This document shows positions 1 to 64,000 of a DNA stretch of 64,000 nt, one piece after another (positions within the stretch are counted from its first letter, which is position 1; each line of letters begins with the position of its first letter). The translations under genes and the position numbers were made by a program. The notes beneath the pieces were generated by a model that ran no database searches, was not told the DNA's origin, and saw only the letters and a list, made by a program, of their open reading frames with translations. The stretch comes from Terriglobia bacterium (lineage in GTDB: Bacteria; Acidobacteriota; Terriglobia; Terriglobales; Acidobacteriaceae): assembly GCA_020073495.1 (NCBI GenBank), contig JAIQFD010000004.1, positions 547,001-611,000 on the forward strand, given 5' to 3'.

Positions 1-1
1 C

Positions 2-2377
2 GCCTTTGCCAAGGGCGGCAGCAAGCCGTCGGCCGTCGCGGAACAGCTCAAGAGGACGCTTTCGGACCCCAGGGGCGGCATCCGCGTGAACGAGATCCGC
101 TACGTCGCCCAGGACGCGAACAATGAGACGCTGGCAACGGCGCTCACCGCACGGGTGCTCGGGGCGGACGCCGACAAAGTGAAAGATTGGCTGAACGATC
201 CTCAGAAGCTGCTGCAGCTCATCGCGGCGGCGCAGGGTTCGAAGCAAGGGACAGGCGGCGATGGGACCGGGACAGCCGGCCCAGGCGCAGGCCCTGGAAT
301 GGGACCCGGAGCAGGAGGAGCGGGTTATGGTGGGGGATCTGGCTCCGGCACCGGCGCGCCGCTGCAGGAATCGGACTACGAGAAGGTGGTGCGCCTGCTG
401 GCGCAGATCGGGGACAGGAAGTCCGCGAGAGGAGCGGTTCCCTCCGCTGCTGTGCGGGAGGGGATGAAGTCCGTCTCCGGCTCGGCGCAGGCAGCGCTGC
501 AACAGGTGCTGGCGGATCTTTCCGCCTCGCGGGATGCCGCGGACACGGATTCCACGCTGCTCGTCAAGGCGGCTGAGCACCTGGCGATCCGGTTCGCGCT
601 GGACCAGTACGCGCGCGGCGATGTGAAGGTGAACGCGGTGCGCGAGATGCTGGACCGCATGGGCAAGGAGATCGAGTCGCTGCGCAAGGTCATCGGCTCG
701 CACGAAGAGAAGCTGGGCAAGGCCGGGATCATGGTCGAATCGCACGCCGACATCCTCGACCGGGCGTTTTGGGCCCAGGTGCCGGAGCATGGCAAACGCA
801 CCGTGCTGCTGTCGGAAGACGCATGGTGCATCCCGCCCCGCAATCTCCGGTCGTACCTGGAAGACCTGCTCGTCCAGCGGAACGACGTAGCGCTGATCAC
901 TTCGATCCTGCGCAATTACTCGCGCGGGATAAAGAACGCGGACGCGGAAGCGCGCCGCAAGACCGCCATGGGCGTGAGCGACCTGGCGGACATGTACGGG
1001 CGGATCGGGCAGGACTTGCTGGCAGAGGCCGTGCGGTTGTGCGGAGAGCAGTTGCAGGTGGAGTCCACGCTGGATCTGCAGACGCTACTGGGTGCGGCGC
1101 TGGTGCGTCTGGCGCAGGAAGCGGGCACGCGGCCGGACTTCCCGGCACTGCGGCAGGCCATGGCGTGTGTGGAGAAGATCGAGTCCGGGCGTCCCTCGAT
1201 AGCGCGCGACATCCGCCGGCGCATCGCCGTGGAGAGCCGGCTGCGCAAGTTCATCGTGGACGCGGCGCATGCTCCCAGCGTGTCCCCCGAGCTCTTGGAA
1301 TTGCTGCAACAGAACCGCCGGGCCGCCGCCGAGGAGATGGCGGTGCTCTACTCCCGGAGCTCGCGGCGCAACGAAAGCGAGCGGCTGGTGGAAATGGCCC
1401 GGCATCTGGGACCGGAAGCGATCGGCCGCCTGCGCGAGCTGCTGCGGGCACGCCCCGCGCACGAAGCCATCGCCACCCTGGGACTGCTGGCGCATCTGGA
1501 CGCGACCGCGCTCCTGGAGTGGCTGCCCCGGCGCCTGCCGGAGTGGTCCCGCTCGCAGCACGACGCGGTGGTGCGGCAGATCGCGGCCAGCGGCGTCGCC
1601 GACCGCGCGCGCGTGCTGGTGACGCTCCTTGACCAGCTCGACCCGGCCGTCGTTCCCGAGGTCATTGACGAGATCGGCATGAGTGGCGATCTGTCCGCCG
1701 GCGCTCCTTTGCAGAAGATAGCGCAGGGCGACCTGCCGTCGAGCGCCTCGCCGTATTTGCAGGTGAAGGCCATCGAAGCACTGGCCCGCCTGCGCGACAT
1801 GGACTCGCTGCCGCTGTTGCGCATCCTGCTGCAGTCGCGCAGCCTGTTCGGATGGAAGCAGCCGCGGGAGATCCGCGCGGTCGCGGCCCAGGCTCTGGCC
1901 AAGCTCGATCCGGAATTCCTGAAGGGCTACCTGCCGCAGAGCGGCCTGTCTCCCGCCGAACTCGATGTCGCGCCGCTCGACCCGCAGCCGGAGACGGCCT
2001 GGGTACGGCAGCGGCGCTACCCGCGCATCGTGCCGGGGATCAACCTGAACGCCACCGCCCTGACGCAGCGCGGGCGCTACCCCCTGCAGATCAAGACCCT
2101 GAGCCTGGGTGGAGGCATGGGAACGCGCGACGGGCGCAGCTCGCTGGGGATGGAGGCGGTGCTTGACCTGCAATTGGGCCTGCGCCACCTCAGGTCCCAG
2201 GTGTGGATGCGCGAAGTGGATGCGCTGAACGTCGGCTTCGAGATCGTCAATATCGACCTCGACGACCGCGCCAAGCTGCGCAAACTGCTCGCGGAGCAGA
2301 TGCAGCGAGTGCCGAGCGGCGTGCTGATGCGGGCCCAGGCACCGGCCGCAGCGAATTCTGCAATTCGCGTCTCATAA
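2..2377 (+). CDS. HEAT-repeat protein with C-terminal PilZ-like domain (5' partial)
   Basis: The frame is open from the first base of the window, so the GTG at 86 is probably internal and the true start lies upstream. A Gly-rich linker sits about 55-90 residues after that GTG. A long alpha-helical region with HEAT-like Leu/Ala repeats follows (roughly residues 110-620). The last 120 residues resemble a PilZ domain: an RRYPR (RxxxR) motif near residue 645, then a TLSLGG segment in place of the usual (D/N)xSxxG. PilZ domains bind cyclic di-GMP in many bacteria; the loss of the acidic/amide residue makes binding uncertain. A role as a c-di-GMP-responsive scaffold is inference. The stop codon lies at the edge of a long palindromic repeat. 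Confidence 0.75.
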   Translation, partial: AFAKGGSKPSAVAEQLKRTLSDPRGGIRVNEIRYVAQDANNETLATALTARVLGADADKVKDWLNDPQKLLQLIAAAQGSKQGTGGDGTGTAGPGAGPGMGPGAGGAGYGGGSGSGTGAPLQESDYEKVVRLLAQIGDRKSARGAVPSAAVREGMKSVSGSAQAALQQVLADLSASRDAADTDSTLLVKAAEHLAIRFALDQYARGDVKVNAVREMLDRMGKEIESLRKVIGSHEEKLGKAGIMVESHADILDRAFWAQVPEHGKRTVLLSEDAWCIPPRNLRSYLEDLLVQRNDVALITSILRNYSRGIKNADAEARRKTAMGVSDLADMYGRIGQDLLAEAVRLCGEQLQVESTLDLQTLLGAALVRLAQEAGTRPDFPALRQAMACVEKIESGRPSIARDIRRRIAVESRLRKFIVDAAHAPSVSPELLELLQQNRRAAAEEMAVLYSRSSRRNESERLVEMARHLGPEAIGRLRELLRARPAHEAIATLGLLAHLDATALLEWLPRRLPEWSRSQHDAVVRQIAASGVADRARVLVTLLDQLDPAVVPEVIDEIGMSGDLSAGAPLQKIAQGDLPSSASPYLQVKAIEALARLRDMDSLPLLRILLQSRSLFGWKQPREIRAVAAQALAKLDPEFLKGYLPQSGLSPAELDVAPLDPQPETAWVRQRRYPRIVPGINLNATALTQRGRYPLQIKTLSLGGGMGTRDGRSSLGMEAVLDLQLGLRHLRSQVWMREVDALNVGFEIVNIDLDDRAKLRKLLAEQMQRVPSGVLMRAQAPAAANSAIRVS

Positions 2378-2455
2378 GAGCAACCGCGGATCTCCATGGA
2401 CGACACGGATGAAATGAATCCGTGTAGATCCGTGAGAATCCGCGGTTTGCTCTTA
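2375..2455. repeat. Long imperfect palindrome (dispersed-repeat type)
   Basis: TAAGAGCAACCGCGGAT at 2375-2391 pairs with 2438-2455 with one bulged base, and an inner ACACGGAT (2403-2410) pairs with ATCCGTGT (2418-2425) across a 7-nt loop. It starts at the stop codon of the PilZ gene. The wording (ATCCGTG/ATCCGCGG units) resembles intergenic repeats dispersed in many acidobacterial genomes. It may also act as a terminator or mRNA stabiliser. Confidence 0.6.
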
Positions 2456-2465
2456 CAATCTGGAC

Positions 2466-3182
2466 GTGGATACTCCCGCGCCCGTTGCGGCGCCTCCCGA
2501 CGAGGAAGACGCACCCCGGTTCACGCTGCGCCAGCGCCTGTCGCTGTGGCTGGTGACGTGGGCGGGGTACCTGGCCATCCAGCTGATCGGGCCGACGCTG
2601 CGTGTCACGGTTTCGATCGAGGACGGCGGCCCGCCCGAGTTCTTCATCCGGCCCGCGGTCTATGCCTTCTGGCATCGCTGCGTGTTCATGGCCACCTGGT
2701 GGTACCGCAAGCGCGAGGTCGCGGTCATGACCAGCCGCAGCTTCGACGGCGAGTACATCGCGCGCATCATCTCGAAGTTCGGATACCGCCCGGTGCGCGG
2801 GTCGAGCTCGCGCGGGGCCGTGGCGGCGCTGATCGGCATGCGCAAGGAGCTCGACGAGGGACGCACCGCGGCCTTCACCATCGATGGACCGCGCGGACCG
2901 AAGTACGTCGCCAAGCCCGGGCCGGTGCTGCTGGCCCAAAAATCAGGCTTGCCCATCGCCACCGTCCACTTCGCGCCGGAGCGCGCCTGGGTCCTGCAAA
3001 GCTGGGACGAATTCATAATCCCCAAGCCGTTCTCGCGCGTGCTGCTGCGCGTGGGCAATCTGATCCGCGTTCCGCCCGATGCCGATGAAGCAGCCCAGCA
3101 GCGCTATCACGCCGAGATGCAGGCGACGCTCGACCGCATCCGCATCTATGCCGAAGAGCACGTCTCAGCCCTGCGCAGCTGA
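2466..3182 (+). CDS. DUF374-type lysophospholipid acyltransferase family protein
   Basis: 238 aa from a GTG start. The N-terminal 30 residues are Pro/Glu/Asp-rich, followed by a hydrophobic segment (about residues 22-42). The core matches the DUF374 family of PlsC-like membrane acyltransferases: a FWHRC segment in the active-site region, the SRSFDGEYIARI block, RGSSSRGA, and the DGPRGPKY signature (about residue 140) typical of this family. Such proteins are thought to transfer acyl chains onto lipid or lipid A-type acceptors at the inner membrane; the substrate here cannot be told. The gene sits just downstream of the PilZ gene and a palindrome, so it may be transcribed separately. Confidence 0.85.
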   Translation: MDTPAPVAAPPDEEDAPRFTLRQRLSLWLVTWAGYLAIQLIGPTLRVTVSIEDGGPPEFFIRPAVYAFWHRCVFMATWWYRKREVAVMTSRSFDGEYIARIISKFGYRPVRGSSSRGAVAALIGMRKELDEGRTAAFTIDGPRGPKYVAKPGPVLLAQKSGLPIATVHFAPERAWVLQSWDEFIIPKPFSRVLLRVGNLIRVPPDADEAAQQRYHAEMQATLDRIRIYAEEHVSALRS

Positions 3183-3210
3183 TCAACCATCAACCATCGA
3201 CAATGAACGA

Positions 3211-3239
3211 TTGACAGGCGACACATGAGGCCGTAGATT
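3211..3239 (+). promoter_or_regulatory. sigma70-type promoter for the cobalamin riboswitch leader
   Basis: A perfect TTGACA at 3211-3216, a 17-nt spacer and TAGATT at 3234-3239 (4/6 to TATAAT). A start site near 3246 would put the riboswitch aptamer about 25 nt into the transcript, which supports the call. Confidence 0.6.
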
Positions 3240-3269
3240 CGCTCTTCGGATTCGCTCTTTATCAACCTG

Positions 3270-3427
3270 GGTTCGCGCGTCCGCGGCGCACGTCGCGGAC
3301 TGGGAAGCGGGTGAAAATCCCGCGCTGCCGCGCAACTGTAAGGCGAGAGTAGATGGCGCCGGTCACTGCCCCACGGGTGGGAAGGCCGCACGCAACAGAT
3401 CGCCAAGCCAGGAGACCGGCGTGAACC
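3270..3427 (+). ncRNA. Cobalamin (B12) riboswitch
   Basis: The conserved core is plain: GGGAAGCGGGTGAAAATCCC near 3301, CTGCCGCGCAACTGTAA near 3325, a CACTGCCCC segment, GGGAAGGC, and the B12 box GCCAAGCCAGGAGACC at 3402-3417. P1 can form between GGTTCGC (3270-3276) and GTGAACC (3421-3427). Downstream, CCTTT (3440-3444) can pair with AAAGG (3452-3456) of the receptor's ribosome-binding site. This suggests translational shut-off when adenosyl- or other cobalamin is bound. The gene controlled is the TonB receptor that follows. Confidence 0.95.
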
Positions 3428-3466
3428 TCACACAACACCCCTTTCGCGTGCAAAGGAGGAGTGCCC

Positions 3467-5707
3467 GTGCAGTTCCGTCGTATCCTTCTCGTCCTGCTCT
3501 TGGCTGCGAATTGCGCAGCCGCCGATCTCAACGTCCAGGTTACGGATCCGCGCTCCGCGGCGGTCGCCGGCGCGCGCGTCGAGCTCTATCCCGCCAGCAG
3601 CGCGGCGGCGGCGGCCATCCGGAACACTTCGGCCGAGGGCACGGTGCGTTTCTCGGACCTGCCGGCCGGCGAGTATCGCGTCGAGGTGCGCGCGCCGGGA
3701 TTCGCGCCGGCCTCGGCGACCGCCCGCGTCCCTGCCGAAGGTTCGCTCAAGATGCAGCTCTCGGTGGCGGGGCCCTCGCAGACCGTCGTGGTCAGCGCGA
3801 CCCGCATGCCAGTACCCGTCGAGGAGAGCGGCGCGCGCGTCGAACTGCTGGACCAGCGCGAGCTCCAGAACATGCAGCCGATCGCGGCCAGCGACGCGTT
3901 GCGCTACGTCTCGGGCGCTGTCGTCAACCAGGCGGGCCAGCGCGGCGGGCAGGCATCGCTGTTCGTGCGTGGCGGCGAGTCGCGCTACAACAAGGTCATC
4001 ATCGACGGCGTGCCGGTGAACGAACCCGGCGGCACGTTCGATTTCGGCGTGGTCCCACTCGCGCAAATCGAACGCATGGAGTTCGTCCGCGGCGCGGAAA
4101 GCGTGCTCTACGGCTCGGACGCGATGACGAGCGTCGTCCAACTCTGGTCGGCGGCCGGCCGCACCGCGGTCCCGGAAGCTCGCTTCGGCGCCGATGGCGG
4201 GACGTTCGGCACGGCGCGCGGCTACGCCTCCCTCGCCGGTGCGCGCGGCCGTCTCGATTACAACCTCTTCGCCCAGCAGGACGCGACCGACGGGCAGGGC
4301 CTCAACGATCAGTACTCGAATGCGCTCCAGGGCGGCAACATCGGCGTGATGCTTTCGCCCAAGGCGTTCCTACGCATCCGCGCGCGCCACGCTAACTCAC
4401 GCAGCGGCGTGCAGGGTCAGTGGGTATTCGAGGGCCAGCCGCTGCTCCTGCCGGACATCGACCAGTACGCGCGGCAAAACAACTATCTGGGCAGCGCGGA
4501 GCTGACCGTGACCGGGCCGAATCATTGGCAGCACCGACTCACCGGCTACGAGTACAACCACAAGGGCACCAACGCCGACAGCGTGCCCAATGGCCCGTCC
4601 GACCGCGGCTGCAACGTAGTGGTGTTCAATTTCTTCGACTGCTTCTTCTCGTCGCCTTTCAAGGTCAATCGCGCCGGCTTCAATTACCAGGCCGACTATT
4701 CACCAAGGAGTTGGGCGCGTACTACGTTCGGATACGAGTTCGACGACGAGAACGGCGTCTTCGACTCCAGCTTCGCCACGCTGCCGATCGACCCCATTAC
4801 TCACAAGCCTTCGATCGGTATCTCAGATAGCCACGGGCTGCGGCGGAACCACGCCCTGTTTGCCCAGGAGGCGATCACGCGCGGACGCATCACCGCCCGC
4901 GCCGGCTTCCGCTACGTCCACAACGAAAATTTCGGCAACAAGGTCGTGCCGCAGGCCGCGCTATCCCTCGTGGCGCGCCGCGGCGGCCAGTCCGTTGGCG
5001 CGACCCGTTTCACCGTCTCCTATGCCGAGGGCATCAAAGAGCCGCGCTTCGAGGAGACGTTCGGCATCACCGGCACATTCCCGTCGAATCCGAGCCCCGA
5101 TCTGTTGCCAGAGCAAAACCGCGCGCTCGAGGCAGGCGTGACCCAGAGCTTTGCAGGCGGCAAGCACACGCTTTCGGCTACATACTTCAACAACCTTTTC
5201 CGCGACCAGATCCAGTTCGACTTCGTGAGCAACCAGTACTTCAACGTGGCCAAGAGCATAGCGCACGGCGCCGAGCTGGAGTGGCACAGCCGCTTGACCT
5301 CCAACCTGGCGCTGAATGCGAGCTACGTCTACACGTCCACACAGATTTTGTCGAACCCCGGAGGCGTGCCGCCATTCGCGACGGGCGATCCCCTCCTGCG
5401 GCGTCCCCGGCACCTGGGCTCGCTGCTGCTCAACCATTCCGGGAAGCGCTGGGGCGGCGACGTCGGCGGCAGCTTCGTCGGCCGGCGGCCTGACTCGGAT
5501 TTTCTCTTCGGCGTCGTGCCCGCGCAGGATCACACGCCCGGCTACGCGCGCGTGGACCTGGGCGCCTGGTATGCCGTCAATTCGCACCTTACGGCATACG
5601 CAAACGTGGAGAACGTGCTTGACAAGCGCTACGAGGAAGTCGCGGGATATCCGGCGCTCAAAGCCAACTTCCGCGCAGGGATGCGGTTTCGCTTTGGAGG
5701 AGAATAA
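3467..5707 (+). CDS. btuB: TonB-dependent cobalamin receptor (BtuB-like) with carboxypeptidase-regulatory domain
   Basis: About 746 aa. The GTG at 3467 is preferred over GTG 3461 because AAGGAGG ends 7 nt before it. A hydrophobic signal peptide (to the CAAA region, about residue 20) leads into an 80-residue beta-sandwich of the carboxypeptidase-regulatory type, then a plug domain (VVVSATRMP, residues 110-240, with the IIDGVPVNEPGG plug motif) and a 22-strand-type barrel ending in Phe-rich FRAGMRFRFGGE. Outer-membrane import of cobalamin energised by TonB is inferred from the riboswitch directly upstream. The N-terminal domain is unusual for classical BtuB but common in acidobacterial receptors. 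No btuCDF genes are in the window. Confidence 0.88.
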   Translation: MQFRRILLVLLLAANCAAADLNVQVTDPRSAAVAGARVELYPASSAAAAAIRNTSAEGTVRFSDLPAGEYRVEVRAPGFAPASATARVPAEGSLKMQLSVAGPSQTVVVSATRMPVPVEESGARVELLDQRELQNMQPIAASDALRYVSGAVVNQAGQRGGQASLFVRGGESRYNKVIIDGVPVNEPGGTFDFGVVPLAQIERMEFVRGAESVLYGSDAMTSVVQLWSAAGRTAVPEARFGADGGTFGTARGYASLAGARGRLDYNLFAQQDATDGQGLNDQYSNALQGGNIGVMLSPKAFLRIRARHANSRSGVQGQWVFEGQPLLLPDIDQYARQNNYLGSAELTVTGPNHWQHRLTGYEYNHKGTNADSVPNGPSDRGCNVVVFNFFDCFFSSPFKVNRAGFNYQADYSPRSWARTTFGYEFDDENGVFDSSFATLPIDPITHKPSIGISDSHGLRRNHALFAQEAITRGRITARAGFRYVHNENFGNKVVPQAALSLVARRGGQSVGATRFTVSYAEGIKEPRFEETFGITGTFPSNPSPDLLPEQNRALEAGVTQSFAGGKHTLSATYFNNLFRDQIQFDFVSNQYFNVAKSIAHGAELEWHSRLTSNLALNASYVYTSTQILSNPGGVPPFATGDPLLRRPRHLGSLLLNHSGKRWGGDVGGSFVGRRPDSDFLFGVVPAQDHTPGYARVDLGAWYAVNSHLTAYANVENVLDKRYEEVAGYPALKANFRAGMRFRFGGE

Positions 5708-5744
5708 GAAAGTCTCACCGCCCGCAACACCGCGTTCTCTGCGG

Positions 5745-6023
5745 TCAAATCTCTTCGTGGACTTCGATCGTGTCGATGACGCCGACGATCGACATATCAA
5801 TGGGCGAGTTGGGGCGATTGACCGCGGCCATGGCGGCGTAGCCCTCCTGCACCACCAGGACGCGGTCGCCGACGCCGGCGTCCACGCCGTCGAGCGCCAG
5901 GATGACCTCGCCGCGGTCGCTGCCGTCCGGATGGATGGGCTGCACCATGAGGATCTTCCGCCGCTCGTGAGAGGGGTGCTTGCGGGTGGCGACGACTTCG
6001 CCCTGGACGCGCCCGAGGATCAT
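5745..6023 (-). CDS. BMC pentamer vertex protein (EutN/CcmL family), third of three
   Basis: 92 aa, starting at the ATG at 6023, which overlaps the stop of the preceding pentamer gene (ATGA). MILGRVQGEVVATRKH is the standard beta1 of EutN/CcmL proteins, and VLALDGVDAGVGDRVLVVQEG and IVGVIDTIEV match the family core. EutN/CcmL pentamers cap the vertices of bacterial microcompartments. As last gene of the BMC operon it converges on btuB, with a short weak hairpin between them. Confidence 0.93.
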   Translation of the reverse strand: MILGRVQGEVVATRKHPSHERRKILMVQPIHPDGSDRGEVILALDGVDAGVGDRVLVVQEGYAAMAAVNRPNSPIDMSIVGVIDTIEVHEEI

Positions 6024-6337
6024 CTCCGGCCTCGCTTGCTGCTTTTGGGGGTTTCCTGCGCGGCCGGCTTCTGATGGGCAGTGATCGAATCCACGATGCC
6101 GACCACCGAGGCATCGGTGGGAACCTCGGCGCCGTCGAAGGCGAGCGACGCTTCCTTGCCCCGGCACCAGTACACAGTCTCGCGGTAACCAGCGCCGACG
6201 GCATCCACGGCCACCAGCGGCCGGCCGCGGTCCTGCCCATCGCGCCCGATGGGCTGGATGAGCAGCAGCGTGCGGCCCTCCAGCGCGGCGTGCTTCGCGG
6301 TCGCGACTACGTTGCCGATCACACGCGCCAGCATCAT
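6020..6337 (-). CDS. BMC pentamer vertex protein (EutN/CcmL family), second of three
   Basis: 105 aa. The ATG at 6337 follows immediately after the TAG of the upstream pentamer gene, and its own TGA overlaps the next start, so the three pentamer genes are translationally coupled. Family features: MLARVIGNVVATAKH, VAVDAVGAGYRETVYWCRG and VVGIVDSI. The C-terminal 18 residues are a basic tail ending KSSKRGRR, not found on the other two. Three different pentamers are characteristic of the Planctomycetes/Verrucomicrobia-type BMC; a distinct position or partner for each is inference. Confidence 0.93.
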   Translation of the reverse strand: MMLARVIGNVVATAKHAALEGRTLLLIQPIGRDGQDRGRPLVAVDAVGAGYRETVYWCRGKEASLAFDGAEVPTDASVVGIVDSITAHQKPAAQETPKSSKRGRR

Positions 6338-6640
6338 CTACTTCTTCCCCTTGGCGGCGACTGCGTGCTCTTCCTCCGCGTCGGTGCGGACCGTGTCCAC
6401 GATGCCGATGATGGCACTGTCCAGCGGCGTTTCCTTCCCGGCAGCCATGCGCGCCGACGAACCGGTGACCAGCAGGACGGTCTCATGGAAGCCCGCGCCG
6501 ACGGTATCGACCGCCACCACGTGGCTGCCTTCGAATTCTCCGTACGGGGTTACCGGGCGGCAAAGAAGGAGCTTGCGGCCTTCCAGCCGCTCGTCCTTGC
6601 GCGTAGCCACCACCGTGCCCACAACTCGGGCCAGGATCAT
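6338..6640 (-). CDS. BMC pentamer vertex protein (EutN/CcmL family), first of three
   Basis: 100 aa from the ATG at 6640, chosen over an upstream in-frame start because GAGAGGTG lies just before it and MILARVVGTVVATRKD is the normal family N-terminus. VAVDTVGAGFHETVLLVTGSSAR and IIGIVDTV complete the fold. The C-terminal tail is acidic then Ala/Lys-rich. It follows the hexamer gene by a 77-nt gap. Confidence 0.93.
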   Translation of the reverse strand: MILARVVGTVVATRKDERLEGRKLLLCRPVTPYGEFEGSHVVAVDTVGAGFHETVLLVTGSSARMAAGKETPLDSAIIGIVDTVRTDAEEEHAVAAKGKK

Positions 6641-6717
6641 AAACACCTCTCGATCTGGCCATCGAGCCATCCGGCCAAATTCAGCCGATGACCCGATCGC
6701 CCGATGACCCGATCCGC

Positions 6718-7011
6718 TTACGCGTTCGCCTTCGCGGCCTTGCCGATAGGCAGCACGTCTTCCAGGCTGGCGTGCGGGCGCGGGATGACGTGAACGGCAA
6801 TCAGCTCGCCCACGCGGCGCGCGGCAGCGGCGCCGGCGTCGGTGGCGGCCTTCACCGCGGCCACGTCGCCGCGCACGATGGCGGTCACGTAGCCGGAGCC
6901 GATCTTCTCCCAGCCCACCAGCGTCACCTTCGCCGCTTTGACCATCGCGTCGGAGGCCTCGATCATGGCCACCAGGCCGCGCGTCTCGATCATTCCAAGA
7001 GCTTCACCCAT
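6718..7011 (-). CDS. BMC hexamer shell protein (BMC-H)
   Basis: 97 aa from the ATG at 7011, preceded by GGAGGAAAC; the longer frame to 7065 has no good ribosome-binding site. [27 protein letters not shown] is the opening of the Pfam BMC domain, and the segment [23 protein letters not shown] contains the residues that line the hexamer pore in this family. Single-domain hexamers tile the facets of bacterial microcompartments. This is the only facet protein in the locus: no tandem BMC-T gene is present, so this shell may be built from one hexamer and three pentamers, or share hexamers made elsewhere. Confidence 0.95.
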
Positions 7012-7103
7012 GTTTCCTCCAAGAAACCAGTCGTGGCTCGCGGGTCGTGGGTCGTGGGCCCACACACGCGGACGTCACGCTCAGTCCAACAGCAGATCTC
7101 TCG

Positions 7104-7919
7104 CTACCACCTTCTCTTCGTATGCCTCATTGCGTCTTCCACGATTGACGCCAATTCCTCGCGCGTGACCAGGAGGCGGTCGCCGCTCGCGACCGGCACT
7201 GCAGAAGTCTTGGCGCACGCGGCCGGCGGTTCACTGCCCGTGATCGGACATCCGGGCGCGCGCGGCGCGGCCGAGGTCACCCCTTCGTACTTTTCCCGCG
7301 CCACCATCAGCTTGCTCACGTCCGCATCGCTCAGGAGCTGCGGCCGGCCGAGCAGGTGCGATACCAGCGCGATCTTGGCGAAATGCTCGACCGTCTCCAT
7401 CTTCATGTAGGCGCGGGTCAGGTCTTCGCCGTAAGTCACCACGCCATGGTTGGCCATCAGGATGGCATCGTACTGCGGGATGAGCGGCTCGAGCGCAGTC
7501 GTCAGCTCCGGAGTCCCCGGCGTGCCGTATTTTGCGACCGGGATGCAGCCGAGAGCGAGCACGATCTCCGAGACCAGCGCTTGGTTCAGGGGCAGTCCGC
7601 AGGCGGCGTAGCCGGTCGCGGTCGGCGGATGCGCGTGCACGATGCCCTTCACGTCCGGTCGCAGCCAGTAGATCTGAAGGTGCATGGCAATCTCGCTGGA
7701 GACGTTGCGGCGCCCCATGACCTTCTTGCCCTGCATGTCGACCACGACCAGGTCCTCCGGCTCCATCATGCCCTTGCTCATGCCGGTGGGAGTGGAAAGG
7801 ACGGTGTCGTGGTCCAGGCGGACGGAGAGATTGCCGTCGGTAGCCGCCACGAAGCCCTTGCCGTGGATCATGCGGCCGAAGCGGACGATGTCTTCGCGGT
7901 GCTGGCGCTCGCTCTTCAT
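7104..7919 (-). CDS. Class II aldolase (fuculose-phosphate aldolase-like) with C-terminal encapsulation-like helix
   Basis: 271 aa. Residues 1-205 form a class II aldolase/adducin domain: KGFVAATDGNLSVR, TPTGMSKG, the catalytic-type SSEIAMHL, the zinc-binding HAHPPTAT and MANHGVVTYG. After it come about 30 Pro/Ala/Gly-rich residues and a terminal amphipathic helix (REELASIVEDAMRHT). This linker-plus-helix layout is the hallmark of BMC cargo targeting peptides. In the Planctomycetes/Verrucomicrobia-type BMC a related aldolase cleaves fuculose- or rhamnulose-1-phosphate to lactaldehyde and DHAP. No CoA-acylating aldehyde dehydrogenase or phosphotransacylase lies nearby, so the rest of the pathway must be elsewhere or differ. 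First gene of the shell operon. Confidence 0.9.
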   Translation of the reverse strand: MKSERQHREDIVRFGRMIHGKGFVAATDGNLSVRLDHDTVLSTPTGMSKGMMEPEDLVVVDMQGKKVMGRRNVSSEIAMHLQIYWLRPDVKGIVHAHPPTATGYAACGLPLNQALVSEIVLALGCIPVAKYGTPGTPELTTALEPLIPQYDAILMANHGVVTYGEDLTRAYMKMETVEHFAKIALVSHLLGRPQLLSDADVSKLMVAREKYEGVTSAAPRAPGCPITGSEPPAACAKTSAVPVASGDRLLVTREELASIVEDAMRHTKRRW

Positions 7920-7937
7920 TTACTACACACGTAGTAA
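7920..7937. promoter_or_regulatory. Palindromic operator, BlaI/MecI-like
   Basis: TTACTAC (7920-7926), ACAC, GTAGTAA (7931-7937): a perfect 7-bp inverted repeat with a 4-nt spacer directly abutting the aldolase start codon. TACTAC-N4-GTAGTA is the layout of BlaI/MecI/CopY-family operators. It lies in the 96-bp divergent region with queA, so either gene could be controlled, but its position next to the aldolase start favours the BMC operon. Confidence 0.55.
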
Positions 7938-8015
7938 TACCGGGACCTTTGGAATCCGCGTATGGTACTGCAGCGCAAGCGGATAGGCAATGAAGTCAGA
8001 GACTAGAATCGGTAC

Positions 8016-9098
8016 GTGCTGGTCTCGGACTTCGATTACCACCTGCCGGAAGAAAGGATCGCCCAGGAGCCACTGGAGGACCGAGCGGCCTCGCGCATGC
8101 TCCACCTGACCCGCGCGACGGGAGAGATGTTCGACACGGCTTTTCGCGAGTTCCCGGAGCTGCTTCGGTCCGACGACCTGGTGGTGCTGAACAACACGCG
8201 AGTGTTTGCGGCCCGGCTCTTCGGGCGTCGCAGCGGCAAGCGGGCGCAGCCGGTGAGTCCGCGCAATCCCGCCTCGCGCGAGTTCCTGCACGGCAAGGTC
8301 GAGGTCTTACTTACCAAGCAAGTTGGACCGAACGAATGGGAAGCCCTGGTCCGTCCGGGGCGGAAGATCGGCGTTGGGGAGCGCCTCTTCTTCGGAGAGC
8401 ACGACGAGCTCCAGGCCGAAGTCGTCGGGCGCGGCGAGTTCGGCGAGCGCACCTTGCGGTTCTCGCCGCTCGAGGACTTCTTCGGGATCGTCGAGCGGAT
8501 CGGGCACGTGCCGCTGCCGCCCTATATCGCGCGGGATGACCGTCCCGGCGACCGCGAGCGCTACCAGACGGTTTACGCGCGGCAACCCGGGTCGGTGGCG
8601 GCGCCGACCGCCGGCCTGCACTTCACCCCCGCGATCCTGGCGCGCCTGCACGAGCGCGGTGTCGAAACCGCCGAGATCACTCTGCATGTCGGCCTCGGCA
8701 CATTTCAGCCGGTGCACGTCGAAGTCGTCGAGGAGCACAAGCTCCATCGCGAATGGTTCCGAGTTCCGGAAGACGCGGCCAGCAAGATCAACAACGCCCT
8801 GAACGACCATCGGCGCGTGATCGCGGTCGGTACCACCAGCGTCCGATCGTTGGAATACTGCGCGCTGGGCAATGGACGCGTCCGTGCCGGGGAGGGCGAG
8901 GCCGACTTGTTCATCTATCCGGGGTTTCAGTTCCGGGTGGTGGGGGCTCTACTCACGAACTTTCATCTGCCGAAGTCCACGCTGCTGATGCTGGTCGCCG
9001 CGTTCGCCGGACGGGAAAAGGTGCTGGACGCCTATCGCCACGCAGTCGAGCAGACATACCGGTTCTACTCCTACGGTGACTGCATGTTCATTGAATGA
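8016..9098 (+). CDS. queA: S-adenosylmethionine:tRNA ribosyltransferase-isomerase QueA
   Basis: 360 aa from GTG 8016, slightly longer than E. coli QueA. It transfers and rearranges the ribosyl group of S-adenosylmethionine onto preQ1 at tRNA position 34 to make epoxyqueuosine. Diagnostic segments: [21 protein letters not shown] at the N-terminus, [30 protein letters not shown] near residue 200, [12 protein letters not shown], and the C-terminal [23 protein letters not shown] with YGDCMFIE. An insertion of about 17 residues after [10 protein letters not shown] explains the extra length. queD, queE and queC, which make the precursor, are 12 kb away in the same window. Confidence 0.96.
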
Positions 9099-9113
9099 TG
9101 GGCGGGCGGGGAT

Positions 9114-9134
9114 GCGCGGCCAAGGGGGCCGCGC
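9114..9134. terminator. Hairpin between convergent queA and cupin genes
   Basis: GCGCGGCC (9114-9121), AAGGG loop, GGCCGCGC (9127-9134). A strong GC stem without a T run in either direction; its position between two convergent stops fits a bidirectional terminator or a REP-like repeat. Confidence 0.5.
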
Positions 9135-9142
9135 TACGCAGT

Positions 9143-9472
9143 CTACTTCTCGCCGCCCTCAGGACCATAGAAGAGGACCCAGACGAAGAAGTCGTCGCTG
9201 AAATCCTCGAAGCGGTGCTCGACCCCGGCGGGCGCGAAGAGAAAATCTCCGGGTTCGAAGGGATGGCGCTCGCCGGCGTAGAAGTAGGTCCCTCGACCCT
9301 GAGCCACAAGATAAACCTCGTCGCGCGTGTGCGGAGTCTGCGGATCTGTTTTCCGGGGTGCGTACATTTTCACTTCCAGAGAGCCATGGCGGAAGACTGA
9401 CACCGACTGTTTGGCCTCGGGGGTGAACAGAGACGTGATAGCTTCAGTGAAAGCGACCTTGCAGATAGCCAT
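9143..9472 (-). CDS. Small cupin-domain protein
   Basis: About 109 aa from the ATG at 9472 (the frame stays open to 9532, so the start is not certain). A single conserved beta-barrel cupin: HTRDEVYLVAQGRGTYFYAG contains the first motif and PGDFLFAPAGVEHRFED the second, with probable metal ligands His, Glu and His. The family covers isomerases, dioxygenases and binding proteins and the sequence does not single out one activity. It converges on queA and is divergent from polA. Confidence 0.8.
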   Translation of the reverse strand: MAICKVAFTEAITSLFTPEAKQSVSVFRHGSLEVKMYAPRKTDPQTPHTRDEVYLVAQGRGTYFYAGERHPFEPGDFLFAPAGVEHRFEDFSDDFFVWVLFYGPEGGEK

Positions 9473-9560
9473 GGCACTCGATGATGCCCGAGGCACTCGC
9501 AGATTGCAATCGGCGCCGGTCGGCAGCCCCATTGTTCCAACGCCTTGTTAAACTGAACTG

Positions 9561-12293
9561 TTGTCCCCCAAGCCGCCCAACTCGCAGAAGCCCGCTGTCT
9601 ACCTGATTGACGCCATGGCGTTCATCTTCCGCGCTTATCACGCCATGGCGCGGCAGCGGCCCATGTCGACCAAGTCGGGCGTTCCCACCGCCGCGACCTA
9701 CGTTTTCGTGAACATGCTCCGCAAACTGCGCGACGACTTTTCGCCTGAGTACCTGGCGGCGGTCTTCGACGTCGCGGCGCCGACATTTCGCGACCAGCAA
9801 GCCGCACAGATGACCACCGTCCGCAAGTTCGACATCAAGACGCAGACGTTCCAGGAGGTGGAGTACAAAGGCTACAAGGCGAACCGGGCGGAGATGCCCG
9901 GCGACCTGGCGCAGCAGTTGCCCTACATCCGGCGCGCGCTGGAGGCGTACCGCATTCCCATCCTCGAGATGCCGGGCTACGAGGCCGACGACGTGATCGG
10001 CACGCTGGCGCGCAAGCTAGCCGAGCGATCGCATCCGGTATTCGTTGTCTCCAGCGACAAGGACATGCTGCAGCTGGTCAACGACAAGATTCGCGTGCTG
10101 AACCCTCCCAAGGACAACCTGATCTGCGATGCCGCCAAGGTAGAGGAGATCCTGGGCGTGCCTCCGGAGCAGGTGGTGGAGGTGATGGCGCTGCGCGGCG
10201 ACGCGATCGACAACATTCCGGGCGCGCCGGGGATCGGAGACAAGGGATCGGTCGAGATCATCAAGCAGTTCGGCTCTGTGGAGGCGGCCCTGGAGCGCGC
10301 CGCCGAGGTGCAGAAGAAGACTTACCGTGAGTCGCTGCAGAACAACCGCGAGGCCATCATAATCTCGAAGGAGCTGGCGACCATCGACACCAACGTGACC
10401 ATCGACCTCGACCTCGAGGCCATGAGGGCACAGGAGCCCGACGCCGATGCCGCACGCGCGCTCTTCACGGAACTGGAGTTCACCACGCTGGCCAAGGATT
10501 ACGCGCCAACGGTCAAGCTGGAGGAGACGGAGTACGCCGAGGCAAAGTCGGCGGCAGACATCGAGAAGGCGGTCAAGTCGTTGAAGAAGGGCGCCGCGCT
10601 GGCCGTAGCGCTCGCGCTGCCGGAGGCCGCAGCTCCGGCAGAGCAAGAAGACGAAGAGGACGACGCCAAGCCGGCGCTGCCACTCGGACTGGCAGCGCCC
10701 GATCTCCACACTCCCCTGGCGGCAGCGATCTCGGCTGCGCCGGCCAAGGCCCTGGCGGTCACGCTCGACCACAACAAAGCGGCCGAGGCGCTGAGAAAAG
10801 TCCTTTCCGACCTGAAGGTCCCGAAGGCGATCCACGATTACAAGTCGGCGATCCACGCCCTGGAGCCGCGCGGCGTGCACATCGAGGGCGTGCGCGACGA
10901 GCCCATGCTGCTCTCGTATCTGCTGGATCCGACCTATTCGGCGCACGGGCTGGCTGATGTTGCGCTGCGCCGCTTCAACCTGAGGCTTTCGGGTTCCGTG
11001 ACGGAGGCGGCCGACGTTGCTGGCCGGCTGGCGCCCATCCTGCGCCAGGAAGTGGAAGAAGCCGGATTGCTCAAGGTGTACGACGACATCGACCTGCCGC
11101 TCGTCCCGGTGTTGGCGCGCATGGAAGCCGCGGGCGTGAACATCGACTGCGACGTGCTGGCGAAGATGTCGAAGCGGCTGGACAGGGACGTCGCCGCCAA
11201 GGCGCGGGAGATCTACGAGCTTTCCGGTTCGGAATTCAATATCAATTCGCCCAAGCAACTCGGCGACGTGCTCTACAACCGGCTGAACCTGCCCAAGCCG
11301 GTCAAGTATGGAAAGGGCAAAACGCTCTCGACCGCACAGGATATCCTCGACGAGCTGGCGCTGACCCACGACGTGCCACGCCTGGTGCTCGAGTACCGCC
11401 AGCTCTCCAAGCTCAAATCCACCTACGTGGACGCGCTGCCGCAGCTTTGCCGCGCTGAGACCGGCCGCCTGCATACCACCTTCGGCCAGACCAACACGGC
11501 GACGGGGCGGCTATCGTCCATCAACCCGAACCTGCAGAACATCCCCATCCGCACCGAGCTCGGGCGCGAGATCCGCGCCGCGTTCACCGCCACTAAAGGT
11601 TGCGTGCTGCTCTCGGCGGACTACTCGCAGATCGAGCTGCGCCTGCTGGCACATTTCAGCGAAGACCCGCTGCTGATCGAGGCCTACCAGCGCGGGGACG
11701 ACATCCACACCCTCACCGCGTCCAAGGTCTTCGGCGTGCCGCCGCTGATGATCGACGCCGAGCACCGCCGCCGCGCCAAGGCGGTGAACTTCGGCATCGT
11801 CTACGGCCTCTCGCCCTTCGGGCTCTCGCAGCAGATCGGCATCGAGCAGGGCGAGGCCAAGAGGTTCATCGCCAACTATTTCGAAACGTACAAGGGCGTG
11901 CGCAGGTTCATCGACCGTACCCTCAACGAATGCCGCCGCGAGAAAAAGGTCCGGACGCTGTTCGGGCGGGTGCGGCCCATCGGCGACATCGACAGCAAGA
12001 ACCCGAACATGCGAGGCTTCGCCGAGCGCACCGCGGTGAACACGCCGCTGCAGGGCACCGCCGCCGACCTCATCAAGGTCGCCATGATCCGCATCGACGA
12101 GGAGATGCGCAGCCGCCAGCTCAAGTCACGCATGACCCTCCAGGTGCACGACGAGCTCGTCTTCGAGGTTCCCAAGGACGAAGTCGAGACCATGCGCAAG
12201 CTGGTGAAGGAGGGGATGGAGAATGCCCACAAGCTCAAGGTACCGCTGGTGGCAGACGTGGGGGTTGGGCCCAACTGGCGCGACCTGGAATAG
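9561..12293 (+). CDS. polA: DNA polymerase I
   Basis: 910 aa from a TTG start. Order: 5'-3' exonuclease domain (residues 1-300, with GYEADDVIGTLA and DAIDNIPGAPGIGDKG), a 3'-5' exonuclease-like domain (about 310-510) and the polymerase domain. Motif A DYSQIELR is near residue 688, motif B RRRAKAVNFGIVYGLSPFGLS near 735, motif C QVHDELVFEV near 862. The proofreading domain looks inactive: where E. coli has the DxE metal site this protein reads LAVALALPEAA, and an acidic low-complexity stretch (EQEDEEDDAK) follows. Role in gap filling and primer removal is the known family function. Confidence 0.97.
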   Translation: MSPKPPNSQKPAVYLIDAMAFIFRAYHAMARQRPMSTKSGVPTAATYVFVNMLRKLRDDFSPEYLAAVFDVAAPTFRDQQAAQMTTVRKFDIKTQTFQEVEYKGYKANRAEMPGDLAQQLPYIRRALEAYRIPILEMPGYEADDVIGTLARKLAERSHPVFVVSSDKDMLQLVNDKIRVLNPPKDNLICDAAKVEEILGVPPEQVVEVMALRGDAIDNIPGAPGIGDKGSVEIIKQFGSVEAALERAAEVQKKTYRESLQNNREAIIISKELATIDTNVTIDLDLEAMRAQEPDADAARALFTELEFTTLAKDYAPTVKLEETEYAEAKSAADIEKAVKSLKKGAALAVALALPEAAAPAEQEDEEDDAKPALPLGLAAPDLHTPLAAAISAAPAKALAVTLDHNKAAEALRKVLSDLKVPKAIHDYKSAIHALEPRGVHIEGVRDEPMLLSYLLDPTYSAHGLADVALRRFNLRLSGSVTEAADVAGRLAPILRQEVEEAGLLKVYDDIDLPLVPVLARMEAAGVNIDCDVLAKMSKRLDRDVAAKAREIYELSGSEFNINSPKQLGDVLYNRLNLPKPVKYGKGKTLSTAQDILDELALTHDVPRLVLEYRQLSKLKSTYVDALPQLCRAETGRLHTTFGQTNTATGRLSSINPNLQNIPIRTELGREIRAAFTATKGCVLLSADYSQIELRLLAHFSEDPLLIEAYQRGDDIHTLTASKVFGVPPLMIDAEHRRRAKAVNFGIVYGLSPFGLSQQIGIEQGEAKRFIANYFETYKGVRRFIDRTLNECRREKKVRTLFGRVRPIGDIDSKNPNMRGFAERTAVNTPLQGTAADLIKVAMIRIDEEMRSRQLKSRMTLQVHDELVFEVPKDEVETMRKLVKEGMENAHKLKVPLVADVGVGPNWRDLE

Positions 12294-12435
12294 GTTCCTG
12301 ATTCGGGACGGGTTGCATTTTGGGAGCCGATGTCCTTGACGAGCGTCCCAAGACAGGAATAAAAGGCGAGTTATAAGGACTCATACGAGCCCTGCTCGCC
12401 TCATGACGCGTGGCGCGCCGGGGACGAGGTACAAA

Positions 12436-12470
12436 GATGCGCCGCAGCCGCCTTGGTGCTGCGGCGCATC
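12436..12470 (-). terminator. Strong hairpin terminator after the sirtuin operon
   Basis: GATGCGCCGCAG (12436-12447) pairs perfectly with CTGCGGCGCATC (12459-12470) around an 11-nt loop. On the minus strand it begins 1 nt after the small membrane gene's stop and is followed by TTTGT. It also lies downstream of polA, so it may stop both transcripts. Confidence 0.7.
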
Positions 12471-12471
12471 G

Positions 12472-12666
12472 CTATTCCTCGTCGTACTTCTCCTGGTCCG
12501 CCTTGCGTTCCGCCGCCTCCCGCATGAGCCGGTTCATCTGTATCTGGCGGATGTGGCGCACCCGATAGAGGCGGCGGAAGACCAGGTGCCACAGAAACCA
12601 GAGCAGCGTGGCTATCACTCCAAGGAGGAGTAGAGTGTCGCCGATCTGTGCCAGTGACCGCAGCAC
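12472..12666 (-). CDS. Small single-pass membrane protein
   Basis: 64 aa from a GTG start that lies 3 nt beyond the sirtuin stop codon. One clear membrane segment (about residues 11-32, LLLLGVIATLLWFLWHLVF) is followed by a strongly charged, Arg/Glu/Lys-rich helix. No family recognised. The tight spacing to the sirtuin gene and the terminator right after it support it as a real gene. Confidence 0.6.
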   Translation of the reverse strand: MLRSLAQIGDTLLLLGVIATLLWFLWHLVFRRLYRVRHIRQIQMNRLMREAAERKADQEKYDEE

Positions 12667-12669
12667 GAT

Positions 12670-13377
12670 TCAGGCCCCAAAGAGTTTCGGCAGCAATTCG
12701 CCCGAAGGACCCAGGAAGACTTCGTCGAAAAACGGGCTGTTCGCCGGCTCTTCCGCGCCGATGTAGTAGGAGCGCGCCCCTCGTGACTTGGCCGCCTGCG
12801 CGAAGGCGGCTGCCGGATAAACGACCCCCGACGTGCCGACGGCCATGAAGAGGGTCGCGCGGTCGAGCTGGGCGAAGATGTGGTCCATCTCGAAGGGCGT
12901 CTCGCCGAACCAGCAGATGTGCGGGCGGATCCTGCCGCCGCAATCGCAGCGCGGGATGTCGGCGCCAGGCTCGAGGGTCCAGTCGTCGTCGAACGGAGGC
13001 CGGCCGCAGTCGTCCTCGCAGCGGCTCTGGAAGATCTTGCCGTGCATGTGCGCCACGCGGCGTGAGCCCGCCATTTCGTGCAGGTGGTCCACGTTCTGCG
13101 TGCACAGGAAGAAGCGCTCGCCCAGCCGCTGCTCCAGCTCCGCCAGCGCGCGATGTCCGGGATTGGGCTGCACCTCGCGGTGCTTGCGCCGCCGCTCGGA
13201 ATAGAACTCCCAGACGAGCTTGGGATCGCGCGCCCAGGCGATGGGCGAGGCGACATCTTCGACGCGGTACTTGCGCCACACGCCGTTCATCCCGCGAAAG
13301 GTCGGAAGGCCACTTTCCGCACTGATGCCCGCGCCGGTGAGGATAAAAAGGTAGTCGGTGGGAGAGATGGGGATCAA
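12670..13377 (-). CDS. cobB: NAD-dependent protein deacylase (sirtuin, CobB-like)
   Basis: 235 aa. It removes acyl groups from lysines using NAD. NAD-binding GAGISAESGLPTFRG (residues 16-30), TQNVDHLHEMAG (about 93-104), catalytic His in HMHGKIF, and four zinc-ligand Cys in RCEDDCG and RCDCGG. WEFYSERRR carries the Tyr-x-x-Arg pair that in CobB and SIRT5 recognises succinyl- or malonyl-lysine, so desuccinylase activity is likely besides deacetylase. Translationally close to the small membrane protein downstream and 2 nt from glmM upstream on the same strand. Confidence 0.95.
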   Translation of the reverse strand: MIPISPTDYLFILTGAGISAESGLPTFRGMNGVWRKYRVEDVASPIAWARDPKLVWEFYSERRRKHREVQPNPGHRALAELEQRLGERFFLCTQNVDHLHEMAGSRRVAHMHGKIFQSRCEDDCGRPPFDDDWTLEPGADIPRCDCGGRIRPHICWFGETPFEMDHIFAQLDRATLFMAVGTSGVVYPAAAFAQAAKSRGARSYYIGAEEPANSPFFDEVFLGPSGELLPKLFGA

Positions 13378-13379
13378 AG

Positions 13380-14771
13380 CTACACCCCGAGTGCCTTCTG
13401 GATCGCAGCCGCGATGGCGTCGGCGTGCTTGTGCATGAGGTCAGCGCTTTCGGCTTCGATCATGACCCGCGCCAGGGCCTCCGTACCGGAGTAGCGAACC
13501 ACCACGCGGCCGTTGCCGTCGAGTTCCTGCTCTGCCGCGCGGATCGCGTCGGCGACCGCGGCAATCCCCACCAGAGGCTTCTTCTCGCGCACGCGAACAT
13601 TCTTGATGGTTTGCGGGAACACCTTGAGGTCGGCGACCAGCTCATGGAGCGGTTTGCCGCTGCGGCCGACGATCTCCAGCACGCGCAGCGCGGTAAGCAG
13701 TCCATCGCCGGTGGTGGCCTCGCCATCGCGGAAGATGATGTGCCCGGACTGCTCGCCGCCGAGGGCCGCGCCGGTTCTCTGCATCTCCTCCAGCACGTAC
13801 TTGTCGCCGACGGCCGCGCGCAGCATGTGGATGCCGGATCGTTTGAGCGCCGCCTCCAGTCCCATGTTCGACATGGTCGTGGCCACGACGGTGTCGCCGG
13901 TGAGCGCGCCGCGGGCCGTCATTTCGCGCGCCGCCAGTAGCAGCACCGCATCGCCGTTCACGATCTTGCCCCTGGAGCAGGAGAACAGGGCACGGTCGGC
14001 GTCGCCGTCGAAGGTGATGCCGACATCGGCCCGCGCGGCCAGAGTCGCGTTGGCGACGACTTCCGGATGCAGCGCGCCGCAGTTCTCGTTGATGTTCTGC
14101 CCGTCGGGCGAGTCCTCGATGAAGTGCGCCTCAACACCGGCGGCGGCAAAGACGTCGTGCGCCAGCTCACTGGCGGCGCCATTGGCGCAATCCACTTCCA
14201 CGCTCAGGCCGCGCAGCTTCGCGGTATCCACGTTCGAGACCACCCACTGCGCGTAGGCGCGGCGCAGCGCCGCTTCGCCCGGCAGCATGGACCGCACCGG
14301 TTCGGTCGGCTCTACGTCGCTGCTGCGGTCGGTCTCCGAGAGCAGCTTGAATATCTCGTGCTCGACCGCCAGCTCCACCGCATCGCCGAGCTTGTAGCCG
14401 TCGCCCCCGAAGACCTTGATGCCGTTGTCCGTCCAAGGATTGTGCGAGGCGGAAATGACGATCCCGGCGGAGAGCCTTTGCGAGCGCGCCAGGTAGGCGA
14501 TCCCCGGCGTGGTGATGACACCCGCGCTGCGCACTTGCGCGCCGGCAGACAGAAGGCCGGCCGCCACCTCGTTGGCGATCCAGTGGCTCGATTCGCGCGT
14601 GTCCTGGCCGATGATGACGCGGGCGTCCTGCCCCAGGTGGTGGCCGAGCGCGCGTCCGATGGCGAACACTGTCTCCTCATCGAGCGGAAATGCGCCGGCG
14701 ACGCCGCGGATCCCGTCGGTGCCGAAAAGCTTCCGTTCCTTGCCGGGCTGCATCTGGGTTCCTGTGCTCAT
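13380..14771 (-). CDS. glmM: Phosphoglucosamine mutase
   Basis: 463 aa, ATG 14771 overlapping the stop of the cdaR-like gene (ATGA). It converts glucosamine-6-phosphate to glucosamine-1-phosphate for UDP-GlcNAc and peptidoglycan. FGTDGIRGVAG at the N-terminus, the phosphoserine loop VISASHNPWTDNG near residue 105, the magnesium site FDGDADRALF near 255, the sugar-binding GGEQSGHIIF and the phosphate-binding RYSGTEALARVM at the end. The order cdaA-cdaR-glmM is conserved in many bacteria, where CdaR and GlmM modulate the diadenylate cyclase. Confidence 0.96.
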   Translation of the reverse strand: MSTGTQMQPGKERKLFGTDGIRGVAGAFPLDEETVFAIGRALGHHLGQDARVIIGQDTRESSHWIANEVAAGLLSAGAQVRSAGVITTPGIAYLARSQRLSAGIVISASHNPWTDNGIKVFGGDGYKLGDAVELAVEHEIFKLLSETDRSSDVEPTEPVRSMLPGEAALRRAYAQWVVSNVDTAKLRGLSVEVDCANGAASELAHDVFAAAGVEAHFIEDSPDGQNINENCGALHPEVVANATLAARADVGITFDGDADRALFSCSRGKIVNGDAVLLLAAREMTARGALTGDTVVATTMSNMGLEAALKRSGIHMLRAAVGDKYVLEEMQRTGAALGGEQSGHIIFRDGEATTGDGLLTALRVLEIVGRSGKPLHELVADLKVFPQTIKNVRVREKKPLVGIAAVADAIRAAEQELDGNGRVVVRYSGTEALARVMIEAESADLMHKHADAIAAAIQKALGV

Positions 14772-15436
14772 TGTGCCTTGGAGGTCTTCCCCGTGACGAC
14801 GGTGACGCGGAGGGGCGTGGGCCGCAGTTCGCGCACCAGCGGGTCCGCGACGTACGCATTGGCGGTGAAGGTGGCGCGGCCAACCACGCCAGTAGCGTCG
14901 ATGGGATCGGTCAGGGCGGCCTCGACGGCAGCTACGCGGCGCTCAGGTCCAACGATGGCGATCTCCGCCGGGTCTGCCGTGATGCCGGTGATGCCGAATC
15001 CGGTGGCGAACGTCCCGGTTACGCGCGGGTGCACCGGCACCACCTTGTTGCCCCGGCGGTCGAAGGTCAGGCGGATATGCGCGGGGATGACCTGCATCAC
15101 CTCGACGTCGTAAGGAACCTTCACCTGCGTCGCGGTCAGGTCGAAAGTGCGCTCGCCGGGCCGGATGTTGCCCAGGTCCACGATCGTGTGGACGTCAGCG
15201 GCGCTCAGCTCCCGCACGCGGCGCGAGGGCCCGCGCAGGCGGACTTGCGCCTGCGGCACGACCTCGGTGGTGATCTCCAGGTCTTCCGGGACCTGGTGGA
15301 ACTCTATGGGCACGTTGAAGCCGATCTCGATCACCGGTTCGCGCGACACCGCCGACCACAGCAGCACCGCGCTGATCAGAGCAATGAGCTTGAGGGAGAG
15401 GTTGTGGAGCACCCAGCGCTGGAACCAGGCGATCAT
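14768..15436 (-). CDS. cdaR: CdaR-like protein with YbbR domains
   Basis: 222 aa. One N-terminal membrane helix (about residues 12-30) then extracytoplasmic YbbR-type repeats (VPIEFHQVPEDLEITTEVVPQAQVRLRGPSR pattern, repeated once more). YbbR/CdaR proteins bind and regulate CdaA at the membrane. It overlaps cdaA by 4 nt upstream and glmM by 4 nt downstream, so all three are co-translated. Shorter than Firmicute CdaR (four YbbR domains there, about two here). Confidence 0.85.
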   Translation of the reverse strand: MIAWFQRWVLHNLSLKLIALISAVLLWSAVSREPVIEIGFNVPIEFHQVPEDLEITTEVVPQAQVRLRGPSRRVRELSAADVHTIVDLGNIRPGERTFDLTATQVKVPYDVEVMQVIPAHIRLTFDRRGNKVVPVHPRVTGTFATGFGITGITADPAEIAIVGPERRVAAVEAALTDPIDATGVVGRATFTANAYVADPLVRELRPTPLRVTVVTGKTSKAQ

Positions 15437-16302
15437 CGCTCGCCCTCCGGGTGCGCGGGGTGGGGACGCGCGGCGCCGTTGGCAGCCTCCAGCTCGCTGG
15501 CGCTGACGATGGGCGTGGGCAAGGTGGCTGCGGGCACGTAGGCTTGCAGCAGTTCGCTCAGGCGCTCGCGCAGGTACTCGACGGTGATATCGCGCTCGAT
15601 CTGCCCGGAGACCGCCAGGCTGACGGAGCCCGTCTCTTCGGAGACGATCACAGCCACCGCGTCCGTCTCTTCGGTGATGCCGATCCCGGCGCGATGCCGC
15701 GTCCCCAGCTGGGTCGAGAGCACCGGATTCATGGAGAGCGGGAGGAAACAGGCTGCGGCCGCTACGCGGTCTTTCTGGATGATGACCGCGCCGTCGTGCA
15801 GAGGCGCGCTGGGGCGGAACAGCGTCGCCAGCAGATCGTAGCTGAGGCGCGCCTCCAGCGGCACGCCGCTCTCGATGTAGGTGCGTAGCCCGATATCGCG
15901 CTCGATGACCACCAGGGCGCCGGTCTGGTTCTGCGCGAACAAGTTGGCGGCGAGGACAATATCTTCGTATGAGCTTCCCGACGCCCGCCCGCCTGCGCGA
16001 GCAAATGTGAGCTTCCGGCCGACCTTGGCCAGAGCCTGGCGGATCTCAGCCTGGAAGACGACGATCAGCGCGAAGATGGCGTAGGGAAGTGAGGTCGAGA
16101 TCAGCCAGTTGAGGGTCCGGAGTTCACCGAACCGCGCCAGGTAAAAAGCGATGATCAGCACGCCCACCCCGACCAGCATCTGGAACGCGCGAGTCCCCTT
16201 GATCAGTACCAGGAACTCGTAAATCAGCAGGGCGACGATGACGATGTCGAGGATCGACATCGCCGACACCTGTATCGTCCGCCCCCAGATGTGCGTGGTC
16301 AA
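15433..16302 (-). CDS. cdaA: Diadenylate cyclase CdaA
   Basis: 289 aa from TTG 16302, which has AAAGGA six bases upstream; alternatives are GTG 16269 and ATG 16260. Three membrane helices (about residues 16-85) precede the DAC domain. Catalytic motifs DGAVII and the RHRAGIGITEETDA block (GTRHRA) are intact, so synthesis of cyclic di-AMP from two ATP is expected. Cyclic di-AMP controls potassium and osmotic balance and wall homeostasis in other bacteria. The C-terminal tail is Pro/His-rich. Head of the cdaA-cdaR-glmM operon. Confidence 0.94.
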   Translation of the reverse strand: MTTHIWGRTIQVSAMSILDIVIVALLIYEFLVLIKGTRAFQMLVGVGVLIIAFYLARFGELRTLNWLISTSLPYAIFALIVVFQAEIRQALAKVGRKLTFARAGGRASGSSYEDIVLAANLFAQNQTGALVVIERDIGLRTYIESGVPLEARLSYDLLATLFRPSAPLHDGAVIIQKDRVAAAACFLPLSMNPVLSTQLGTRHRAGIGITEETDAVAVIVSEETGSVSLAVSGQIERDITVEYLRERLSELLQAYVPAATLPTPIVSASELEAANGAARPHPAHPEGER

Positions 16303-16400
16303 AAAATGGTCCTTTCGGTCAGAACTGCTGCGAACCGGCCGCCCAGGCCAATATTGTAAAGCACCTGCGAGCGCCGCAGGAGTGGCGCTGACTGCCCCTC

Positions 16401-17777
16401 TTATCTCTTCTGGGACCGCTTCACGGTCGCGGAGATCACGCCGCGGGCCACTCGGGCGCTGATCTCATCCCCGGGTTTGACCCGGGCAGCGTCCTTTACC
16501 AGGTTTCCCGAGGCATCGAAGACCAGCGCGTAGCCGCGCTCAAGGATCTTGACCGGCGAGAGTTCGTCCAGACGCGCTGTGACCTGCCCCAGCCGGACGC
16601 GATGCTGGAGGAAGTATCGCTGCGCAGCCGCGCCCAGGGTCCCGACCCGCGCTACGACGTCGCGGCGCATGGAGGCCAACTGGCGGCGCAGGTCGAAGTG
16701 GCGCACGCGCGCCGCAGCCACATCGAGCCGCGAGCGGTATCGTTGCAACAGCCCCCGCTGCACCTCCGCCATGCGGAACACGAGTTCGTCCACCCGCTGC
16801 TGGCGCCGTGCGATCAGCTCGTGCATGCGCGCCATGGCGCCGTGCTGCGCAAGCTCGGTGAGCGCCTGGCGCGCGACCAGAAGCCGGTACCGCGCCGCGT
16901 GCTCCAGGCGCCGGTGGAGAGAGCCGAGCGTCTCATCAAGATCGTGCTTGGATTGGATCACCAGCTCGGCGGCCGCGGACGGGGTGGGCGCGCGCAGGTC
17001 GGCGACGAAGTCCGCGATGGTGAAATCCGTCTCGTGCCCGACGGCCGATATCACAGGCACTTTCGAGCCGGCTATGATTCGCGCCAGAGCCTCGTCGTTG
17101 AATGCCGCCAGGTCTTCCACCGATCCCCCGCCGCGGGCTGCGATGATGACGTCCACGTTCTGCGCCTGGCTGAAGTACTCGATTCCGGCGGCGACCTCAG
17201 CGGGCGCGGCTTCGCCCTGCACCTGTGCCGGGAAGATGAGGATGTTCACCGTCTCGTGGCGGCGGCGCAGGATGTTGAGGATGTCCTGGATGGCGGCGCC
17301 GCGCGGCGAAGTCACGACGCCGATGCACCGCGGCAGTCTGGGGATGGGCCGCTTGCGCGCCGGATCGAATAGCCCTTCCGCCTGCAGCTTGGCCTTGAGC
17401 TGCTCGAACGCGACCTGGAGCGCGCCTGCGCCCTTGGGCTCCAGGTACTCGGCCATCAGTTGCAGTTCGCCGCGCTGCTCGTATACGGTGACGCGCCCGC
17501 GCGCGATCACCTGCATGCCGTTGTCGGGGCGGAAGCGCAGCAGCCGCGCCGACGACTTGAACATCACGATGCGGAGCTGGGCGTCACCGTCCTTCAGCGT
17601 GAAGTAGAGGTGGCCGGAGTCGGCCGGCCGGTAGTTCGAGATCTCCCCCTCGACCCAGACGTCGGTGTACTCGCGCTCCAGCGCGGTACGCACGGCGCTG
17701 ATGAGGTCGCGCACCGCCCAAACGCGGCGCGCCTGGGCGATCTCGAAACCCAGCCCGAGCTGCTCTCGGTCGTCCAC
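16401..17777 (-). CDS. xseA: Exodeoxyribonuclease VII large subunit
   Basis: 458 aa from a GTG start. N-terminal OB-fold (VWVEGEISNYRPADSGHLYFTLKD, about residues 38-60), the catalytic domain with GVVTSPRGAAIQDIL, IIAARGGGSVEDLAAFNDE and ISAVGHETDFTIADFVADLRAPTPSAAAE, then a long coiled-coil region and a C-terminal segment ERGYALVFDASG. It degrades single-stranded DNA with the small subunit XseB, whose gene is not adjacent here. Confidence 0.96.
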   Translation of the reverse strand: MDDREQLGLGFEIAQARRVWAVRDLISAVRTALEREYTDVWVEGEISNYRPADSGHLYFTLKDGDAQLRIVMFKSSARLLRFRPDNGMQVIARGRVTVYEQRGELQLMAEYLEPKGAGALQVAFEQLKAKLQAEGLFDPARKRPIPRLPRCIGVVTSPRGAAIQDILNILRRRHETVNILIFPAQVQGEAAPAEVAAGIEYFSQAQNVDVIIAARGGGSVEDLAAFNDEALARIIAGSKVPVISAVGHETDFTIADFVADLRAPTPSAAAELVIQSKHDLDETLGSLHRRLEHAARYRLLVARQALTELAQHGAMARMHELIARRQQRVDELVFRMAEVQRGLLQRYRSRLDVAAARVRHFDLRRQLASMRRDVVARVGTLGAAAQRYFLQHRVRLGQVTARLDELSPVKILERGYALVFDASGNLVKDAARVKPGDEISARVARGVISATVKRSQKR

Positions 17778-17830
17778 GAGCGCAGTGTAACAGGGAACAT
17801 TACGGCGTAGAGACGCCCATCAGGGCATCA

Positions 17831-19057
17831 CTACCGGAGAAGGATGGAGACCGCTTCGCCGGCGGCCAGGCGGTCGCGGTCCGGCGGGACGACGAGGTAG
17901 CAGTTGGCGCGCGCATTAGCGGCGACGTCGCCCGAACCCTGCCAGCGCACCGGCTCGACCTCCGCGCGCTCGAACTCGCCCTCCAGCCGCGCCGGCAGGA
18001 AGCGCGTCAGCCCGGTCTTGGTCCGGAACTCCGCCTTAAGCCTGGCCTGCACGTACACCAGCGGCGCGACCGGTGCGCCCGAAAGGGCGTCGAGCATCGG
18101 GCGGACGAACAGGTCGAAGGTGACCATCGTCGAGATGGGATTTCCCGGAAGCCCAAAGAAGTACTTGTCCCGCGCCTTGCCGAACACGACCGGCCTCCCC
18201 GGCTGGATCTGCGCGCCCGTGAAAAAGAATTCCGCGCGCAATTCGCCCAGCACCTGCTCGACGAGGTCGTACTTGCCCATGGAGACGCCGCCGGTGAGCA
18301 GCAACAGGTCCGACTGGAGCCCTTCCTCGATGATTTCGCGCAGGCGCCGGGGTTCGTCAGGGGCGATGGGCAGCCGCACCGGTTCGGCGACCGCGGCCAG
18401 GAGCTGCGCCGACAGCGAATACGCGTTGGAATTGCGGATCTGGCTGGCCTCGGGCGCGCGGCCGATCTCCACCACCTCATCTCCCGTCGTGAGCACGGCG
18501 ACGTGCGCCCGCCGATAGACGTTGACCCACGACTTGCCTGCCGCGGCTGCCACTGCGACTTGAGGGAACGCGATGCGCGTCCCGGCCGCGACGAGCTCCT
18601 CCCCGGCACGCGCCTCGCTGCCTGAGGCGACGATGTTTTCGCCCGCCGCCACGCTGCGCTGGATCTCAACGCTATCGCCGGAGCGCGCCGTGTACTCCAC
18701 CATGACGACCGCATCGGCGCCAGACGGCGCGGGCGCTCCGGTCATAATCTCGGCGCATTCGCCGGGGCCAATGGCGCGTTCAGCAATGGCGCCTGCCTTG
18801 AGCTCGGCAACGACTTTCAGACGTGCCGGGACTTTCGCCACGTCGGCCGCGTGCACGGCGAACCCGTCGCGCGTGGCGCGCGCGAAGGGCGGGAAGTCCC
18901 GGTCGGCCACTATCGGTTCTGCCAGCACACGCCCTGTCGCTTCGATCAACGGCAGCGCTTCAGTCCCGCCGGGCCTTAGCGCACGCGCATGCTCCTCGAC
19001 CGCATGGCGGGCGTCCGCGAAGGAGACCACGCGGCCGGGTTGGGCGGGCGACGACAT
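17831..19057 (-). CDS. moeA: Molybdopterin molybdenumtransferase
   Basis: 408 aa from the ATG at 19057; the frame extends to 19207 but that part overlaps the TPR gene and reads as non-family sequence. It inserts molybdate into adenylated molybdopterin. Features: SFADARHAVEEHA at the N-terminus, RDFPPFARATRDGFAV, the GECAEIMTGAPAPSGADAVVMVE domain, VAVLTTGDEVVE, the active-site GGVSMGKYD and FGLPGNP. A molybdoenzyme-family gene starts at 62.8 kb, though that protein may lack Mo. Confidence 0.95.
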   Translation of the reverse strand: MSSPAQPGRVVSFADARHAVEEHARALRPGGTEALPLIEATGRVLAEPIVADRDFPPFARATRDGFAVHAADVAKVPARLKVVAELKAGAIAERAIGPGECAEIMTGAPAPSGADAVVMVEYTARSGDSVEIQRSVAAGENIVASGSEARAGEELVAAGTRIAFPQVAVAAAAGKSWVNVYRRAHVAVLTTGDEVVEIGRAPEASQIRNSNAYSLSAQLLAAVAEPVRLPIAPDEPRRLREIIEEGLQSDLLLLTGGVSMGKYDLVEQVLGELRAEFFFTGAQIQPGRPVVFGKARDKYFFGLPGNPISTMVTFDLFVRPMLDALSGAPVAPLVYVQARLKAEFRTKTGLTRFLPARLEGEFERAEVEPVRWQGSGDVAANARANCYLVVPPDRDRLAAGEAVSILLR

Positions 19058-19154
19058 CGCGGGGAAGGATAACAGCCGGCACTCGGCGGTCGCCAGTCGC
19101 CGGAGCAAAGCGAAACGGGCGGCCAAAGCCGCCCGCGTTACACGTTCGATCCGG

Positions 19155-20294
19155 CTATTTCTTTTTTTCGCTTCTCTTCTTGTAAGTGGTCTCGACCTTG
19201 GACCCAAGCGCCGTCAAGTTCTGCTTGGCGATCTCTGCGTAACGCCCCGTGGGCGCTGTCGCGAGGTAATTCTGGAAGGCCTCGGCCGTGCCCTCGGGGA
19301 AGATCATTGCGCCGTCCTTGCCAAGAGTGACCTGATTCAGCAGGTTGGTGCCGAGTTGGTAGTATGCCTCGCCGTCGTTGTACTTCGGGTCCGCGGCGAT
19401 GGACTTGCGAAACATCTCGTTCGCTTCTCCCAGCTTCTTGCGCTGTTCGTCGGTTCCGGGCGCGGCCTTCATGGCTTCATTCGTCAGAATGGCACCGGCA
19501 TTGAAGCAGTAGCGGGCCGCGCCAATCGGATCGGCCTTAGCCGCCTGCGTGAACTCCTTCAGCGCGTCTTCGGACTTCCCGGCACGCGCGTATGCCTGGC
19601 CAAGATTGTTGTGATAGCCCGCCTCGGTGGGCTTGATGCTGATGGCCTTCTGGAAGGCTTCCATGGACTTCGTCGCCAGCTGGGTTGCCTGCGTTTTGTC
19701 AGATGTCTTGTTCAACTTGCCAAGATACGCCCCTCCGAGGTTTGCCCAGAGCAGGTCTCTCGTCGGATCGATCTTGACCGCGTCCTCGAAGATGCCGATG
19801 GCGCCGTCGTAATCGCCGGTGGTCTCCATCTGCGTGGCCTGGGCTAGCATGACATTAAGATTCTTGATCTTGGCGTGCTCGGCCTCCTGCTTCTTTCGCT
19901 GGGCCTCCGCCTCCTCGTCCATCTTCTTTATCTGCTCGGCGCTCATCTTCGAGACGGCAACGGCGGCCGCCATGTCTATGGTCAATGGGTTATCCTGGTC
20001 GGCGGTGACCACGAATCCCTGAACCGACCACCGGAGAGTGCGTCCGATCAACATTTCGACCTTGTATTGCCCGGCCGGGACGCCGGTCTTCACGAATTCG
20101 CCTTGCTTGTCCGTCTTGCCCTCTGTCTTCTTCCCGTCGGCACTGGTAAGGCGGACGGTCGCGCCGACGATCAGATTGCCCTTCTCGTCCAGCGCCTTGC
20201 CTTTGACGGTACCGGTGTTCCCTTGCGCGAACGCTGGTGCCGCAGCCAGGGCCACGAGCGTTGCCAGCAGCACAATAAGTATGCGTTTTGTCAT
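19155..20294 (-). CDS. Secreted TPR protein with carboxypeptidase-regulatory domain
   Basis: 379 aa from ATG 20294, 9 nt after GGGAGGG; ATG 20303 is too close to it. A signal peptide (RILIVLLATLVALAAAPAFAQ) is followed by a beta-sandwich of the carboxypeptidase-regulatory type (residues 25-100, LDEKGNLIVGATVRLTSADG), a charged coiled coil (KMDEEAEAQRKKQEAEHAKI) and four to five TPR-like repeats (NLGQAYARAGKSEDALKEF). Probably periplasmic and a protein-interaction scaffold; no specific role can be given. The architecture is common in acidobacteria. Confidence 0.85.
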   Translation of the reverse strand: MTKRILIVLLATLVALAAAPAFAQGNTGTVKGKALDEKGNLIVGATVRLTSADGKKTEGKTDKQGEFVKTGVPAGQYKVEMLIGRTLRWSVQGFVVTADQDNPLTIDMAAAVAVSKMSAEQIKKMDEEAEAQRKKQEAEHAKIKNLNVMLAQATQMETTGDYDGAIGIFEDAVKIDPTRDLLWANLGGAYLGKLNKTSDKTQATQLATKSMEAFQKAISIKPTEAGYHNNLGQAYARAGKSEDALKEFTQAAKADPIGAARYCFNAGAILTNEAMKAAPGTDEQRKKLGEANEMFRKSIAADPKYNDGEAYYQLGTNLLNQVTLGKDGAMIFPEGTAEAFQNYLATAPTGRYAEIAKQNLTALGSKVETTYKKRSEKKK

Positions 20295-20313
20295 GTATGT
20301 CATCCCTCCCGGG

Positions 20314-21024
20314 CTATGAATGTTTCGTAGTATTGCGGCCGCTGGCGTACGCGACGGGATCCGGATGGCCGGCGGCCTCAAAGGCCCGCAGGCGCAGGAT
20401 GCAACTGTCGCAGACTCCGCAGGCGACGTCCTCGCGGCTGTAACAACTCCATGTTAAATCGAAGGGCGCGCCCAGTTCCAGACCGAGGCGCACGATCTGC
20501 GCCTTGCGCATGCCGATCAGCGGCGCCACGATATAGATCTTGCCCTCCTTGGTCCCGGCCCGCACCACATCGTTGTAGGCGCGATAGTACTCGGGACGGC
20601 AATCCGGATAGCCCGAGCTGTCCTGCTCCACGGCGCCGATGAATACCTTCTCGGCGCCCAGCACCTCGGCCCAGCTCACCGCGACCGCAAGGAAGTGCGC
20701 GTTGCGAAAGGGCACGTAGGTGACCGGGATCTGATGCCCGATCGGCGCTCCGGTTTCGGGGACCGCAATCCGATGGTCGGTCAGGGCCGAGCCCCCGATG
20801 GCGCGCAACGCTTCGTTCCGCACCACCAGCCGCTCGCGGATGCGGAGCCTGTCGCAGATTCCCTCGAACGCGCAACGCTCGCGCTCCTCCGTCCTCTGGC
20901 CGTAGCTCACGTGCACTGCCGCCACGTCGTAGTCGCGAGCCGCCAGCGCGGCGCAGACGCATGAGTCCATGCCTCCGCTCATCAGGACCACCGCACGGCG
21001 GCGTCCGCCTGCCTTCTGCGTCAT
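20314..21024 (-). CDS. queC: 7-cyano-7-deazaguanine synthase QueC
   Basis: 236 aa. ATP-pyrophosphatase loop LMSGGMDSCVCA near residue 15 and the zinc site WSCYSREDVACGVCDSCILR near the C-terminus (four Cys). It converts 7-carboxy-7-deazaguanine to preQ0. Last of queD-queE-queC; 114 nt separates it from queE, in which no clear promoter or riboswitch is visible. Confidence 0.96.
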   Translation of the reverse strand: MTQKAGGRRRAVVLMSGGMDSCVCAALAARDYDVAAVHVSYGQRTEERERCAFEGICDRLRIRERLVVRNEALRAIGGSALTDHRIAVPETGAPIGHQIPVTYVPFRNAHFLAVAVSWAEVLGAEKVFIGAVEQDSSGYPDCRPEYYRAYNDVVRAGTKEGKIYIVAPLIGMRKAQIVRLGLELGAPFDLTWSCYSREDVACGVCDSCILRLRAFEAAGHPDPVAYASGRNTTKHS

Positions 21025-21138
21025 TTCCTGTGCTTACCTATTAAGATGTCGAAGCAAGCTGAACTGCTGCCCCAGAAAAATCAGTTCATTCACTCATCGG
21101 ACCAATCGTCACTGAATCAACCCGGCAATCGCCAATCG

Positions 21139-21828
21139 CTACACTCCCCTGGTCTCGGGCTGCCAGATGAACTTGTGGATCTGGATCCCGAGCCGGACGT
21201 CGAGCTGGTCCGCCAGGATCCACTGCGCCAGCTCCTGCGGGTCCAGCAGGCAGTGCGAGGCGTCGCGCGCGTCCGAGGCTTCTTTCTTAAAGGCCGGCGA
21301 GAAGATCACGTTCGCCACGCGCCCGGTGAGGCCGTGCTGGCGCGTGAAGTCGCGCGCAAACTCGTAGTCGCGCCGGTCGGCAACCACGAACTTCACCTCA
21401 TCGCGCGGCATCAGCGCATCCAGGTTTTCAATGCGGAACGAGGCGCCCTCGCCCGAGCCCGGGCATTTCACGTCCATGATCTTCAGCACACCTGCAGGCA
21501 CGCCGGCCAGGGGACGCTCGCCGTTGGTCTCCAGCAGCACCCGGTACCCGAGGTCGAGCAATCGCTGCATGAAGGGGACCACTTCCTTCTCCTGCAGCAT
21601 GGGCTCGCCGCCGGTGATCTCGACTAGGCCGCCGTCGGGCGCGAGCCGCCGCACCTCCGACTCGGCCTCCTCTGCGGTCATCTTCTTTCCGCCGGTGAAG
21701 GTAAATTCCGAATCGCACCAGGTGCAGCGCAGGTTGCACGCGGTCAGGCGCACAAAGACGCACGGCAGCCCCGCGCAGCTCGATTCGCCCTGGATCGACT
21801 TGTAGATTTCGGTGATCTGCACGGTCAA
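21139..21828 (-). CDS. queE: 7-carboxy-7-deazaguanine synthase QueE (radical SAM)
   Basis: 229 aa. The radical-SAM cluster motif CNLRCTWCDSEFTF is near residue 32 (CxxxCxxC), after EIYKSIQGESSCAGLPCVFVRLTA, which is diagnostic of QueE. GGLVEITGGEPMLQ binds SAM. It rearranges 6-carboxytetrahydropterin to 7-carboxy-7-deazaguanine. Lies 19 nt after queD on the same strand. Confidence 0.96.
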   Translation of the reverse strand: MTVQITEIYKSIQGESSCAGLPCVFVRLTACNLRCTWCDSEFTFTGGKKMTAEEAESEVRRLAPDGGLVEITGGEPMLQEKEVVPFMQRLLDLGYRVLLETNGERPLAGVPAGVLKIMDVKCPGSGEGASFRIENLDALMPRDEVKFVVADRRDYEFARDFTRQHGLTGRVANVIFSPAFKKEASDARDASHCLLDPQELAQWILADQLDVRLGIQIHKFIWQPETRGV

Positions 21829-21847
21829 ATCGCCGCGATGTCGGCGA

Positions 21848-22225
21848 TCATTCGAAGTATGTTGCCGTGGTCGTATCCGTCTCGTACACCTTGACGTCCT
21901 TCACGTGCACGCGCCCGTTCGTGGTCTTCTTCAGTTTCGCGTTGGTCTCTTGGTAAAAGTATTTTGCGATGTTTTCTGCCGACGGATTCAACTTGGTAAA
22001 GGGCTCGATGTCGTTGATCATCTGGTGGTCGAGGCGGTCGATGACGTGCTTCATCACGTCCTTCAAGTCCTTGAAGTCGACCAGCAGGCCGGCTTTGTCG
22101 AGGTCCTGCCCTTCGAGTGTGACCCGGACCTTGTAGTTGTGGCCGTGCGGGTTCTCGCACTTGCCCTTGTAATTGCGCAAGTAGTGTCCTGCGGCGAATG
22201 TGTCTTCGACGGTGACTTGGAACAT
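21848..22225 (-). CDS. queD: 6-carboxytetrahydropterin synthase QueD
   Basis: 125 aa. Zinc ligands AAGHYLRNYKGKCENPHGHNY (one His near residue 14, then the HGH pair), Cys 25-type catalytic residue in GKCENPHGHNY, and DHQMINDIEPF with the catalytic Asp-His. It turns dihydroneopterin triphosphate into 6-carboxytetrahydropterin, the first committed step to queuosine. First gene of the que cluster. Confidence 0.95.
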   Translation of the reverse strand: MFQVTVEDTFAAGHYLRNYKGKCENPHGHNYKVRVTLEGQDLDKAGLLVDFKDLKDVMKHVIDRLDHQMINDIEPFTKLNPSAENIAKYFYQETNAKLKKTTNGRVHVKDVKVYETDTTTATYFE

Positions 22226-22332
22226 AACTTTCAGCCGTCAGCCATCAGCCGCCAGGGCCTACAGCGAGGACGGTGGGCAGGACGGGAAACACCCATTGTA
22301 GCGCGAGGGGCAGGAAAAACGCGGCTCCGCAG

Positions 22333-24327
22333 CTACCGAATGCCGAAGAAGGCTTCTACATCCGCGATGTCGGTGGCTTGCCGGTACGGCGGGAGGCTTT
22401 CCAGGAACACCCGCCCGTATTGCTTCTTCAGGATGCGATTGTCGAGCAGACACAGCAGGCCGCGGTCTTGCAGCGAGCGGATCAGCCGCCCGAAGCCCTG
22501 CTTCAGTGTGATGACCGCCGAGGGCACCTGGTACTGAAAGAAAGCGTTGCCACCTTCCTCGTCGATGGCTTTGACGCGCGCCGCAACCACAGGGTCGGTC
22601 GGCACCGCGAAGGGCAGGCGGTCGATAATGACGCAACTGAGCTGCTCGCCCTGCACGTCCACCCCCTGCCAGAACGACGCCGTCGCGAACAGCACCGCAT
22701 TGGGCGTCAGGCGAAACTCCTCCAGAAGCGCGTTCTTCGGCGCCGAGCCCTGCAGCAGCATGGGGTATTCCAGCTCGCCCTCCAGACGGTTGAAGATCTC
22801 GTGCATCTGGTTGTAGCTGGTGAACAGGCAGAAGGCCCGGCCGCGCGTGATCTCCAGCAGCCGGCGGATGGTCTCTGCCGCGCGGCGAGTGAACTCAGGC
22901 GTGCGCGGGTCGGGCAGGCTGGGCGGCACGTAGAGGATGGCCTGGTTCGCATAATCGAAGTGCGAAGGTACGAGCAGCTCGCGCGCGTGCTCCACCCCCA
23001 GCCGCTGGCGGATGTACTCGTAACCGCCGGAGACGGCCAGCGTCGCCGAGGTCAGCACCGCAGTCTCGACGCCGTCGAACAGCGCTTGCTTCAGGATCGC
23101 CGAGACGTCGATGGGAGTGGCTTGCAGGAACACGTGCTGCGACGAGCGCCCGCGCCGCTTCTCCCCGCGCCGTTCGATCCAGAACACCGTGTTGCGGTTC
23201 TCGGCCTCCATCACGAAGCCGAGTTGCACCTTCAGCTCTTCGCAGCGGCGGATGAAGGTGTGGACCTCTTCCGGTTTTTCCCGGATCGCCTGCAGTTCGC
23301 TGGCGAGCCTCCCGATGGCGTTCATCAGGCCCATATACTCGTCGCCGTTCTCTTCCAGGAACTCGCGGCGGTTCTCGAAGGCGAAGCGTCCCTCGCCCGG
23401 CGGGATAAGGGCGAAGAAGAACTGCGCCCGCTCGCGCAGACTGCCCGCGGCGCCTTGTACGCTTGCGTTGAGCACGCCTTTTGGGCGTAGGGTGCGTTCC
23501 AGATCGCGCACCAGCTCGTCGAAGCGCAGGTCCGAGACCGAGACGCCGAAGTAGATCGAGGCCACGTCCTCGAGTTCATGTGCCTCGTCGAAGATGACCG
23601 CCGCGAACTCCGGCAGCACACCCGCATCCGGCGCGCCATCCGACGCCTGCTTGATGGCCAGGTCGGCAAAGAACAGGTGGTGGTTGACGATGACGATGTC
23701 CGACTCCTGCGCCCGCCGCCGCATCTCGGTGATGAAGCAACGGTCCCATTGCTGACATTTCTGCCCGGTGCAGGCGTCGGCGCGCGCGTCCAGCTTGTGC
23801 CAGAGCTGGCTCGACTCGGGGATCGACACCAGCTCGGCGCGGTCGCCGTTCTCAGTCGACTTCTCCCACTCCTCGATGATGCGGAAGTGCTCGACCTCGT
23901 CCAGCCCGTTCAAAATCGGCGCGGTCTTCAGGTCGTACACCTTCTGCCGGCAGAGATAGTTGTTGCGGCCCTTCATGTAACAGACCCTTAGCTTGCTTTC
24001 GCCGTTGGGATACAGGGCACGCTCCAGAAAGGGAACGTCTTTGTAGAAGAGCTGCTCTTGCAGCGTTTTGGTACCCGTGGAGATGATGACCCGCTTGCCC
24101 GAGCGCAGCACCGGCAGCAGGTAGGCCAGAGTTTTGCCGGTTCCGGTACCCGCTTCGACGATCAGGTGACGCTTGTCGGCGAGCGCCTGGTCGACCGCTT
24201 CCGCCATCTGGAGCTGTCCGCGGCGGAACTCGTACGCCGGATGCGTCCGCGACAGCACCCCGCCCGGCCCGAAGAAGGCATAGAGTGAGCTGTGTGTCGA
24301 AGTCGCGGGCTGAGAGGTAGGGGTCAC
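22333..24327 (-). CDS. dinG: DinG/XPD-family ATP-dependent DNA helicase with Fe-S cluster
   Basis: 664 aa from GTG. Walker A EAGTGTGKTLAYLLP (about residues 58-72), Walker B VIFDEAHELEDVAS (DEAH), and an Fe-S domain between motifs I and II with Cys in VCYMKGRNNYLCRQK and TGQKCQQWDRC. Motif V/VI: FWQGVDVQGEQL and QGFGRLIRS. The 4Fe-4S domain is typical of DinG/XPD/YoaA helicases that unwind 5' to 3' on damaged or forked DNA. No nuclease domain is fused. Divergent from der with a shared upstream region. Confidence 0.93.
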   Translation of the reverse strand: MTPTSQPATSTHSSLYAFFGPGGVLSRTHPAYEFRRGQLQMAEAVDQALADKRHLIVEAGTGTGKTLAYLLPVLRSGKRVIISTGTKTLQEQLFYKDVPFLERALYPNGESKLRVCYMKGRNNYLCRQKVYDLKTAPILNGLDEVEHFRIIEEWEKSTENGDRAELVSIPESSQLWHKLDARADACTGQKCQQWDRCFITEMRRRAQESDIVIVNHHLFFADLAIKQASDGAPDAGVLPEFAAVIFDEAHELEDVASIYFGVSVSDLRFDELVRDLERTLRPKGVLNASVQGAAGSLRERAQFFFALIPPGEGRFAFENRREFLEENGDEYMGLMNAIGRLASELQAIREKPEEVHTFIRRCEELKVQLGFVMEAENRNTVFWIERRGEKRRGRSSQHVFLQATPIDVSAILKQALFDGVETAVLTSATLAVSGGYEYIRQRLGVEHARELLVPSHFDYANQAILYVPPSLPDPRTPEFTRRAAETIRRLLEITRGRAFCLFTSYNQMHEIFNRLEGELEYPMLLQGSAPKNALLEEFRLTPNAVLFATASFWQGVDVQGEQLSCVIIDRLPFAVPTDPVVAARVKAIDEEGGNAFFQYQVPSAVITLKQGFGRLIRSLQDRGLLCLLDNRILKKQYGRVFLESLPPYRQATDIADVEAFFGIR

Positions 24328-24369
24328 TGCGTTCCTTATAATAGCTACGATTCTTCGGAATCACACGTC

Positions 24370-25746
24370 TTGGGCACAACAGTACTGAAAACGGGGCAGG
24401 CGACCATCGCCATCGTCGGACGGCCGAACGTGGGCAAGTCCACGCTCTTCAACCGCCTGATCGGGCGGCGGCGCGCCATTGTGGGCGACGAGCCCGGTAT
24501 CACCCGCGACCGCCTCTACGGGCAGCTCGAGTGGGGCGGGCGGCACGTGCGCGTCGTCGACACCGGCGGCATCATCCCAGAGGACAAGGAGCACATCCCG
24601 GTTGAGATCTTTCGCCAGGCGCGCGTGGCGCTGGAGGAGGCCGATGCGATCGTCATGGTGGTGGATGCGCGCACCGAACTGGCCGCGCCCGACTTCGAGC
24701 TCTCGCGCCTCCTCATGCGTATGGGCAAGCCGCTCTTCCTGGCCGTGAACAAGGTGGATTCCGACAAGCAGGAGGCCGAGGCCGAGAACTTCCGCCAGAT
24801 CGGGATCGAGAACGTCTTCCCCCTTGCGGCCGAAAGCGGGCGCGGCATCCCGGAGCTGCTGGATGCCGTGTTCGAGGTGCTGCCGAAAGAAGACTTGACC
24901 GCAGAGAGCGCAGAGGAAGAAGAAACCGAGACAGCGAAACCTCACGAGATCAAGGTCGCCATCATCGGGCGGCCGAATGTGGGCAAGAGCACGCTACTGA
25001 ACCAGCTCACCGGGACCTCGCGCGCCATCGTCTCGCCCATCCCGGGCACCACGCGCGACGCGGTGGACGAGCTCGTTGAGCGTGACGGCAAGACTTACCG
25101 CTTCATCGACACTGCTGGTATCCGGCGCAAAGGCAAGACAAAACTCATGGCGGAGAAGCTCTCGGTCGTCATGGCGCGCAAGCACCTCGAGGCGGCCGAC
25201 GTCGCCATCATGCTTATCGATGCGACCGAGGGAGTCACCGCGATCGACGCCACCATCGCCGGCTACGCCCACGAGAGCGGCCGCTCCGTGATCATCGTCA
25301 TCAACAAGTGGGATTTGGTCACCGGGTATCACGCCGACGGCAAGAAGCCCGCGGACCGTGCGGTTTTCGAGCAGAACGCCCGCGACCAATTGAAGTTCCT
25401 CAGCTATGCGCCGATGGTGTTCATCTCCGCGGTGAAGGGTAAGAACGTGGACAAGCTCTTCGAGATCGTGGAAGAGGTCGCGAAAGAGCGCCGCAAGCGC
25501 ATCCCCACCGGCGAGATGAACCGCTTCCTGAAGACGGTGGACTTCGAGCGCGCCTCCGTGCCCGCTTCGAAACGGGTCAGGATCTACTACCTGACGCAAG
25601 CCGCGGTCGCCCCGCCCACCTTCATCCTCTTCACCGACCGCCCGGTGAAGCTGCACTTCTCCTACGAGCGCTTCCTGGAGAACCAGATCCGCCGCGCCTT
25701 CGGCTTCGTCGGCACGCCCATCTGGATCAAGAACCGGGCGCGATAG
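24370..25746 (+). CDS. der: Ribosome biogenesis GTPase Der
   Basis: 458 aa from TTG 24370; a longer frame from GTG 24292 overlaps the divergent helicase gene and crosses a TATAAT (24337-24342). Two tandem G domains: GRPNVGKSTLFN, DTGGIIPE and NKVDSDK, then GRPNVGKSTLLN, DTAGIRRKGK and INKWDL, followed by the KH-like domain. It acts in 50S subunit assembly. The linker between the G domains is glutamate-rich (AESAEEEETETAK) and its DNA resembles a dispersed intergenic repeat. Its 3' end overlaps trmFO by 20 nt tail to tail. Confidence 0.95.
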   Translation: MGTTVLKTGQATIAIVGRPNVGKSTLFNRLIGRRRAIVGDEPGITRDRLYGQLEWGGRHVRVVDTGGIIPEDKEHIPVEIFRQARVALEEADAIVMVVDARTELAAPDFELSRLLMRMGKPLFLAVNKVDSDKQEAEAENFRQIGIENVFPLAAESGRGIPELLDAVFEVLPKEDLTAESAEEEETETAKPHEIKVAIIGRPNVGKSTLLNQLTGTSRAIVSPIPGTTRDAVDELVERDGKTYRFIDTAGIRRKGKTKLMAEKLSVVMARKHLEAADVAIMLIDATEGVTAIDATIAGYAHESGRSVIIVINKWDLVTGYHADGKKPADRAVFEQNARDQLKFLSYAPMVFISAVKGKNVDKLFEIVEEVAKERRKRIPTGEMNRFLKTVDFERASVPASKRVRIYYLTQAAVAPPTFILFTDRPVKLHFSYERFLENQIRRAFGFVGTPIWIKNRAR

Positions 25747-27082
25747 TCGTCAGCCGTCGGTCGGCAGCCGTCAGCCAGCTTTCGAGTTTCAGCAGCGCTT
25801 CGTCGCACACCATCTTGTGCCGAAGCTTCTTGTCTCGCACACGGCGTCGGGTTTCCTCGTCGACTGCAGGCAGCAGGTCGAAGGTGATGTTGGCGGGTTG
25901 GAAATCCTTCGCATCCGCGTGCGTGATGTAGTGCGTCAGCGAGCCCAGTGCCGTCTCTCGCGGGACGGCGACGGGCTCACTCCCTGCTACGATTGCCGCC
26001 GCGTATGCCCCAGCCAGCATCCCGGTCGCGATCGACTCCACGTAACCCTCAACTCCCGAGATTTGTCCCGCGAACAGGACGCGCGGGTGCTGCTTCATCT
26101 GTAGCGTCTCGGTGAGCAGCGTGGGCGCGTTGATGTAGGTGTTGCGGTGGATCTGGCCGAAGCGCAGGACCTTCGCGTTCTCCAGCCCGGGAATGAGCCG
26201 CAGCACGCGCGCCTGGTCGCCCCATTTCATGTGGTTCTGGAAGCCAACGATGTTGTACGAGTCGTTGCGCAGGTTCTCCTGTCGCAGCTGCACCACCGCA
26301 TACGGCCGTTTGCCCGTGCGCGGGTCCTTCAGCCCGACCGGCTTCATGGGTCCGAAGCGCAGTGTGTCGCGTCCGCGCCGCGCGATCTCCTCGATGGGCA
26401 GGCAGCCCTCGAAGTAATTCAGCTTCTCCCACTCCTTGGCCTCGACCGACTCGGCCGCCACCAGCGCATCGTAAAAACGGTCGTACTCTTCCCGGGTGAA
26501 CGGGCAATTGATGTAGTCGGCGGTGCCCTTGTCGTAGCGCGCCGCCATGTAAACCTTGGAGCGGTCGATGGAGTCGGCCTCGACGATCGGGCTGATCGAA
26601 TCGAAGAAGAAAAGCTGTCCGGTGCCGGAGAGACGTGCGACCTCCGCCGTCAGCGCGTCCGACGTTAGCGGCCCAGTCGCGAGAATGGTCAGATCGTTCT
26701 GCTCGTCCACGTGAGTGACTTCCTCTCGCCGCACGGTGATCAGCGGCTCCCGCGAGATGGCTTCGGTGACCAGGCGCGCGAATTCCGCCCGGTCCACCGC
26801 CAGCGCATGGCCTGCCGGAACGGCGGATTGGCCCGCTATCTCCATCAGCAGCGATCCGACCCGCCGCATCTCTTCCTTCAGCAGCCAGGGAGCTGTGTTC
26901 TCGCTGTCGGACTTGAGGGAATTGGAGCAGACCAGCTCGGCGAAATCGGCGGTCTGGTGCGCGGGCGTCGTCCGCAGCGGCCGCATCTCGTAGAGTTGGA
27001 CCGCGACACCGCGCCGCGCCAGTTGCCACGCAGCTTCCGTCCCCGCCAATCCCGCCCCGATGATTTTGACTTTTGTCGCCAT
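25727..27082 (-). CDS. trmFO: Methylenetetrahydrofolate-tRNA-(uracil-5-)-methyltransferase TrmFO
   Basis: 451 aa. FAD-binding GAGLAGTEAAWQLARRG at the N-terminus, YEMRPLRTTPAHQT, FAELVCSNSLKSD with a conserved Cys, YFEGCLPIEEIARRG with the catalytic Cys, and the C-terminal AGQISGVEGYVESIATGM. It makes ribothymidine at position 54 of tRNA using methylene-THF and FADH2. The folate-dependent enzyme replaces SAM-dependent TrmA in many Gram-positive and some deep Gram-negative lineages. Confidence 0.96.
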   Translation of the reverse strand: MATKVKIIGAGLAGTEAAWQLARRGVAVQLYEMRPLRTTPAHQTADFAELVCSNSLKSDSENTAPWLLKEEMRRVGSLLMEIAGQSAVPAGHALAVDRAEFARLVTEAISREPLITVRREEVTHVDEQNDLTILATGPLTSDALTAEVARLSGTGQLFFFDSISPIVEADSIDRSKVYMAARYDKGTADYINCPFTREEYDRFYDALVAAESVEAKEWEKLNYFEGCLPIEEIARRGRDTLRFGPMKPVGLKDPRTGKRPYAVVQLRQENLRNDSYNIVGFQNHMKWGDQARVLRLIPGLENAKVLRFGQIHRNTYINAPTLLTETLQMKQHPRVLFAGQISGVEGYVESIATGMLAGAYAAAIVAGSEPVAVPRETALGSLTHYITHADAKDFQPANITFDLLPAVDEETRRRVRDKKLRHKMVCDEALLKLESWLTAADRRLTTIAPGS

Positions 27083-27101
27083 CGAACAAAGTACTCAGCC
27101 G

Positions 27102-27602
27102 TCACCCGCGTGGATTCGCGGCCGCAGAAGTCTTTGCCAGCCGCTCCAGCGCCTCGCCCTCGATCCGCATGGTGATCCACTCCGTCAGCTTCTTAGCCCC
27201 GAGCGCCTCGTAGAAATCGAAGGCCGGCTGGTTCCAATCGAGCACCTGCCAGACGAAGCGCCCGCAATTCTCCCGCACCGCGATCTGCGCCAGGTGCACC
27301 AGCAACGACTTGCCGATGCCCTTGCCGCGGAACTCCGGCCGCACGAACAGGTCCTCGAGGTACAGCCCCGGACGCCCCTGCCATGTCGAGTAGTTGTAGA
27401 AGAAGAGCGCGAACCCGGCGGGTCTGTTGTCCCACTCTGCGATCACGACGCGGAACTTGGGCTCCGGCCCCCATCCGTCGCGTCGCAAATCTTCCGGACG
27501 TGCGACCGCCTGTTCCGGGGCGCGCTCGTACGTGGCCAGGTCGCGGATGAACTCGAGGATCAGCGGGATGTCGGCTTGCCCAGCAGGTCGTATGCGCAGC
27601 AT
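27102..27602 (-). CDS. GNAT family N-acetyltransferase (diamine acetyltransferase-like)
   Basis: 166 aa. The acetyl-CoA loop is VRPEFRGKGIGKSLL (about residues 88-102), preceded by YLEDLFV; the C-terminal WQVLDWNQPAFDFYEALGA matches the spermidine/diamine acetyltransferase-like subgroup of GNAT. The amine substrate is not provable from sequence. 19 nt upstream of trmFO on the same strand and divergent from the selenoprotein gene. Confidence 0.85.
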   Translation of the reverse strand: MLRIRPAGQADIPLILEFIRDLATYERAPEQAVARPEDLRRDGWGPEPKFRVVIAEWDNRPAGFALFFYNYSTWQGRPGLYLEDLFVRPEFRGKGIGKSLLVHLAQIAVRENCGRFVWQVLDWNQPAFDFYEALGAKKLTEWITMRIEGEALERLAKTSAAANPRG

Positions 27603-27640
27603 GGAATCCGTGTATTATACGGGGCCGCAGAGGAGGTGAG

Positions 27641-28168
27641 ATGGCTCGCGTCGGCTACATCGAACCGCAGAATGCGTCCCCGGACGTCAGGAAGATCTAC
27701 GACGAGAAGCTCAAGGGGAAACCAGGCAACATCCAGAAGGCGCTGGCGCATCAGCCCAAGCTGCTCGATGCCTTCCTCAATTTCTACGGCAGCGTGGGAC
27801 GCTCGCTCGAACGCCGGCTGTTCGAGATGGTGTACATCCGCGTCTCGATCATCAATGGCTGCCAGTATTGACTCCAGCACCATCTCGCTTCGTCGAAGCG
27901 AGCCGGGCTGACCCCAGAAGACTGGCAGCTGCTCAAGAAAGGCGACTACTCGAAGTTTTCCGCCGAGCAACAGGCGGCGCTGCGTTATGCGGAAAAGATG
28001 ACCAAGGGTCCCACCAACAGCGCGTCGGCCGAAGCCGATGCGCTCAAGAAAGTTTTCTCGGACGTGGAGATCGTGGATCTGGTTGCCGAGGTCGCGCTCG
28101 CCAACCTCACCAATCGCATCACCGACGGACTTGGGCTGGAATTCGAGACGGCTCCGGAAAAGATCTAA
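27641..28168 (+). CDS. Carboxymuconolactone decarboxylase/AhpD-family selenoprotein (TGA read as Sec77)
   Basis: Reading through the TGA at 27869-27871 gives one 175-residue protein that ends at TAA 28166-28168. The ATG at 27641 has a near-perfect AGGAGGTGA ahead of it. The TGA stands exactly where AhpD/CMD proteins carry the second catalytic Cys: IINGC-QY-[Sec]-LQHH, with the proton-relay Glu in LFEMVYIRVS and the His pair following. Downstream sequence stays in family (AGLTPEDW, FSAEQQAALRYAEKM, VEIVDLVAEVALANLTNRITDGLG). A CxxU redox site suggests peroxide or thiol-disulfide reduction. A SECIS-like hairpin follows the TGA and selB converges on the gene 94 nt away. The alternative is a nonsense mutation or a sequencing error turning TGC/TGT into TGA. 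Confidence 0.85.
27872..27910 (+). promoter_or_regulatory. Bacterial SECIS-like element
   Basis: CTCGCTTC (27884-27891), loop GTC, GAAGCGAG (27895-27902): an uninterrupted 8-bp stem. Counting the U of the TGA as 1, the loop G and U fall at 24 and 25, next to the G23/U24 SelB contacts of the E. coli fdhF element. CAGC (27875-27878) and GCTG (27907-27910) can add an outer stem. It lacks an obvious bulged U in the upper stem, so the match is by placement and loop rather than full sequence. Confidence 0.65.
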
Positions 28169-28193
28169 GAACCAACGAAGAATGCAGAACGAA

Positions 28194-28223
28194 GATTGCA
28201 GAAGTGCTCACACTTCTGCGATC
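28194..28223. terminator. Bidirectional terminator between the selenoprotein gene and selB
   Basis: GATTGCAGAAGTG (28194-28206), CTCA loop, CACTTCTGCGATC (28211-28223): 13 pairs including one G-T, followed by TTACTTCTTC. It lies between two convergent genes. Confidence 0.65.
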
Positions 28224-28262
28224 TTACTTCTTCGATCTGACTTGTCTTTCGTGAGACTCTGC

Positions 28263-30239
28263 CTAGAGGATGATCCTCTCGTCTCCTACTCTCCGCGTCA
28301 CCCGCTCGCGGTCCAGCCACTCCAGCAGCGGCACGGCGTACTTGCGCGTCAGGCCGATCATCTCTTTGAATTGCCCGACATCGATCTTCGGCGACTTAGC
28401 CTTGTACTGCGCCACGTCGCGCTTCAACTGCTCCAGCGCCGTGTGATGGAAGACCAGGTCTTCCGAGATCTTTACCAGCACCTTGTCGCGCAACAGCAGG
28501 GTGACGATCTTCTGCGCGCGCGCCTTGTCCACCTTGACCCCTGCGAGCACATCCTTCAGCAGCGGTACCTTCAGCCCGGCCGACGCGAAGGCCTGCTCGA
28601 TGATCTGCTTGGCCTCGGCCTCTTCGTCCTTCATGACCACGGACCGGCCCGCCAAGCGTAGTTGTTCGCCCGCTACCTCGATCTCCTTTTCGTGCACGAG
28701 AGCATCCAGAACGCCCTCGAAGAGTTCGGGGCCGATGTCGAGCCTCTCCCGCAACTCCTGCTTGCTCAGGCCGGCGACGAGCGGATTCGCTTCGTGGAAT
28801 GCCTTCATGAGGCGGACGATGATCTTGGCTACCGAATCGAACGCGGTTTCTGCGACGAACAAGCCTCCCAACCGGATGACGCGAAGCGCTTCGAGCCCCG
28901 TGGCAACTCCTTCTCTCGCCTTGGAGGCGGCATCGCGGCGGGAATGTTCAGGGGTAACCAGGCGGCTGGCGACAATTTCTTCGATTTGGCCGCGGGTCCA
29001 GCCGGTTTCCGCGATCGCATCACCCATCGGAAGCCCCCGCGTGTCCCGCCTCGCGATCCGCATGATCAGTTGCTCCTCAGGGCTGCGTGTCAGCGCTTGT
29101 ATGCGCCCGACAATGGAATGGGCATCCCGCTTCTTCTCTTCCTTCGATGGGGGAAGTGGCGCCGGGTCCACGACGACTCCTCCGCCGATTGTTACCACCG
29201 GGGAGAACTGCCGTAGGATGAAGCGATCGCCGGGAAGCAGCAGCAGCGGCTCGTCGGTCCGCAGTTGCGCGAAGCTCTCCTTGCCAGGCGCAATCTGCTT
29301 TTCTCCGTACAAGACAACCTCGGCGATGGTTTCGGCCGTGTACGAGTGGAAATGTACGCGCGCGCGGTCTTTGAGCGCCTTAGCCGACGGCAGGATCGAA
29401 AGCGACACGTCCACACGCTTCGTGGTGCGAAAGACGCCCGGCGCAGCCAGCATCATCCCTCGCGCCAGCTCCTCCGTCGAAACTCCGGCCAGGTTCAGCG
29501 CGGTCCTCTGACCGGCGATGGCTTTTTCTTCGCTATGTCCGTGCACCTGCACTCCGCGCACCCGCACCCGCCGCGACGCGGGAAAGACCTCAACGTCTTC
29601 TTCTTTCTTGACCGACCCCGATATCAGGGTGCCCGTCACCACCGTGCCAAAGCCCTTCATCGTGAATACGCGGTCGATGGGAAGGCGAAAGAGTGCGGTC
29701 GAGTCCTTGGCCGGCACCTCGGCGGCGATCTTCGCCAACTCGTGTTTCAGCTCATCCAGCCCCGCGCCCGTGATCGAACTGACCGGCACGATGGGCGCAC
29801 CGTCGAGGAACGATCCGCGCAGAAACTCCTCCACCTCCAGTCGCACCACGTCCAGGGTGTCGCTCGGTACGAGGTCGGACTTGGTCAGGACCGTCAGGCC
29901 GCGCCGCACCTGGAGCAGGCGGCAGATGTCGAAGTGTTCGCGTGTCTGCGGCTTGATGCCCTCATCGGCGGAGATGACCAGCATCACCACGTCGATCCCG
30001 CCTACCCCGGCCAGCATGTTGCGCACGAAGCGCTCGTGCCCGGGCACATCCACGAAGCCGATCTTCAGCGTGACGCCGCCCGGCGCCGGCAGTTCCAGGT
30101 GCGCGAAGCCGATATCGATGGTGATGCCTCGCCGCTTTTCCTCCTCGAGGCGGTCGGCGTCGATGCCGGTCAGCGCTTTGACCAGCGCGGTTTTCCCGTG
30201 ATCGATGTGCCCCGCGGTGCCGACGATGACGGATTTCAT
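28263..30239 (-). CDS. selB: Selenocysteine-specific elongation factor SelB
   Basis: 658 aa from ATG 30239; the frame is open to 30347 but only the ATG gives the standard [16 protein letters not shown] start. GTPase motifs: [39 protein letters not shown] and TKSDLV. Domains II and III include [14 protein letters not shown]. The last 250 residues form the winged-helix repeats that bind the SECIS RNA ([55 protein letters not shown]). It delivers Sec-tRNA to UGA codons with a SECIS. selA, selD and selC are not in the window. Confidence 0.96.
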
Positions 30240-30340
30240 CGCCCACAGTGTAAAGGAGTCAGGAGGCACGATGCAGGACGCAGCAAGAACCCGCCGCCTA
30301 CCTCCTTGACTTCCGCCGCGCCGCCCTCTATCAATGCCAC

Positions 30341-30811
30341 GTGGCACAGCACCTGGTCACCATCGCCACCTACCGCGAGCTCTCCGACGCCCTGCTCGCC
30401 AAGGGCAAGCTCGACGCTGCCGGGATCCACTGCGTCCTCAGCACCCCGGCGCAAGGGGAGGGAGCGCGCCCGCCCGCCGTCCTCAACGGATCCCCCGGCT
30501 TGGACAGCCTCCGCGCCAAGGCATTCGACGACGTGCACCTCCAGGTCAGCGAAGACGACGCCGAGACCGCCACCGAGATCCTGACCGGCGCCGCGGAAGA
30601 CGAGGACCTCGACGACCTCCTCGATCAGCCCCTCTGTCCGACCTGCGGCTCCATGGACCTGCACTACCACGATGGGAAGCACTGGAGGCCCTGGGTCGGC
30701 GTGTTCGTCGCCGGTGAGGCTACCGTGGCCTCCCACAAGCGCGAATGGCGCTGCGACGAATGCGGCGCGACCTGGGTGGAAGAGCAGCCCGGCGCCGAAA
30801 CCGTGAACTGA
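30341..30811 (+). CDS. DUF2007-type protein with two CxxC zinc-binding pairs
   Basis: 156 aa from GTG. The first 85 residues look like the DUF2007 putative signal-transducing domain (LVTIATYRELSDALLAKGKLDAAGIHCVLS ... VHLQVSEDDAETATEIL). The second half has CPTCGSMDL and CDECGATW, a likely zinc ribbon. Function unknown; DUF2007 proteins often sit beside amino-acid or nucleotide biosynthesis genes. It lies between selB and purL. Confidence 0.75.
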   Translation: MAQHLVTIATYRELSDALLAKGKLDAAGIHCVLSTPAQGEGARPPAVLNGSPGLDSLRAKAFDDVHLQVSEDDAETATEILTGAAEDEDLDDLLDQPLCPTCGSMDLHYHDGKHWRPWVGVFVAGEATVASHKREWRCDECGATWVEEQPGAETVN

Positions 30812-30895
30812 GGGCGGGGCTTCGCCACACGTCTCCCAGCGTTGCATCGCCACCCGCAAAATCCGCGCCTTGTGTGCGAAAATGGAAATTCCCCC

Positions 30896-33214
30896 ATGTC
30901 AGATAAGACCGCTATCACTCCCGACGTCGTCCGAGAGCACGGCATCACCTCGGATGAGTACAAGAAGATCCTGAAGTGGCTGGGGCGCGAGCCCTCCATG
31001 ACCGAGCTCGGGATCTTCAGCGTGATGTGGAGCGAGCACTGCTCCTACAAGTCGTCGCGCGTGCACCTCAAGCGCCTGCCGACGCGCTCCCGCCGCGTGG
31101 TGCAGGGGCCTGGCGAGAATGCCGGCATCATCGACATCGGTGACGGCTGGGCCTGCGCCTTCAAGATCGAGAGCCACAACCATCCTTCGTTCATCGAGCC
31201 CTTCCAGGGGGCAGCGACCGGCGTGGGCGGCATCCTGCGCGACATCTTCACCATGGGCGCGCGGCCCATCGCGGTCATGGACTCGCTGCGCTTCGGGCCG
31301 ATTACTCAGAGGAACGGAGAACCAGACCAGCAGACCATCCACCGCAACCATTCCATTCTTGAGGGCGTGGTCAGCGGCATCGCCAGCTACGGCAACTGTT
31401 TCGGCGTGCCCAACCTGGGCGGCGAGACCAAGTTCGAGCCCTGCTACTCGCAGAACCCCCTGGTGAACGCCTTCGCTCTGGGCATCGTGCGCCGCGACCA
31501 AATCTTCTACGCGCGCGCCGCCGGCGAGGGCAACCCGGTCATCTACGTCGGCGCCAAGACCGGGCGCGATGGAATCCACGGCGCCACCATGGCCAGCGAG
31601 GAGTTCAGCGAGGAGTCGGAGGCCAAGCGCCCCAACGTGCAGGTCGGTGACCCATTCCTGGAAAAGCTCCTGCTCGAAGCCTGCCTCGAAGCCATGCAGA
31701 CCGGCGCGGTCGTCGGCATCCAGGACATGGGCGCTGCCGGCCTGACGTGCTCCACCTGCGAGATGGGTGGCCGCGGCGGCGTGGGCCTGGAGATCGAGCT
31801 CGACAACGTCCCCCAGCGCGAGACCGCCATGACCCCCTACGAGATCATGCTCAGCGAGTCGCAGGAGCGCATGCTGCTGGTCGCGGAAAAAGGCCGCGAA
31901 GAAGAGGTCCTGCGCGTTTTCGCCAAGTGGGGCTTGGATGCGGTGGTCATCGGCCGCGTCATCCACGAGAGCAAGATGCGCGTCCTCCAGCACGGCAAGG
32001 TCGTCGCCGAGATTCCCAACGAAGCACTCACCGACGACGCGCCTCTGTACAAGCGCCCCATGGAGCGCTTCGAGCCCAGCATCGCGCGCGAAAAGCCTGA
32101 CCACATCCAGCTGGGAGTTAAGAACGACCTGACTGAAGACTTCAAACGTCTGCTCGGCTCGGCCAACATCTGCTCCAAGCGCTGGGTGCACGAGCAGTAC
32201 GACTCCATGGTCCAGACCAACACCGTCGAAGGCCCCGGACGCGAAGCCGGTGTGGTACGCGTGAAGGGCACGAACCGCGGCCTGGCTATGGCGCTCGACG
32301 GCAACGGACGCTGGTGCTGGCTTGATCCCAAGCTGGGGGCCGAGCACGCCGTCGCCGAGGCCGCGCGCAACGTCGCCTGTACCGGCGCCACGCCCGTCGC
32401 AGCCACCAACTGCCTGAACTTCGGCAATCCCGAGAAGCCCGCCATCATGTGGCAGTTCTCCCAGGTCATCGACGGCTTGACCCGCGCCTGCGAGGAGCTG
32501 GAGACGCCCATCACCGGTGGCAACGTCAGCTTCTATAACGAGACCCTGGGCGAGGGCATCTACCCCACCCCGACCGTGGGCGTGGTGGGCATCATCGAAA
32601 ACCTCGATAAGGCCGCCAGCTACGAGTTTCGCGGACCCGGTCGCGCGCTGCTCCTTCTGCACGGCTCTGAGCCCGGCGACGCCACCGATGCCGAGGTCGA
32701 GCTGGGGTCCTCCGAATACGCCAAGGAAGTGCTGGGCGCGGTCTGGGGCTTCCCGCCGTCGCTGGAGTTGGAGAAGGAAGCCGCGGTGCAGAAGTGCATC
32801 ATCGAATTGATCGGTCTGGAGCTGGTCGAATCGGCCCACGACTGCTCCGAGGGCGGTCTGGCGGTGGCTCTGGCCGAGTCCGGCTTCCCCAACGGCATCG
32901 GCGTCAGGGTGGAGCTTAAGGACGACAATTTGCCCCCCGAATGCACCATTTTTGGTGAAGACGCCAGCCGCATTCTCACATCTTGCGACGCAATTAGCTT
33001 GGGGCGAATCCAACAAGTAGCGCTAAAATACGGCGTAGCAGTGGATTCCATCGGGCAAACCGTACCAGAAAAGTTTGAAATGTTCGTCAACGGCCGGCCA
33101 GTCGTGTCGGCGGCCGTGTCGGAACTGAAGGGCGTTTGGGAGCACGCGCTGGAGCGTGCCCTGCACGTAGAGACCGTGGATGAACTGGTGCCGTCGGGGC
33201 TCGACCGGAGCTAG
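30896..33214 (+). CDS. purL: Phosphoribosylformylglycinamidine synthase subunit PurL (small type)
   Basis: 772 aa from ATG 30896 (the frame opens at 30842 but [16 protein letters not shown] matches the family start). This is the short PurL that lacks the glutaminase domain and works with PurQ and Pur[86 protein letters not shown] and [16 protein letters not shown] are all present. It makes FGAM from FGAR in purine synthesis. purQ and purS are not next to it; instead a HicAB pair lies between it and purF. Confidence 0.96.
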
Positions 33215-33216
33215 GG

Positions 33217-33405
33217 GTGAAGGTTCGTGATGTCATCCGCAACCTGGAAGACAATGGGTGGTATCACGAGAGGACGAGCGGCAGCCACCGGCAGTTTCGG
33301 CATTCTACGAAAAGCGGGACGGTCACTGTAGCGGGTCATCCTGGTGATGAGGTGCCGAAAGGAACATTGAACAGCATCCTTAAGCAAGCCGGATTGAAAA
33401 AATGA
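33217..33405 (+). CDS. hicA: HicA-type mRNA interferase toxin
   Basis: 62 aa from GTG, 2 nt after purL. VRDVIRNLEDNGWYHERTSGSHRQFRH is the double-stranded RNA-binding-like HicA fold with the catalytic His in GSHRQFRH; KGTLNSILKQAGL closes it. HicA cleaves mRNA when not neutralised by HicB. Its stop overlaps the hicB start. The position between two purine genes on the same strand means it would be transcribed with them. Confidence 0.92.
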   Translation: MKVRDVIRNLEDNGWYHERTSGSHRQFRHSTKSGTVTVAGHPGDEVPKGTLNSILKQAGLKK

Positions 33406-33614
33406 ACTACACGGTCATCTTCGAAAAAGGAAAGACCGGCTTCGGGGCTTATGTCCCGGACCTTCCCGGCTGCGTTGCCGTTGGAAAGACGATGAGGCAA
33501 GTGAAGAAATTGATCCGCGAGGCGATCGAGCTCCATATCGAAAGCCTGAAAGCGCATGGTGAACCGGTTCCAGAGCCGACAACCTTGGCCGAGCAGGTGA
33601 GTGTATCGGCATAA
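33402..33614 (+). CDS. hicB: HicB-type antitoxin
   Basis: 70 aa, ATG overlapping the hicA stop by 4 nt. YTVIFEKGKTGFGAYVPDLPGCVAVGKTM is the HicB partial RNase H-like fold and REAIELHIESLKAHGEPVPEP its usual end. The C-terminal DNA-binding domain found in longer HicB proteins is absent, so autoregulation by this protein alone is doubtful. It ends 10 nt before purF. Confidence 0.9.
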   Translation: MNYTVIFEKGKTGFGAYVPDLPGCVAVGKTMRQVKKLIREAIELHIESLKAHGEPVPEPTTLAEQVSVSA

Positions 33615-33624
33615 CGCGAGGGCG

Positions 33625-35055
33625 ATGATCGTGCCATTCGACAAGCTGCGTGAAGAGTGCGGGGTCGTGGCCGTGTATGCGAACCCCGAAGCGTCCACGC
33701 TCGCCTACCTCGGACTGCACGCGCTGCAGCACCGCGGCCAGGAGTCGGCGGGCATCGTGTCGTCGGACGGCGTTACCATGCACCAGCACAAGGCCATGGG
33801 CCTGGTGGCCGACATCTTCACCGAGCCCGTGCTGGAGAAGCTCAAGGGTTCCAGCGCCATCGGCCACACCCGCTATTCCACCACCGGCGATTCGGCGTTG
33901 CAGAACGCGCAGCCCATCATGGTGGACTGCAACAAGGGACTCATCGCCCTGGCCCACAACGGCAATTTGGTCAACGCCCACGAGGTTCGCTCCAAACTGG
34001 AAAAGCAGGGCTCCATCTTCCAGACCACCAGCGATACCGAGGTCATCGTCCACCTGATCGCGCAGTCCAAGGAAGAGACTCTGCCGGAAGCGATCGCCGA
34101 CTCGCTGCGCCGCATCGAGGGCGCATTCTCACTGGTCATCATGACCCGCGACCGCGTCTTCGCGGTGCGCGATCCCCGAGGCTTCCGCCCGCTCTCCATG
34201 GGACGCATCCGCAACCCCGGCGGCCAGCGCGACGACACTATCGTGTTCGCCTCCGAGACCAACGCCTTCGACCTGATCGGCGCCACCTTTGAGCGCGACG
34301 TCAAGCCGGGCGAGATGGTCGTGGTCGGCCCCGAGGGCATGTACTCGCGCTTCTACTCGCCCCAGATGCCGCAGTCGTCGTGCATCTTCGAGCACGTCTA
34401 CTTCTCCCGCCCGGATTCGGTCGTCTTCGAGCGCCCGGTACAGGAGAGCCGCGAAGCGCTGGGCCGGCAACTCGCGCGCGAGGCGCCGGCGGATGCCGAC
34501 ATCGTCGTGCCCGTGCCTGACTCCGGCGTCACCGCCGCCATGGGCTACTCCGCGGAGAGCGGCATCCCCTTCCGCTTCGGCCTGATCCGCAACCACTACG
34601 TCGGCCGCACCTTCATCGAGCCGGAACAGCGTGTGCGCGACTTCGGGGTGCGCCTCAAGCTGAACCCGGTGAAGGCCATCCTGAACGGCAAGCGCGTGGT
34701 GCTGATCGACGATTCCATCGTGCGCGGCACCACCAGCCGCAAGCTGGTGCGCATGCTACGCAATGCCGGCGCCACCGAAGTGCACATGCGCATCTCCTGC
34801 CCCCCGACCATCTCGCCGTGCTTCTACGGCGTGGACACCCCCAGCAAGAAGCAGCTCATCGCCGCCAACAAGAGCATCGAGGAGATCCGCGACTACATCG
34901 GCGCCGACTCGCTCGCGTACCTGTCGCTCGATGGCATGAAGCAGGCCTGCGGCGACGGCGAGAAGACTACCTACTGCACCGCCTGCTACACCGGCAAGTA
35001 CCCGACCAACTGGGTGGACGTCGACGAGATCCAGCCACTCAAGACCGAGATGTAG
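33625..35055 (+). CDS. purF: Amidophosphoribosyltransferase PurF
   Basis: 476 aa from ATG 33625. This start leaves 11 residues ahead of the Cys in EECGVVAV, exactly the propeptide length that Bacillus-type PurF removes to expose its Ntn catalytic Cys. The PRPP loop is VVLIDDSIVRGTTSRKLV. C-terminal Cys in CPPTISPCFYG and GEKTTYCTACYTG fit the 4Fe-4S PurF class. It commits PRPP to purine synthesis. Confidence 0.96.
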   Translation: MIVPFDKLREECGVVAVYANPEASTLAYLGLHALQHRGQESAGIVSSDGVTMHQHKAMGLVADIFTEPVLEKLKGSSAIGHTRYSTTGDSALQNAQPIMVDCNKGLIALAHNGNLVNAHEVRSKLEKQGSIFQTTSDTEVIVHLIAQSKEETLPEAIADSLRRIEGAFSLVIMTRDRVFAVRDPRGFRPLSMGRIRNPGGQRDDTIVFASETNAFDLIGATFERDVKPGEMVVVGPEGMYSRFYSPQMPQSSCIFEHVYFSRPDSVVFERPVQESREALGRQLAREAPADADIVVPVPDSGVTAAMGYSAESGIPFRFGLIRNHYVGRTFIEPEQRVRDFGVRLKLNPVKAILNGKRVVLIDDSIVRGTTSRKLVRMLRNAGATEVHMRISCPPTISPCFYGVDTPSKKQLIAANKSIEEIRDYIGADSLAYLSLDGMKQACGDGEKTTYCTACYTGKYPTNWVDVDEIQPLKTEM

Positions 35056-35078
35056 ACGGGGGCGATCTCCACAGCACT

Positions 35079-35096
35079 GGGAGCCACTTGGCTCCC
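35079..35096 (+). terminator. Hairpin after purF
   Basis: GGGAGCC (35079-35085), ACTT loop, GGCTCCC (35090-35096), then GATTGCATTTG. The T run is weak but the position 24 nt after the purF stop supports termination. The remaining 160 nt before the next gene hold only a possible -10 (GATAAT at 35154). Confidence 0.55.
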
Positions 35097-35256
35097 GATT
35101 GCATTTGTCCCTCCTGGAACATAACTCCGGGTTACCACAAAGAGTATGTTGCTGATAATACGGCACTTACTCGTTGAGGTACGTCCCACCCACGATTGAG
35201 TCGCGGTGCATTGAGGTACCAGGCGAGGCGCGCCATAGTGCGGGCGAGGTGACGAT

Positions 35257-36006
35257 ATGCCCGCACGAAATCTGTACTTCGAGTACAGCGACCTGGGCGG
35301 CGCGGCGGCGGCACAGCTCAGCGACTCCGATCGCAAGGAGCTGGGCTTCAAGACCGCCGACCGGATGCATGAGGCTATCACGGCGCGCGTCGAGAAGCGG
35401 GCCCTCGTGTGGATGGCCGCGCACATGCCCGCCCGCATCAACTCTGACCATCTGACCGCGCTGGGCTTCGTGGCCCAGTTTCTGGCGGGCGCGACGTATG
35501 CGCTGGCGCGCTTCAGCCCGCGCTGGCTGATCGCGACCAATTTTTTCATCGCCCTGAACTGGCTCGGCGACAGCCTGGACGGCACTCTGGCTCGCGTGCG
35601 CAACCAGCAGCGTCCGCGCTACGGCTTCTACGTGGACCACGTGATCGACACCTTCGGCGCCGCTTTCCTGATGGGCGGTCTGGCCCTCTCCGGCTACCTT
35701 CACTGGGCGGTCGCGCTGGCCATGCTGGTCGCGTTCCTGATGCTCTCGGTCGAGGTCTACCTAACGACCTACACGTTGGGGCAGTTCAAGCTCTCGTATG
35801 GGAAGTTCGGGCCGACCGAGATCCGCATCGCCCTCTGCGTCGGCAATATCGCGCTGATGTACCGGCCATGGGCGCACCTGTTCGGATTCGAGGTCCGGCT
35901 GTTCGATGTGGGCGGCGCAATAGCCACAGCGGCGATGCTGGGGATCATGGTTGTCTCAACCATCCAGCACGCCAAGCGGCTCTACCGGGAAGAGAGGCTG
36001 GGGTGA
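35257..36006 (+). CDS. CDP-alcohol phosphatidyltransferase family membrane protein
   Basis: 249 aa, about five membrane helices. The catalytic signature is complete: DSLDGTLARVRN then, eight residues after AR, GFYVDHVID (D-x2-DG-x2-AR-x8-G-x3-D-x3-D), near residues 105-130. Such enzymes displace CMP from a CDP-alcohol to make phospholipids. The acceptor alcohol is unknown. Translationally coupled to the gtrA-like gene. Confidence 0.88.
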   Translation: MPARNLYFEYSDLGGAAAAQLSDSDRKELGFKTADRMHEAITARVEKRALVWMAAHMPARINSDHLTALGFVAQFLAGATYALARFSPRWLIATNFFIALNWLGDSLDGTLARVRNQQRPRYGFYVDHVIDTFGAAFLMGGLALSGYLHWAVALAMLVAFLMLSVEVYLTTYTLGQFKLSYGKFGPTEIRIALCVGNIALMYRPWAHLFGFEVRLFDVGGAIATAAMLGIMVVSTIQHAKRLYREERLG

Positions 36007-36434
36007 GCGGGGTCACGACCGTAAGGCGGGCGTGCAGGTTCTACCTGGTCGGGGCGCTGGGCATCGCGGTGCAGCTCGCGAGCCTGGCGGCGCTCACCCA
36101 TGCGGGGGTGAACTATGTGGTCGCGACGGCACTCGCGGTGGAGGCTGCGGTCGTGCACAACTTCCTCTGGCACGAGCGCTACACCTGGAGCGATCGGCGC
36201 AGCCACAGCCCCTGGGCCGAAGTCATGCGCCTGTTGAAGTTCAACGCCACGACGGGGATCGTGTCCATCGCGGGCAACGTCATTTTGATGTGGTTGTTGG
36301 TAGGGGAAGCGGAGTTTCGTCCCGTGGTGGCAAACGTCGTCTCCATCGCTTCGTGTTCGTTATTGAATTTTGTGGTCAGCGATCGCGCCGTGTTTCGACC
36401 GTTGCCGTTATTGGGCTTCAACGGCAGCAACTAA
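36003..36434 (+). CDS. GtrA-like membrane protein
   Basis: 143 aa from GTG 36003, whose first bases overlap the upstream stop (GTGA). Four membrane helices. RFYLVGALGIAVQLASLAAL, LAVEAAVVHNFLWHERYTW and FNATTGIVSIAGN are GtrA-family hallmarks. GtrA proteins are thought to flip or carry lipid-linked sugars; pairing with a CDP-alcohol transferase suggests a shared envelope-lipid pathway. Confidence 0.85.
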   Translation: MSGVTTVRRACRFYLVGALGIAVQLASLAALTHAGVNYVVATALAVEAAVVHNFLWHERYTWSDRRSHSPWAEVMRLLKFNATTGIVSIAGNVILMWLLVGEAEFRPVVANVVSIASCSLLNFVVSDRAVFRPLPLLGFNGSN

Positions 36435-36471
36435 CAGAAGCGCAGAGAGGAGGTCAGGCCGCAGACGGATT

Positions 36472-36493
36472 CGGCGGGACGCGAGTCCCGCCG
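36472..36493. terminator. Bidirectional hairpin between gtrA-like gene and RBBP9-like hydrolase
   Basis: CGGCGGGAC (36472-36480), GCGA loop, GTCCCGCCG (36485-36493), followed by ATTTGT. Lies between convergent stops. Confidence 0.65.
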
Positions 36494-36536
36494 ATTTGTC
36501 TCTCGTCCCGGATGGAAGCGCCGGGTGCCAGCCAGC

Positions 36537-37094
36537 TCAACGGGCGCGAACATGGCGTCTGCCGCGGCGCAGTGACCGAAGCAATTGCAGCCCTTCGGGC
36601 CACGGGCCGTACCCGGCATCACTGTTGATGTGCCCGGCATCACCGATGCACACATACCGGCTCCCCCACGCGTCCGCGAACTGCTTCGCCCTCTCGATGG
36701 AGACGTACGGGTCATTCGAACTTGCCACCACGAGGGTGGGGAAGGCGATCGCATCGAGCGGCATGGGGGCGAATCCGTGCGTCACGGGCGGGTACGACGG
36801 CGATTCGGTATCGCTTGGCGCAACCAGCAGCGCTCCTCCTACCCTACGTTTGTACGTGCGCGCCCATAACGCGATCGTGCAGCACGCCAGGCTGTGACCC
36901 GCGAGCAATACGTCCGGCCCGCTGGCCACCACCGCCCGGTCGAGCTCCGCGATCCAGTCCTCCGCTCTTGGCGTCTCCCAGTCCTTCTGGTGCACGCGAC
37001 GGAAGCGCGCATCCTGCCGCTCCCAGTGGCTCTGCCAGTGCTCCGGCCCGGAGTTGTAAAGCCCGGGAACGGTGAGGACCTCTAGGTTTGGCAC
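36537..37094 (-). CDS. RBBP9/YdeN-family alpha/beta serine hydrolase
   Basis: 185 aa from GTG 37094, which has a strong AGGAGG 9 nt upstream; the frame continues to 37178 through a palindrome. LTVPGLYNSGPEHWQSHWE is the family opening, the nucleophile is Ser in LAGHSLACC, the acid is Asp in SSNDPYVS, and the base His in GDAGHINSDAGYG. All three are intact, so it is an active hydrolase of unknown substrate. Confidence 0.88.
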   Translation of the reverse strand: MPNLEVLTVPGLYNSGPEHWQSHWERQDARFRRVHQKDWETPRAEDWIAELDRAVVASGPDVLLAGHSLACCTIALWARTYKRRVGGALLVAPSDTESPSYPPVTHGFAPMPLDAIAFPTLVVASSNDPYVSIERAKQFADAWGSRYVCIGDAGHINSDAGYGPWPEGLQLLRSLRRGRRHVRAR

Positions 37095-37123
37095 TGCGGT
37101 TTGCCTCCTGATGATCTCAGAAC

Positions 37124-37206
37124 TCAGATTGCAGAGTTCAGATCGAAGATTCTGCACTCGCTGCCGTGATATCTGCAATCAGCGATCTGAAGTCCTCAAT
37201 CTGAGA
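37124..37206. repeat. Long palindrome between prmC and the hydrolase gene
   Basis: CTCAGATTG (from 37124) pairs with CAATCTGAG (to 37206) and TCAGATCG with CGATCTGA inside. It overlaps the last codons of prmC. Could stop prmC transcription or belong to the family of dispersed AT-richer repeats seen elsewhere in the window. Confidence 0.5.
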
Positions 37207-38044
37207 TCGCCTTTCTTCCCGCCGCCACCCGCGGAATCCCTTGCAGGTCCGCTGTGACACGGACTTCGGCCCATCGCGCGAGCAGTTCCCGTATTTGCTC
37301 CTCCTGCGAGAACCCGATCTCCATCACCAACCAGCCGCCGGGCTTCAAAGCTTCCTTCGCCTGCGGGATCAGTCGGCGGTAGATGTCGAGTCCGTGCGGG
37401 CCGCCAAAGACCGCCGCTGTAGGCTCGAATTTCCGCACTTCGCGCTGCACCTTGTCGCGCTCCTCTTCGGACACGTACGGCGGATTGGAGACGACATAAT
37501 CGAAAGTCCCAGGTGGAACTCCCTCAAGCAAGTCGGCCTGGCGAAAAGTCAGGCGAGACTCGAGTTGCAGTCGCGCCGCGTTGGCCCGCGCCACTTCGAG
37601 CGCTTCGGCCGAGATGTCGGTCGCGGTGATCTCCGCCTTCGGCAATTCCCTGGCCAGCGCCAGTGCGATGCAGCCTGAGCCGGTACCGACGTCCAAAATA
37701 TTCTTTGCAGGAAACGTGCGCGCGAGTTCCACGACGGTCTCGATGACGTGCTCGGTCTCGGGGCGGGGAATCAGAACCGCGGGCGTCACGATGAGGTCCA
37801 ATCCCCAGAACTCCTGGTGCCCGGTGATGTACTGCGCGGGCTTTCCGGTAGCGCGCTCACGCAGCGCTTCGTCATAGCGCGCCTGTTCTTCCGCGCTGAG
37901 TTCACGCTCCGGATGGGCATAGAGGTAGGCTCGGTCCACGCCCAGCACGAACATCAGCAGCACCTCGGCGTTCATGCGCGGAGAGCCGATACGCCGCTCG
38001 TCGAGATACTCGAACGCGGCGCGCAGTGCTTCCCCTAAGCGCAT
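37196..38044 (-). CDS. prmC: Peptide chain release factor N5-glutamine methyltransferase
   Basis: 282 aa from ATG 38044, which overlaps the upstream TPR gene's stop. N-terminal helical domain (MRLGEALRAAFEYLD ... ERATGKPAQYITGHQEFWGL), SAM site ILDVGTGSGCIALALA near residue 115, and catalytic NPPY in DYVVSNPPYVSEEE near 185. It methylates the GGQ glutamine of release factors. The usual partner prfA is upstream on the same strand but separated by a TPR gene and a broken prmC copy. Confidence 0.95.
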   Translation of the reverse strand: MRLGEALRAAFEYLDERRIGSPRMNAEVLLMFVLGVDRAYLYAHPERELSAEEQARYDEALRERATGKPAQYITGHQEFWGLDLIVTPAVLIPRPETEHVIETVVELARTFPAKNILDVGTGSGCIALALARELPKAEITATDISAEALEVARANAARLQLESRLTFRQADLLEGVPPGTFDYVVSNPPYVSEEERDKVQREVRKFEPTAAVFGGPHGLDIYRRLIPQAKEALKPGGWLVMEIGFSQEEQIRELLARWAEVRVTADLQGIPRVAAGRKAISD

Positions 38045-38628
38045 CACTGGCTGGCCGGGAGCTGGGGCCCTAGCCGCGCCACGGCTCCGCGAGCTTCCTC
38101 GGCCCACCGCTCGGGACCGGCGAGTTTCTCCGCCGCCTTGTAGTGTTCCATCGCCTGCGCGAGCTTGTTCAATTTTTCGAAGACACGCCCCAACCGGACA
38201 TGGATGGCGGGATCTCCGGGTTTTTGCTCCACCGCGTCCTCGTAGCGGAGCAACGCGCCGCGGTAGTTCTTTTCTTCGAAGGAAAAATCGCCGACTTCGA
38301 CGTTGTGGGCGGCATCCAGCGCCATCTCCATCGCTTCATCGCATTTGTCCACTGGAGGCTTGCTCGAGGTGACTTTACCGGCGCCGGGCGTTTCCGCACG
38401 TGGAGCGGGCTGCGGAACGGTTGGGGGCGTTCTTGCGGCTTCGCGGCACCACCCCCAGATGCAAATGGTCTGCGGGAGCGGGTTCTTATTGCGGGAGCTC
38501 TTCTTGGATTTCTGCTTGTTCAGTTCGGCGATAATCTCGTCGACCGGACGATCGGCGGGACACGGGGGAGACTGCCCAGCCATGCCCGCACTCAGAACCA
38601 GGACGGCGATCATGCACCGGACGAGCAC
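38044..38628 (-). CDS. Small TPR lipoprotein-like or secreted protein inserted between prfA and prmC
   Basis: 194 aa if started at GTG 38628, 189 aa from ATG 38613. A short hydrophobic N-terminus (MIAVLVLSAGMAGQ) looks like a signal peptide. Residues 30-90 are Lys/Pro-rich with an isolated ICIWGWCREA Cys pair; residues 95-175 hold two TPR-like repeats (YRGALLRYEDAVEQKPGD, LAQAMEHYKAAEKLAG). No family recognised. Its start lies directly after the decayed prmC fragment, which suggests that it arrived with a duplication. Confidence 0.7.
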   Translation of the reverse strand: MLVRCMIAVLVLSAGMAGQSPPCPADRPVDEIIAELNKQKSKKSSRNKNPLPQTICIWGWCREAARTPPTVPQPAPRAETPGAGKVTSSKPPVDKCDEAMEMALDAAHNVEVGDFSFEEKNYRGALLRYEDAVEQKPGDPAIHVRLGRVFEKLNKLAQAMEHYKAAEKLAGPERWAEEARGAVARLGPQLPASQ

Positions 38629-38640
38629 GGGAGCATTGTA

Positions 38641-38835
38641 GCGCGCTCGCGCAGCGCTTCGTCGTAGCGCGCTTGTTCTTCCCCGGTGAGTTCCCGCTCC
38701 GGATGTGCATAGAGGTAGGCCCCGTCCACGCCCAGCACTAACATCGTCAGCACCTCGGCGTTCATGCGCGGCGAGGGGGACCTGGTCATCGGTGAGGGAT
38801 TGGATCGCGAATTAGAGGGCGTCGCCGAGTCGCAC
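38641..38835 (-). pseudogene. prmC: Decayed 5' fragment of prmC (partial duplication)
   Basis: The 131 nt at 38641-38771 match 37851-37981 of intact prmC without gaps and with about 12 mismatches by eye. They encode PRMNAEVLTMLVLGVDGAYL and the following helix. Upstream (38835 inward) the older start survives as VRLGDAL, then a stop codon and a frameshift where prmC has MRLGEALRAAF. The fragment ends abruptly just before the TPR gene. Confidence 0.85.
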
Positions 38836-38913
38836 TTTTGATCTTCGATCGGTGATTTCGCGAATAGGCCTTCGCCAATCACAAATCACGAATCACAAAT
38901 CGTCAATCGCGGA

Positions 38914-39993
<1,080 letters not shown>

Positions 39994-40094
39994 GGTGTCG
40001 GTTGCCAGTTGTCAGTTGCCAGACTGGCGCTGGGCAGGCTTTTCTCTGATTGTAGCTGGTAGAGAGGGAAAGGCAGGGTTCGCGGGGAGCCCCG

Positions 40095-41081
40095 CTAGGC
40101 AATCACCAGTTCGCCGCCGCGTTGCTTCTCCAGTTCCATGGCCTGGTTCAGCGCGTGGATGGCGCACTCGACCTGGTCGTTCGACGGCGGCTGGGTCGTG
40201 ATGCGCTGCATCCACAACCCCGGCAGCGTCATCAGCGCGAACAGCGACGAGCGTCGCTTGGCGGCGAAGCGGATGATCTCGTAGGACACTGCCGCGATCA
40301 CCGGCAGCAGCGCGATGCGCGCCCCGAACCGCGCCCAGAACGTCGTGTACGGCACCAGGGCATAGATCCCGATCGAGATCAGCATCACCGTCATCAGGAA
40401 GCTGGTCCCGCAACGCGGGTGGAAGGTCGAGTATTTCTGCACGGAGTCCATGCCCAGCGCGTCTTTGGCCTCGAAGGCGAAGACCGTCTTGTGCTCGGCG
40501 CCGTGGTACTGGTACACCCGCCGGATGTCCTTCCACAGCGAGATCCCCCAGATGAACAGCAGGAACAGCAGCATGCGGATGACGCCGTCCGCCAGGTTGA
40601 AGAGGATGTTGTTGTTCAGCGCCGCGATCCGGGTCTTCAGCTCCGTGGCCGCCACCAGCGGCACGAACTTGTAGAAGAAGATGAAGAATCCCACCGAGAT
40701 CACGATATTGACCGCCGCCAGCCACCCGCTGAACTCGATCTTCTTCTGATGTTCTTCGCGCGGGACCTCGTCCAGCGCCACATTGGCCGAGAAGCGCAGG
40801 GCGCGGAAGCCCAGCGACATGGCCTGTCCCAGCGTCGCCAGCCCGCGGAGGAACGGCCAACCCAGCCACGGACGCTTCTCCGACGGCCGGTCGATCGCCT
40901 CCGAATGCGACGCGATCTCCCCCGACGGCTTGCGCACGGCAATGCCCCAGGCATGCGGCGAGCGCATCATCACGCCCTCCAGCACCGCCTGCCCGCCGAC
41001 CAGCGTCTCCTCACCGCTTTCCAGCGCGGGGAGCAGTTGCGACGCGGCCAGCAGCCGCCCGAATTGGCGCAGAAAATCCAT
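40095..41081 (-). CDS. DUF1385 (YqhQ-like) membrane protein
   Basis: 328 aa. LVGGQAVLEGVMMRSPHAWGIAVRKPSGEI near residue 28 and YQYHGAEHKTVFAFEA near 190, followed by STFHPRCGTSFLM, are the family signatures. About five membrane helices. Function unknown; DUF1385 genes commonly precede prfA-prmC as here, so its position is ancestral. Confidence 0.9.
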   Translation of the reverse strand: MDFLRQFGRLLAASQLLPALESGEETLVGGQAVLEGVMMRSPHAWGIAVRKPSGEIASHSEAIDRPSEKRPWLGWPFLRGLATLGQAMSLGFRALRFSANVALDEVPREEHQKKIEFSGWLAAVNIVISVGFFIFFYKFVPLVAATELKTRIAALNNNILFNLADGVIRMLLFLLFIWGISLWKDIRRVYQYHGAEHKTVFAFEAKDALGMDSVQKYSTFHPRCGTSFLMTVMLISIGIYALVPYTTFWARFGARIALLPVIAAVSYEIIRFAAKRRSSLFALMTLPGLWMQRITTQPPSNDQVECAIHALNQAMELEKQRGGELVIA

Positions 41082-41217
41082 GGTGACTATTTGATGATAC
41101 CTCAGGACAAATTGATTCTCGCGGGGGATACAAGCAGCCTACCGTGCCCTGTCTACCGTGTCAAACAGGTGACTACCGTAACTCAGGAAGGCAGCCTTGC
41201 TGTGGTATGGTGCGGCT

Positions 41218-41592
41218 GTGGACACGCTGATCCCAAAAGTGCAGCGGGTCGCCAAGGAACTTGACGAGATCCGCGACGAGCTTCACCACAAGGGGGGTCC
41301 CTCCGGCACCGCCTTGCCGGTGGACATCGAGCTTCTGAACTCCTTCAAGACCTCGGTGGACCACATGCGCCACGTCCTTTGGGCCTACATCGAGGCCATG
41401 AGCAAGAGCGACGACGTCGACCGCACCCTCCAGCAGTACCGGCTCCAGCGGGCGACCGAGATGCTCCGCCAGCTCCGCGAGCACGGCCCGCTTCACCCGG
41501 AGAATCCCCAAGCCAACTCCTTCTTGCGCGAGATCCAGGCCATCGCCGATGGCGCCCTGGATCGTTACGCCCACCCCAAAGACAAGGATTGA
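41218..41592 (+). CDS. Conserved helical hypothetical protein
   Basis: 124 aa from GTG 41218 (TTG 41197 is an alternative). Entirely alpha-helical and charged, with amphipathic coiled-coil stretches (IPKVQRVAKELDEIRDEL; TLQQYRLQRATEMLRQLREHG). No signal peptide or membrane helix. No family recognised. Followed on the same strand by coaD. Confidence 0.7.
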   Translation: MDTLIPKVQRVAKELDEIRDELHHKGGPSGTALPVDIELLNSFKTSVDHMRHVLWAYIEAMSKSDDVDRTLQQYRLQRATEMLRQLREHGPLHPENPQANSFLREIQAIADGALDRYAHPKDKD

Positions 41593-41670
41593 CGCCCGGC
41601 CGGAAATTGCCTCGCTCCTGACTACGTCATACAATCGTTCTTCACGGGATTCCCGCGTCGCCGAGGACGA

Positions 41671-42204
41671 TTGGACCACCGCATCGCCATCTACCCGGGC
41701 TCGTTCGACCCGCTGACCAACGGGCACCTGGACCTCATCGAGCGCGGCAGCTCCATCTTCGAGCACCTCATCGTCGCCGTCCTGCGCAATGCCGAGAAAG
41801 ACCCTCTGTTCACTCTCTCCGAGCGCTGCCACATGCTGGAAGCGATGACCGCGCGCTACAAGAACGTGACCGTCGAAGCTTTCGGCGGCCTGTTGGTGGA
41901 GTATGCGCGGGAGAAGAAGGCCCGGGTCATCCTGCGCGGCATTCGCGCTATCAGCGACTACGAATACGAGCTCCAGATGGCCCTCATGAACCGCAAGCTC
42001 GACCCGAAGCTCGAGACGGTCTTCATGATGCCCGCCGAGAAGTACTCCTACCTCAGCTCGCGCCTTATCAAGGAAATCTTCCGGCTGGGCGGGTCGGTAC
42101 GCGGCCTGGTGCCCGACATCGTCGAGCAGCACCTGCACGAGAAAGTCAACGGTGGGCGCCCGCACATCGCAGCGCTCAACTCGAAAGTGAAGAGGAAAAA
42201 ATAA
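41671..42204 (+). CDS. coaD: Phosphopantetheine adenylyltransferase
   Basis: 177 aa from TTG 41671. IAIYPGSFDPLTNGHLDLIERG holds the TxGH nucleotidyltransferase motif, RGIRAISDYEYELQMALMNRKL binds phosphopantetheine, and YSYLSSRLIKEI completes the ATP site. It makes dephospho-CoA. A basic tail of about 15 residues exceeds the E. coli enzyme. Its TAA overlaps the next ATG by one base. Confidence 0.96.
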   Translation: MDHRIAIYPGSFDPLTNGHLDLIERGSSIFEHLIVAVLRNAEKDPLFTLSERCHMLEAMTARYKNVTVEAFGGLLVEYAREKKARVILRGIRAISDYEYELQMALMNRKLDPKLETVFMMPAEKYSYLSSRLIKEIFRLGGSVRGLVPDIVEQHLHEKVNGGRPHIAALNSKVKRKK

Positions 42205-43400
42205 TGGCCACCCCGGCGGCAGTGAAACCCACGCTTCTCACCGAGCGTATCAACCGCATCGAGATCTCGGCCACCCTCGCCGTCGTCAACGAGGCCGAAA
42301 AGCTCCGCGCCCAGGGCGTGGACCTGGTGGACTTCGGCGCCGGCGAGCCCCACTTCGCCACCCCCTCGCACATCAAGGACGCGGCCATCGCCGCCATCCA
42401 CGCCAATTTCACCAAGTACACGGCGGTGGGCGGCACCGCCGAGCTGCGCGACGCCATCGTCCACCGCCACACCGTGGACTTCGATTCCGACTACCGCCGT
42501 GAGGAGTGCATCGCTTCGGTCGGCGGCAAGCACGCCCTGTTCAACACGATACAAGTCATGGTGGACCACGGCGACGAAGTCATCATCCCCGTGCCCTACT
42601 GGGTGTCGTTCAAGGACATCGTGCGCTATGCCGGCGGCGTGCCCGTCTACGTCGAGACCGACGAACAGCAGGACTTCCGCCTGACCCCGCAGATGATCGA
42701 GCGCGCCATCACCCCGCGCACCAAGGTCATCATCCTGAACTCGCCCTCGAACCCTTCCGGCGCGGTGATGAGCCCCGAGGACATGACCGCCATCGTTCGC
42801 CTGGCGCATGACCGCGGCATCTGGGTCATCTCCGATGAGTGCTATGTCTATCTGAATTTCACCGGCCGGCGCTTCTCGGTGGGTTCGCTGCGCGAGTATC
42901 GCGACCGCACCGTCATCATCGGTTCGCTCTCCAAGACCTACGCCATGACCGGATGGCGCCTGGGGTACGCTCTCGCGCCCGCCCCCCTCGTCTCCGCCAT
43001 GATGAAATTGCAGAGCCAGTCCACCTCCAACCCGACCTCGATCGTGCAGAAGGCGGGCGTGGCCGCGCTCAACAGCGATCAGAAGTGCGTGGACGACATG
43101 CTCGCCGAGTGGATCCGCCTGCGCGACCACGTGGTCGCCGGCCTCAAGAGGATTCCCGGCGTCACCTGCGCCCGGCCCGAGGGTGCGTTCTACGTCTACC
43201 CCAACCTCTCGAAGTTGTTCGGCAAGAGCGTGAACTCCGCCTCCGACATGGCTGGGAAGCTTCTGCGCGAGGCGCACGTGGTGGTTGTCCCCGGCGAGGG
43301 CTTCGGCACCCGCGAGCACATCCGCATCTCCTACGCCACCTCGCAGAAGGAGATGGATCGCGGCCTGGAGCGCATGGCCAAGCTATTCGCCGCCCTCTAA
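42204..43400 (+). CDS. Class I pyridoxal-phosphate aminotransferase (aspartate/prephenate type)
   Basis: 398 aa. PLP Lys lies in GSLSKTYAMTGWRLGYA near residue 240; LVDFGAGEPHFATP, NSPSNPSGAVMSPEDM and the terminal HIRISYATSQKEMDRGLERM match class Ib aspartate aminotransferases. Many of this subgroup also accept prephenate, which would make arogenate for Phe/Tyr; this cannot be settled by reading. Coupled to coaD and followed by a strong terminator. Confidence 0.93.
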   Translation: MATPAAVKPTLLTERINRIEISATLAVVNEAEKLRAQGVDLVDFGAGEPHFATPSHIKDAAIAAIHANFTKYTAVGGTAELRDAIVHRHTVDFDSDYRREECIASVGGKHALFNTIQVMVDHGDEVIIPVPYWVSFKDIVRYAGGVPVYVETDEQQDFRLTPQMIERAITPRTKVIILNSPSNPSGAVMSPEDMTAIVRLAHDRGIWVISDECYVYLNFTGRRFSVGSLREYRDRTVIIGSLSKTYAMTGWRLGYALAPAPLVSAMMKLQSQSTSNPTSIVQKAGVAALNSDQKCVDDMLAEWIRLRDHVVAGLKRIPGVTCARPEGAFYVYPNLSKLFGKSVNSASDMAGKLLREAHVVVVPGEGFGTREHIRISYATSQKEMDRGLERMAKLFAAL

Positions 43401-43408
43401 GGTGGAAG

Positions 43409-43428
43409 CCCCCGCCTTCAGGCGGGGG
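43409..43428 (+). terminator. Terminator hairpin after the aminotransferase gene
   Basis: CCCCCGCC (43409-43416), TTCA, GGCGGGGG (43421-43428), then TTCATTGG. It is the first half of a longer repeat-like unit (43401-43465) that continues with CGGCTTTAGCCGCGG, a wording shared by dispersed REP-like elements in related genomes. Confidence 0.75.
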
Positions 43429-43528
43429 TTCATTGGCCTCTTAGAGGCATCGGCTTTAGCCGCGGTGGAACCGGCAACGTCCCCGAAAAAGCTCTAAACT
43501 ACTTGAGCCGTTGTCCGTCCCCTGGCGA

Positions 43529-44545
43529 ATGTCAGACCTTTACCCATTTCTGCTCGAGCCCGAATTCAAGGAGCGCCCCTGGGGCGCGCGCGATCTCTCG
43601 CCCATCTACGACAGGAAGGCCGAGGCCAGCCCCATCGGCGAAGTCTGGCTCACCGCCGACACCTGCAAGGTCGCGAACGGTCCGCTGAAAGGCCGCACCC
43701 TCCAGGATCTTTGCCGCGAGTACGGCAAGGCTTTTCTCGGCGAGAACTGCCCCGACACCTCCCGCTTTCCCCTGCTGATCAAGTTCCTTTTCCCGCACGA
43801 GAAGCTGAGCGTCCAGGTCCACCCCGACGACGAGGGCGCGCGCCGCATCGGACAGCCCTGCGGCAAGACCGAGTGCTGGTACGTGCTCGACGCCAAGCCC
43901 GGCGCCCAGGTCGGCCTCGGACTCAAGCCCAGCATCACCAAGCAGCAGCTCGCCGAGGCCATCGAGAAAAAGCGCGCCGAGTTCCTGCTGAACTGGGTCC
44001 CTATCCACAAGGGCGAGCTGATTTACGTTCCTGCGGGCACGGTCCACACCATCGGCCCGGGCTCCATTCTGGTCGAGACCCAGCAAAACTCCGACACCAC
44101 CTACCGCCTCTATGACTACGGCCGCCCCCGCGAGCTGCACATCGAGCAGGGCCTGGCGGCAACGAAAGAAAAGACGCATGCCGGCAAGGTGAAGCCAGAG
44201 CGCGCGGGCGAGAACGAGGTGTTAGTGTTTTCGCGGTGTTTCGCCATAAGCAAACATCAGCTCGGAAGCACCTCATTCTTCGCAGGCCTTAACACCACAC
44301 CGAACGGTGGGACATTCAGCATTCTTGTGTGTATCGGCGGCGGTGGCGTGGTGCAAGCCGACGACTGTCCCCCGCTGACATTCAGTCGCGGCGAAGTTGT
44401 GGTGGTCCCTGCCTCCTGCAGACACTTTAAGGTCACGGGACAGTGGGATGTCGAGTTCCTCGATGTCGTGCTCCCGCCTGCGGGTACGCTTGAAGAACCC
44501 GAAACCTCGCTCTCCGGCTTCGAGGCCACCGCCGCCGAACCATGA
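43529..44545 (+). CDS. manA: Mannose-6-phosphate isomerase, class I
   Basis: 338 aa from ATG 43529 (TTG 43511 is possible). Zinc ligands are visible in SVQVHPDDEGARR, GKTECWYVL and GTVHTIGPG, with the family PFLLEPEFKERPWGARDL opening. It interconverts fructose-6-P and mannose-6-P. First of three genes that together lead to GDP-mannose. Confidence 0.93.
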   Translation: MSDLYPFLLEPEFKERPWGARDLSPIYDRKAEASPIGEVWLTADTCKVANGPLKGRTLQDLCREYGKAFLGENCPDTSRFPLLIKFLFPHEKLSVQVHPDDEGARRIGQPCGKTECWYVLDAKPGAQVGLGLKPSITKQQLAEAIEKKRAEFLLNWVPIHKGELIYVPAGTVHTIGPGSILVETQQNSDTTYRLYDYGRPRELHIEQGLAATKEKTHAGKVKPERAGENEVLVFSRCFAISKHQLGSTSFFAGLNTTPNGGTFSILVCIGGGGVVQADDCPPLTFSRGEVVVVPASCRHFKVTGQWDVEFLDVVLPPAGTLEEPETSLSGFEATAAEP

Positions 44546-44549
44546 CTCC

Positions 44550-44590
44550 TTCGTGCGCCTTCGTGTACCTTTGTGTCCTTGGTGTCGAGG
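44550..44590. repeat. Dispersed CTTTGTGTCCTT-type repeat between manA and manC
   Basis: CCTTCGTGCGCCTTCGTG then ACCTTTGTGTCCTTGGTG followed by TCGAGG: a direct-repeat-rich sequence of a sort common between genes in acidobacteria and deltaproteobacteria. It also brings the GAGG that may serve as the manC ribosome-binding site. Confidence 0.5.
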
Positions 44591-44594
44591 TTTC

Positions 44595-45710
44595 TTGAAT
44601 TTGGACAAGAACCACTTCTATCCCGTGATCCTGGCCGGCGGCCGCGGCACGCGTTTCTGGCCGCGCAGCCGCCGCCGCTCCGCCAAGCAGGTGCTGGCCC
44701 TCGACGGGAACCGGACCATGATCCAGCAGACGGTCCAGCGCTTGCTTCCAATTGCCCCCGCGAAGAATTTCTGGATCATTAGCAACGGCGACTTGCGCGA
44801 CGTCATCGCCCGCCAGCTTTCCAAAATCAAGAAAGACCGGATCCTCGCCGAGCCCGTGGGCCGCAACACCGCGCCCGCCATCGGGTTGACCGCCTTCATT
44901 CTCGAGCGGCTTGCCCCCGACGCCGTCATCGGCATGTTTCCCGCCGACCACGTCATCGGCGACGAGCGGCTCTTCCGCAAGTCCGTGGAGCAGGCGGCGG
45001 AGATCGCCGCCGCGGGCGACAACATCGTGGTCATGGGCATCCGGCCCACACGCCCCGAGACCGGCTACGGCTACATCGAAGCCGGCGAACAGCGGGACGG
45101 CGTCCTTCGCGTCCGCCGCTTCACCGAGAAGCCCAACCTCGAGAAGGCCGAAGAGTTCCTCGCCGCCGGCAATTATTTCTGGAACAGCGGCATGTTCATC
45201 TGGCGGGCGCGCACCCTCGCCGACGCTTTGCGCGAGCACCTCTCCGAGACCGCGCCTTACCTGGAAGAGATCGCCGACGCCTACGGTACCCGCGCGTTCG
45301 CCGCCAGGTTCAAGAAGCTGTATCCCCGGTGCGAGAACATTAGCGTGGACTACGCCGTGCTTGAGCCTCGTTCCGCCAAGGGCGAGCACGCGTCGAACCT
45401 GTACTGCATCCCGGCCGACTTCGGCTGGAGCGACCTTGGTTCATGGGCCGCGCTTTACGAGCATCACGCGCATATCCGTGGAAAGGCCGACGAGGATGCC
45501 AACGTGATTGAGGGGCTGGATGCCGTCGCTCTCGACGCCAAGGGCAATTACATCTACGCGCCGAAGAAGTTTGTCGCCGCCGTCGGAGTCGAGGATCTCG
45601 TGGTCGTCGAGACCGACGACGCCCTGCTCATCACCACCCGTGACCGCGCCCAGGACGTGGGCAAAGTCGTGAAGCACCTGGACACCAAGAAACTGACGAA
45701 GCTGTTGTGA
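44595..45710 (+). CDS. manC: Mannose-1-phosphate guanylyltransferase
   Basis: About 371 aa from TTG 44595 (TTG 44601 is also possible; no ATG suits). Nucleotidyl motif PVILAGGRGTRFWPRSRRRSAKQ at the N-terminus, EPVGRNTAPAIGL, GMFPADHVIGDE, FTEKPNLEKA and NSGMFIWR. It makes GDP-mannose from GTP and mannose-1-P. The fused isomerase domain of some ManC proteins is absent, which fits the separate manA. Confidence 0.93.
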   Translation: MNLDKNHFYPVILAGGRGTRFWPRSRRRSAKQVLALDGNRTMIQQTVQRLLPIAPAKNFWIISNGDLRDVIARQLSKIKKDRILAEPVGRNTAPAIGLTAFILERLAPDAVIGMFPADHVIGDERLFRKSVEQAAEIAAAGDNIVVMGIRPTRPETGYGYIEAGEQRDGVLRVRRFTEKPNLEKAEEFLAAGNYFWNSGMFIWRARTLADALREHLSETAPYLEEIADAYGTRAFAARFKKLYPRCENISVDYAVLEPRSAKGEHASNLYCIPADFGWSDLGSWAALYEHHAHIRGKADEDANVIEGLDAVALDAKGNYIYAPKKFVAAVGVEDLVVVETDDALLITTRDRAQDVGKVVKHLDTKKLTKLL

Positions 45711-45722
45711 TGGAGAGGATTT

Positions 45723-45790
45723 AACCGCCGAAAACGCAGAGCGCGCAAAGGACTTGAGAGATCCCTTCACTGCGTTCTCTGCGGTTAACA
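45723..45790. repeat. CCGCAGAG-type palindromic repeat
   Basis: TTAACCGC ... AACGCAGAG on the left and GCGTTCTCTGCGGTTAA on the right form an inverted repeat between manC and manB. Related wording appears after btuB (near 5720) and inside der (24895-24945). Confidence 0.5.
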
Positions 45791-45798
45791 AGGTTTCG

Positions 45799-47235
45799 AT
45801 GGTAGCGGAGATAAAGTTCGGCACCGACGGATGGCGGGGCGTCATCGCCGACGATTTCACCTTCGACAACGTGCGCCGCGTCGCTGCCGCCATCGCAGCC
45901 TACGTCAAGAGGAACGAAGACGCGAAGAGAGGCCTGGTCATCGGCTACGACACTCGCTTCGCCTCCCGGCAGACCGCCCGCGCTGCCGCCGAAGTCATCG
46001 CCGCCGCCGGCTTGCCCGTCCGTCTCTCCAACGATTACATCCCCACGCCTGCGCTCTCCTATGCCGTGAAGCATCTTCATGCCGCCGGAGGCGTGGTCGT
46101 CACCTCCAGTCACAATCCTTGGGATTGGAACGGAGTGAAGTACAAGGCGGGCTACGGCGGCTCGGCGACTCCCGCCATCATGCAGAAGATTGAGGCCGAG
46201 TTGAAGCCCGAGCCACCCACCGTTCGGTCCGGCGGCGCGCTCACTGAGACCGACTTCAAGACGCCCTACATCGAAGCCATCACCCGCTTCGCCGACCTCG
46301 ACCGCATCGCCCGCGCCGGCTTTCGACTGGCCGTGGATGCGATGTACGGCTCCGGCCGCGGGGTGCTCAGCGGCATCTTCTCCGCCCGCGGCATCGATCA
46401 CGTGGCCATCCGCCAGGAACTCGACCCGCTCTTTCCCGGCATCAATCCCGAGCCCATCGAGCCGCACATCCAGGCGCTGCGCGACGCGGTCCTGCGCGAA
46501 AAATGCCACGCGGGATTTGCCACCGACGGCGACGCCGACCGCATCGGCGCCATCGCCGAGGACGGCAGCTTCGTGGACGCGCACAAATGTTTCGCCGTCA
46601 TTCTGCAATGGCTGCTGGAGCGCCGTCCGCAGTGGGCCGGCGACGTAGTGCGCGCCTTCAACACCACCAGCATGCTCGATCGCATCGCCGCCCGCTATGG
46701 TCGCAGGCTGCACGAGTGCGGTATCGGCTTCAAGTACATCTGCGACCTGATGCTCGCCGGCGACATCCTGGTCGGCGGCGAGGAATCCGGCGGCATCGGC
46801 ATCACCCGGCACCTGCCCGAGCGCGACGGCATCCTCAACTCACTCCTGCTCGCCAACATCATGGCCGAGGAAGGCAAAACGCTCGCCCAGCTCGTCGCGC
46901 GCCTGCAGAAGGATTACGGGCCGCACTATTTCGGACGCCGCGACCTGCACATCCCCGACGACCTCAAGCAGAGCGCCATCCAGCGCGCTTCTTCGGACTC
47001 GACTTTGCCCCGCGTCGGCGGCTATCGCGTTGTCCGCCGCCAGGATCTCGACGGCATCAAGGTGTTCCTCGACGCGCCGCGCAACGGCAACGGAGCCGAG
47101 GCCTGGGTCCTGCTGCGCGCTTCCGGCACCGAGCCCCTGTTACGCTTGTACTCCGAGGCCTCCTCGCCCGCCCTCGTGGACGAGATCCTCGCCGCCGCCG
47201 AGGATTTCGTTCGCGATAAAGCTACAGCGGCGTAA
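45799..47235 (+). CDS. manB: Phosphomannomutase/phosphoglucomutase
   Basis: 478 aa from ATG 45799. KFGTDGWRGVIADDFT opens the fold, the phosphoserine is in VVVTSSHNPWDWNGVKYK near residue 110, magnesium binds at FATDGDADRIGA near 245, sugar at GGEESGGIGITRH and phosphate at RASGTEPLLRLY. Placed after manA and manC it should supply mannose-1-P, though glucose-1-P activity is possible. GDP-mannose feeds envelope polysaccharides. Confidence 0.92.
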   Translation: MVAEIKFGTDGWRGVIADDFTFDNVRRVAAAIAAYVKRNEDAKRGLVIGYDTRFASRQTARAAAEVIAAAGLPVRLSNDYIPTPALSYAVKHLHAAGGVVVTSSHNPWDWNGVKYKAGYGGSATPAIMQKIEAELKPEPPTVRSGGALTETDFKTPYIEAITRFADLDRIARAGFRLAVDAMYGSGRGVLSGIFSARGIDHVAIRQELDPLFPGINPEPIEPHIQALRDAVLREKCHAGFATDGDADRIGAIAEDGSFVDAHKCFAVILQWLLERRPQWAGDVVRAFNTTSMLDRIAARYGRRLHECGIGFKYICDLMLAGDILVGGEESGGIGITRHLPERDGILNSLLLANIMAEEGKTLAQLVARLQKDYGPHYFGRRDLHIPDDLKQSAIQRASSDSTLPRVGGYRVVRRQDLDGIKVFLDAPRNGNGAEAWVLLRASGTEPLLRLYSEASSPALVDEILAAAEDFVRDKATAA

Positions 47236-47319
47236 GCGTGTGTGCACTGCCGCCCGGCTGTGCGCGCAAACCCAGGTATCTGCGCAGCCAATTGCCGATT
47301 TCAAATTACAAATTACCAA

Positions 47320-47348
47320 TTGACAGTGGTTACAATCATTCCTACAAG
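47320..47348 (+). promoter_or_regulatory. Possible promoter for the M48 protease gene
   Basis: TTGACA (47320-47325), 17-nt spacer, TACAAG (47343-47348). A start site near 47355 would give almost no leader. The AATTACAAATTACCAATT wording just upstream belongs to a repeat type, so the match could be chance. Confidence 0.3.
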
Positions 47349-47356
47349 GGGGCTTC

Positions 47357-48505
47357 ATCTCTCTCCCAGTCGCAAGTAACCCGCCATCCCAGGACACGCC
47401 GGACACGCGTCGCTACAATCGCATCCGCCGCCTCCTCGGCATTTCCGACGCCCTTCTCGGCTTCGTCCTGCTGGTCGTCCTTCTCTCCACCGGCTGGACC
47501 GCCAAGCTCCGCGACTGGTCGTACACAGGCGCCCGCCAGCACTACGCCCTCGCCGTCTTCTTTTATGTCGGCATGCTCTCGGTGCTGGGTAAGCTCCTCG
47601 GCCTCGGCTTCGACGTCTTCGGCTTCCGTCTCGAGCACCAGTACCGCCTTTCCAACCAGAAGCTCCGTTCGTGGGCCTGGGACGAGGTGAAGGGCTGGCT
47701 GGTCGGCCTGGTGATCGCAACCATCCTGGTCGAGCTGGTGTACTTCACCATCCGCATGTCGCCCCAGCACTGGTGGCTGATCGCCTGGGCCGTCTTCGTC
47801 GCGCTCTTCGTCTTCTTTGCCCAGATCGCGCCCGTGGTGCTGTTCCCGCTCTTCTACAAGTTCAAGCCGCTGGAGAACGAGGACCTGAAACAGCGCCTGC
47901 TGCGGCTGAGCGAGCGCGCGGGCACGCGCGTCCGCGGCGTCTATGAGTGGAAGCTATCGGAGAAGAGCAAGAAGGCCAATGCGGCGCTCACCGGCCTGGG
48001 CCGGACCCGGCGCATCATCCTCGCCGACACCCTGCTCGAGAACTACACCCCCGACGAGATCGAAGCCATCCTCGCCCACGAGCTTGGCCACCACGTGCAC
48101 CGCCACATCCTGAAGTCCATTGTGGTGCAGGCCGGGATCACCTTCGCCGGATTCTGGATCGCCAGCGCCGTCCTGCGCTACTCCGTCGAGCACATCGCCA
48201 TGTTCGACGGTCGGCTCGACGACTTCGCCAATTTTCCCCTGCTGGCTCTGGTCTCGACCGTGCTTTCATTCCTGCTCATGCCCGCGCTGAACGCCTACTC
48301 GCGCTTCAATGAGCGTCAGGCCGACCAGTACGCCTGGAAGTCGATCCCCGACGTCGCCCCATTCGTCACTTCCATGAACAAGCTCGCCGACCAGAACCTC
48401 GCCGAGCGTGATCCCTCGCGCTTCGTCGAGTGGTTTTTCCACTCCCACCCGGCGATCTCCAAGCGCATCGCCGCCGCCCAATCCTGGACCGCAAAGCAGA
48501 CCTAG
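47357..48505 (+). CDS. M48-family membrane metalloprotease (Ste24/CAAX-type)
   Basis: The family frame is open from 47324. Everything from about 47402 (RRYNRIRRLLGISDALLGFVLLVVLL) is needed for the first membrane helix, yet no ATG, GTG or TTG occurs in frame before ATG 47573. The entry begins at ATC 47357, which follows AAGGGGG. Later parts are normal: about six membrane helices, the HELGHHVHRH zinc site near residue 238 (counted from 47357), and the third ligand in FNERQADQYAW. Ste24-type enzymes cleave membrane or lipidated proteins. The start could be non-standard or a base is misread. Confidence 0.85.
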   Translation: MSLPVASNPPSQDTPDTRRYNRIRRLLGISDALLGFVLLVVLLSTGWTAKLRDWSYTGARQHYALAVFFYVGMLSVLGKLLGLGFDVFGFRLEHQYRLSNQKLRSWAWDEVKGWLVGLVIATILVELVYFTIRMSPQHWWLIAWAVFVALFVFFAQIAPVVLFPLFYKFKPLENEDLKQRLLRLSERAGTRVRGVYEWKLSEKSKKANAALTGLGRTRRIILADTLLENYTPDEIEAILAHELGHHVHRHILKSIVVQAGITFAGFWIASAVLRYSVEHIAMFDGRLDDFANFPLLALVSTVLSFLLMPALNAYSRFNERQADQYAWKSIPDVAPFVTSMNKLADQNLAERDPSRFVEWFFHSHPAISKRIAAAQSWTAKQT

Positions 48506-51500
48506 AAGCGCACTACCGCGGAAAACTGCATGACCCTCGGATCGAGCGCGCCCGTCGGCGTGCCAAAGGCTGCGGCGCCTGTGATCTGTGGCGCAAGGCA
48601 GGGAATAGCGGCGGGGGCGCAGGTAGCGGGCGTGGTCGATCTCGCCAGCAACGTGGTTCGCACGCTGTTGAAATTGGCGCGGTTGAACAGGTTGAACGCG
48701 TCCCAATTCACCTGCAATGTCACACGCTCGTTGAGGCGTTGTGTTCGGGTCACGCGTGAATCCAAGGTGATGACACTGGGCAGAACGAAGGTGTTTCGCG
48801 CCAATCCCGGCGGCCGGTCGGTTGCTGCGTTGCCATCGTTATTGAGGTCGAAGTTCACCAGGCCGGAGTAGGGCTCGCCCGATGCGGCCAGGAAGATGCC
48901 GCTGAGCTGCCATCCTCCCAGCAGCACCCTCGCGGCGCGAGGAAGGCCGCTGCCGTACTTCAGCTCCCAAAGTCCGTACAGCACCAGCCGGTGCCGCTGG
49001 TCGGCGTCGGAGAGTCCCCGATCCAGCGAGGTATCGCCCGAGTCCGACAATAATCCGCCGTCTCCCGGCCCCGGGTTGAGGGCGCCGATCGTAGGGTTGT
49101 CGTCGATCGTCTCGGAATACGTGTAAGCCGCCTGGAACTGGAAGTGCCGCGAGAAGCGCTTGCTCGCTTGCACGGCCAGTGCGTGGTAAACCGAGTTCCC
49201 GTTGGTCTGGAGCAGTAACACCCGGTCGAACCCGACAATCGGTCGCGGCTGGGTATAGGCGCGGTAGCTAAGCAACGTGCTGGTCCCCGCCAGGCCGATG
49301 GTGGCCAGGGTTGCCGCCGGCAGATTGGCATCCTGCCAGTGCTGCAGGTGGACGCCCTTCGTCCCTAGGTACGTGACCGACACGGCAAAATCGCCGGCCA
49401 CCTGGTACTCGATGCTGACGTTGTCCTGTTGCACCACGCTCTGCCGGTAGCCGGCGGGGAAAGCCATCAGGATGTCGGGGGCGGTGGCCGGGGCGGGGCA
49501 ATTGGGCGCGTTTCCGGACGGAGGCCCGCACACATTGTTGGGATAGGCCGGGATCAGCGCCGCTGTCGGCGTCCCCCCTGCGAACGTGCGCGTCTGCGTC
49601 GTGATGCCATTCTGGAAGTAGGCGCGCGCGGCGGTCGCGCCCACCAGCCTCGGGAAATAGAGCCCGTATCCCGCGCGCATCACCAGCCGGTTGCTGCGCA
49701 GCGGGCTCCACGCGATCCCCACCCGCGGAGCGAGATTGTTCCTGTCCGTGGGAATGTAGCCGGTGTCGATGCCCGCCTGCGCCAGCGCCGCGGCCGGATT
49801 GTGCAACGCCACTTCCGTCATGACCTGCACGTCGTAGCGGAGCCCGGCAGTCAATGTCAGGCTCGGCCGGATCCGCCATTCGTCCTGCGCGAATGCAGCC
49901 ACCTCCACGTAGTTCGGATTCACGCTGATTGGCGGCTGGCCTATGCCGGAGAAGGCCTGCACGTACCTGTCCCCCGCCTGCGGCACGGGCGTTCCCGACA
50001 GGCTTCGCCCGAAACTGGCCAGCGTATTGAACCGGTAGCTCGCAAAAAAATTCAGCGCGCTGAAGAAGCGTCCCCGGTCGAGCAGGATGTTGACCCCGAA
50101 CTTCGGCGCATGCCGCCCCCGGCTCAGCGACAAGGTCTCCGACCACTCGGCGCGTTTTACGTCGTTGCTGACGGGAAGGCGCGCCGCACCGCCCACCAGC
50201 AGAACCTGCTGCCCGCCTTCCAGGACGGTCGCTTCCGGGTTCGTGCTGTTGGAAGGTTGCGGCTCCGCGCTGCTCACGTAACTGAAGCTGGCGACGTTCA
50301 CCGCGTTGGGCGAGATGGTGGAGTTCAGCCACACGGCGGCACTATCCACGATCTGCTCCGTCGCCCCCGTATGTTCCAGCGATTGCTGCGGCCCCACATT
50401 GGCGAGATTGTCCGCGAGAAGCCGGTGGCGGTCCCATCGTGCGCTGAACGTGTTAGCCGGGTTGACGATCCAGTCCAGCCGGGCCAGTCCTACGTTCTGA
50501 TTGAAAGTGCGGACGTAGGGGCTGGCCCGGGCCTCCAGGTAATCGAGCGCCACTTGCTGGAAGTGCGCCGTTGCTGGGTTTGGCGACAGGCTGAATCCGG
50601 AAGGAAGGTTCAACATGGTCAGGTTCTGCTCGCTCCGCCGTTGCCCGTCATAGCTGCCGTAGAAAAAGAGCCGGTCCTTCCGTACCGGACCGCCCAAGGC
50701 CCCGCCGAACTGGTGGGCATGGAAGGGTCCCTTCGGATCTCCGTTCATTTTGTTGATCGGGCTGTTGGCGTTCAGTCCTCGGTCTCGGAAGTACCAGAAG
50801 AGGGCCCCATGGAAGTCGTTTGTGCCCGACTTGGTGATCACGTTCACCACCGCGGTCCCCGCCCGCCCGAACTCCGCCGAGTACGAATTGGTGTTGACCT
50901 GGAATTCCTGGATCGATTCCTGGCTGAACAGGTACCGGTTGGGCGTGGCGGTCCCGACCGGGGCCGCCTGGAACCCGTTCTGGTCCGCCCCGTCCACCAC
51001 CAGCGAGCTGAACTGGAGTTGTCCAGCGAAGTTGTAGCCGGCTTGGCTGCCCGGCGCATCCGAAACCCCCGGCGTCAGTGCCACGAAATTCAGGAAGTTC
51101 CGGCCATTCAGCGGAAGGTTGGCCACGGAACGCGCGTTCACCGTGGTACTGAACTGGCTGCGCGTGGTCTCCACCAGGGGCGCTTCGCTGTTCACCACCA
51201 CCGAGTCGGCGTGCGCTCCGATGGCGAGCCGCACGGGTAGGTCCACTTTGGCTCCCACTCCGATTTCGATGTTGTGCTGGATGAACCGGCGGAATCCCGG
51301 AGATTCCACGCTGACCTCATAGGAACCGGGCGCCAGAACGGGGAACCGGAATAACCCGTGGGCGTCACTGCTCGTGGTGTGGACCGACGACGTGCCCATG
51401 CGGGTCGCTCGCACCACCGCGCCCGGAACCGCCGCGCTGGTAGGGTCCGTCACCGTCCCTTCCAGTGAGCCTTCGCTGCCGCTCTGCGCTGCCGCAGCCA

Positions 51501-51543
51501 CGCACAGCAGGAGCCACACCGGCGCCAGCTTCCAGCTCATCAT
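48502..51543 (-). CDS. Oar-like TonB-dependent receptor with carboxypeptidase-regulatory domain
   Basis: 1013 aa from ATG 51543, whose first bases overlap the stop of the regulator gene (ATGA). Signal peptide to about residue 20, regulatory beta-sandwich (GSLEGTVTDPTSAAVPGAVVRATR), plug domain (LPLNGRNFLNFVALTPGV, VVDGADQNGFQ) and a long barrel ending in Phe. This architecture is greatly expanded in acidobacteria and Myxococcus (Oar) and is tied to uptake or adhesion; the ligand is unknown. Its 3' end overlaps the M48 protease by 4 nt tail to tail. A longer frame to 52260 is only antisense noise within the regulator gene. Confidence 0.93.
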   Translation of the reverse strand: MMSWKLAPVWLLLCVAAAAQSGSEGSLEGTVTDPTSAAVPGAVVRATRMGTSSVHTTSSDAHGLFRFPVLAPGSYEVSVESPGFRRFIQHNIEIGVGAKVDLPVRLAIGAHADSVVVNSEAPLVETTRSQFSTTVNARSVANLPLNGRNFLNFVALTPGVSDAPGSQAGYNFAGQLQFSSLVVDGADQNGFQAAPVGTATPNRYLFSQESIQEFQVNTNSYSAEFGRAGTAVVNVITKSGTNDFHGALFWYFRDRGLNANSPINKMNGDPKGPFHAHQFGGALGGPVRKDRLFFYGSYDGQRRSEQNLTMLNLPSGFSLSPNPATAHFQQVALDYLEARASPYVRTFNQNVGLARLDWIVNPANTFSARWDRHRLLADNLANVGPQQSLEHTGATEQIVDSAAVWLNSTISPNAVNVASFSYVSSAEPQPSNSTNPEATVLEGGQQVLLVGGAARLPVSNDVKRAEWSETLSLSRGRHAPKFGVNILLDRGRFFSALNFFASYRFNTLASFGRSLSGTPVPQAGDRYVQAFSGIGQPPISVNPNYVEVAAFAQDEWRIRPSLTLTAGLRYDVQVMTEVALHNPAAALAQAGIDTGYIPTDRNNLAPRVGIAWSPLRSNRLVMRAGYGLYFPRLVGATAARAYFQNGITTQTRTFAGGTPTAALIPAYPNNVCGPPSGNAPNCPAPATAPDILMAFPAGYRQSVVQQDNVSIEYQVAGDFAVSVTYLGTKGVHLQHWQDANLPAATLATIGLAGTSTLLSYRAYTQPRPIVGFDRVLLLQTNGNSVYHALAVQASKRFSRHFQFQAAYTYSETIDDNPTIGALNPGPGDGGLLSDSGDTSLDRGLSDADQRHRLVLYGLWELKYGSGLPRAARVLLGGWQLSGIFLAASGEPYSGLVNFDLNNDGNAATDRPPGLARNTFVLPSVITLDSRVTRTQRLNERVTLQVNWDAFNLFNRANFNSVRTTLLARSTTPATCAPAAIPCLAPQITGAAAFGTPTGALDPRVMQFSAVVRF

Positions 51544-53429
51544 GGGACCCTTGCTTCCGTTGCTTTCGCGGTATCGGCGGATGCGCTGTTTTGAGGAAAT
51601 CGTGCCCAGGGATTGCCGGTGCGATGGATCAGTTCCTGGAACCGCGGATCGGCCTTGATCTCGTCCGACAACATCGGGCTCAGCCACTGGCGCGGCAGTT
51701 GCGGGTCGTGCGACTCGTAGGCTTGGGTCAGAATGCCTAACGCGCGCTCGCGGTCTCCCAGCGCATCGTAGATGTGTGCCGCCGCGATAGACGCGCCTTC
51801 GGCGCGTTTGGTCTCGATCCTGCGGGCGATCTCCAGCGCCTCGGCGCGCCGCCCTCCGGCGGCATAGACCCACCCGCAGCTGTCCACCACCGCGGCCTCT
51901 GGCTGTTTCTGTTGCAGCCTGGCTAGGGCGGTCTCGCACTCTTCGATCGCCTCGGAAAACATCCGCTTTTTCGTGTAGGCCCACGCCATTTCGTAGTGGG
52001 CGTGATGAATCGCAGGATCCAGCCGCTCGGTCCTCTGGAGCTGGGCGATGGCTTCGTCGTAATGTCCGGCCATGAAATACGTCCACCCGGCCGACAATTG
52101 CACGCTGTAATTCAGAGGATCGCGTGCCGCCGTCTTGCGCGCTACCAGCACCGATTGCTCTTTTTGTCCCGTTGCCGACAGGAACATCTCCGGCCCCGGC
52201 CAGTTCGGATCTATCTCCGATGCCCGCTGAAACTCGCGCGCCGCGCCCTCCCAGTCCCACGCCGCCAGTTTCAATCGCCCGAGCGCCTGGTGTGGTTCTC
52301 GGAGCATCGGGTCGAGGGCCACTGCCTTCTCCAAGGCCTCCTTGGCCTGCGCAACAGTGTCCTCGTGTGCCTGTGCCGCCAGCCGCTCATAACATTGGCC
52401 CAGCGCAGCCCAGGCGGGCGCGTAGCTGGGATCTGCATCGAGCGCTTCGTGAAAATACCCGATCGCCTTCCACATCTGCTCCTTCGTCGTCTTGCTCGCG
52501 TAATAGTGGCCCTTGAAATAAGCCTTCGACACCGCTGGATCCACGCCCTTGGCGTTGTCCAGCAGGAGCCGCTCTTGCTCGGTCAATTCGATGTGCAGTT
52601 TCCTGGCCAGCGTCCAGGCGATCAGGCCGGGCAGCCGGGAAGCTTCCCGCGGATCGCTGTCGTAGCTCTGGGCCCACAGATGGCGATCGTCCTTTGCCGA
52701 GATGAGCTGTACCGTCATCCGGATGCGGTCGCCGCCCACTCGGACTGTGCCTTCCAGGATCCCGTCGACTCCCAATTCACGCGCGACCTCCGGCAGCGGC
52801 TTTTTCTGTTGCTTGTAACGCAGCACGGAAGTGCGCGAAATCACTTTCAGTGCGCTGATCTGGGCCAATTCCGTGATCAGTTCATCGTGCAGCCCGTCCA
52901 CGAAGTATTCCTGCTCGGGGTCCCCGGTCAGGTTCTGTAGCGGGAGCACCGCCAGCGAGGTGATCTCCGGCGTCCGATTCCTGGTCAACCACGCGCTTCC
53001 CCACACCAGGGCTAAGCCGACGACGACGACGGCCGCCAGCACTCCCAGGCGATACCGCTGCATCCAAGCGACGGCGGTCGCGCTTCCGACTGGCTCGATC
53101 GGATATATGAAGCGGTAGCCGCGGCGGGGAAGCGTCTCGATGAACCGCGGGCTGTCGGCCGAGTCTCCCAGGGCCTGACGCAGCCTCTTGACCGCGGCGT
53201 TGATGCTGACTTCGAAATCGACGAACGTGTCGGCCGGCCAGAGCCTCTGCTTGACTTCTTCGCGCGTGATCAATTCCCCGGGCCGGTCCAGCAGCAGTGC
53301 CAGTACCTGCATGGGCTGGCCCTCGAGTCGGATCTTCAGCCCCTTCTTGCGCAGTTCTCCGGTTTGGAGGTTCACTTCGAAGGCCCCGAAGCGGACCGTG
53401 GATTTCGGCGGGATAGGCGAGTCGGACAA
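51540..53429 (-). CDS. CadC-like membrane-anchored wHTH/TPR transcriptional regulator
   Basis: 629 aa. An OmpR/PhoB-type winged helix (FGAFEVNLQTGELRKKGLKIRL to RRGYRFIYPI, residues 10-115), one membrane helix (about 130-150), a TolB-N-like segment (SLAVLPLQNLTGDPEQEYFVDGLHDEL), then six or more TPR repeats outside. Such one-component regulators sense envelope signals and bind DNA directly. Coupled by ATGA to the Oar-like receptor it probably controls. Note FVDGLHDELITEL, a typical block in this family. Confidence 0.93.
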   Translation of the reverse strand: MSDSPIPPKSTVRFGAFEVNLQTGELRKKGLKIRLEGQPMQVLALLLDRPGELITREEVKQRLWPADTFVDFEVSINAAVKRLRQALGDSADSPRFIETLPRRGYRFIYPIEPVGSATAVAWMQRYRLGVLAAVVVVGLALVWGSAWLTRNRTPEITSLAVLPLQNLTGDPEQEYFVDGLHDELITELAQISALKVISRTSVLRYKQQKKPLPEVARELGVDGILEGTVRVGGDRIRMTVQLISAKDDRHLWAQSYDSDPREASRLPGLIAWTLARKLHIELTEQERLLLDNAKGVDPAVSKAYFKGHYYASKTTKEQMWKAIGYFHEALDADPSYAPAWAALGQCYERLAAQAHEDTVAQAKEALEKAVALDPMLREPHQALGRLKLAAWDWEGAAREFQRASEIDPNWPGPEMFLSATGQKEQSVLVARKTAARDPLNYSVQLSAGWTYFMAGHYDEAIAQLQRTERLDPAIHHAHYEMAWAYTKKRMFSEAIEECETALARLQQKQPEAAVVDSCGWVYAAGGRRAEALEIARRIETKRAEGASIAAAHIYDALGDRERALGILTQAYESHDPQLPRQWLSPMLSDEIKADPRFQELIHRTGNPWARFPQNSASADTAKATEARVP

Positions 53430-53665
53430 GGGCCCCCTCGTGATCAGGCCCCTCCGCCGAAACCGATTCTACGACATCAGCCCCTCGGCCCCAATCAAAA
53501 TGAGTATCACAGAGGCGTGCAAGTCTTTGACTGGCTGGGGCTTACCGTGTCCTCCATATTTCCCTTGCAGGTCCCACTCCTGCCATTGCAGTTCGCCCCG
53601 CAAGCGCGCAACAAATGAGCCTCCGCGGCGGACCCAGTCCGCTTTCGCACATGCATGGAGGGAAT
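53430..53665. other. Intergenic region between divergent regulator and PD40 genes
   Basis: 236 bp. Only the GGAGGG ribosome-binding site (53657-53662) of the PD40 gene is clear. No convincing promoter, repeat or small gene was seen. Confidence 0.6.
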
Positions 53666-54727
53666 ATGCTTCGCAGACGATTTTTCTTCTGGATGCTACT
53701 GGCCCTGGCGGCCTCACCCGCCGGTGCGCAACATTTCTCGGATTGGTCCGCTCCGGTCCACCTTGCCGATCCCAATTCAGTCGGTACTGAGACCGAGCCC
53801 TACGTCTCCAAGGACGGGCGCAGCCTTTATTTCGCCTGTAGCGACTGCCCGGGCGGTCTAGGCGGCAACGACCTGTACGTCTCCCGGCGCGCCAGTGTCG
53901 CTGAGCCGTGGGGTCCTCCGGAAAACCTCGGACCGACGGTGAACAGCGCCTACGCCGAAGGCAATCCCACGCTCTCCATCGACGGACATTCCCTGTACTT
54001 CACCAGCAACCGCCCCGACGGTTACGGCGGCAACGACATCTACGTTTCCCGTCGTCACAACAAGCGCGACGATTTCGGCTGGCGCCTGCCCGAAAATCTC
54101 GGTCCCGGCATCAATACGTCGGCCAATGAGGCGGAGGTATCGCTGTTCGAGGATGATGAAGACAGCGGCACAACCGTTCTCTACTTTGCGTCCAATCGTC
54201 CCGGCGGCCTCGGCGGCGACGATATCTATGTCAGTACGCTTCAGCCCGACGAGACCTTCGGCCCCGCCGTGCTGGTTCCCGAATTGAGCAGCCCCAAAGA
54301 CGATCGCGGCCCCAACCTCCGCCGCGATGGCCGGGAGATCTTCTTCACCTCCAACCGCGCCGGATCTCTCCTCAATCTGCAGGGTCTGCCCAGCTACGAC
54401 ATCTGGACCGCCACCCGTCCCTCGACCGCGGATCCCTGGTCCACGCCAGTCAGTGTCGATCCACTGGGCTCGATCGGCATCAATACCGGCAAGCACGACG
54501 GCGGTCCCGCGCTTTCATTTGACGCGAAGACCATGTATTTCCAGGCCGCGCAGCGTCCCGGCAATCTCGGGGTCGGCTGCCCCAACGCAGCCACCTGCTT
54601 CTTCGATATCTGGGTGAGCACCCGGACGAAACTCCACCCAAGGCCGGAGAAAGATGGCGACGACGGCGAGATGCAGCACGCTCACCATCACGCCGATCGC
54701 GGCTCCGCCCCTGGGGACGCTGAATGA
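53666..54727 (+). CDS. Secreted PD40/WD40-like beta-propeller protein
   Basis: 353 aa from ATG 53666 (GGAGGG just ahead). Signal peptide RRRFFFWMLLALAASPAGAQ. Five to six PD40-like blades repeat the pattern SxDGxSLYFxSxRPxGxGGNDIYVS (SKDGRSLYFACSDCP, SIDGHSLYFTSNRP, DDIYVSTLQ, RRDGREIFFTSNRAG, SFDAKTMYFQA). TolB-type propellers mediate protein contacts in the periplasm. The C-terminal His/Glu tail (MQHAHHHADRG) is odd. Confidence 0.85.
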   Translation: MLRRRFFFWMLLALAASPAGAQHFSDWSAPVHLADPNSVGTETEPYVSKDGRSLYFACSDCPGGLGGNDLYVSRRASVAEPWGPPENLGPTVNSAYAEGNPTLSIDGHSLYFTSNRPDGYGGNDIYVSRRHNKRDDFGWRLPENLGPGINTSANEAEVSLFEDDEDSGTTVLYFASNRPGGLGGDDIYVSTLQPDETFGPAVLVPELSSPKDDRGPNLRRDGREIFFTSNRAGSLLNLQGLPSYDIWTATRPSTADPWSTPVSVDPLGSIGINTGKHDGGPALSFDAKTMYFQAAQRPGNLGVGCPNAATCFFDIWVSTRTKLHPRPEKDGDDGEMQHAHHHADRGSAPGDAE

Positions 54728-54752
54728 TCTGGTGGGATCGGCTGGCAGATGG

Positions 54753-54783
54753 CCCACCCAAGCCCGCAATGGGCTTGGGTGGG
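54753..54783. terminator. Bidirectional terminator between PD40 and kdsB
   Basis: CCCACCCAAGCCC (54753-54765), GCAAT loop, GGGCTTGGGTGGG (54771-54783): 13 perfect pairs between convergent genes. Confidence 0.75.
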
Positions 54784-54789
54784 GAATGC

Positions 54790-55518
54790 TTAGTGTCTTC
54801 TCAGGATCTCTTCTACCCGCCGCCGGTCCTCTTCCGTATCCACCCCGATGGTGTCGTAGGGCGTCTCCGCTACCCGGATGGCGATCCCATTCTCCAGGAA
54901 CCGCAACTGCTCCAACCGCTCGCTGCGCTCCAGCGACGACTCGGGAAGAGAGCAGAATCTGTCGAGTGCGGTCTTCTTGTACGCGTAGAAGCCCAAATGT
55001 TTGAAGTAACGAGGCCCACTCCCGTCGCGATCGAAGGGGATCGTGGCCCGTGAAAAATAGAGAGCATTCCCGGCTAGGTCGGTCACCACCTTCACCGCGT
55101 TCGGATTGTTCACGTCCTCGGGCTTGGCCGGCGTCTTCACCGTCGAGACCTGCACCGACGCATCCTGGAAGCACGCAAGCAGCGCCTCGATGTGCTCCGC
55201 CCGCGCCATCGGCTCGTCCCCTTGCACGTTGATATAAACGTCCGCCGCCACCGCGAGGGCGATCTCGTGTACTCGGTCCGTCCCGCTGCGATGCTCGCTG
55301 GAGGTCAGCCGGGCGTTGAAGCCCTTGTCGAAGCAGAAGTCGAGGATTTCCGCCGAATCGGTCGCTACGATGACGTCGTCTAGTAATGAAGAGGACCGCG
55401 TGGCCTCGTACACCCACGCCAGCATGGGGCGCCCCGCGATCTCGCGCAACGGCTTGCGCGGCAGCCGGGTCGAAGCCAGTCGCGCCGGGATGACCGCTAT
55501 CGCTCGCATCCGCGCCAT
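54790..55518 (-). CDS. kdsB: 3-deoxy-manno-octulosonate cytidylyltransferase
   Basis: 242 aa from ATG 55518 (ATG 55509 also possible). AVIPARLASTRLPRKPL is the nucleotide motif, ARLTSSEHRSGTDRV and YINVQGDEPMA bind Kdo and metal, and HLGFYAYKKTALDRF completes the fold. It activates Kdo with CTP for lipopolysaccharide, so a Gram-negative envelope is expected. Confidence 0.96.
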   Translation of the reverse strand: MARMRAIAVIPARLASTRLPRKPLREIAGRPMLAWVYEATRSSSLLDDVIVATDSAEILDFCFDKGFNARLTSSEHRSGTDRVHEIALAVAADVYINVQGDEPMARAEHIEALLACFQDASVQVSTVKTPAKPEDVNNPNAVKVVTDLAGNALYFSRATIPFDRDGSGPRYFKHLGFYAYKKTALDRFCSLPESSLERSERLEQLRFLENGIAIRVAETPYDTIGVDTEEDRRRVEEILRRH

Positions 55519-55602
55519 TGTACTTCGGAGCCGGTTTGACACTCTTCCGAAGCGCCTCTTAGAATCGATTGAGGTCGCTCTCCTGTAACTCTCCCATTCA
55601 TT

Positions 55603-55679
55603 GGCGGCGTAGCTCAGGTGGCTAGAGCGAGGGTCTCATAATCCCTAGGTCGTTGGTTCGAGTCCAACCGCCGCCACCA
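55603..55679 (+). tRNA. tRNA-Met (CAT), elongator type
   Basis: 77 nt with encoded CCA. Acceptor GGCGGCG/CGCCGCC, D stem GCTC/GAGC, anticodon stem AGGGT loop CTCATAA, T arm GTTGG-TTCGAGT-CCAAC. G1-C72 rules out the initiator. A CAT anticodon could also be tRNA-Ile2 (lysidine-modified); elongator Met is the default reading. Confidence 0.93.
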
Positions 55680-56045
55680 ATGTTCTTGACTGGTTCGGAC
55701 AGAAGCGCCTCTCCCTCTTCCCCGCGTGGTTGCGCCGGGGTTGCATTGCGTTGCGGACCTCGTCCAGCGTCCAGGCGGTCAATGCAAGCCAGGTTCGCGC
55801 CGGGGATGAGATGTCCGCAGATGTCGACGGTTACCTGAAACGAGCTGTGGCCCATCTGCTCTATCACGTAGGGTAACGGGGCGCCGGCCTGGATCAGCAA
55901 GTACTCAAACGTGTGGCGCAGGTGGTGGAAGCGGATACGTCGCGGGCCCGCCTTCTCGAGAACGGGTAGGAAATACCGGTCGTACAGGTTGTCGGGGTCG
56001 AGGACGCCGCCCGCGGATCCGGGGAGAACCAAGTCCTCAATGATG
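55680..56045 (-). pseudogene. Tyrosine-recombinase (integrase) remnant next to tRNA-Met
   Basis: The minus strand carries the C-terminal catalytic part of an integrase: DNLYDRYFLPVLEKAG, RFHHLRHTFEYLLIQAGAPL and YVIEQMGHSSFQVTVD. The nucleophile that should follow as Tyr is Cys (ICGHLIPG, codon TGC at 55817-55819), and no N-terminal half exists. The frame runs without a stop into the antisense of the tRNA. A decayed integrative element at a tRNA 3' end is the simplest reading. Confidence 0.85.
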
Positions 56046-56254
56046 AAGGACGTAGCGGTTCCGATCGTCCTCCGAGTCCTCGAACTGAATGTCGCCCCGC
56101 GGAAGCTGGTCTCCGCCGTTGGCCGGCACTCACACGTGGATGTGACCGTGGTCACTGAAGGGTGTGCGGCGCTACGCGGAGAATGCGACCGTGCCGGCGA
56201 TCTCCCGCTGCCTCGGACGATGGTCCGTCCTTCGCCGGCTGCGATGGGGGTCGC

Positions 56255-57574
56255 ATGAGCGGCAATGCAACCGAGCGGCGATGGCTGTGGGCGACGCTGA
56301 CGCTCTCCTGCATCACCATGGTGGCGGTGGTGTTTGCGGTCTGGGAACTGGTCGAGTACCGCTACTTCCGCGACGCCGATTACCTCACCTTGCATTACCT
56401 CTACATCACCCGCGGCATGGGATCGTCGCTGCTGCTGGCATTTTGGGCAGCCTGGTATGTCCTCCGACAACGCAAAGCCAGCGAGGAGGCGCTGAGACGA
56501 TCGCAAGAATGGTACCGGGGCATGTTGGAAGTCTCGCCGGGTGCGGTGGCCCTGTACGATGCCGGGCTGTGCGTGGCCGAATGGAACGCCGCAGCGGAGC
56601 GGCTGTATGGGTTCTCCAAGAAGGAAGCGGTCGGCGCCGTTCTGCCGACCGTGCCGCCGGAAAACATGGCGGAGCTGCAAGACTTCATATCCAGCGTGCA
56701 GCAACAGCGTACTGTGCTGGACGCGGAAACCCGCCGTAGCGGGAAGGACGGCAAGAGCTTCGAGGTCCAGCTTAGTCTGATCCCGTTTCGAGGCCTTTCG
56801 GGAGAGCCGTGTTTCCTGGAGATCACCTACGACATCCGCGAACGGGTACGGCTGCGGCAAACGTTACTGGAGCTGGAGAAGCTGACCACCATGGGCCAGA
56901 TGGCGGCGGGGACGGCGCACCACCTGAACACGCCCTTGGCAGCAATGCTTCTTCGCGTACAGATGATGCGGGAGCGATCTGCCGGCAATGGGTTGAGCGG
57001 GGAACTGGAGGAGATGGAGGCCAGCATCGGTTTTTGCCATCAGTTCGTACAACGCCTTCTTACCTTCAGCCGCCGTCCCCAACCGAGCAAACAGGTGGAG
57101 CAAGTCAAGCCTCTGATCGAGTCCGTGGCCAGCTTCTTATCGCCGCAATTGCTGGCCAAGCACGCGCGTCTGGAGCTGCAAATGCAAGAAGGCACTGCGG
57201 ACACCGTATTCGGGGATCGCAACGAACTGGAGGCCCTATTCCTGATCCTGGTGAGTAACTCTCTCGACGCAATCAACGGCGCCGGCACCATCCGCATCCG
57301 CTGCCGCAACACGGAGGCGAGCCGTTTGCGGATCGAGATCGCCGACAACGGCTGTGGCATGGAGCGCGAGACCCTGGCGCACATCTTCGAGCCATTCTTT
57401 ACGACCAAGGCCCCCGGATGTGGCACCGGGCTGGGGCTGGCAATCGCCGCCAACATCTTGCGCGACCACGGGGGATCGATCGGGTTCGAAAGCACCCCCA
57501 AACAAGGCACGACGGCAATCGTCGAACTGCCGGTGTGCGAGTACGCGGCGGTAGAAGAGCGGGGCCAGCGATGA
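56255..57574 (+). CDS. Membrane sensor histidine kinase with PAS domain
   Basis: 439 aa from ATG 56255. Two membrane helices (about residues 10-32 and 50-72) enclose a short loop; a PAS domain (EWYRGMLEVSPGAVALYDAG, residues 90-205) follows; the phospho-accepting His is in AAGTAHHLNTPLAAM near residue 225; ATPase boxes are VSNSLDAING, ADNGCGM and GTGLGLAIA. The ATGA overlap with the next gene makes the pair a two-component system. Confidence 0.93.
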   Translation: MSGNATERRWLWATLTLSCITMVAVVFAVWELVEYRYFRDADYLTLHYLYITRGMGSSLLLAFWAAWYVLRQRKASEEALRRSQEWYRGMLEVSPGAVALYDAGLCVAEWNAAAERLYGFSKKEAVGAVLPTVPPENMAELQDFISSVQQQRTVLDAETRRSGKDGKSFEVQLSLIPFRGLSGEPCFLEITYDIRERVRLRQTLLELEKLTTMGQMAAGTAHHLNTPLAAMLLRVQMMRERSAGNGLSGELEEMEASIGFCHQFVQRLLTFSRRPQPSKQVEQVKPLIESVASFLSPQLLAKHARLELQMQEGTADTVFGDRNELEALFLILVSNSLDAINGAGTIRIRCRNTEASRLRIEIADNGCGMERETLAHIFEPFFTTKAPGCGTGLGLAIAANILRDHGGSIGFESTPKQGTTAIVELPVCEYAAVEERGQR

Positions 57575-58950
57575 ACGAGGGAATCAGAAATTACGCGATC
57601 CTGGTCGTCGATGACGACGTGATCCTGGCCCACGTGTTACGCGACTACCTGGAGCGGCTGGGCTACAGCGTGGAGGTGGCGCATTCGGCCGCCGAAGCGC
57701 TCGAAGTGCAGCATACCAACGGGAGGATCTCGCTGGCGCTTCTCGACCTGATGATGCCAGGAACGGACGGGCTTACTGTCATGGCGCAGCTCCGCGAGCA
57801 CAACCCGGAACTTGCCGTCGTGATCATGACCGGCTTCGGAACGATCGAGAACGCGGTGGAATCGATGAGGCGCGGCGCCGAGGACTACATCACAAAGCCA
57901 TTCGATCGCGAAGCGGTGCGCAAGAAGATCGGGAGACTCATGGAAGTGTTCGAGCTCCGCGCACGGGTGGCGCGACTTGAGGCGAACCTGCAGAACAGCG
58001 GTGCGGCATTCGAATCGCTGGTGTACGTCTCACCCCAGATGCATCGAGTGATCGAGCACGCACGGGCTGCCGGGGCGACCGACGCGTCCGTACTGCTGGT
58101 CGGCGAAACCGGGACCGGCAAAGAGATGCTGGCGAGAGCCATCCACGGCGCCGGGCGACGCGCCCTGTCGCCGTTCCTGCCGGTGAACTGCGGAGCCCTG
58201 CCGCGGGAACTGGTGGAAAGCGAACTGTTCGGCCACCGCAAGGGATCGTTCACCGGCGCGGTCGCCGACATGCCGGGGGTGTTCCCCAGCGCGAACGGCG
58301 GGACCGTTTTTCTGGACGAGATTACGGAGATGCCGAAAGACGTCCAAGTGAAGCTGTTGCGCGTACTGCAGGACAAGGAGGTGCGCCCGGTCGGAAGCGC
58401 GAAGGCGATCGGATTGGATGTGCGCATCATCGCGGCGACCAATCGGCCACTCGCGGCAGTCCGCACCGAGTTCCTGCGCGACGACCTGTATTTCAGGCTC
58501 GCTACCGTCGTACTGGAGATCCCGCCGCTGCGAGCCCGCCCCGAAGACGTTCTGGTACTGGCTCAGCACTTCTCGGAACGTGTATCGGAGCGCTACGACC
58601 GTCAAGTGGGGCTCAGCCGGTCGGCCATCGAACTGCTGCTCCGCTATAGCTTTCCCGGAAACGTGCGCGAACTGGAGAACATCATCGAGAGTGCCGCGGC
58701 GTTGTCGCGGGCGGATCCGCAGGTCATCGCCGAAAAAGAGATCCAGCCGCTGCTCAGCCGGAGTGCGCCGGTCGCTACCCCGTCCCAAGAGCCGCTGGCG
58801 ATGGATGACTTGGAGAGAATAGCGATCGAGCGGGCGTTGCGGCGGGCCGATGGAAATCGCACCCGGGCCGCGGCGCTCCTGGGCATTTCCCGCGACACCC
58901 TCTACCGCAAGCTGCGCGAGGCGAAAGCAGAAGCCATGCGGGACAAATGA
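57571..58950 (+). CDS. NtrC-family sigma54-dependent response regulator
   Basis: 459 aa. Receiver domain with phospho-Asp in LALLDLMMPG, AAA+ domain with VGETGTGKEMLAR (Walker A), ELFGHRKGSFTGAV (sigma54-contact loop, GSFTGA instead of GAFTGA) and GGTVFLDEI (Walker B), then a Fis-type HTH (NRTRAAALLGISRDTLYRKLRE). It should activate a sigma54 promoter when phosphorylated by the adjacent kinase. The cytochrome operon starts 318 bp downstream. Confidence 0.95.
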   Translation: MNEGIRNYAILVVDDDVILAHVLRDYLERLGYSVEVAHSAAEALEVQHTNGRISLALLDLMMPGTDGLTVMAQLREHNPELAVVIMTGFGTIENAVESMRRGAEDYITKPFDREAVRKKIGRLMEVFELRARVARLEANLQNSGAAFESLVYVSPQMHRVIEHARAAGATDASVLLVGETGTGKEMLARAIHGAGRRALSPFLPVNCGALPRELVESELFGHRKGSFTGAVADMPGVFPSANGGTVFLDEITEMPKDVQVKLLRVLQDKEVRPVGSAKAIGLDVRIIAATNRPLAAVRTEFLRDDLYFRLATVVLEIPPLRARPEDVLVLAQHFSERVSERYDRQVGLSRSAIELLLRYSFPGNVRELENIIESAAALSRADPQVIAEKEIQPLLSRSAPVATPSQEPLAMDDLERIAIERALRRADGNRTRAAALLGISRDTLYRKLREAKAEAMRDK

Positions 58951-59268
58951 AGCTGTCCCCGTGCGGGGCTGAGGCCGTCCGCAGCCAGCCCGCAGCTGCT
59001 CCAGTTGTTCCATCCGACGTGTCCCACGGTGCGTACGCCGGTCCCACTGGGCTGATGTCCTGACTGTCTGTCCGATTCTCGTACACATTTTGACTTTTTC
59101 TGACGGCTGGCGGCGAACCGCCGCTCCGCCGGGAGAGGCGTGTCCGTAGATTTCGCGTTGCAATCCACTGAGTGGAAGCAAGTTGCGGCTACGGAGACCG
59201 GTCCGCACCGGGTTTGGCGAGTGACGTGCGCTGGTAGGTCTACAAAGGCATTCTTCCGCGAGGTGACG
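58951..59268 (+). other. Intergenic leader of the cytochrome operon
   Basis: 318 bp between the sigma54 activator and the first cytochrome gene. It contains the candidate -24/-12 element listed separately and the ribosome-binding site GAGGTG (59260-59265). GC- and C-rich direct repeats around 58960-59060 could hold activator sites, but no clear palindromic enhancer was found. Confidence 0.5.
59215..59230 (+). promoter_or_regulatory. Candidate sigma54 (-24/-12) promoter
   Basis: TTGGCGAGTGACGTGCG has GG at 59216-59217 and GC at 59228-59229 with exactly 10 bases between, as sigma54 needs (consensus TGGCAC-N5-TTGC). The -12 part is GTGC rather than TTGC. A start site near 59240 would leave a leader of about 29 nt. 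The activator gene just upstream supports it. Confidence 0.5.
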
Positions 59269-59817
59269 ATGAAACTGAAGCAGATCCTGCTGGGGCTTGC
59301 GATGGTGGGCAGCTTGCCCTTGTTCGCGCAGGCACAGTACATCGGCAGCGGCCGCTGCCGGCCGTGTCACCTGCAGGAGGCAAAAAGCTGGCAGCAAACC
59401 AAGATGGCATCCGGCTTCGACCTGCTGAAAGCCGGGGTTGCAGCCGAAGTGAAGAAATCGAAGAAGCTGGATCCGAACAAGGACTACACCCACGATGCCG
59501 AGTGTCTCGTATGTCACACGACCGGCTACGGCAAGCCGGGTGGGTTCGAGAGCATCGAGAAGACCCCTGCGCTCGCCGGCGTGCAATGTGAAGCGTGTCA
59601 CGGGGCCGGCGGCAATTATGCGAAGCCCAACGTCATGAGCTTCCAGAACAAGGAGTTCAAGCGCGCGGAAGTGGTTGCCGCAGGGCTTGTCCTCCCGGAC
59701 GCGAAAGCATGCCAGGGCTGTCACAACTCGAAGAGTGAGTTCTATAAGCCGTTCGATTTCGAGTCGCGGCAGGCAAAAGGCGTCCATCAGCGTTTCCCAC
59801 TGAAATACCAGCATTGA
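59269..59817 (+). CDS. Tetrahaem cytochrome c554-like protein
   Basis: 182 aa from ATG 59269. A signal peptide ending near AQAQ, then four CxxCH sites: CRPCH, CLVCH, CEACH and CQGCH. The spacing and the blocks SWQQTKMASGF, HTTGYGKPGGF and LAGVQCEACHGAGG match the cytochrome c554 family known from ammonia oxidisers and many anaerobes. Periplasmic electron carrier. First gene of the redox operon; the next gene begins about 14 nt later. Confidence 0.92.
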   Translation: MKLKQILLGLAMVGSLPLFAQAQYIGSGRCRPCHLQEAKSWQQTKMASGFDLLKAGVAAEVKKSKKLDPNKDYTHDAECLVCHTTGYGKPGGFESIEKTPALAGVQCEACHGAGGNYAKPNVMSFQNKEFKRAEVVAAGLVLPDAKACQGCHNSKSEFYKPFDFESRQAKGVHQRFPLKYQH

Positions 59818-59831
59818 GTGAGGGAGCCGCC

Positions 59832-61061
59832 ATGGCCTCTCGACGACAACTCGCGTTCTGGATCGTAGCGGCGGTGAGCGCATTGACACTGCTGATCGCG
59901 ATGGTGGTCTGGCTCCAGGCACATGCCCCGCGGCGGGTGGCCACCACTTTCCTGATGGGCGACCCCAAGCTAGGCGCGACACTGTTCGAGCGCAAAGGCT
60001 GCGGCCGATGTCACGCGGTGAACGGCTGGGGTGGCCACATCGCCCCCGATCTTGGCGCGACGCCTACCGGCAGCGCCGACCTGAACCAACTCGTTCCTGC
60101 CATGTGGAACCACGCGCCCGAAATGTGGAAGCGCATGGAAATGGAGAAAGTTGCGCCTGCGCCGATCAGCGAAAGCGACATGGCGGACCTATTCGCCTAC
60201 CTGTACGTCGCCCGATACCTCGATGAACCCGGCGATCTGGGACGGGGCGAACGGATGTTCCGCACGAAAGGATGTATCCGCTGTCACTCGGTGGACGGCG
60301 CGGGTGGCACCGCCGGGCCCAACCTGGCGAAGATCTCCGGCGTAGATACGCCCATCGAGTGGACGCAAACCATGTGGAACCACGCCCCGGTGATGGAAGA
60401 AGGGATGCAGGCGGCAGGGCTTTCGTGGCCAAACTTTTCCGGCAAAGAAATGAACGACCTGCTGGCATACATCCGCGGGAAATCCGGAGCACAACGCACG
60501 GAGCACAAGTTGTTGCCGGCCAGTCCGAATGAAGGCTGGAAAGTGTTCCAACAGAAGGGCTGCATCGTCTGCCATTCGGTCAAGGGCGAGGGCGGCACCA
60601 TCGGACCGGAGCTGGGGACACGCCAGTATCTGCCGTCCAGCATGGTCGAGTTTGCGGGCGTGATGTGGAACCACTCTCCCGGAATGTTTCGGACCATGAA
60701 GGAGCGCAACCTCGAAAGGCCGAAGTTCGAGGGCCAGGAAATGGCGGACCTGATGGCCTTCCTTGCGGGTCTCAGGTACTTCGAGCCGAGTGGCGCGGCA
60801 AAAGGAGGCGCCAGCTTGTTTGTCCAGCGCGGTTGCGCCAATTGCCATGGACCGAACGGCGAAGGCACGAGCAAAGGCCCCAGGCTTCGCGGCAAGGGCC
60901 GCGGCTTTGGGACCATCTCTCTGGCGACCGCGCTCTGGAGCCATGGTCCCGAGATGTACCAACGCACGAAAGCCGTCGGACTGCCGTGGCCCAAGCTCGG
61001 CGAGGATGACCTGGGAGACCTGATCGCATTCCTCAACTCTCCGGCCGAGGGAAAACGATGA
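59832..61061 (+). CDS. Four-domain cytochrome c with MWNHAP motifs, membrane-anchored
   Basis: 409 aa from ATG 59832 (GAGGGAG five bases ahead). One N-terminal membrane helix, then four class I cytochrome c-like domains with haem sites CGRCH, CIRCH, CIVCH and CANCH. After every haem site comes MWNHAPEM, MWNHAPVM, MWNHSPGM or LWSHGPEM, followed 25-30 residues on by a (M/D)DL(F/L)AYL helix. Met or His in this motif may be the distal haem ligand. A close paralogue lies two genes downstream. It overlaps the next gene by ATGA. Confidence 0.92.
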   Translation: MASRRQLAFWIVAAVSALTLLIAMVVWLQAHAPRRVATTFLMGDPKLGATLFERKGCGRCHAVNGWGGHIAPDLGATPTGSADLNQLVPAMWNHAPEMWKRMEMEKVAPAPISESDMADLFAYLYVARYLDEPGDLGRGERMFRTKGCIRCHSVDGAGGTAGPNLAKISGVDTPIEWTQTMWNHAPVMEEGMQAAGLSWPNFSGKEMNDLLAYIRGKSGAQRTEHKLLPASPNEGWKVFQQKGCIVCHSVKGEGGTIGPELGTRQYLPSSMVEFAGVMWNHSPGMFRTMKERNLERPKFEGQEMADLMAFLAGLRYFEPSGAAKGGASLFVQRGCANCHGPNGEGTSKGPRLRGKGRGFGTISLATALWSHGPEMYQRTKAVGLPWPKLGEDDLGDLIAFLNSPAEGKR

Positions 61062-61603
61062 TGCGGCCCTTCGGTGGGTTCCTCTCGCGCATTGCCAACA
61101 GCACACGTTCCAGAGTGCTTCTGGCCTTCGTGGTCTGCTTCCTCCTGACGGACCTGCTGGCCATCGTAGTCGGGGCGGGCAGGACAGTGCGGCAGCCGAT
61201 CGCTTTCAACCACTCGAAGCACGTTGAAAGCGGCGCTGCCTGCCCCGACTGTCATACTGGGGTGCAGACGAAGGCACATGCCACGTTGCCCGATCTAGCC
61301 GTCTGCATGGGTTGTCATGAGACGCCGCTGTCGCAGAGCCCGGAAGAAGCAAAGATCCGGACCATCGCGGCAGCGGGCCAGAAAGTGGCCTGGACTCAAC
61401 TGACGCGGGTACCCGCACACGTGTACTTCTCGCATCGGCGCCACGTGCAAATCGCGCAACTAGATTGTACCGAGTGTCACGGGCCGGTCGCCAAATCGAC
61501 CACGCCGCCGACTGCCGAATTCCGCCCTGCCACGATGGACAACTGCCTCGCTTGCCACGCCAAGCGCGGTGTGCAGACCGACTGCAATGACTGCCACCGA
61601 TAA
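61058..61603 (+). CDS. Membrane-anchored pentahaem cytochrome (ActA/QrcA-like)
   Basis: 181 aa. An N-terminal membrane helix (residues 20-42) then FNHSKHVESGAACPDCH, CMGCH, CTECH, CLACH and CNDCH, five haems, with His in FNHSKH and FSHRRHV as likely distal ligands. This layout matches ActA of alternative complex III and QrcA. Those subunits pass electrons between a molybdopterin-like subunit and soluble cytochromes. Confidence 0.9.
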   Translation: MMRPFGGFLSRIANSTRSRVLLAFVVCFLLTDLLAIVVGAGRTVRQPIAFNHSKHVESGAACPDCHTGVQTKAHATLPDLAVCMGCHETPLSQSPEEAKIRTIAAAGQKVAWTQLTRVPAHVYFSHRRHVQIAQLDCTECHGPVAKSTTPPTAEFRPATMDNCLACHAKRGVQTDCNDCHR

Positions 61604-62837
61604 CCGCCTGCGACCGCCATTGCGGCAGTGCCGCGCCATCCTGCTGCTGTGTGCGGCGGTGGTGATCTCGATCGCTCCCGGCGTGCGCGCGCAAACGAGC
61701 GCCGGCGGCTACTTCATTCCGGGCGATCCCAAAGCCGGCATGAAGAGCTTCTTCGAGAAGGGCTGCGGGCGCTGCCACTCAGTCCTGGGTGAGGGCGGAC
61801 GCACCGCGCCGGACTTGGCACGGGCTCCGGCCGGATACCTGAGTTCGGCGGAAATGCTGGCGGCGATGTGGAATCACGCCCCCGCCATGTGGGAAAAGAT
61901 GCGCGTGGAACACGTTCCCCCTCCGCACTTCAGCGAAGCGGAGATGGCGAACCTGTTCGCCTTTCTCTCCTCCGTCCGCTCTCTGGACGAGCCGGGGGAC
62001 CCGCAACGAGGGAAACAATTACTGTCGGAGAAGAAATGCCTGGAGTGTCATTCGGTCGCGGGCCGCGGCGGGCATGTTGGTCCGGACCTAAGAAATTGGG
62101 CGAGCTATCGCAATCCCGTGAGTTGGATCCAGGCGATGTGGAACCACGCACCCGCCATGCAGGGGGCGCTGGCGGCCCGGGGCTACGCCTGGCCGCGGTT
62201 CGAAGGCAACGATGTCGCCGACCTGATCGCGTACATCCGCACCCTGGCACCGAACTCCAGGAAGAAGATCTATGTCCGTGCAGCGGACGCCGAGGCCGGG
62301 GCGAGGATCTTCCAACAGAAGGGATGCCTGAATTGCCACGCTGTGGGCGGCAAAGGCGGCGGCCGCGCCCCCGACCTGGGCACCCGCACGTTCCCTCGCA
62401 CGTTGGGCCAGTTTGCCGGGTTGATGTGGAACCATGCGCCGCGGATGCGCGCCAGCATGCAGGCGCAGCAAGTCTCCCGTCCCGAGTTTTCGAACAAGGA
62501 AATGGCGGACCTGATCTCCTACCTGTTCGTACAGCGTTATTTCGAAGTGTCAGGGAATGCGGCGCGGGGACGCCGCGTGTACTTGGAAAAGGGCTGCGGT
62601 GCGTGCCACACGCTGGGGTCGGGAACCGGCAAGGGGCCCGACTTGACGCGCAGCGGAACCGGCGCTGCGCCCATCTCCATCGCCACAGCTCTGTGGAACC
62701 ACGGCCCCATGATGCTGGAGACCATGCACCAGGAGCAAGTGGCCTGGCCGCGCTTTCAACCGGGCGAAATCGTCGATCTTCTTGAATTTCTGAACCGCGC
62801 ACGCAGCGCGCCATTGCAGGCAGGAGTGAGACGGTGA
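61587..62837 (+). CDS. Four-domain cytochrome c with MWNHAP motifs, secreted
   Basis: 416 aa from ATG 61587, overlapping the pentahaem gene by 17 nt. A signal peptide (LLLCAAVVISIAPGVRAQ) replaces the membrane anchor of its paralogue. Haem sites CGRCH, CLECH, CLNCH and CGACH each precede MWNHAPAM, MWNHAPAM, MWNHAPRM and LWNHGPMM. Its stop overlaps the GTG of the molybdopterin-family gene. The two paralogues may form a periplasmic wire. Confidence 0.92.
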   Translation: MTATDNRLRPPLRQCRAILLLCAAVVISIAPGVRAQTSAGGYFIPGDPKAGMKSFFEKGCGRCHSVLGEGGRTAPDLARAPAGYLSSAEMLAAMWNHAPAMWEKMRVEHVPPPHFSEAEMANLFAFLSSVRSLDEPGDPQRGKQLLSEKKCLECHSVAGRGGHVGPDLRNWASYRNPVSWIQAMWNHAPAMQGALAARGYAWPRFEGNDVADLIAYIRTLAPNSRKKIYVRAADAEAGARIFQQKGCLNCHAVGGKGGGRAPDLGTRTFPRTLGQFAGLMWNHAPRMRASMQAQQVSRPEFSNKEMADLISYLFVQRYFEVSGNAARGRRVYLEKGCGACHTLGSGTGKGPDLTRSGTGAAPISIATALWNHGPMMLETMHQEQVAWPRFQPGEIVDLLEFLNRARSAPLQAGVRR

Positions 62838-64000
62838 CCCAGGACTTCGACCGCCGCAACTTCCTCAAGGTGGCCACGGCCGGCGCCGTGGGCGTCGCCA
62901 CATCCGGGCTGACGCTGCGCGCGCTCAGCCAGGTCAATTCCGTGCTCGCCAGTGAAGAGGTCCCGGTGCCGTCCGGGCCAGAAAGCCTTGTTCCGAGCAT
63001 CTGCTCCCTGTGCCCGGCGGGCTGCGGGCTGCGGGTGCGCAAGGTGGGTGAACGCGCCGTACACGTGCAAGGCAATCCTCTCCATCCGGTCAACCACGGA
63101 GGTATCTGCCCGAAAGGGGCTGCTGCTCTGCAGGAGCTGTATCACCCGGACCGTTTGCGCAAGCCGCTGCGCAACACCGGAACCCGGCAGAGGCCGCAGT
63201 GGAATGAGATTTCCTGGGAGAGCGCGATCGAGGAGCTCGCTGCCCGCTTGAGAACGCTGCGGGATGCCGGACATGCGCCATCGGTCGTCTTCGTTGACCG
63301 GGGGCAAAGGAACCTCTCGGCCCAATTGATCCGCACGTTTCTCCGGGCCTATGGTTCGCCGCATTACGTGCCGCAACCGTCCGGCCTGGATGCGCTGCAG
63401 GCGGCGGTCTACCTGCAGCAGGGAATCACCGATCCTGTCGCCTACGACTTCGAGAACACGCGGTACCTGCTGAGCTTTGGAGTCAACCTCCTCGAAGGAT
63501 GGGGGTCGCCCGCTACGATGATGCGGGCGTTCGGGATGTGGCGCGACTCCGCCTCCGGCCGGCGGACGAAGTTCGTGCAGGTCGAATCCCGGCTTTCGGT
63601 GACCGCCGCGCGTGCTGATGAATGGGTCCCGCTGCGGCCGGGGACCGAAGCGACGTTGGCTCTCGGCATCGCTTACGTCCTCATCACCGAGGGCCTGTAC
63701 GACGCTACCTTCGTGCGCGACCGTTGCTTCGGGTTTGACGATTGGCGGGACGCCGATGGCCGGCAGCATATGGGCTTCCGCTCCCTGGTGCTGCGGGATT
63801 ACCGGTTGAACGACGCTGCGGCTTTCACCGCGGTTCCGCCCGAGACCATCCTGCGTATCGCCCGCGAATTAGGACACAATCGTCCGGCCATCGTGCTCGG
63901 CGACCACCAGACCAGCACCCTACCCGGCAATCCGTATGCCGCCATGGCCGCACACAGCCTGAACGCGCTGCTGGGCAGCCTGGAGGTGCCCGGCGGCGTC
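62834..64000 (+). CDS. Tat-exported molybdopterin-oxidoreductase-like subunit (3' partial)
   Basis: 389 codons to the window end from GTG 62834. Twin-arginine signal DRRNFLKVATAGAVGVA, then a 4Fe-4S site CSLCPAGCGLRV with a fourth Cys in GGICPKGAAAL, and the molybdopterin fold (LLSFGVNLLEG, WVPLRPGTEATLALGIAYV, ALLGSLEVPGGV). At the place where catalytic relatives bring Cys or Sec to molybdenum this protein reads VPQPSGLDALQ, and no TGA is in frame. It may therefore be a non-catalytic core subunit like ActB or QrcB, or use Ser. The Fe-S and membrane partners should follow outside the window. Confidence 0.88.
   Translation, partial: MTQDFDRRNFLKVATAGAVGVATSGLTLRALSQVNSVLASEEVPVPSGPESLVPSICSLCPAGCGLRVRKVGERAVHVQGNPLHPVNHGGICPKGAAALQELYHPDRLRKPLRNTGTRQRPQWNEISWESAIEELAARLRTLRDAGHAPSVVFVDRGQRNLSAQLIRTFLRAYGSPHYVPQPSGLDALQAAVYLQQGITDPVAYDFENTRYLLSFGVNLLEGWGSPATMMRAFGMWRDSASGRRTKFVQVESRLSVTAARADEWVPLRPGTEATLALGIAYVLITEGLYDATFVRDRCFGFDDWRDADGRQHMGFRSLVLRDYRLNDAAAFTAVPPETILRIARELGHNRPAIVLGDHQTSTLPGNPYAAMAAHSLNALLGSLEVPGGV

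Follow-up and report, generated by a model that had tools for sequence, protein, structure and literature searches.

In a soil or groundwater acidobacterium, a small AhpD-like gene almost certainly encodes a selenoprotein in which an in-frame UGA codon is read as selenocysteine (Sec), as judged from comparison of sequences across the host's family. Within the window, by which is meant the whole 64,000-nucleotide stretch that was analysed, the gene forms a single frame of 175 residues that opens with ATG at 27641, contains TGA in frame at 27869-27871 and closes with TAA at 28166-28168, such that the active-site stretch reads C74-Q-Y-U77-L-Q-H-H81, with Sec as residue 77. ORF calling under table 11 cuts this frame at the TGA, giving a piece of 76 amino acids (27641-27871) and leaving the downstream half unlisted in its own frame; the claim of an earlier note on this DNA that one TGA splits the gene holds, as do its reading of the product as an AhpD/CMD-family selenoprotein and its description of a near-perfect ribosome-binding site. 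The features of the locus are the following.

27631-27639, + strand: Shine-Dalgarno sequence AGGAGGTGA, by direct reading
27641-28168, + strand: AhpD-like/CMD selenoprotein coding sequence (predicted), 175 amino acids read through TGA, stop TAA; PF02627 and AlphaFold2
27869-27871, + strand: putative Sec codon TGA, residue 77, second position of CxxC (C-Q-Y-U); from the orthologue column
27875-27910, + strand: bacterial SECIS-like element, upper stem 27884-27891 / 27895-27902 (8 bp), loop GTC at 27892-27894, lower stem around it
28198-28219, - strand: terminator-like hairpin between the convergent genes, by pattern match only
28263-30239, - strand: selB, Sec-specific elongation factor, 658 amino acids, convergent neighbour; TIGR00475, winged-helix PF09106 and PF09107

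A promoter scan of the AhpD-like gene region found none. Elsewhere in the window a cobalamin riboswitch lies at 3258-3438 (97.2 bits).

The protein belongs to the CMD family, matching PF02627 at 62.2 bits (gathering score 23, E 4.6e-17). Its best relation within NCBIfam is TIGR01926, 'peroxidase-related enzyme', where its score of 75.7 bits lies just below the cut-off of 81.8 and all 27 members match at E <= 1e-3 (best 1.9e-23), for which reason it is regarded as a near relative of that family and is not filed as a member. The model of AhpD proper (TIGR00777) gives 20.1 bits against a cut-off of 191.95, while NF053654, NF041238 and NF041047 give 49.9, 45.9 and 21.9 bits against cut-offs of 310, 175 and 110; in other words, no named protein or selenoprotein model of NCBIfam is passed by the window protein.

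An AlphaFold2 model of the read-through product, with Cys in place of Sec, has a mean pLDDT of 94.2, and its top PDB matches are all AhpD-like (3c1l, 2ijc/2o4d, 2gmy and 2prr), with target-normalised TM scores of up to 0.87. The all-helical predicted fold and the relay motif Glu-x11-C-x-Y-C-x3-H place the protein among AhpD-like proteins of the PA0269 type. Indeed, all five proton-relay residues are present (Glu62, Cys74, Tyr76, Sec77 and His81), the counterparts of which are Glu36, Cys48, Tyr50, Cys51 and His55 in PA0269 and Glu118, Cys130, His132, Cys133 and His137 in Mycobacterium tuberculosis AhpD (PMC3141380). Since the spacing of the relay is identical to that of both proteins, Sec77 falls at the position of Cys133. 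The latter we take to be the peroxide-attacking thiol of AhpD. PA0269, the AhpD-like protein of Pseudomonas aeruginosa (2O4D, 2IJC, 7XW1), shares the fold and the five residues at the same spacing, but has Cys for Sec, is about 31% identical and, at 145 amino acids, is without the N-terminal part.

Functionally, the product is predicted to be a small thiol/selenol redox enzyme with the AhpD-like CMD fold. In the proposed mechanism, Sec would be inserted at the UGA by the ribosome, guided by the SECIS hairpin together with SelB as the carrier of Sec-tRNA-Sec, and the Sec77 selenolate would, as the most likely chemistry, reduce a peroxide or a similar electrophile; Cys74 would next resolve the oxidised Sec77 by forming a selenenyl-sulfide, to be reduced in turn by a thiol reductant. 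Peroxidase chemistry at Sec77 is, on this basis, probable. It is possible, if rather doubtful, that the selenoprotein has another role, either as a thiol-disulfide adaptor or in a dehalogenase-like reaction as in the Bmp8 fold, given that reactions vary among CMD-fold members, that the fold matches include the debrominase Bmp8 (6ohi) and that PA0269 shows no more than weak peroxidase activity (PMC3141380). Bmp8 is, however, more distant (20% identity) than the AhpD-like structures, and the complete set of AhpD-type relay residues at AhpD-like spacing argues for the peroxidase assignment.

Orthologues, defined at E <= 1e-34, were found in 59 of the 300 genomes compared from the host's family and, in a phylum-wide sample, in only 3 of 396 genomes, all three of which are of the host's own family. 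The codon for residue 77 across the 59 orthologues is TGA in 16, TGC in 39 and TGT in 4, and nothing else. The claim that TGA stands in place of the second Cys of CxxC is thereby borne out, as is the expectation that homologues would have Cys or Sec in that column; and because the whole set is confined to TGA or TGC/TGT there, the in-frame TGA is not a matter of chance. Glu62, Cys74, Tyr76, His80 and His81 are invariant. The relatives carry names such as Terriglobales, Candidatus Sulfotelmatobacter, Candidatus Angelobacter and 'Acidobacteria gp1', which point to an acidobacterium as the host. On contigs of named genomes, an alignment query found relatives where a single-protein query found none, and 17 further Cys loci were taken from these genomes. 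The only extra in-frame stop in the whole orthologue set is a TAA in place of the conserved Tyr at codon 20, which the G015 orthologue (L093, G015:C153:3841-4359) has besides its Sec TGA, reflecting either a damaged gene or an error in the MAG.

Purifying selection downstream of the TGA is much like that upstream. The window gene (G000) and its counterpart in G004 (MAG JAHFUA010000003.1) are 70% identical and form a supported pair on the tree (100/99), with dN 0.197 and dS 0.910 upstream of the TGA against dN 0.212 and dS 1.156 downstream; the close pair G494/G555 has dN 0.008 and dS 0.149 upstream, and dN 0.009 and dS 0.342 downstream. The ratio dN/dS is low on both sides, and the relaxed evolution after the TGA that the earlier note had named as a point to check is not seen in these pairs. 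Such selection is contrary to a pseudogene or a true stop.

The earlier note did not describe the SECIS-like hairpin, yet this element tracks the TGA perfectly. Its upper stem starts 12 nt past the TGA and is a perfect 8-bp stem, CTCGCTTC-GTC-GAAGCGAG; with the lower stem included, the element has a folding energy of -20.7 kcal/mol (z -3.56). It has the properties looked for in a bacterial SECIS, namely a hairpin that follows the UGA at a short distance and whose apical loop contains a G (PMC1088965). Counting the hairpin as kept where at least 7 of the 8 stem pairs are retained along with the loop G, it is found in 16/16 Sec orthologues, in 0/43 Cys orthologues and in 0/17 of the further Cys loci (0/60 Cys forms in total), being missing even from Cys forms with the identical peptide LASSKR. 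Moreover, in G494 and G555 (L074 and L079) both halves of one stem pair have changed, C-G becoming U-A, despite the Arg to Gln replacement that this entails. When the same peptide is recoded with synonymous codons, 0.8% of the recoded sequences form such a hairpin. Taken alone, the hairpin is weak evidence, because one of similar sort follows 42 of the 1447 TGA triplets (2.9%) of this GC-rich window; it is the match between codon and hairpin across the compared sequences, rather than the hairpin alone, that carries the weight. In a test by independent pairs of Sec against hairpin, the 2 to 5 pairs available are too few for significance, since there are only five Sec/Cys changes on the tree.

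It is in the light of this conservation that the readings of the TGA as something other than a Sec codon are rejected. Table 11 does read TGA as a stop, so that the gene would be a recent pseudogene or would encode a 76-residue fragment. This is extremely improbable: 16 genomes of the family share this TGA in the identical Cys column, purifying selection persists past it, it lies where the second active-site helix begins in a confidently predicted fold, and the SECIS is kept only with it. A sequencing or assembly error that turned TGC or TGT into TGA has practically no credibility, since no finding favours it, independent assemblies of other studies, for example JAHFUA010000003.1 and MNGW01000030.1, carry the same TGA and the SECIS matches it.

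The presence of tRNA-Sec, selA and selD in the genome, which had been put forward as a check, is confirmed. The genome (3.70 Mb in 8 contigs, 100% complete) carries tRNA-Sec with anticodon TCA, selA (566 bits), selD (376 bits) and selB, along with three further apparent selenoproteins. These are SelD itself (L010, G000:C4:415672-416595; in-frame TGA in AAGUASKLS), a formate-dehydrogenase-type molybdopterin enzyme (L191, G000:C4:89276-90049; in-frame TGA in NQARVUHGPT) and a second AhpD-like protein (L106, G000:C2:392710-393225; CEYULASH, with a hairpin past the TGA), TGA-bearing paralogues like the last of these being common across the order and class. Since tRNA-Sec, selA, selD and other TGA-bearing genes occur together in the genome, this organism very likely employs Sec decoding.

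Across the 16 genomes with the Sec form, selA is found in 16/16, and selB and tRNA-Sec in 14/16 each. The two without tRNA-Sec are 74% and 78% complete. In the assemblies of G030 and G548 (96% and 97% complete, with the Sec form, selA and tRNA-Sec) selB is absent, probably because of missing sequence or contigs. Most genomes with the Cys form keep selA and selB; the complete genome G464, of the Cys form, has no selA, selB or tRNA-Sec. In many Cys genomes (G007, G487, G643, G554 and others) the SelA model covers only ~137-454 of the ~500-amino-acid frame, as if the N-terminal domain of SelA had diverged in them.

The earlier note was right that selB is the convergent neighbour (28263-30239), the gene scoring 372.8 bits against TIGR00475 (cut-off 242.25), but this adjacency alone is no evidence for Sec. 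A convergent selB within 1 kb is found in 41/59 genomes, with Sec and Cys forms alike, and within 150 nt in 17/17 of the further Cys loci. Among full loci, however, trmFO lies within 5 kb in 47/50, as compared with 39/50 for selB and 31/50 for purL. Because trmFO is kept more often than selB, the adjacency reflects a conserved chromosomal block and is no proof of a functional pair, and a special functional link to selB was rejected. It is unlikely that this CMD clade is tied to selenium use in function as well as in position, as a peroxidase beside selB in which repeated exchange of Sec and Cys within the one acidobacterial family answers selenium supply while the Cys forms stay partnered to the machinery for Sec.

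On a tree from which the Sec and SECIS columns were left out, the distribution of Sec and Cys takes 5 changes (2 if well-supported branches alone are counted), as against a mean of 14.3 when shuffled. A stretch of 13 nt around the loop, GCTTCGTCGAAGC, is nearly invariant in all Sec forms, the early branches included, which makes repeated loss of an ancestral Sec the simpler reading of what would be the direction of change.

Selenoproteins of this kind are already known, and the earlier note's statement that AhpD-like ones were reported in marine metagenome surveys is correct: the 2005 Sargasso Sea survey reported 27 AhpD-like and 4 CMD-domain CxxU selenoprotein sequences (PMC1088965), the 2008 GOS survey reported AhpD-like 1 and AhpD-like 2 selenoproteins (PMC2398784), and AhpD-like CxxU selenoproteins are included in reviews of 2022 and 2026 (PMC9312934, PMC13188914). 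With AhpD-like 1 (COG2128, TIGR01926; PMC1088965, PMC2398784, PMC13188914) the window clade shares the CMD fold, CxxU with Sec at the second Cys, common Cys homologues and a SECIS with G in a small apical loop; it differs in lying just below the TIGR01926 cut-off, in carrying CxYU-xQHH and in being found, at this similarity, in one acidobacterial family only. With the CMD-like / AhpD-like 2 proteins (PF02627, CxxU) it has the Pfam domain and the motif in common. The other AhpD-like selenoprotein in this genome shares CxxU and a hairpin past the TGA, but is a 31% identical paralogue of another clade and locus. No paper on the present clade was found in the literature searched. In short, the window protein represents a separate acidobacterial clade within the already known AhpD-like CxxU selenoproteins.

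What the finding adds to the AhpD-like selenoproteins is an acidobacterial clade for which no dedicated family model exists and the members of which would be truncated by gene calling that is blind to TGA as a Sec codon. Its main value lies in the close natural pairs of Sec and Cys forms, with selA in nearly all of the genomes. As codon and SECIS hairpin change together within these close pairs, they would provide a compact test set for the exchange of Sec for Cys and for SECIS finders.
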